From: a virus
Direction: 5' to 3' (one strand)
IMG/VR virus record: IMGVR_UViG_3300025785_001156
Coordinates: 1-21,695 of that record
DNA: 21,695 nucleotides
The position numbers and the translations under genes were made by a program. The stretch's first letter is position 1, and every line of letters starts with the position of its first letter. Shown piece after piece: positions 1 through 21,695 of the stretch. The notes beneath the pieces were generated by a model. That model ran no database searches and was not told the DNA's origin. It worked only from the letters and a program-made list of their open reading frames with translations.

Positions 1-481
1 AGTCGGTGAACAGATCTCGATTTTGTAAATCGTGCAGGCTGTGACACCACACACCTGGGTTTGTTGCGTTAAAATCTTTGTCGTCAATTTTGATCACAGC
101 ATTATAACCAAACTGTTTGATGTATGGTAGTTTGACCGAGATCATGGGTATAAAGTTATGGAATTCAACTAGACCGCTTTCCAACAGGCCTTCAGCCTGC
201 GCCAGATCCAAATCCAGTGTGCAGAACCAGCCAGCCTCTAGGCAGTCCTGCACCATGACTTCCCAATCGCGCCAACCATCGGCATCATTTTTATCTAGTG
301 CTGGAAAACTTTGATTAGCACCAAAATAGACATGCTCGCAGTCATTGTTCTTGGCTTCTTGCAAAACAATTTGTGGATCCTGTAGACCCACCACAAACAA
401 AGTCCTCTTGCCAAATGCCGGAGTGTGTTCCACTTCGGTTCCGGTAAAGAAACTGACTTCTTGGTGTCCGGCTCTAATCAT
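1..481 (-). CDS. Conserved hypothetical phage protein, 3' end cut by window edge
   Basis: An open frame of at least 160 codons starts at ATG 481-479 and runs off the window, so the C-terminus is missing. The start overlaps the stop of the upstream DUF465-like gene by 8 bases (ATGATTAG), which supports it. The visible part opens MIRAGHQEVSFFTGTEVEHTP and later contains FIPMISVKLPYI, VIKIDDKDF and NPGVWCHSLHDL. The sequence is globular and acidic, with alternating hydrophobic strands, and has no signal peptide or membrane segment. I do not recognise a catalytic motif. It resembles, from memory only, conserved hypothetical proteins of T4-like cyanophages. Its place as the last visible member of the clamp / transglycosylase / DUF465 run suggests co-expression with replication or DNA-modification genes. 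Function unknown. Confidence 0.8.
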   Translation of the reverse strand, partial: MIRAGHQEVSFFTGTEVEHTPAFGKRTLFVVGLQDPQIVLQEAKNNDCEHVYFGANQSFPALDKNDADGWRDWEVMVQDCLEAGWFCTLDLDLAQAEGLLESGLVEFHNFIPMISVKLPYIKQFGYNAVIKIDDKDFNATNPGVWCHSLHDLQNRDLFTD

Positions 482-680
482 TTTGTTCGGTATTGTAATA
501 GGTTTCGGGAGCGTGATCTTGTTTAAGTGTAACAATTTGTCGCTTTAATTGCAACCGTTGTTTCTTCAAATCGTTCAGTTCCACATCATCAAATACACCA
601 GTTTTCTCCAAACCATCTATGCGCTTGTCCAACACATGGTGTGCTTCTTCCAAATGTTTAATGCGACGTTCCCAGGTCAT
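474..680 (-). CDS. Small coiled-coil protein, DUF465/YdcH-like
   Basis: The protein has 68 residues, nearly all predicted helical and highly charged. Its N-terminal two thirds (RRIKHLEEAHHVLDKRI, then FDDVELNDLKKQRLQLKRQI) has the layout of the DUF465/YdcH family: a short helical hairpin with a H-x-x-L-D-x-x-I segment followed by an L-K-K-x-R-L-x-L-K segment. Members are small and their biochemical role is unknown. The start ATG (680-678) overlaps the stop of the transglycosylase-like gene as ATGA, and its own stop lies inside the start of the next gene, so it is translationally coupled on both sides. Family assignment is by pattern recognition; function is not known. Confidence 0.8.
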   Translation of the reverse strand: MTWERRIKHLEEAHHVLDKRIDGLEKTGVFDDVELNDLKKQRLQLKRQIVTLKQDHAPETYYNTEQND

Positions 681-2329
681 GCAGCCTCCAAATTATCTAG
701 TTTTGATTGATCTAATTCTACTTCGTCCTCGTTACGGTCATCTGATGTATCCGCTTCCTCAAACAACAGATTAAACATGGGACGACCACTCTTGGCCTTC
801 TTGCCTTTGAAGCCTCTTGTGCCAATGATGTCCATCCAGTAACGATCATACTTTTCGATGATGGCTTCGGCTTCTGCTCTATCTGCTGTAGCAAATATGC
901 TGTCAACAATATCATGGAAGTACTCGTGATCGCCGTTTTCGTTGCGCATCATGTAGGGATACTTGCCGGCATCGTATTCTCTGTTGGCACGTTGTACCGC
1001 TTCAATGTGCATCCAAACATTGTGACCCATTAGTAGCGCATAGCTGAAACTGTCCCACGATGTCTTGCCCCATTTGCCATTTTTGTTTACATCGGGCAAC
1101 ACATCATACAGTGTTGGATCTTGGAAATTATCTTCAGTGATCACGACACCGGCTTTTGGAACTCCTGCCTTGTAAATGCAGATGTCCTTCATCAACAAAT
1201 GTTTACTAATTGGACTTTCGTCAAAGTGACCAGGAATAACTTTTCCATCTTTTTTGGTGTCCAACAGTCCGTCTTGTAAAACTGCATCTCTGTAGGGACG
1301 GGTATCGGTAGCATACTTTTTGTCGTCCACAATAGGGCTCATTCTATAGCACCATTTGCCTTCGTGTGGAAGATCAATATGATGATATACCTGTCCGTTG
1401 GCAGTGGCCAGGAACGGACTTGCACAGTCAAAGCTGATAGTGAAACTAGGATTCACATACTTGCGTATAGCACGTTGTATATCGGTCAACAACACCGCCC
1501 ACTCCAATTTTGACGTGCCCAAGAAGTGCATCCAATCATGTATGCCTTCCTTCAAGAATCCATCGTGGCGCAAGGCCACAAGTCTGCGCAAGATCAAGTG
1601 TACATCACACATGTTTTGTCCGCCCATGGCCCAACCATCAAAGTGTGTGTCAGGATATTTCACAGGATCACAATACTCTTTCATGATGTCGTACCAGTCA
1701 TCGGCATTGCGATGATTGTCGCCCTGCAACACGTTTAGGATCTTGGTGCCGCCATTGGCCTTGCCCTTACGGTTGGCCATGAAATATTCGTTGTTGAACT
1801 TGGTAGCATCAATGGCCTGCTGTAGAGTTTTAATTTTACAAGCATCTGAAGCCTTTTGATCATGTATCACCCAGGTTGGAATATCGAGTGTCATACAGTA
1901 GTTGCTGACGCTATCCAACCAGGTCAAGACTGCTCGGCGTTTGGCTTCGGCCTTGGCGCAACCAGAACCGGCCTTCCAGTCTCCTTCCCACAGGCCCTTG
2001 GCGATCTGGAATCCACCCGAGTCGCCCAACATAAGCGTATTGGGGTCTCGATTGCGTACCATGTCCTCAGACCAGTCCTGTTTGGTAAGATCTAGATTGG
2101 CATGTCCACCTGAATATAACGACCATCGGTATGGGAACAGGCCCTTTTGAGCATTGAGCCAGTTCATCTGTTCCATGTCCGGAATACCTGTAGGCATGCG
2201 TGCCGGATCCACATAAGGACCGTTTACAGGATCACGCTGTTTGCCTACAAAGGTAGCATAGAATCCACTGATTGCTGGCAAGAATACAGCGTAATCGTTC
2301 TGCTTGGCTGTGAGATTGTCTTGTATCAC
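677..2329 (-). CDS. dpdA: TGT/DpdA-like 7-deazaguanine transglycosylase
   Basis: This 550-residue protein has the signature residues of the tRNA-guanine transglycosylase fold. DSGGFQ lies at 103-108, matching the substrate-binding D-S-G-G-F-Q of TGT. NVLQGD is near 199-204 and GWAMGG near 232-237, matching the VQGG and GLAVGE regions. FDCASP is at 300-305, with D301 aligning to the TGT nucleophile in FDCVLP. A HNVWMHI segment near 460 corresponds to HNLxxxL, but the CxCxxC zinc ligands are not visible. Phage members of this superfamily (DpdA) exchange guanine for a 7-deazaguanine in DNA; bacterial members act on tRNA. A DNA role is inferred from the phage setting and the neighbouring clamp gene. 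No preQ0 biosynthesis genes occur in the window. The start is GTG 2329-2327, overlapping the clamp stop (GTGA). Confidence 0.78.
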   Translation of the reverse strand: MIQDNLTAKQNDYAVFLPAISGFYATFVGKQRDPVNGPYVDPARMPTGIPDMEQMNWLNAQKGLFPYRWSLYSGGHANLDLTKQDWSEDMVRNRDPNTLMLGDSGGFQIAKGLWEGDWKAGSGCAKAEAKRRAVLTWLDSVSNYCMTLDIPTWVIHDQKASDACKIKTLQQAIDATKFNNEYFMANRKGKANGGTKILNVLQGDNHRNADDWYDIMKEYCDPVKYPDTHFDGWAMGGQNMCDVHLILRRLVALRHDGFLKEGIHDWMHFLGTSKLEWAVLLTDIQRAIRKYVNPSFTISFDCASPFLATANGQVYHHIDLPHEGKWCYRMSPIVDDKKYATDTRPYRDAVLQDGLLDTKKDGKVIPGHFDESPISKHLLMKDICIYKAGVPKAGVVITEDNFQDPTLYDVLPDVNKNGKWGKTSWDSFSYALLMGHNVWMHIEAVQRANREYDAGKYPYMMRNENGDHEYFHDIVDSIFATADRAEAEAIIEKYDRYWMDIIGTRGFKGKKAKSGRPMFNLLFEEADTSDDRNEDEVELDQSKLDNLEAA

Positions 2330-3048
2330 TTGGTCTGTGCTGGCAAGATATAGTTGTAAACAGCTACACCAGAATCTACAGTGATCTGTGCTGCACCGTC
2401 ATCACTGATCTTGAATACCTTGTCGCCGGTTAGATCCAAGATGCTGATGACCTGTTTGATTGGCCATGACCATGAACGCTTGAGTGTACCAGTTACTCCA
2501 GGATGAAACACAAAGTTTCCTGCATGGGTTGAATGATCACCAAAGAAAAACTTCAAGTCGCCGTTTTCGGTCTTGACTTGGAAGTTGACTTCTTCGCTGT
2601 TGGCCTGCGCCTGCATTTTAAGACGCTGGATAGCGGCCACTGTGGGCTCAAATTCCACATGCCAGTTGACACCTTTGAATTTTACATCCTTGGCTTTTTC
2701 TGTGACAATTTCTGAAGCCATAAAGCGATAATTGTTTTTGAAGTCACCGGTGGCATTCTTAAAGGCGATTCCGTCAGGTTCTCCTGTGGACTTGCGTGTA
2801 AGACTCAAATCAGCACCTTCCTTGTATTCCTGCAGATTTAATAATACTTTCAGTTTGCTGAGATTTGGCATACCGAACAGGCCAATAAAGTCGGCCACAG
2901 GTCCAGCAAATGCGCCGTTTAATACCACGCTGCGATCTTCGGCCACGCCGAAGATCTGTGTTTCGGTATCAGTACCGGTGATCTTGACCAGGTCAATAAC
3001 GCCCAGATCATGCGTGTGTTCTACTAAGTCTAATAAATGGTCTCTCAT
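2326..3048 (-). CDS. 45: T4 gp45-like DNA polymerase sliding clamp
   Basis: The protein has 240 residues, close to the 228 of T4 gp45, and lacks enzymatic motifs. Its order of strands and helices fits a two-domain processivity-clamp monomer, ending in a strand segment ITVDSGVAVYNYILPAQTK. Assignment rests on overall family resemblance, on size and on linkage to the gp43-like polymerase two genes upstream. In T4 the trimeric ring encircles DNA, tethers gp43 and also activates late transcription with gp33 and gp55. The ATG at 3048-3046 has a strong ribosome-binding site (AAAGGAG) and lies in a 49-bp gap with its own sigma-70-type promoter. Clamp-loader genes (gp44, gp62) are not in the window. 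Confidence 0.88.
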   Translation of the reverse strand: MRDHLLDLVEHTHDLGVIDLVKITGTDTETQIFGVAEDRSVVLNGAFAGPVADFIGLFGMPNLSKLKVLLNLQEYKEGADLSLTRKSTGEPDGIAFKNATGDFKNNYRFMASEIVTEKAKDVKFKGVNWHVEFEPTVAAIQRLKMQAQANSEEVNFQVKTENGDLKFFFGDHSTHAGNFVFHPGVTGTLKRSWSWPIKQVISILDLTGDKVFKISDDGAAQITVDSGVAVYNYILPAQTK

Positions 3049-3068
3049 GTTTACATCTCCTTTGTTGT

Positions 3069-3097
3069 ATTGTACAGGGGTTATTTAGATTTTGCAA
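3069..3097 (-). promoter_or_regulatory. Sigma-70-type promoter of the clamp gene
   Basis: On the minus strand TTGCAA (3097-3092, 4/6 to the -35 consensus) is followed by exactly 17 bases and TACAAT (3074-3069, 5/6 to the -10). Transcription would start near 3062, almost at the ribosome-binding site AAAGGAG, giving a leader of about 15-20 bases. It lies wholly between the methyltransferase-like stop and the clamp start. The start point is inferred. Confidence 0.6.
3082..3089 (-). promoter_or_regulatory. Possible late promoter (TCTAAATA) inside the clamp promoter
   Basis: The minus strand reads TCTAAATA, one mismatch from the T4 late consensus TATAAATA. It sits in the 17-base spacer of the sigma-70-type clamp promoter, 33 bases before the clamp ATG, similar to the spacing at the two perfect late promoters in this window (about 35-36 bases). 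Variants ending in TAAATA are, as I recall, reported as late promoters in cyanophages. Confidence 0.35.
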
Positions 3098-4147
3098 CTA
3101 CTTTGGTAATTTTTTTGCCATGACTTGATTGGCTTTGATCGTGCTTATCAGCCCAGGTTTTCGCAACTCTAGCCAGGTCCAAGGCCCACCGTCATTGAAT
3201 TCAAACTCCTTGGTATAACCAATACTTTCAGCCATGCCACGGATCAAGCGCCCCGGAGTATAACAGGCTGAAGTTCGCTCAACCAATTCGATAGCTTCAG
3301 GGCGATCGCAATCATTAAAGGTCATGATCAGGACACCACCAGGGCGTAACTTGGTGTAGAGTTCATTTAGATATTGTCGTATAATCTCAAAAGGCTTGTA
3401 GTTGAAAAAGTCGTAGGCCACACATACCAAAAATTGATTTTTGGGTATTGATACCAATATTTCTTGATCTGGCACTTCCTGTATCACATACTTGCGTAGG
3501 CGTCCTTGATAAGCATAGGGAAACTTGTTCAAGGCTGGCTCCAACAGTTCATAATGCTCGTCTACAATGTAGACCGGATCGTTGGCGACCATATGATGAA
3601 TCAAGTCACTTTTGCCAGGATGTATAAACATGGCTGGATATCGAGGATCTGCGTAACGACGGATACGTGCTTCCTGTAGTTCTCTAATTTTCTCCACTGG
3701 AGTGGGCAAGCGACTCATTATGTTTTCCAGCATATCCTTGCGTGTAGATTCCACGTTGCGATCCATGCCACGTCTAAGGATGCCGTAGTCGTCTCTATAA
3801 AAATCAGACTGATATTCGTTAAAGCCTCGCATTATGGAATTTTGTGATTCATACCACTGATAACTCTGTTGCAACAAAGGTTTTTCCTCTTCAGTGATAC
3901 GTTCCAGCAGTCGTTGTCTTATGTTTGCCAGATCCAACTCGAAATTATCCAAGGTGTCAAACACAGTTTGCTTGTGGTCACACAGTTTTTCAGCAAGATT
4001 TTTTCCATTAGATTCAAAAAATCCTATCTGTTGGGCCTGTATCACACTTATTATTCTGCTTAAATGCGTATCTGCAGACTGTCTGATGCTGTCTGAGGAG
4101 AAACGATCCAATTCATTGAGAAATGTTACCAGTTGGCTCAGTTTCAT
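3098..4147 (-). CDS. SAM-dependent methyltransferase-like protein with helical N-terminal half
   Basis: The protein has 349 residues. The N-terminal half (about 1-165) is long charged helices. The C-terminal half resembles a class I SAM methyltransferase: FLVCVAYDFFNY, then YTKLRPGGVLIMTFNDCDRPE, the usual post-motif-II signature in which LRPGG precedes a hydrophobic strand. The canonical glycine-rich motif I is not obvious, so activity is unproven and the substrate unknown. I chose ATG 4147-4145 (MKLSQLV), one base after the polymerase stop. The frame stays open to 4219, but that extension would overlap the polymerase by 71 bases and begins inside its C-terminal codons. It is co-transcribed with the polymerase and ends 49 bp before the clamp. 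Confidence 0.72.
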   Translation of the reverse strand: MKLSQLVTFLNELDRFSSDSIRQSADTHLSRIISVIQAQQIGFFESNGKNLAEKLCDHKQTVFDTLDNFELDLANIRQRLLERITEEEKPLLQQSYQWYESQNSIMRGFNEYQSDFYRDDYGILRRGMDRNVESTRKDMLENIMSRLPTPVEKIRELQEARIRRYADPRYPAMFIHPGKSDLIHHMVANDPVYIVDEHYELLEPALNKFPYAYQGRLRKYVIQEVPDQEILVSIPKNQFLVCVAYDFFNYKPFEIIRQYLNELYTKLRPGGVLIMTFNDCDRPEAIELVERTSACYTPGRLIRGMAESIGYTKEFEFNDGGPWTWLELRKPGLISTIKANQVMAKKLPK

Positions 4148-4148
4148 A

Positions 4149-6803
4149 TTACCACTCAAACAGGGCTTGGAATGTGTTTTCAGTATTGGTGGCCGCGGCC
4201 AGATCCCAGTCCAATACACTCAACAGGTTGTCTAGTTTTTGATCTACCACGGTAGCTTCCATCTCACCATCGTCAAATGGCAGATCTTTGAACCATTGTG
4301 GTAGATGTAGTTCATCTGTGGGATAGCCAATTGATGTCCAGCCCAAGGGATTTTGTTTTAGTTTACACACAATGGTTTTCATGCCATCTACAATCTGCAT
4401 GGAGTATTTGTCGCTATTCATACGACGCAGGTTGTTCCAGTTGAGTGCGGCACGCACATGTCCGGGCATGTTGGCTTTGCCTAGGCGTTCTTCTTCCTTG
4501 GCATACTTGGTTAGATTGTTGACACGCTTGGGTGATCCTTTTTCCCAACCTGGTCGCTCTTTGAACTTGTATTTGAACTCGCGAATCTTTTCAATGATCT
4601 GTTCTCTAGTGGCACCGATCAAGACATCGTTTAGGATCTCACTTAAAAACTCTTGGATTACCTTGGGAGTATCTGATCGCTTTAAGTCCAGACCCATGGC
4701 CTTGACCTTGCCCGGGCTTCCGTGTGTGTCCACACGCTTGTTCTCTTTGTCGTAATACATGACAGCATAACGCTTCTTGGTAATGAACAGGCCCTTGGAA
4801 GCCACAATCTCTCGACCGCCCCGGATCACACTACCCATTTCACGCGGCACATGGAACGCCTGTTCCATAAAGCCTGGAAAACTCTCATTGACTTGATCAG
4901 CAATCGAATTATACAGTTGAACTGCTGTTTCTCTAGTCCAGGTCATGTTGCCCTTTTCGATCTCGTCCTTCAGCACAGGATAAGCAGTAAAGTAACAGGA
5001 GTCTGTGTCACCATAGATAATGGCATCGCCCACGTGATCATACTTGCCGGTGATGCATTCGTTTACATAAGCATCCATGTGACGGGCAATCGCACGACCA
5101 GTAAGAGTTGTGGATTGGCCAATACGCTTGTCAAAGAAACGGCAACCAGGATTAAGAATAGCACCATAGAGACTGTTGAGGTTAATTTTCTTAACCAGTT
5201 GACGCTTGTCCCAATACTCTTCATCTTCTGCATTTTTACATTCCTTTAGTTTGGCCTGCATTTCTTTACGTTCTGCATACCAGCGTTTTAGCAAACCAGG
5301 GATAATACCTTCTTTTTCATAGGTAAAGATTGTGCCATTGGCACTGAGCATCCAGGGCTGGTTTGAGTCAAATATGATCTTCCATACTTCAGCCGCACTG
5401 TGAACTGATTCCTCACCGTCTTGCCAGTCAATGGTGATCTCTGTGCCGGTCTGCATTTCCATCACAGCGGTGTATTCTAAACTGCCGAACAGTCCTTCCC
5501 ATGCGGCCGCAAAGCTGGATCCAGAACGTATCTTGTCAGCAATATAACGGTCAGTCATGATGGGACGCAGTTGTCCCACAATGGTTTCTGGTCCCATGTT
5601 AAGCGCACGAATAGCACTTGGATAAAGACTGTTGATGTCTATGGACCCTACATATTCATGTATGCCCTTGCGTGGGTAAGCCACGTAGGCACCTGCAGCC
5701 TGAGTATCCTCATCTGAGTAACGTTCCTTGCGATTGGGCACAACCATGCCACGTTCGTGTGCTTCGTTGATGATGGCCTGTTCGGTCACAGCCACAGCAC
5801 CCATGGTGGTTTGTAGCAACACAGTGTTCTCATGTGCCAAGGTATTGGCCAGATCCAGGAACTTTAACTTCCGGTCCAGCTTGGCCAAGATCATGGTATC
5901 TTGTCTGTTGTACTCAATAAAGGTCTTGAAGTTTTGATTGTACAGTTGATCCAAGGTACCTTCAAACACAGTCTTGCTTTCTTGCAATTCGTATTCGGCA
6001 ATGGCATCTAGGCTATAGCTATGGCGTTCTTCGTAGGTATATTTTCTATACAGTTGCATATAGTCCATATGCACACGACCGATCAGGTCATAGGTCTGAC
6101 TCTCAGCACCAAAGCGTTCAAATGTACGGCCCTTGGGATACTGATTCCATAGACAAAAACGTCTAGTATCGTCCTTGCTCAGCACCCTGGTCACACGATT
6201 CACAGTGTAAGGTATGTCATAGCCCTCCGAATTCCAACCCGAGATAGCATCAGCATCTTCGATTAGATCCAGGAACGTTTTTAACATTTCACCTTCGTCG
6301 CGGAAGATGATGGTGTTTTCAAACTCGCCGGCAATTTCCTGCGCAGTGGCCTCGCTCATGTGCTTAGGCGGAACCACCAGAGTAACCAACTGTTCTAGCC
6401 ACTGTAGATAAACTGAGATAGCTGTTATGGGATTGAATGGATCTTCGGGCTTGCTGAATCCACGCTCAGGATCGAAGTCTACCTCAATGTCAAAAAACGC
6501 CACATTAAGTCGAGGCGCATCTTGGCCCTTGTAGTTGTCCTCTAGACAACGGAATACCGGATTGATATCGGACTCAAACAGTCGCTTGCTGGACTGCATC
6601 TTGAGTTCCTTACGGAATTCCTTGTTGTTGCGTGTTGAGAATCTACTGACGGGTGTTCCAAAAATACTTTGGAACTTGCCTCTGCCGTCTTCGTAATAAA
6701 AAATGTAGTTGGCCGGATACTCGCAATACTTCCGCTCGCCATCTCTGCGCTCAACCACATGTATGCGATCGTGTTCACGATCAAATAAGGCATCAATATA
6801 CAT
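4149..6803 (-). CDS. 43: Family-B DNA polymerase, T4 gp43-like
   Basis: The 884-residue length is close to T4 gp43 (898). 3'-5' exonuclease motifs: Exo I FFDIEV (D105, E107), Exo II GWNSEGYDIPY (D196), Exo III YNRQD (Y298, D302). Polymerase motifs: A SIDINSLYPS (D389), B KKINLNSLYG (about 538-547), C IYGDTDS (YGDTDS at 597-602). All catalytic acidic residues are present, so it should be an active proofreading replicase. The C-terminus ends NTFQALFEW, similar in character to the clamp-binding tail of T4 gp43. The ATG at 6803 has AAGGAG four bases upstream. The 81-bp leader contains a hairpin touching the ribosome-binding site, which suggests translational control. No intein, intron or split was seen. 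Confidence 0.97.
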   Translation of the reverse strand: MYIDALFDREHDRIHVVERRDGERKYCEYPANYIFYYEDGRGKFQSIFGTPVSRFSTRNNKEFRKELKMQSSKRLFESDINPVFRCLEDNYKGQDAPRLNVAFFDIEVDFDPERGFSKPEDPFNPITAISVYLQWLEQLVTLVVPPKHMSEATAQEIAGEFENTIIFRDEGEMLKTFLDLIEDADAISGWNSEGYDIPYTVNRVTRVLSKDDTRRFCLWNQYPKGRTFERFGAESQTYDLIGRVHMDYMQLYRKYTYEERHSYSLDAIAEYELQESKTVFEGTLDQLYNQNFKTFIEYNRQDTMILAKLDRKLKFLDLANTLAHENTVLLQTTMGAVAVTEQAIINEAHERGMVVPNRKERYSDEDTQAAGAYVAYPRKGIHEYVGSIDINSLYPSAIRALNMGPETIVGQLRPIMTDRYIADKIRSGSSFAAAWEGLFGSLEYTAVMEMQTGTEITIDWQDGEESVHSAAEVWKIIFDSNQPWMLSANGTIFTYEKEGIIPGLLKRWYAERKEMQAKLKECKNAEDEEYWDKRQLVKKINLNSLYGAILNPGCRFFDKRIGQSTTLTGRAIARHMDAYVNECITGKYDHVGDAIIYGDTDSCYFTAYPVLKDEIEKGNMTWTRETAVQLYNSIADQVNESFPGFMEQAFHVPREMGSVIRGGREIVASKGLFITKKRYAVMYYDKENKRVDTHGSPGKVKAMGLDLKRSDTPKVIQEFLSEILNDVLIGATREQIIEKIREFKYKFKERPGWEKGSPKRVNNLTKYAKEEERLGKANMPGHVRAALNWNNLRRMNSDKYSMQIVDGMKTIVCKLKQNPLGWTSIGYPTDELHLPQWFKDLPFDDGEMEATVVDQKLDNLLSVLDWDLAAATNTENTFQALFEW

Positions 6804-6807
6804 CGTT

Positions 6808-6830
6808 CTCCTTGTGGCTTATGGCCCACA
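6808..6830 (-). promoter_or_regulatory. Hairpin and RBS in the polymerase leader, like the gp43 translational operator
   Basis: In the mRNA sense the sequence is UGUGG - GCCAUAAG - CCACA, a perfect 5-bp stem (6830-6826 with 6817-6813) closing an 8-base loop. The last stem base is the first A of the Shine-Dalgarno AAGGAG (6813-6808), so folding or protein binding would hide the ribosome-binding site. T4 gp43 represses its own translation by binding a leader hairpin with a 5-bp stem and an 8-base loop (AAUAACUC) next to the Shine-Dalgarno. The architecture matches; the loop shares only AUAA. Function is inferred. Confidence 0.6.
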
Positions 6831-6868
6831 TACCTTGATTCATGTTCGTAACGTGAACGACTCGTTGT

Positions 6869-6881
6869 TTGTTGAAAACAA
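6869..6881 (-). other. Small A/T-rich hairpin at the start of the polymerase leader
   Basis: The minus strand reads TTGTT-TTC-AACAA, a perfect 5-bp inverted repeat with a 3-base loop. It lies just downstream of the proposed promoter at 6884-6911 and may overlap the transcription start. It could be an operator half-site pair or chance; there is no following U-run, so it is not a terminator. Confidence 0.25.
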
Positions 6882-6883
6882 TA

Positions 6884-6911
6884 CTTATAAGGTCTTGCCT
6901 ACTGTGGTCAA
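6884..6911 (-). promoter_or_regulatory. Sigma-70-type promoter of the DNA polymerase gene
   Basis: TTGACC (6911-6906, 5/6 to the -35) is followed by 16 bases and TATAAG (6889-6884, 5/6 to the -10). It overlaps the last codons of the dsbA-like gene and would start transcription near 6877, giving a leader of about 75 bases that carries the RBS hairpin. The same -10 reads on as TATAAGTA, one mismatch from the late consensus, so late use is also possible. Confidence 0.5.
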
Positions 6912-7148
6912 AATTGTTTCCAACAGTTCATGATCTTGTTGTTCACGACCAAACTCGGCCTTGTGTGCCAGCTTGATGGCCTTCTTGAGAATATTGGGTT
7001 TGATGTCTAGTTCTTCGGCAATGGCCTTGATGGTGTCGTTGAGACCGCCGGTAAGTGTTTCAATCTCCAAGGTAACCTGCATACCTTCGTTGATGACCTG
7101 GGTCAATTTGGCCTGTTCTGCTGTGTTGAAAGTTCTGTTGTTTGACAT
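6885..7148 (-). CDS. dsbA: DsbA-like small dsDNA-binding protein
   Basis: The protein has 87 residues, close to the 89 of T4 DsbA. It opens MSNNRTFNTAEQAKL and is almost entirely helical, with the segment AIAEELDIKPNILKKAIKLAHKAEF, a helix-turn-helix-like piece typical of DsbA-like proteins annotated in T4-type marine phages. T4 DsbA binds double-stranded DNA near late promoters and modulates late transcription. The start is ATG 7148-7146 with a textbook AAAGGAG; the frame stays open to 7316 but that extension overlaps the radical-SAM gene and lacks an RBS. It has its own sigma-70-type promoter and is followed by the polymerase gene. Assignment rests on size, helix pattern and neighbourhood, not on strong identity. 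Confidence 0.65.
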   Translation of the reverse strand: MSNNRTFNTAEQAKLTQVINEGMQVTLEIETLTGGLNDTIKAIAEELDIKPNILKKAIKLAHKAEFGREQQDHELLETILTTVGKTL

Positions 7149-7169
7149 GTAAATCTCCTTTGATAAAAT

Positions 7170-7198
7170 ATTATACAGCACATCCTGATAGAAATCAA
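7170..7198 (-). promoter_or_regulatory. Sigma-70-type promoter of the dsbA-like gene
   Basis: TTGATT (7198-7193, 4/6 to the -35) is followed by exactly 17 bases and a perfect -10, TATAAT (7175-7170). The -35 overlaps the TGA stop of the radical-SAM gene. The stretch from the -10 to the ATG resembles the clamp promoter: about 8 bases, then CAAAGGAGAT, then the start codon. This would be a host-polymerase-read early or middle promoter with a very short leader. Confidence 0.68.
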
Positions 7199-8262
7199 GA
7201 GATTTTTGGCATACCGTGCCAAAATTCAGTATCTGGTAATCCTGATACAGACTTGAGCTGAGCCATGGCATCTGCATACAGATCGGAATCTTTGTGGTAC
7301 ACATCGATCTGGGCAAACTGATCCGTTGTGAATGTGCCCCAGTTGACTATGCGTTGGAACTGGACCGAATCGCAACCAAAGCCCTTGCTGAGATCATAAA
7401 AATCTCGCATCTCTTTGTAGTTGGCACGCTGTACTACCATACGAGCATTGAACTGCATTCCGTTTTGTGCCTTCTTGTCCTGTAGCCAGCGCATGGCCTG
7501 CATGATGTTGCTCCAGGCGCCACCACGTCTGAGTTGTTCATATGTTTCAGCTGTGGCGGCATCATAAGATATGGTTATCTTTTTTACATGACCCTGCATG
7601 TCGCCCATCCTGTGCCAACGATCCTCGCATAGTAAACCATTTGACAAGATATCTAGCTCTAGATTTGGAAAATCTTTACTGGGAATATTGGCCAAAAAAT
7701 CTAACAAAAATGCACTGGCAAAAAGATCACCGCCAGTGTCCAGGGTCAATACGATGCGCTGGTCAGTGGGTGTACCAAAAAGATTGCGAGCCACTATGGC
7801 CGATAGTTGTGTTTGGCGTTCCTTGGTCTCGTAATCGTTTTTGAGCACTGTATGTCTGCAACTGGGGCACCAGAGATTGCAGGTGCGATCCATGGACAAG
7901 GTAATATAGTGTGGCACCAGGAATCTAGCAGGATCCTCTACTGCCCAGGCTACCTCGGGCGACAGGTTTTCAACAGTGTTGAGACCATTGGTTCTCAGTA
8001 TGCCGCACTTGTCTGGATCGCAGTAGATATATGTGCCATCTATGATGCTTTGCCGTATGCTTTGGGCCATGCTCCCGGCCAAGAGGTCAGCCAGGTTGTT
8101 ATCAAATATGTTGCCAATACGGGTAGGTTGCCAGGTAGAACAACCACAGATACCCACAAAGCCGTCGGCATCCACATTGATCTGCACAAATGGACTGAGA
8201 CAGTATTTTCCCTTGAGGTCCTGCGCAGGAAAGGTAGTAATTGGAATGATTTTTTTCAGCAT
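7195..8262 (-). CDS. Radical SAM protein with N-terminal SPASM-like Cys cluster
   Basis: The protein has 355 residues. The radical-SAM cluster motif is CNLWCPSC (C128, C132, C135; CxxxCxxC), which binds the [4Fe-4S] that cleaves S-adenosylmethionine. Downstream strands include LTLDTGGDLFAS and ITISYDAAT, as in the partial TIM barrel. Before it, residues 21-86 carry C21, C39, C41, C81 and C86, in a context (CLSPFVQINVDADGFVGICGC) like SPASM auxiliary-cluster domains that bind extra Fe-S clusters. SPASM normally follows the radical-SAM core, so here the order is reversed. The substrate is unknown; peptides or sugar-linked molecules are typical. The ATG at 8262 directly follows the stop of the acyltransferase-like gene, so the two form an operon under the late promoter at 8883-8890. 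Confidence 0.85.
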   Translation of the reverse strand: MLKKIIPITTFPAQDLKGKYCLSPFVQINVDADGFVGICGCSTWQPTRIGNIFDNNLADLLAGSMAQSIRQSIIDGTYIYCDPDKCGILRTNGLNTVENLSPEVAWAVEDPARFLVPHYITLSMDRTCNLWCPSCRHTVLKNDYETKERQTQLSAIVARNLFGTPTDQRIVLTLDTGGDLFASAFLLDFLANIPSKDFPNLELDILSNGLLCEDRWHRMGDMQGHVKKITISYDAATAETYEQLRRGGAWSNIMQAMRWLQDKKAQNGMQFNARMVVQRANYKEMRDFYDLSKGFGCDSVQFQRIVNWGTFTTDQFAQIDVYHKDSDLYADAMAQLKSVSGLPDTEFWHGMPKIS

Positions 8263-8847
8263 CTATGTGATCTTTCTAGCTCGCCGACCAGCATATCGTC
8301 CTGGCTGATCCACATCACATATGACATTGCTGAATGCCTGTACCTGGACTGAATCAGCCACCTGAACCTGATTGGTCACTGTTGATCTTAGATTAAAAAC
8401 ACAGTGATCCCCTACTTGACTCTTGCCTGTGACGATCACCGACGGTCGCAACACACAGTTGCGACCAATCTGTGCATGATGTCCGATCATGCTGTAGGCC
8501 GCCAGGACACAGTGACGTCCCACTGTAGCCGCTAGGCCTATGTTGCAGAATGGAAAAACAAAAGTGCCGCCACCAATGGTTGTTTGATCGGCTATCACGG
8601 CAGAGTCATGTATTACTGTGACCAGATCCTGTTGATCTATCTGATCAATGATAGCCCGACGTTCTGGAAAATCTACATTTAACGATACTATGTACTGGAA
8701 TTGCGATGGATCCGCCAAGACACAAAACTGCTCAGGTGTCATGACCTGGCAGGCGTGAGTGCGCTGTATCTCTGCAACAAATTCCTGTGTTAGAGATGAC
8801 TCAGCATAGCCAATGACGCGGATGGGTTTGTTGTTGCCAATGATCAA
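8263..8847 (-). CDS. NeuD-like hexapeptide-repeat acyltransferase
   Basis: The protein has 194 residues. Residues about 1-75 form an alpha/beta N-terminal part like the nucleotide-sugar-binding domain of sialic-acid O-acetyltransferase NeuD/PglD relatives (RVIGYAESSLTQEF at the start). From about residue 80, imperfect hexapeptide repeats follow: VIADQT-TIGGGT-FVFPFC-NIGLAA-TVGRHC-VLAAYS-MIGHHA-QIGRNC-VLRPSV, and so on. These build a left-handed beta-helix that works as a trimer with acetyl-CoA at the subunit interface. The likely role is acylation of a sugar or sugar nucleotide; the target is unknown. The start is TTG 8847-8845 with GTGAG upstream; no ATG or GTG is in frame nearby. A perfect late promoter lies 35 bases upstream. 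Confidence 0.83.
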   Translation of the reverse strand: MIIGNNKPIRVIGYAESSLTQEFVAEIQRTHACQVMTPEQFCVLADPSQFQYIVSLNVDFPERRAIIDQIDQQDLVTVIHDSAVIADQTTIGGGTFVFPFCNIGLAATVGRHCVLAAYSMIGHHAQIGRNCVLRPSVIVTGKSQVGDHCVFNLRSTVTNQVQVADSVQVQAFSNVICDVDQPGRYAGRRARKIT

Positions 8848-8882
8848 GTAGTGCTCACTTTGGTTTGAATAGGTAGCGAATC

Positions 8883-8890
8883 TATTTATA
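8883..8890 (-). promoter_or_regulatory. T4-type late promoter, exact TATAAATA
   Basis: The minus strand reads TATAAATA, a perfect match to the T4 late promoter (gp55-dependent). It lies in a 90-bp intergenic gap, 35 bases before the TTG start of the acyltransferase-like gene. Transcription would start about 11-13 bases downstream. Confidence 0.8.
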
Positions 8891-8893
8891 ACC

Positions 8894-8933
8894 CGGCAGC
8901 AGCCGCCGACACGTAACCCTAGCGGTCCTAAGG
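8894..8933 (-). other. Two tandem hairpins between the GIY-YIG fusion gene and the late promoter
   Basis: Reading the minus strand, CCTTAG-GACCG-CTAGGG (8933-8917) pairs over 6 bp with one wobble, and CGGCGG-CTG-CTGCCG (8908-8894) over 6 bp with one wobble and a 3-base loop. They follow directly after the GIY-YIG fusion stop (8938) and precede the late promoter. Neither has a U-run, so they are not standard intrinsic terminators; they could slow read-through or protect a 3' end. Confidence 0.4.
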
Positions 8934-8934
8934 T
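8913..8934 (+). other. Segment matching conserved 23S rRNA (I-CeuI target region) at 19 of 22 bases
   Basis: The plus strand reads GTAAC, then CC, TA, G, then CGGTCCTAAGGT. From memory, bacterial 23S rRNA near E. coli position 1930 reads GTAAC, TA, TA, A, CGGTCCTAAGGT; the two agree at 19 of 22 positions, including 12 contiguous bases. That region is the I-CeuI homing site. Local transcription runs the other way, so the phage RNA would be antisense to 23S rRNA. It is far too short to be an rRNA gene. Confidence 0.5.
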
Positions 8935-8937
8935 GTG

Positions 8938-10014
8938 TTATTTGACGCCTATGGTCATGAAGCGTCGATATTTGGTTTCAGGATCTCGTAACTGTATAGC
9001 ACCGCGATACAGCACTTCACTTAAGGGATACCTGCGTTGTATATCCTGTGAATCGTTATATTTAACTCCAGGGTCATTGTCTCGGGCCTGCATGGCCACC
9101 AAGGTTCCGGCTGGTATGTGTTCAAACCACTCGGCTTCGGACATTTCGGTCAGGCTGGTATTAATCACGACCCCTGCATCGCCTAACTGTTGATAATCCA
9201 GTTGGTTCGCATCTTTTAGCATGTATTCTGTGTTGTCTATTCCTGCCAGGTCCAGTATCTGTTCACTGGTCTTCAACATTTCAGGATCAATTTCCACATT
9301 GATGATCAGGTCTGCCTGGACCGTGGGCTGTAGCTTCATGTACAAGGCCAGATTTCCGTACCAGGATCCTAACACATACATGGTGGAGTAGTGGCGTTGA
9401 ATTTTTTCTAATTCTTGTAAGAGCCAGACCTTGCTAGCAATCAAGTCGCGAGTAAAGCTGCCAGCCAGGCTATAGCCGCTGCTTTCGGTCACGGGTGTTC
9501 GTGGTTGTGGATAGCGGGTGGCGCTGGGACGGTCCGATTGATGCTGATAGTTGCAGGCAGGATTCAGTACAGAAACTATGCGGTCTTCTATGTCGCCCAG
9601 TTTGCGTTTGAATGTTACAGCATCGTCTCCGGCATCTGGTGGTATAGGAAAAAATCTAAGTGTTATGTCTTTGAGATCGTCCATGCCATAACCAGCGGCA
9701 AAAAACTTCTGACTAAACTGTTGCCAGTTTCGCATCTGTGTGGCGCTGGTACATTGATCCAACAGTTTTTGTATGTGCTTGTACCAGCGCTCGCGGAAAT
9801 TGTTTTTGCTGGCTATGCCCACATAGAAATAACCCCAGTCAGGATGAGACCATGCATAGATGCCACTTTGTAAAACTTCAGGTGGTAGATTTTGTTTCTT
9901 TTTGAAACGTATTTTTAAACCCGGTTGTCCTGGAACCTTTTGCTGTACAACATCAAATATGCTGAAAAAGGGATATCGCACACTGCGACCCAGTTGTATT
10001 TCATTGAGCTTCAT
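8938..10014 (-). CDS. GIY-YIG nuclease-like domain fused to a SAM-fold domain
   Basis: The protein has 358 residues in two parts. Residues about 45-156 carry GIYAW (51-55), YFYVG (62-66), FRERWYKH (73-80), and IED...LNPACN with E143 and N151: the order and residues (Y, Y, R, E, N) of a GIY-YIG endonuclease. After a proline- and serine-rich linker (about 158-190), the C-terminal part reads MYVLGSWYGNLALY, VEIDPEMLKTSEQIL, MLKDANQLDY and GAGTLVAMQARDN-like strands, as in a class I SAM-binding fold, but without the classic GxGxG and with no clear catalytic motif. This suggests a nuclease coupled to a sensor or methyltransferase-like domain. The ATG overlaps the micro-ORF stop (ATGA). No intron is seen, so a free-standing homing or restriction-like role is open. 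Confidence 0.75.
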   Translation of the reverse strand: MKLNEIQLGRSVRYPFFSIFDVVQQKVPGQPGLKIRFKKKQNLPPEVLQSGIYAWSHPDWGYFYVGIASKNNFRERWYKHIQKLLDQCTSATQMRNWQQFSQKFFAAGYGMDDLKDITLRFFPIPPDAGDDAVTFKRKLGDIEDRIVSVLNPACNYQHQSDRPSATRYPQPRTPVTESSGYSLAGSFTRDLIASKVWLLQELEKIQRHYSTMYVLGSWYGNLALYMKLQPTVQADLIINVEIDPEMLKTSEQILDLAGIDNTEYMLKDANQLDYQQLGDAGVVINTSLTEMSEAEWFEHIPAGTLVAMQARDNDPGVKYNDSQDIQRRYPLSEVLYRGAIQLRDPETKYRRFMTIGVK

Positions 10015-10082
10015 ACCGGTGCGTAGGGATTTTTTGGTGTATCTAAGCCGTCGTCTTCAGGCCATACAGGGTAGTACATCAT
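10011..10082 (-). CDS. 23-codon micro-ORF coupled on both sides
   Basis: A 23-residue frame, starting MMYYPVWPED and ending NPYAPV, exactly fills the gap between the deaminase-like gene and the GIY-YIG fusion. Its ATG ATG (10082-10077) overlaps the deaminase stop (ATGATG), and its TGA (10013-10011) overlaps the next ATG (ATGA). GGA lies a few bases before the start. The peptide is acidic, rich in Tyr and Pro, and has no membrane segment. Both junctions use the overlap style of the rest of the operon, so it is probably translated, if only to couple its neighbours. The second ATG could be the true start (22 residues). No homologue recognised. Confidence 0.6.
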   Translation of the reverse strand: MMYYPVWPEDDGLDTPKNPYAPV

Positions 10083-10717
10083 TTTCCATCCACTTGTAGT
10101 TGACTGCCCTTGTTGAAGCTGGGGCTAAATGGGCTCTGCGCCACACGGCCGCCCTTGCTTTGGCTCCAGGCATACCCAGCACGATGACCCGAGCAGTCTT
10201 TGGTACAAGGACTACCCAAGAAGCTGAGTTCATTTAGTTCATCCTTGAGCCAGGTAGCGGCAAATGCCGCACACAGTCCTTGGATTTTTTTATTACTGGT
10301 AATTTCTAAATGATAAGTTTTATCGCCACCCCATGTTTGTTGGCTTGGATCTCTATAGCCAGCATATACTTTATGCACTGGAGTTGAACTTATTAGATCT
10401 TTGCAACTGTCTCCCAAACGCTCGGGCATGGGTTCGGTGCAAGGACTACAGGTAGTGAGTATGATACTGCCTTCGGGTATTTCTCCAAAACGTTCGCGAT
10501 AGGCATCAATGGCCGCACGTTCACCATGCACATCACCAGCATCTGTTTGATAATTCAAGGCGGCAACACAGCGATTATCAGGATCTAATACAGCCGCAGC
10601 CACCATGCCATATAGATCAGGATCTCGTTGTTGTCCTGCAATAACCAATTCGCACAGACGCACCAGGATACTGTCCAGTTTGTTGTAGTTCTTTATTTTG
10701 AAGTCGCTGATTTTCAT
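10079..10717 (-). CDS. Deaminase-like zinc protein with a C-terminal Cys/His module
   Basis: The protein has 212 residues. VHGERAAI (H64, E66) followed by TTCSPC (C90, C93) and C105 has the layout of the cytidine-deaminase superfamily: H-x-E for zinc and proton transfer, then PC...C. The PC-to-second-Cys spacing is long (C93 to C105) compared with the usual PCxxC, so either C90/C93 or C93/C105 could complete the site. Residues about 165-205 form a second module, FLGSPCTKDCSGHRAGYAW (C171, C175, H178), followed by a Ser/Pro-rich tail. The substrate is unknown; it could act on a nucleotide, nucleic acid or other base. The start ATG (10717) overlaps the stop of the 1192-residue gene (ATGA), so it shares its late promoter. 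Confidence 0.7.
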   Translation of the reverse strand: MKISDFKIKNYNKLDSILVRLCELVIAGQQRDPDLYGMVAAAVLDPDNRCVAALNYQTDAGDVHGERAAIDAYRERFGEIPEGSIILTTCSPCTEPMPERLGDSCKDLISSTPVHKVYAGYRDPSQQTWGGDKTYHLEITSNKKIQGLCAAFAATWLKDELNELSFLGSPCTKDCSGHRAGYAWSQSKGGRVAQSPFSPSFNKGSQLQVDGK

Positions 10718-13700
10718 TCAGCACCAAGTATCTGTTTAACTTCGTGTACCCACCCTGACACGTCGCTAGTGCCAATTTCATCTACATCGCCGATGTTGTA
10801 GGCCACTTCTTCCACGGCCTGCATGACCTTGTCGGGTCCAAACTGCTTGAGCAGATCAGTATGTGCTATCATGATTCTGCGCAGGATGGCCTGCTCGGCT
10901 GGTGCACTGGCCGTGTCCTCGCCTAGTTCTTGATAACCGTAACCGCGTCCTGGTATCTTCATACGACTGAGACTTACTACACCTGGTTCCTGGTCAGCAC
11001 CGTACAGGTCATCTTCCAGGGCTTTTACACGTTGAGCTATGGTTTTTTGGAAACTGCCCAGCTTTGGAACACCTTTGAAAGTGAAACGATCTAGTTCCTG
11101 TCCACGCTTGCTGATCACTACTGTTTTGCTAACCGGATCATATTCTACCACAAAGCCCTGTGTGACCATCTTGGCTGGGATCTCAGTAGAAGCTTCGGCC
11201 AACCAAGGTTCCTTGGCGTCATCCTCATCGCCGTAGCCAGCACGCACACGATCAAGACCTTTTTGTATGTGTGAAGCTGGTGCTGGCCGCTTTTCGATTC
11301 GAGCTGTTGGCTGAGCTTTATGGGCCGCTTGCACCAAACGGTCAGCCATGTCAGCAAACAGTGGACTAGTAGCTTTGCCATTTATAGTAACAATGTACTT
11401 TTGTGGCTCGCGCATTTCGTCCATCGACTTGGGCTTTTTGTGATGTTTCTTCATGTTGATGGCAATGGCAGCCTGCTGTGCGGCGTTGGCAGCTTCATTA
11501 GTTTGCGGTTCTTTGGTCAATGCCTGGTTAGCTTTGATAAATGTCGAAGGCTTGGGAGGATTTTTAGTAACATAGTTTGTGACCACATCGTCATTGTTGA
11601 CAACTGTCACTAGATATTCACCTTGTTTGTTGGGTCCTTGGACTGACGCAACCTGGAAATCATACTCATCGGGGATGGCCACACCATTTTTTTCACCAGA
11701 TCGAGTGGTTGCCTGAGATGCCACTTTAACATTGCGTGGAGTGTTAAGTTGATGCCAACTTGGATCATCTGGACTGGTTACCTGTGCCATTGGCGTTTGA
11801 AATTGTTTTTGAGCGGCCTGTTGTAAAGCACCGGCGTCAGGATTCTGTGCTCCGGCACTGCCGGCGGCCAAGGCACCTGCTACAGCAGCACCTGCCAGGC
11901 GACTCTTGATACCTTCATCCATGATGGGCATAAGGGTGATCTTGTCAGCCTTTGCTTTGTCCTCAGGTTTTCCAGACTTGTATAACTTCTTCTTCCAGTT
12001 GTCGTGGTAGCGACGAGCCTCATCATAAAAGTCAAACTGTTTAACAGGTCGACCGGCTAGGCACACAGCATATGGTTCCGGCTTTTTGAAGTCTTGATAA
12101 CCTTCATGCACCACTGGTTTAATGCTGGTTATGTGGCCATTGACTCTACGTGCAAACTCACGAGCTTCGGTTTCGTTGTTGAAGATACGTGCTGGCAAGA
12201 GATCATACTGATCGGTCTTTCTGTTGGGTACCTGCATGGTAACTTCCACTGGCTCCAAGGACGCGGCAGTGCGCACGGTCCGAGGTTGTCCCATCATGCG
12301 CCGCATGCCTTGCTGGGTGTTGACTGGTTTGCGCTTGATCATGCGTCCGGTACGATCAAAGCGAGGTTTGGCCACAGCCGAGTCGAGATCATCGTCGGGT
12401 AGACCCATTATGTCTACCGGTGCCTGTACCTTGGGCAGGCCACCTGGATGTTGCTTGCGCCACTCCTGTTTGGTCATGCCATAGGCCTTTTCAAATTCTG
12501 TTGCAGACATCTGTTCTAGGTCTTGACGTGCAATATCCAGTTCGCTCATGGCACCTTCGTGGAACTGCAACTGATCTTGCGACCCTTGTGCAGCCAAGGC
12601 CTGTTGTGCGGCCAAGGCCTGTGCTGGACTTACCTTGGCTCCTTTGTCACTCACGGGTTTACGATATCTTGCCCCAGTTTTGCCTACAATTTTATCTAGC
12701 ATGTCTTGAGTCTTCTCTACATCAGATTTGTTAGCAGTTTTAGTTGCGCTAAACTTGGGTGAACCCGGCATGGCAGTCAAGCCGCCGGTGGCAGGACCTG
12801 TGCCTTTGCCCTTGAACGGAGTTTCATCGTTGGACGACTGCGTAGCCTGGCGATCAGCAGTGGCCTTGCGTTCAGCATCGGCTGCCGCTGCGGCCGTATC
12901 CTTGTTGGTTTTTCTTGTCTCGGCACCCTTGGCTGAAGCGGCCTTTTGTTTTTGTATCTTGGCATCACGTTCTTTTTCCAAGGCCGCTATACGATCTCTG
13001 AGATCATCCTGTTGGGCCGGAGTACGGAGAGTCATCATGAGTTCCAGTTGCTGTATCTGTTTTTCTAGTCGTGCTATCTCTTCAGCTGACTTGTTGTCTA
13101 CTGGCTGTTCTGCAGGCTGAGCCTGACCAGTATATGCAGGCTGAGGCGCAGTGGCCGGAGCTGTTGCAGGCTGTGTTGTTTTTTGTTTGGCCGGGGTCTG
13201 CACCGCAGACATGGCCTGTTGCACACGACGATTCAGTGCGGTGATCTGTTGCTTCTGTGATTTGATCTCGGCGCTTTGTTCTTGATTGGCCTGATGCACC
13301 TGGGTCAACTGTTCTTGTTGACGTGTAAGTTCGGCCTGTTGCTGTGCTATCTCCTGCTCTGTTCTAGCAGACTGATCCATTTCATCACGCACCAAGGCTT
13401 CGATATCGCTACGGGCAGCAGGTTGGCGCCCACGTATCTTGCGCAGTTCACGTGCCACCACAGGATCACGTGCTGTTGTGCCTGTTAGATCCGGTTCTTC
13501 AGGATTTTTTTTTTGACCGCGGGCTTCGCCCATAGGCTCGGCAGTGTTAGTTGGCGTTGGTTCAACTCTGGGTTGTAGATTCAAACCTGGCTGTGCATTT
13601 TTCTTTTGCTTGGGCGGAACCTTGTAGCGTTTGAGCTGACTGGCCCAGCGCATGAAGGTATCAAAGTCCTTGAACTTTTGTTCCACATAAGCAGTTCGCT

Positions 13701-14292
13701 TGGTAGGTGACACCTGACCCAGGGTCACAATGGCATTCCACATCTGTGGTCTTGTCAAGGTAGCCTGGCGACCATCTGGAAATGGCAAAGTGATATAGTC
13801 TAATTCGTCCTTCCAGGCTCCAACTATCAAGTTAAAAATATCTTGTGCCACAGTTGATTTGGAACCTTGTTCCTCAATCTCGTTACGATTGCCAATGTTC
13901 TTGTTCAAATTGCGCGGATCACTCAAGGTATCAGGACGTGGTGCCTTGACCTGACCGGGTGTGAGTGGTTGTTGTCCTTGCTGTTTACGCAAGTATGCAG
14001 GAACATCTTCGGGACGTGGTCCTGCTTCGCCCAGTGTGCCATAGCCCATACACTCTTCTTGCGGAGCAGGTTGACGACCGTTGATGATGTCAATGCGTTT
14101 TTGTACCAGATCCTCGTACTCTTTTTCCAACTGCTGTACCTGCATGGGTCTCAGTTTGCCAGCACGCAACTGGGTACGTATCTCAGCGGCACGCAGGCTC
14201 AAAGGTTCGATCAGACGTGCTGTCAAATTATCCACTGCACCTTCCTGCAGTTCGCGTTCATGACGTGTATTGAATAAGTCTAAGGTTAACAT
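10714..14292 (-). CDS. Large modular low-complexity protein, probably virion-associated
   Basis: The protein has 1192 residues and no recognised enzyme domain. N-terminal RELQEGAVDNL is followed by helices (to about 80), a globular stretch (about 145-240), a long Gln/Glu/Ala-rich coiled coil (about 290-480, with KQQITALNRRVQQ) and Ala/Lys/Thr/Pro-rich linkers. There are then several short folded modules, an internal hydrophobic segment SRLAGAAVAGALAAGSAGA near 795-813, and a C-terminal module ending VHEVKQILGAE. Modules are bounded by short (L/V/I/M)xE sites: LQE-GA, LGE-AG, MDE-GI, LAE-AS, LGE-DT. These resemble the (L/I)xE sites cut by the T4 head protease. An exact late promoter 36 bases upstream supports a late, structural or packaged role. 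The ATG at 14292 has AAAGA upstream. A tail or head-core protein is an alternative. Confidence 0.8.
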   Translation of the reverse strand: MLTLDLFNTRHERELQEGAVDNLTARLIEPLSLRAAEIRTQLRAGKLRPMQVQQLEKEYEDLVQKRIDIINGRQPAPQEECMGYGTLGEAGPRPEDVPAYLRKQQGQQPLTPGQVKAPRPDTLSDPRNLNKNIGNRNEIEEQGSKSTVAQDIFNLIVGAWKDELDYITLPFPDGRQATLTRPQMWNAIVTLGQVSPTKRTAYVEQKFKDFDTFMRWASQLKRYKVPPKQKKNAQPGLNLQPRVEPTPTNTAEPMGEARGQKKNPEEPDLTGTTARDPVVARELRKIRGRQPAARSDIEALVRDEMDQSARTEQEIAQQQAELTRQQEQLTQVHQANQEQSAEIKSQKQQITALNRRVQQAMSAVQTPAKQKTTQPATAPATAPQPAYTGQAQPAEQPVDNKSAEEIARLEKQIQQLELMMTLRTPAQQDDLRDRIAALEKERDAKIQKQKAASAKGAETRKTNKDTAAAAADAERKATADRQATQSSNDETPFKGKGTGPATGGLTAMPGSPKFSATKTANKSDVEKTQDMLDKIVGKTGARYRKPVSDKGAKVSPAQALAAQQALAAQGSQDQLQFHEGAMSELDIARQDLEQMSATEFEKAYGMTKQEWRKQHPGGLPKVQAPVDIMGLPDDDLDSAVAKPRFDRTGRMIKRKPVNTQQGMRRMMGQPRTVRTAASLEPVEVTMQVPNRKTDQYDLLPARIFNNETEAREFARRVNGHITSIKPVVHEGYQDFKKPEPYAVCLAGRPVKQFDFYDEARRYHDNWKKKLYKSGKPEDKAKADKITLMPIMDEGIKSRLAGAAVAGALAAGSAGAQNPDAGALQQAAQKQFQTPMAQVTSPDDPSWHQLNTPRNVKVASQATTRSGEKNGVAIPDEYDFQVASVQGPNKQGEYLVTVVNNDDVVTNYVTKNPPKPSTFIKANQALTKEPQTNEAANAAQQAAIAINMKKHHKKPKSMDEMREPQKYIVTINGKATSPLFADMADRLVQAAHKAQPTARIEKRPAPASHIQKGLDRVRAGYGDEDDAKEPWLAEASTEIPAKMVTQGFVVEYDPVSKTVVISKRGQELDRFTFKGVPKLGSFQKTIAQRVKALEDDLYGADQEPGVVSLSRMKIPGRGYGYQELGEDTASAPAEQAILRRIMIAHTDLLKQFGPDKVMQAVEEVAYNIGDVDEIGTSDVSGWVHEVKQILGAE

Positions 14293-14305
14293 GTTATCTT
14301 TCTTT

Positions 14306-15358
14306 TTAAGCAGGTTCCGCTTGCATTGTATTTATAATACCAAGCATCTGATTCACAGCGATTTGAGTCCAATCTGTGCTGGTAAACAGTTTTTGATTGT
14401 GCTGAATCCTGGATTTTACGGCTGCTAAAATGCTGGTTTGGTCCTGACTGCACAACCAGCGCACCTGTTCAAATGCTTGCGTCCATCTTTGTTGTTCATC
14501 TGCTAGTTCATCATAGGTCTCGTCGATGATGTTGTCAAAGGTCTGGAATCCCAAGGCACGCAGATTTCTCAAATGATAGCGATTGGCAAACATCACAAAC
14601 AATCTGCCGGCCAACAGAGGTTTGGCCGTTTTTTCAGTATAGAAATTAAATGAAGAGTGGCACTGGGTTTCGGTCACCAGACTGTAGGCACACTGATGGT
14701 AGACACTGCCAGGTAAGATATTACTGAACGGTACTGACTGCCCTTGGTAATTGACTCGCATGCTGCTGTGTTGACACTGTGCAGGCAAAAATATATCGGG
14801 CTCTGTCACAAATTGATCTTGCCCGTTGCCTACATAATTTAGAAAAATCTTGTCAGCCAGTCCGGCTGTGTGTATCTTGTCAAAAACAAAATCTCTGCTG
14901 TTACTGTGTGCGCCCAGCAGGGCTTCAAAATAATAAGGTCGTGCTTGATACGTGGTCTCAGGTGGGTCGATATATAAATCACCAATACCTTCAAAGTGAG
15001 ATGCTCTAAATATACTGCTGTAGTCACAGTCAAACATGACCGGCGCTACCACATGCACATTTTGTTTAAGATATGGCAACAGATCTGCGGTTTTCAGTTC
15101 TGTTTGTAGAACGAATACCAAGTGACTGGCCTGTTGTATAATATCAAAATAGATCTGTATGAACTGATCATCTTCTGTGCTGTTGTTGAATCGATTGTAC
15201 AGGGCCGCGATTTTGAATGTGTCATTGTGATTTAGATAGTAATCTAAATCGTCAGTGGTTTCACACTGCAAGCTATCAAAAAAATAACAACGATTCTGTC
15301 GAGTTTCTCTGTTGTTGTAAAAACCGCGGGGACGTATCTGATCTAGATAGATCAGCAT
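14306..15358 (-). CDS. Conserved phage protein of unknown function, TEKTxKP family
   Basis: The protein has 350 residues, globular and aromatic-rich, with no signal peptide or membrane segment. The C-terminal third has a conserved-looking run: SLVTETQCH, FYTEKTAKPLLAGRLFVMF, LRNLRALGFQTFDNIIDETYDEL. This TEKTxKP...LGFxTFxxxIDExYD pattern is familiar from uncharacterised proteins of aquatic phages and large viruses, some near glycan genes; I cannot name an activity. The mixed alpha/beta N-terminal part (FKIAALYNR, LVFVLQTEL, VHVVAPVMFD) could be a nucleotide-sugar-like fold, which is only a guess. ATG 15358 lies one base after the TGA of the upstream gene. The gene contains the perfect late promoter of the next gene in its last codons. 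Confidence 0.78.
   Translation of the reverse strand: MLIYLDQIRPRGFYNNRETRQNRCYFFDSLQCETTDDLDYYLNHNDTFKIAALYNRFNNSTEDDQFIQIYFDIIQQASHLVFVLQTELKTADLLPYLKQNVHVVAPVMFDCDYSSIFRASHFEGIGDLYIDPPETTYQARPYYFEALLGAHSNSRDFVFDKIHTAGLADKIFLNYVGNGQDQFVTEPDIFLPAQCQHSSMRVNYQGQSVPFSNILPGSVYHQCAYSLVTETQCHSSFNFYTEKTAKPLLAGRLFVMFANRYHLRNLRALGFQTFDNIIDETYDELADEQQRWTQAFEQVRWLCSQDQTSILAAVKSRIQHNQKLFTSTDWTQIAVNQMLGIINTMQAEPA
14329..14336 (-). promoter_or_regulatory. T4-type late promoter, exact TATAAATA
   Basis: The minus strand reads TATAAATA inside the last codons of the TEKTxKP gene, 36 bases before the ATG of the 1192-residue gene. Sequence and distance match the other perfect late promoter (8883-8890), which argues against chance. 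It would make the large modular gene and those after it late genes. Confidence 0.78.
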
Positions 15359-15359
15359 G

Positions 15360-15929
15360 TCATCTTTCTTCTATATAATCTTGATCCGAGGCTTCTGGGC
15401 GAGGTCTACGGTTGCGGAACATCTGCAGGGCAGTTTCCGCATGATCTAATCGTTTGAAACGACTGGGCAAGGTTCTTCCACCATGTCGTATTTCAAAGCC
15501 ATCTTTTTCGTTACCGTGTATTTCGCATACTCGACCGGGTGCCATTTCAAAAGTTTTAACAGGAGGTCTAGCTATCAAGTCTCGATCTTCTGTGCTCTTT
15601 TCTTTGATATCAGAATCATCCTGTTTCTTTTCTTTGATGTCCGAATCTTCGATTTCGTCGGCCACAGTCTTGATAAAATCTGTAAATGACTTTTTAACTT
15701 TATCCAGAACATCTTCGGCCACATCTCGTTCTGCAGATTCTTCGCAACCGCCAACCAACTTACCTGCCATGGGATTAGCAGGATCCTTCTTGGCTGTGAG
15801 CACTGCTACTGTTTTGGGTTTAAAGGTAGCACTGAGTTGATTAACACTCCGTTGGTTTTTATCCAAGCCTTCTTCAAGAACACGGAGGCGATCTACTATG
15901 CTGTAAATGTCGTTATGATCTTGTGCCAT
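15360..15929 (-). CDS. Charged hypothetical protein with a DSDIKEK repeat
   Basis: The protein has 189 residues, largely hydrophilic. It begins MAQDHNDIYSIVDRLRVLEEGLDKN, a helical start. A middle helix, DVLDKVKKSFTDFIKTVADEI, follows the (V)AE-type junction RDVAED near residues 69-74. Next come two copies of an acidic/basic repeat (DSDIKEK), and a more folded C-terminal part (EMAPGRVCEIHGNEKDGFEIRHGG...RFKRLDHAETALQMF). No catalytic motif is visible and I do not recognise the family. It starts three bases after the Dps-like stop and ends one base before the TEKTxKP gene, inside the same tight operon. The AE junction links it to the proposed packaged-protein set, by inference only. Confidence 0.75.
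   Translation of the reverse strand: MAQDHNDIYSIVDRLRVLEEGLDKNQRSVNQLSATFKPKTVAVLTAKKDPANPMAGKLVGGCEESAERDVAEDVLDKVKKSFTDFIKTVADEIEDSDIKEKKQDDSDIKEKSTEDRDLIARPPVKTFEMAPGRVCEIHGNEKDGFEIRHGGRTLPSRFKRLDHAETALQMFRNRRPRPEASDQDYIEER
15595..15650 (-). repeat. Imperfect tandem repeat coding DSDIKEK twice
   Basis: Two copies of a unit of about 30 bases (CTTTTCTTTGAT(A/G)TC(A/C)GAATC on the plus strand) lie head to tail and encode DSDIKEK-KQD-DSDIKEK in frame. It looks like a recent duplication within the 189-residue protein. Confidence 0.7.
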
Positions 15930-15932
15930 GGA

Positions 15933-16373
15933 TCATGCCCTTGCTTCCTTTAAACTGGAACGCAGTTGCCAGGCAAATTTATTGGTCTGGCTGAGTCGTT
16001 CAGCGATAAAGTTCGCTATGTCTTGTTTGTTTTCTTTGGTGGCGGCTGCAAAGCATTGGTTCAACAGGTCAACCATGACTTCGCTACTGGCCAACAATTC
16101 TTCAATCATTAATCGGGCACGTGGTACCTTGGTCTGTCCAGGTATCTTACTGAGTTCTAAAAAACGTTCCAGGCTACCCGGTGCATACTCGTCCAGGCTC
16201 CTTATGTATTCGGCTATGGGATCTACAGCACTGTAGGCATCCTCATAGATCTTTTGGAAAAACTTGTGATACTGATAAAAGTCCGGCGTTTCAACATTCC
16301 AATGGAACCCGTGTGCCTTGACATAGTAGGCAAACTGTGTTCCTAATAGGGTCTTTAACAAATCAGCTAACAC
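15933..16373 (-). CDS. dps: Dps-like ferritin-family protein
   Basis: The protein has 146 residues, a four-helix pattern slightly shorter than E. coli Dps (167). HGFHWNVETPDF...YHKFFQKIYEDAYSAVDPIAEYI has the Dps ferroxidase spacing exactly: H24, H36, position 40, D51, E55 correspond to E. coli H51, H63, D67, D78, E82. Position 40 is Gln instead of Asp, so iron binding at the inter-subunit site may be altered. Dps dodecamers store iron, detoxify peroxide and can condense DNA. In a phage it could protect DNA or bind it in the head. The start is GTG 16373-16371, with AAGGA upstream, overlapping the preceding gene by 11 bases. The end is three bases before the next ATG. Confidence 0.82.
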   Translation of the reverse strand: MLADLLKTLLGTQFAYYVKAHGFHWNVETPDFYQYHKFFQKIYEDAYSAVDPIAEYIRSLDEYAPGSLERFLELSKIPGQTKVPRARLMIEELLASSEVMVDLLNQCFAAATKENKQDIANFIAERLSQTNKFAWQLRSSLKEARA

Positions 16374-16572
16374 GTCGTTTTTTTCCTTTTTTCATCCAGG
16401 CGGGAGTGTTGGGGGTAGGATCCGCGCTGTTAGAGTATTTACCTGTAAAGAAGCTTCCGCCATTTCTTGTTATCATGTTGCCCAGGGGCTGGGCCACGGT
16501 GGCTATGCTGCCAGAACAAGTAGCTCCTGAGCTACCGTCTTCTTTTAAATCAACAAATTCATGTAGCCGCAT
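16363..16572 (-). CDS. Small protein with EF-type N-terminal peptide
   Basis: The protein has 69 residues and begins MRLHEFVDLKEDGSS, matching the M(K/R)xxEF start shared by several proteins in this block and containing an LKE site. The rest is Gly/Ser/Asn-rich (SIATVAQPLGN, RNGGSFFTGKYSN) and ends in a basic tail, WMKKGKKRRVS. There is no fold prediction and no known function. I chose ATG 16572-16570 because AAGGA lies six bases before it; GTG one codon upstream is the alternative. It overlaps the previous gene by 14 bases and the Dps-like gene by 11, so it is tightly coupled. Small, basic and possibly cleaved, it is a candidate internal head protein. Confidence 0.72.
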   Translation of the reverse strand: MRLHEFVDLKEDGSSGATCSGSIATVAQPLGNMITRNGGSFFTGKYSNSADPTPNTPAWMKKGKKRRVS

Positions 16573-16855
16573 CACATATCCTTATGGTATTGCCCGACAG
16601 TACCTGTGCTGTACCGTAATCTACCCGCATGTTGGTCACATCCAACTGGGCCAAACAGGGCTGTACCAGTTCCCAGCGCAGGTAGTAATCACCGGGTTCT
16701 GCTTCAATGCCCACTATTTCTTCCAGATAGCAGTCAGTCCATTCCCAAGTACGTTCTGTAAACAGCTCGTCGTTTACATACAATCGGTATACAGGAGTCA
16801 ATCCTTCCCAATTGCAGTGTACATCTGCGAGTATGCGTACAAAATAGCGGGCCAT
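16559..16855 (-). CDS. Small hypothetical protein, beta-rich
   Basis: The protein has 98 residues, beginning MARYFVRILADVHCNWEG and continuing with alternating strands (VYRLYVNDELFTERTW, GDYYLRWELVQ, MRVDYGTAQVLSGNTIRI), which suggests a small beta-sandwich. Cys are scattered with no metal-site pattern. I cannot name a family; a small structural or decoration protein would fit the fold impression. The start is uncertain. ATG 16855 leaves a 37-bp gap and lacks a good Shine-Dalgarno. An ATG at 16933 in the same frame would overlap the previous gene by 41 bases and add an unrelated-looking 26-residue extension. I prefer the shorter form because MARYF begins the folded region. Confidence 0.7.
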   Translation of the reverse strand: MARYFVRILADVHCNWEGLTPVYRLYVNDELFTERTWEWTDCYLEEIVGIEAEPGDYYLRWELVQPCLAQLDVTNMRVDYGTAQVLSGNTIRICDAAT

Positions 16856-16892
16856 GCTGTATTTAGCAGGATCGTGTTGGACGTTTTTGCTG

Positions 16893-17081
16893 TTAGCGTA
16901 CTTCTCTGATGTTGCTGATGCTGGTATCTTCAATGCCGTACTGTGCTCGCATGAGTCTGCGGGCCTGGATCAGGTTCTCGGCCGTGACTGTGGCATCCAC
17001 ATATTCGGTGTAGTTGGGTTGTTCAATGCGCAGAGTGGCTGCCCATAAACGATACTTGGGATAGATATCTTGAGCTCTCAT
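16893..17081 (-). CDS. Small hypothetical protein, RNA/DNA-binding-like size
   Basis: The protein has 62 residues, beginning MRAQDIYPKYRLWAATLRIEQP. The central part (YTEYVDATVTAENLIQARRLMRAQYG) resembles a beta-beta-alpha unit in which a helix follows 'vtAenLiqARrlmraqYG', a pattern seen in small phage proteins of unknown role. The start ATG 17081-17079 overlaps the GNAT fusion stop as ATGA, so I prefer it to a TTG four codons upstream. The stop lies 37 bp before the next chosen start. It is basic overall and has no catalytic motif. Confidence 0.72.
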   Translation of the reverse strand: MRAQDIYPKYRLWAATLRIEQPNYTEYVDATVTAENLIQARRLMRAQYGIEDTSISNIREVR

Positions 17082-18844
17082 CGACCGGTCCAACGGGCTA
17101 TCATGCTCACATAGTGGCTGGAATAAATGCCAGTACCACGGCGGGTGCTGCGCATGCTGCGTCTTCCGGGTTCCACAGGAAATGTGTAGCGTGTCCAGGT
17201 CTTGTTTTGATCTACAATCTGATCACCCGGCTTGGCGCGATATTCTCGGGTGGGTTCCATGGCATAACCTAGCACTTCAACTCCGGGTATTGAGTTGAGC
17301 ATGATCCACATTCTCTGTCCATGTTTGGTTTGTGTTTCACCGGTTTCCAAGGTCAGTTTTAAAATGGTAAGGGCTATGCCGTAAAGAGCCTTGCCTATGC
17401 CGCGACCCGTATAATCAGGTGCGGCCACTACACTTTCCACACGCCAGGTCTTGAGTGGATCTAAGGTAGCACTCAAATCCAGTTCACCGGCCAAGGTATC
17501 GCCGTCGAATATCATGATTTCCATGAACTCGGGATCTTTCCGATTGACACCGTAGGTAAGTCCCGATCCACCGGGCAAGGGTTTTTTCTTTACTCTAGGA
17601 ACATCTGCACTCAAGGTGCCTTCGTCACCGTAGTCACCTTGTGGTATGCGGGCTATTTCCATGATACCGGTACTACGACGTAGGCGTAGATCAAAGTCTC
17701 GATCACTTTCATAGTTTTGAATATACTGTTCATAATAGCGTCTGGCTTCCTCGGGAGTGTTGGCTTCAAAGCGATCCACTATCTGTGCGGCGCCAGCAGG
17801 ACGATCAGCGTGGTAGATTTCATAACCTTTGTTGAGTCTATCACGCACACGAGCCATGTGATCCATGCGGCGATCCACATGACGACCGGCACGATCCAAA
17901 TAGCTACGGCGCAGTTCATCACTGATTTCATTTACTTTTTTTACACCAACATAGGCGCGGATAGTAGGAATGCCTAGAGACTTGGCCGCATTGGCTCTGT
18001 GATATCCATCCAGTATGTTGCCATCACCTACCACAATAGGAGGCGCCTTGGAGAAATCCATTTTCTTATATTGTTCTACCTTGGCTGGATCCAGCTTGGG
18101 TAGATCTGTTTTGATTGTGTTGACTGGAATATCACGCAGTTCAAACCCGGTAAAGTTGTTGGTGATGTAGTTGGTATAATCGCTGTGTAGATTGTTGTCG
18201 TGATGTTTGCGGATATAGTTGATCATGGAATCTACGGAAACCATTTGACTCTCGGCCACTGCTTGTGGCTGTTGTTTACGGGCCCGCCAAAACTGCTTGC
18301 CGGCACGGGTTTGATAGCCGCTGGGTTTTAGGTCATTGCCCAGCTCTTGCGCATAGTCATACATCACTGTAGCTATGCCTTGATGACGCATGTCGGGCCG
18401 CACATAGGTGTCAAAACTTTCCAAATGGTCGTCCATCACTTCAAAATGTGCGTTGCCTATTTCTCTACCGCCGCGATCATAGGCCAAGATACTGAGCACT
18501 CGTTGTCCACGCGGTTCATTGTAGGAAGCCAACAAATCTAGTCCGCCACGATGCTCACGCCGTTCCCAGCCGGGACGCAGGTTAGGATTTACAGCTTCGT
18601 CTAGGTCAGGATCAAATTCATCAGCACTGATAAAACGTGTGGTTCCGTCTCTGTGCTGTAGTTGCACAGCGTCATCTTCTGATTCAACTTGATGAATACT
18701 CCAGCCAAGACTGTTTAATACATGTTCAATCTGTGGTTGTCGATCCGTAGCATTCCACCAACGATTGGCCAGAACAAAAATAGGATCTGGAACATCATCA
18801 TGATGGTCACGCTCAGGACTGGGCGCAAATTCTCTCAGTCTCAT
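17078..18844 (-). CDS. GNAT - ParB-like - GNAT fusion with EF-type N-terminus
   Basis: The protein has 588 residues and begins MRLREFAPSPERD. Residues about 85-170 form a GNAT acetyltransferase domain with acetyl-CoA motif RHQGIA (153-158). About 200-300 is a ParB/sulfiredoxin-like domain with VVGDGNILDGYHRANAA. About 435-560 is a second GNAT domain with GRGIGKALY (480-488). Junctions carry LDE-AV (81-85) and VAE-SQ (196-200), so domains are separated by (L/V)xE sites. GNAT enzymes acetylate amines of proteins or small molecules; ParB-like folds bind or hydrolyse nucleotides or nick DNA. Targets are unknown. The start ATG 18844-18842 overlaps the upstream stop (ATGA); the frame is open to 18925, but that extension only reads through the neighbour's end. 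A three-domain enzyme of this kind is unusual for a phage. Confidence 0.78.
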   Translation of the reverse strand: MRLREFAPSPERDHHDDVPDPIFVLANRWWNATDRQPQIEHVLNSLGWSIHQVESEDDAVQLQHRDGTTRFISADEFDPDLDEAVNPNLRPGWERREHRGGLDLLASYNEPRGQRVLSILAYDRGGREIGNAHFEVMDDHLESFDTYVRPDMRHQGIATVMYDYAQELGNDLKPSGYQTRAGKQFWRARKQQPQAVAESQMVSVDSMINYIRKHHDNNLHSDYTNYITNNFTGFELRDIPVNTIKTDLPKLDPAKVEQYKKMDFSKAPPIVVGDGNILDGYHRANAAKSLGIPTIRAYVGVKKVNEISDELRRSYLDRAGRHVDRRMDHMARVRDRLNKGYEIYHADRPAGAAQIVDRFEANTPEEARRYYEQYIQNYESDRDFDLRLRRSTGIMEIARIPQGDYGDEGTLSADVPRVKKKPLPGGSGLTYGVNRKDPEFMEIMIFDGDTLAGELDLSATLDPLKTWRVESVVAAPDYTGRGIGKALYGIALTILKLTLETGETQTKHGQRMWIMLNSIPGVEVLGYAMEPTREYRAKPGDQIVDQNKTWTRYTFPVEPGRRSMRSTRRGTGIYSSHYVSMIARWTGR

Positions 18845-19320
18845 AGGTATCCTACCCAGGCTGGCCCTATATATCCTTGTGGGAATGCCTTTAATGCTTG
18901 CGTGGTTCTGTGTCCACCTTCCCATAACTCGTAGCCGTTGGGTTTTTTCACAACAATAATAGGCTCTCCACTGACACCTTGTTGTTGTATCATTGCGGCT
19001 TGTGCGGCATGGCGTTCGGCATCTCTGGGCACTTGATTGGGATTTTTAGAGCCGCCTTCCCTTTTACGAATCTGTTCCTGTGTGCGAGGAGTAAAGACGT
19101 CTATGGTAATAGGCAAGCGTTCTAAACGCCATTGCCGTATTGGATATTCCTGTAAAATATGCTGTACATGTGCTTTTTTATCTTCAAGTTCCATGTTGTC
19201 AGGAATCTTACTATAAAGCGCATCCTTGACCACATAGTCAGGCCAGTGCTGGGGAACCATGCTTCTTATCAGTCGCCATGCTCCACCTTGATACTCGACC
19301 AGTAATTCTTTAATTCGCAT
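18841..19320 (-). CDS. ParB/sulfiredoxin-like protein with targeting-like N-terminus
   Basis: The protein has 159 residues and begins MRIKELLVEYQGG, a variant of the shared N-terminal peptide with an LVE site. The C-terminal third reads PIIVVKKPNGYELWEGGHRTTQAL (E134, H137, R138), the ParB/Srx-type 'strand - (D/E)G-x-(H/R)R - helix' motif, and ends WVGYL. The helical N-terminal part (about 14-70) is not recognised. Together with the ParB-like domain of the next gene it gives two related modules side by side, perhaps from duplication. A role in nucleotide or DNA processing is possible but untested. ATG 19320 shares one base with the upstream TGA (TGATG) and its stop overlaps the next start (ATGA). 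Confidence 0.78.
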   Translation of the reverse strand: MRIKELLVEYQGGAWRLIRSMVPQHWPDYVVKDALYSKIPDNMELEDKKAHVQHILQEYPIRQWRLERLPITIDVFTPRTQEQIRKREGGSKNPNQVPRDAERHAAQAAMIQQQGVSGEPIIVVKKPNGYELWEGGHRTTQALKAFPQGYIGPAWVGYL

Positions 19321-20600
19321 CAGCAGTTCCAGCGACGACGTGCTTTACAGATGGCCTTGTCGGGAGTTTTGGCACACGAAATGTTGTGCATTTTCATTTG
19401 ACCTTTGGATCTTGAGCAGTAGCTCTTGCGACGTTTGCTGGCTTTTGAACCCTTCTTTAGCTTGCTAGGTTTGGTAGTTACCGCTGTTTGTAACTTAGAT
19501 CCTGGATGTTCTCTGCGATAGGCTTTTACTGCCTTACGACTCATGCCATCTGTCTTGTCTCGATTGTTGGCCTTTTGCCAGGCTTCGGTTTCATTTACGG
19601 CTTGAGTAGATCTTTTTGATCGGGCAAATTCTTTTTGCGTTTCTTGATCTGCCAACTGTATAAGGGCCTGTGCCAAAACACTATAACTCAGTCCTTGTGT
19701 TTGTCGATCTAATTGTCTAGCTTTTTGACTCTCCTGATTGATAAAATCTATTACATTCTTATTTGCTCCAATTTTTTGCAATAAGGCAACTTCAGGAAGG
19801 ATGTAGTGTGATAACCACGCATTACCATTGGCATGTCCATGGCGTGCAACGGTTATACAGTTCCGTTTTAATCGGTCTAGTGTATCAATATATTGTGTGT
19901 TAAGCTGTGATTTTGTTGACTCAGTTTCCATGATGGTGCTGGTGGTGGCAAACACATACAGCTCATCGTCATCCAAGCTCTCTAAGTCTTCCCAGATCAC
20001 TTCACTATCAACTCCGTTGCTGGCAGCCAAGTCTTCAATAATGCTTTCGATCAGGTCGAACTCTTTGGCCAGTTCTGCGTCTTCCGCCACACCTTGCTTC
20101 ATACAATGCTTTAATTCTGCTACAGCTTCCTCATAGGAATCATATCCAGCCAGATCGTTGCCTGAAGCATAATGTTTCATATAATACTGACCAACACCAG
20201 GACTTGACTCGCGATCAATACCAACCTCACCTACTGGTTCACCGTTTTTCTTAAACACTTTGCGTTGTTGGTCTGCATGACCTTCTGCTACACTTTCGTT
20301 GGGCACACAGTTACGCACCAAGCCACCGTTTTTACCGCGCTTGGTACCTTCGGCATGTTTGCCGGGCCAGCAACGAGTGTAACCGTTGGCATCTTTTTGA
20401 CCCTTACGGATCTCATTTAAGTTGCCGTGTGTTTGACACATGCCACAGTCTTCGCAGACCATTTCCATCTCGATGCTTTCGTTGTGCTTCTTCTTGCCGG
20501 CACAGTGAGCACGTTGTGAGAAGCCCTTAGGATGGCTACAGTTGATACTGTTCTTGTATTTTTGGCTCCACTTTTCAGTGATGAATTCGTTAGCTTTCAT
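19320..20600 (-). CDS. Cys/Lys-rich modular protein with targeting-like N-terminus
   Basis: The protein has 426 residues and begins MKANEFITEKWSQKYK. Module 1 (about 9-40) is KYKNSINCSHPKGFSQRAHCAG, a two-Cys basic motif. A CEDCGMC cluster follows, then a GYTRCWPGKHAEG piece. VAE-GHADQQRKVF and VAE-DAELAKEFDL begin two further modules, helices follow, then VNE-TEAWQKANNRDKTDG. A basic C-terminal module ends RRKSYCSRSKGQMKM...ICKARRRWNC. Such Cys/Lys modules recur, as I recall, in aquatic phage proteins of unknown function; they could bind DNA or zinc. ATG 20600-20598 shares a base with the upstream stop (TAATG) and has AGGAG upstream. The (V/I)xE sites suggest cleavage into pieces. Confidence 0.78.
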   Translation of the reverse strand: MKANEFITEKWSQKYKNSINCSHPKGFSQRAHCAGKKKHNESIEMEMVCEDCGMCQTHGNLNEIRKGQKDANGYTRCWPGKHAEGTKRGKNGGLVRNCVPNESVAEGHADQQRKVFKKNGEPVGEVGIDRESSPGVGQYYMKHYASGNDLAGYDSYEEAVAELKHCMKQGVAEDAELAKEFDLIESIIEDLAASNGVDSEVIWEDLESLDDDELYVFATTSTIMETESTKSQLNTQYIDTLDRLKRNCITVARHGHANGNAWLSHYILPEVALLQKIGANKNVIDFINQESQKARQLDRQTQGLSYSVLAQALIQLADQETQKEFARSKRSTQAVNETEAWQKANNRDKTDGMSRKAVKAYRREHPGSKLQTAVTTKPSKLKKGSKASKRRKSYCSRSKGQMKMHNISCAKTPDKAICKARRRWNC

Positions 20601-21337
20601 TACCAACTCCTATATTTTCTTCTGTTTTCTTTTGCCCACTGATCCTGTTTTGCAAATCTTTCTTGATCGGCAGCATATCTAGCTTTCATCTGGGCTAGAG
20701 TTTTTATGTCATCTGGGGTGGCGGGCTCTGCCAATCGATCATACTTACCACTGGATGTTTGTATAACAGGTCTTACACCCAGCTTGGGCTTATTAACCAC
20801 TGCGGTCGCAGGTGCCGGTTCTGGTGGACGTGGCGCAGGCACTCGAGTTGGATCCACGAACGGTTCCAACTGATCGGCTCTGACAGGGTGGCGCATTTTG
20901 CGCAGTGCTTTGGCCTCAATCTGTCGTATACGCTCGCGACTGAGACCCATAAATTTGGCAACCTGCTCCAGGTTCATGTCATTGAAAAATCTCTGTGTCA
21001 GCACGCTGCGCTCAACTGGTTTCAATGAGCTCATAGTAGATTTAAGGGCGGCTCTGAGTCGATCAAGATCGATCTTATCTTCCAGTTTTTCCAACTCATC
21101 ATCTGCCGGTATGTCCATTGGTTCTGGGTCAGCCATAGGAACCGGCGCAGACAGAGAGTTTTTGCCACCATAGTAGCGACGCTCGGGATCCTGGCGGGCC
21201 GACATGGTGCGCTGGGCTTTTTGTTTCCAGTCTTGACCCATCTGCTTGACGTCATAAGGACTGACAGTGGACGGCGGCGTAGAAGGATTCCAATAGCGGT
21301 ATTGGCTAACTTCTGTGATGAATTCTGTAGCTCTCAT
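20600..21337 (-). CDS. Sigma-70 region-4-only protein with targeting-like N-terminus
   Basis: The protein has 245 residues and begins MRATEFITEVSQYRYW. Residues about 90-155 are a sigma-70 region 4: helices then a helix-turn-helix (NLEQVAKFMGLSRERIRQIEAKALRKMRHP, 122-151) very close to region 4.2 of housekeeping sigma factors, which contacts the -35 element and the beta-flap of RNA polymerase. Regions 1-3 are absent. The flanks are low-complexity Pro/Ala/Gln/Lys-rich (APRPPEPAPATA). It could compete with host sigma region 4, replace it at phage promoters (as T4 gp33 does structurally), or act after delivery. ATG 21337 overlaps the upstream stop (ATGA). Nothing like gp55 is in the window. Confidence 0.85.
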   Translation of the reverse strand: MRATEFITEVSQYRYWNPSTPPSTVSPYDVKQMGQDWKQKAQRTMSARQDPERRYYGGKNSLSAPVPMADPEPMDIPADDELEKLEDKIDLDRLRAALKSTMSSLKPVERSVLTQRFFNDMNLEQVAKFMGLSRERIRQIEAKALRKMRHPVRADQLEPFVDPTRVPAPRPPEPAPATAVVNKPKLGVRPVIQTSSGKYDRLAEPATPDDIKTLAQMKARYAADQERFAKQDQWAKENRRKYRSW

Positions 21338-21695
21338 TCTTTGTGTTTCCTTTTTTTGCCTCTACGCATATTTAACTGCCAACGAGCCAATTGTCCTTTT
21401 CTACCTTTGGCATGTGCAGCTTTTTCCAACTGGGCCATGGTGGCACCCTTGGGTATTCCGTGGCGCTGACTGTCGCCTGGGCGACCTGGACCTTTACCAT
21501 CTGCAAAGTTTTCTGCCAGTGTGCCTTCGGCCCAACCATGGCCATCATAAGCATCTCTTATAGGCAATGCTACAGTTTGGCCCTGACGATTGCTCAGAAT
21601 AATATTGTTGATTTCGTCATCAAAATCTATACTCCAACCTTTGGTCTGTAGTCGGGCCTGAATATATTTGAGATCGTTGTCAATTCCGTTGCCCA
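21334..21695 (-). CDS. Basic C-terminal module of an upstream protein, N-terminus outside window
   Basis: The frame is open to the window edge, giving at least 119 residues; the start is not seen. The visible part has a strand-rich stretch (KGWSIDFDDEINNIILSN), then GWAEGTLAENFADGKGPGRPGDSQRH, then GIPKGATMAQLEKAAHAKGRKG and a basic end LNMRRGKKRKHKE. LAE-NF is another (L/V)xE junction. The GRPGDSQRHGIP...MAQLE...RWQLNMRRG pattern is, as I recall, a repeated basic module of aquatic phage proteins; function is unknown and DNA binding is plausible. An ATG-type start inside the window (TTG at 21567) is not needed and probably not used. The stop overlaps the sigma-4 gene start. Confidence 0.75.
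   Translation of the reverse strand, partial: GNGIDNDLKYIQARLQTKGWSIDFDDEINNIILSNRQGQTVALPIRDAYDGHGWAEGTLAENFADGKGPGRPGDSQRHGIPKGATMAQLEKAAHAKGRKGQLARWQLNMRRGKKRKHKE

What the first reader, a model, noticed from the sequence alone, without database searches (positions are those of the whole stretch)
6808..6830. gp43-type autogenous operator hairpin upstream of the polymerase
A perfect 5-bp stem with an 8-base loop (GCCAUAAG) abuts the AAGGAG ribosome-binding site of the polymerase. T4 and RB69 gp43 repress their own translation through a hairpin of the same geometry. The loop differs, sharing only AUAA, which suggests a diverged but conserved autoregulatory circuit.
Basis: partly seen in the sequence, partly recalled or inferred. 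Interest (0 to 1): 0.62.

Follow-up and report, generated by a model that had tools for sequence, protein, structure and literature searches.

The report
Pseudoknotted operator before phage DNA polymerase
Just before the start of its DNA polymerase gene this large virus of bacteria carries a small folded RNA (two hairpins plus a likely knot), kept by evolution in many relatives and found nowhere else in their genomes, that probably lets the polymerase limit its own production, much as phage T4 does with a simpler hairpin.

Summary
The hairpin is real: minus strand, 6830-6813, UGUGG-GCCAUAAG-CCACA, directly on the AAGGAG ribosome-binding site of a T4-type family B DNA polymerase. It is one part of a conserved 53-nt element (6864-6812): hairpin P1, a conserved CAUGNA...GGY segment, then hairpin P2 with an 8-nt loop, (G/A)C(C/U)-N-Y-A-A-N. 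P1 and P2 show strong compensatory change over 54 distinct leaders. The loop's first three bases pair with GGY upstream in all 40 distinct cores, including a double change (GGY/GCC to AGU/GCU) in three divergent leaders, so P2 is very likely half of a compact H-type pseudoknot. 66 of the 80 closest relatives have the element; 22 of 30 long contigs (up to 337 kb) hold one strong copy each; 110 of 110 distinct copies precede the polymerase, directly or through one cargo ORF whose stop usually overlaps or abuts the polymerase start. It is absent from Rfam, bacterial genomes and the cultured relatives checked. It is a new cis-regulatory RNA family controlling polymerase translation. Autogenous repression as by gp43 is the best guess (about 55%), untested. 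Geometry and the loop's YAA recall T4/RB69/RB49; pseudoknot, P1 and loop register do not.

The parts
6812..6864 (-). Core structured RNA element (model R1, 53 positions)
   Evidence: cmsearch 73.3 bits, E 2.9e-24; covariation
6844..6858 (-). Hairpin P1: GUUC(A)-CGUUA-(C)GAAC; four Watson-Crick pairs plus an A.C fifth position that is C-G or G-C in some relatives
   Evidence: four of five pairs change on both sides in relatives
6841..6844 (-). CAUG at the 3' edge of P1, start of the conserved CAUGNANNANGGY segment
   Evidence: alignment A2
6832..6834 (-). GGU: 5' strand of the proposed pseudoknot helix, pairs with loop bases 6825-6823
   Evidence: 100% paired in 40 distinct cores; compensatory AGU/GCU in three; Fisher p 2e-5, not corrected for relatedness
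6813..6830 (-).
6818..6825 (-). 8-nt P2 loop GCCAUAAG; G-C-C in the pseudoknot, then N-Y-A-A-N
   Evidence: loop statistics over 110 distinct elements
6808..6813 (-). Shine-Dalgarno AAGGAG overlapping P2 by one base
   Evidence: sequence
4149..6803 (-). T4-type family B DNA polymerase, 884 aa, the regulated gene
   Evidence: Pfam PF00136/PF03104, phrog_262, RB69 gp43
6885..7151 (-). Upstream DsbA-like small protein, 88 aa; neighbour, not the partner of the element
   Evidence: Pfam Phage_DsbA E 0.006, below its cut-off; phrog_639 'transcriptional regulator'; cargo genes separate it from the element in five relatives

Best explanation
The leader is a translational operator of the phage's own DNA polymerase gene. 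Shown by comparison: a conserved RNA of two hairpins, P2 ending on the Shine-Dalgarno, dedicated to the polymerase gene and kept with it through gene insertions. Strongly suggested: P2's loop pairs with GGY upstream to form a short H-type pseudoknot whose second stem touches or includes the Shine-Dalgarno. Inferred: free polymerase, when not engaged on DNA, binds this RNA (the Y-A-A bases and P1 are the likely contacts), holds it folded and blocks the 30S subunit, so that polymerase level follows demand, as T4 gp43 does with its own simpler hairpin.
For: Covariation of P1 and P2 and of P2 plus pseudoknot. One strong copy (41-77 bits) in each of 22 of 30 long viral records, next best about 15 bits; a pattern scan of IMG/VR gave 116 parsed loci that lead to a polymerase start, a few through a cargo ORF; 110 of 110 distinct elements precede the polymerase, 10 of them through one ORF or insert. 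When cargo lies between dsbA and polymerase (L131, L089, L139, L092, L148) the element stays on the polymerase start codon. When cargo lies between element and polymerase (marine ~200-aa family, HNH in L024/L202, L009, L034, L270, L277/L280/L100, L416) the polymerase start overlaps or abuts the cargo stop, so coupling can keep it under the element. An element confined to one gene argues for feedback by the product. The enzyme is gp43-type; gp43 operators of T4 and RB69 have 8-nt loops with UAAC, RB49 has UAAA, and RB69's hairpin also abuts the Shine-Dalgarno (PMC3014915).
Against: No binding or repression data. The conserved AA may serve A-minor contacts inside the pseudoknot rather than protein recognition, which would make the T4 resemblance a coincidence. 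YAA is at loop positions 5-7 here and 3-5 in T4/RB69. Twelve of the 80 closest polymerases have no element in their leader, and eight cultured relatives lack it. The compensatory pseudoknot changes may be a single ancestral event.
Confidence: 0.55

Rival explanations
1. The element is a translational operator for the polymerase but is bound by another phage protein (DsbA-like neighbour, a RegA-like repressor, or a single-strand binding protein), not by the polymerase.
For: T4 RegA and gp32 are translational repressors in the same pathway (PMC3014915); dsbA is the usual upstream neighbour.
Against: A general repressor should have several targets, but only one strong copy per genome is seen. Cargo separates dsbA from the element in five relatives while the element stays with the polymerase.
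Confidence: 0.15
2. It is a riboswitch: the compact pseudoknot binds a small molecule (for example a nucleotide) and gates the Shine-Dalgarno.
For: A small pseudoknot with an A-containing loop across a short helix and the Shine-Dalgarno next to the second stem is the layout of several small riboswitches (own knowledge); strongly conserved unpaired bases.
Against: Riboswitches usually sit before several genes of a pathway; here only the polymerase carries it. No Rfam match, even at a permissive threshold.
Confidence: 0.1
3. It is a constitutive element: a translation enhancer, stabiliser or processing site of the polymerase mRNA with no feedback.
For: Conservation beside the ribosome-binding site would fit; P1 could be a stabilising hairpin.
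Against: A specific loop with near-invariant bases and a pseudoknot is more than stabilisation needs, and 3-bp forms of P2 use two Gs of the Shine-Dalgarno in the stem, which suits repression.
Confidence: 0.12
4. The plain reading of the first reader: a simple T4-type hairpin operator descended from the T4 one.
For: Same enzyme family, 8-nt loop, abuts the Shine-Dalgarno as in RB69.
Against: Pseudoknot, P1, variable stem, different loop register; no element in eight cultured relatives checked.
Confidence: 0.08

Closest known systems
gp43 translational operator of phages T4, RB69, RB49
   Same: Upstream of a T4-type family B DNA polymerase, touching the translation start region, hairpin with 8-nt loop (T4 AGCCU-AAUAACUC-GGGCU, RB69 AGAC-AAUAACUC-GUCU), Y-A-A in the loop (UAAC, SELEX CAAC, RB49 UAAA; PMC3014915).
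   Different: Here the loop's first three bases pair upstream (pseudoknot), there is a second covarying hairpin P1, the stem is 3-7 bp, YAA is two positions later in the loop. Binding by the polymerase is unknown here.
T4/T2/RB69 gene 32 autoregulatory pseudoknot
   Same: Coaxially stacked pseudoknot in the leader of a replication gene that is repressed by its own product (PMC3014915, PMC535899).
   Different: Different gene; there the pseudoknot lies upstream of an A+U-rich gp32 site at the ribosome-binding site; here it abuts the Shine-Dalgarno itself.
STAXI motif (Weinberg 2010, PMC2864571)
   Same: Small pseudoknot, in tandem, near genes for DNA-handling proteins; tandem modules also occur here in L370, L386, L387.
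   Different: Usually two or three copies and near many genes; no Rfam family matches this element.

Membership tests
T4 gp43 operator | Lies in the leader of a T4-type family B polymerase and reaches the ribosome-binding site | tested here: met
T4 gp43 operator | Hairpin with an 8-nt loop | tested here: met
   8 nt in the window and in leaders listed without a loop-length requirement; the finder required 8 nt
T4 gp43 operator | 5-bp stem | tested here: inconclusive
   5 bp in the window, 3-7 bp among relatives
T4 gp43 operator | Loop sequence AAUAACUC (UAAC at loop positions 3-6) | tested here: not met
   GCC-N-Y-A-A-N; YAA at positions 5-7
T4 gp43 operator | Plain hairpin, no evidence of a pseudoknot | tested here: not met
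   GGY/GCC helix, compensated in three divergent leaders
T4 gp43 operator | Bound by its own polymerase, which represses translation | not testable with these tools
   needs binding and reporter assays
T4 gene 32 pseudoknot | Leader of a single-strand binding protein gene | tested here: not met
   the gene is a DNA polymerase
Any Rfam 15 family | Covariance-model match | tested here: not met
   none at gathering threshold, none up to E 5
Riboswitch | Ligand-dependent structure change | not testable with these tools
   gene distribution argues against

The most novel reading that the evidence does not exclude
A small pseudoknot riboswitch that senses a nucleotide pool and sets the amount of a phage replicative DNA polymerase.
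Probability: 0.1. Interest if true: 0.8.

Novelty: new variant of a known kind. Interest (0 to 1): 0.5.

Why it matters
Polymerase self-repression through an mRNA hairpin is a textbook case known from T4 and a few close relatives. If this element works the same way, the circuit, or an independent version of it with a pseudoknot, runs in a large, mostly uncultured group of phages known from metagenomes. The many natural variants, including 3-bp stems, tandem modules and cargo insertions that keep translational coupling, give a ready mutational series. The element also has no Rfam entry, so these leaders are currently unannotated.

Tried and rejected
Thermodynamic significance of the single leader: none. 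Short upstream ORF from the conserved CAUG: rejected, because many relatives read AUGUAG (immediate stop) and L048, L349, L374 and L444 lack the AUG. Further upstream hairpin P0 (6881-6869, UUGUU-uuc-AACAA): seen in many relatives but missing where cargo precedes the element, so not counted as core. Element belonging to dsbA (3' end structure): rejected by cargo insertions. Element in bacterial genomes: 19 pattern matches in GTDB contigs, best 15 bits against 41-78 for real ones, so chance. Element in cultured phages: none by model at the polymerase of eight relatives and T4, none by blastn. Second copies elsewhere in the same genomes: nothing above about 15 bits. Known intron family in L305: no Rfam match. 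Weinberg 2010 does not mention DNA polymerase in its main text; the 2017 list of 224 motifs was not available, so an earlier description cannot be excluded.

Full report
What was claimed. A 5-bp hairpin with loop GCCAUAAG touches the ribosome-binding site of a DNA polymerase and may be a T4 gp43-type autogenous operator.

What is in the window. The polymerase is 4149-6803 on the minus strand, a family B enzyme with phrog_262 over its whole length and RB69 gp43 as best solved relative (E 8e-64). Read on the minus strand the leader is ...GAG UCG UUC ACGUUAC GAAC AUGAAUCAAGGU A UGUGG GCCAUAAG CCACA AGGAG AACG AUG. The hairpin is exactly where stated. Its folding energy is ordinary, so comparison has to decide.

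Relatives. A polymerase search of IMG/VR gave 80 loci of 79-100% identity. Their leaders show the same layout: UCG, hairpin P1, CAUGNANNANGGY, a linker, P2 with an 8-nt loop, Shine-Dalgarno, start. By my count over those 80: 63 have it directly before the polymerase, 3 before a cargo ORF that precedes the polymerase (L009, L024, L034), 2 have a P2-like hairpin only (L053, L055), 12 have none. Most of the 12 without have another gene or almost no gap in front of the polymerase.

Structure. On 54 distinct leaders (A2) P1 has four of five pairs changed on both sides and P2 all five; overall 95 double-changed cells against 29 +/- 7 shuffled, and sliding controls fall to 3-20. The structure was read from these same leaders, so some lean towards it is expected, but the slid versions use the same rows. 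P2 is 3 bp in one group (CCG/CGG, CCA/UGG, where two Gs of GGAG lie in the stem) and 4-7 bp in others. More distant loci show P1 replaced by longer bulged helices while P2 and the GGY segment persist.

Pseudoknot. In A2 GGY and the loop's GCC hardly vary. Wider sampling gave 110 distinct elements, reduced to 40 distinct cores of GGY triplet, inner stem and loop. These cores are joined strings with the linker left out, the triplet was picked by a pattern that allows GGY or AGY only, and one triplet (L459) was reassigned by hand from AGC to GGU. All 40 pair in both helices; three cores have AGU with GCU in place of GGY with GCC (L034, L077, L439), and one has GGU with ACC; L397 also reads GGU with ACC by eye. 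Fisher p is 2e-5 before allowing for relatedness. The three share a shorter AUGNAGAGU spacing and may be one event. The pair nearest P2 varies only between C-G, U-G and U-A. Geometry (mostly a 1-4 nt linker, no gap between the stems, 5 nt returning) fits an H-type pseudoknot. I hold it likely, not proven.

Specificity. Model R1 over 30 long records (22-337 kb) gives one hit of 41-77 bits in 22, and nothing else above about 15 bits. Of 110 distinct elements 99 have the polymerase within 80 nt, 10 after one ORF or insert, and the last (L395) is a polymerase that the search expression missed. Because many loci were fetched by polymerase or dsbA queries, the unbiased evidence on specificity is the whole-record search and the pattern scan. 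The same pattern in 257 Gb of bacterial and archaeal contigs gives only chance matches. Rfam has nothing.

Natural insertions. Cargo between dsbA and polymerase leaves the element on the polymerase start (five relatives). Cargo between element and polymerase takes over the element's Shine-Dalgarno, and in each class looked at the polymerase start overlaps or directly abuts the cargo stop (ATGA, TTGA, TAATG, TAATTG), which would keep the polymerase coupled to the element. L305 is the exception: an endonuclease-like ORF on the other strand separates them. This pattern is what a translation operator of the polymerase predicts. Overlapping starts are common in phages, so it is supporting evidence, not a test.

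Who binds it. Not shown. Product feedback is the simplest account of an element confined to one gene, and gp43 of T4, RB69 and RB49 does this with loops that carry UAAC or UAAA, SELEX also giving CAAC (PMC3014915). Here the base before AA is U or C in 109 of 110; AA was required by the finder, so its invariance is by construction, but leader lists made without that requirement show AA in nearly all, with L013 (GCCAUACC) as an exception. The conserved As could instead make A-minor contacts. T4 and RB69 leaders were read directly; the RB49 loop assignment is from the review.

Verdict. Observation confirmed. Interpretation partly supported: a real cis-regulatory RNA, not listed in Rfam, of a T4-type polymerase that probably works like the gp43 operator but fails two of its tested features (loop sequence and register, absence of pseudoknot) and so is not filed as a member.

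Noticed in passing
window about 6766-6787 (-), polymerase codons for FDREHDR: The palindrome GATCGTGAACACGATC early in the polymerase gene shows raised synonymous-site conservation (GAT 60/63, CAC in all 58 with H, GAT 61/63); it could be a second RNA hairpin or a DNA site.
   Followed up: partly
L305 about 3415-4248 on its minus strand: A 261-aa endonuclease-like ORF inserted on the opposite strand exactly at the element/polymerase-start junction.
   Followed up: partly
L024 1358-2029, L202: An HNH-like ORF starts at the place of the polymerase start codon and uses the element's Shine-Dalgarno.
   Followed up: partly
L370, L386, L387 upstream of 1501: Two GGY-plus-hairpin modules in tandem (for example GGC-GUCG-GCCAUAAG-CGAC then GGU-UGUCA-GCCUCAAA-UGACA) where P1 would be.
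   Followed up: partly
window 20600-21337 (-): Protein with sigma-70 region 4 (Pfam E 1e-17), possibly a phage sigma factor.
   Followed up: no
window 7195-8262 and 8263-8847 (-): Radical SAM/SPASM protein and hexapeptide-repeat transferase beside the replication genes.
   Followed up: no
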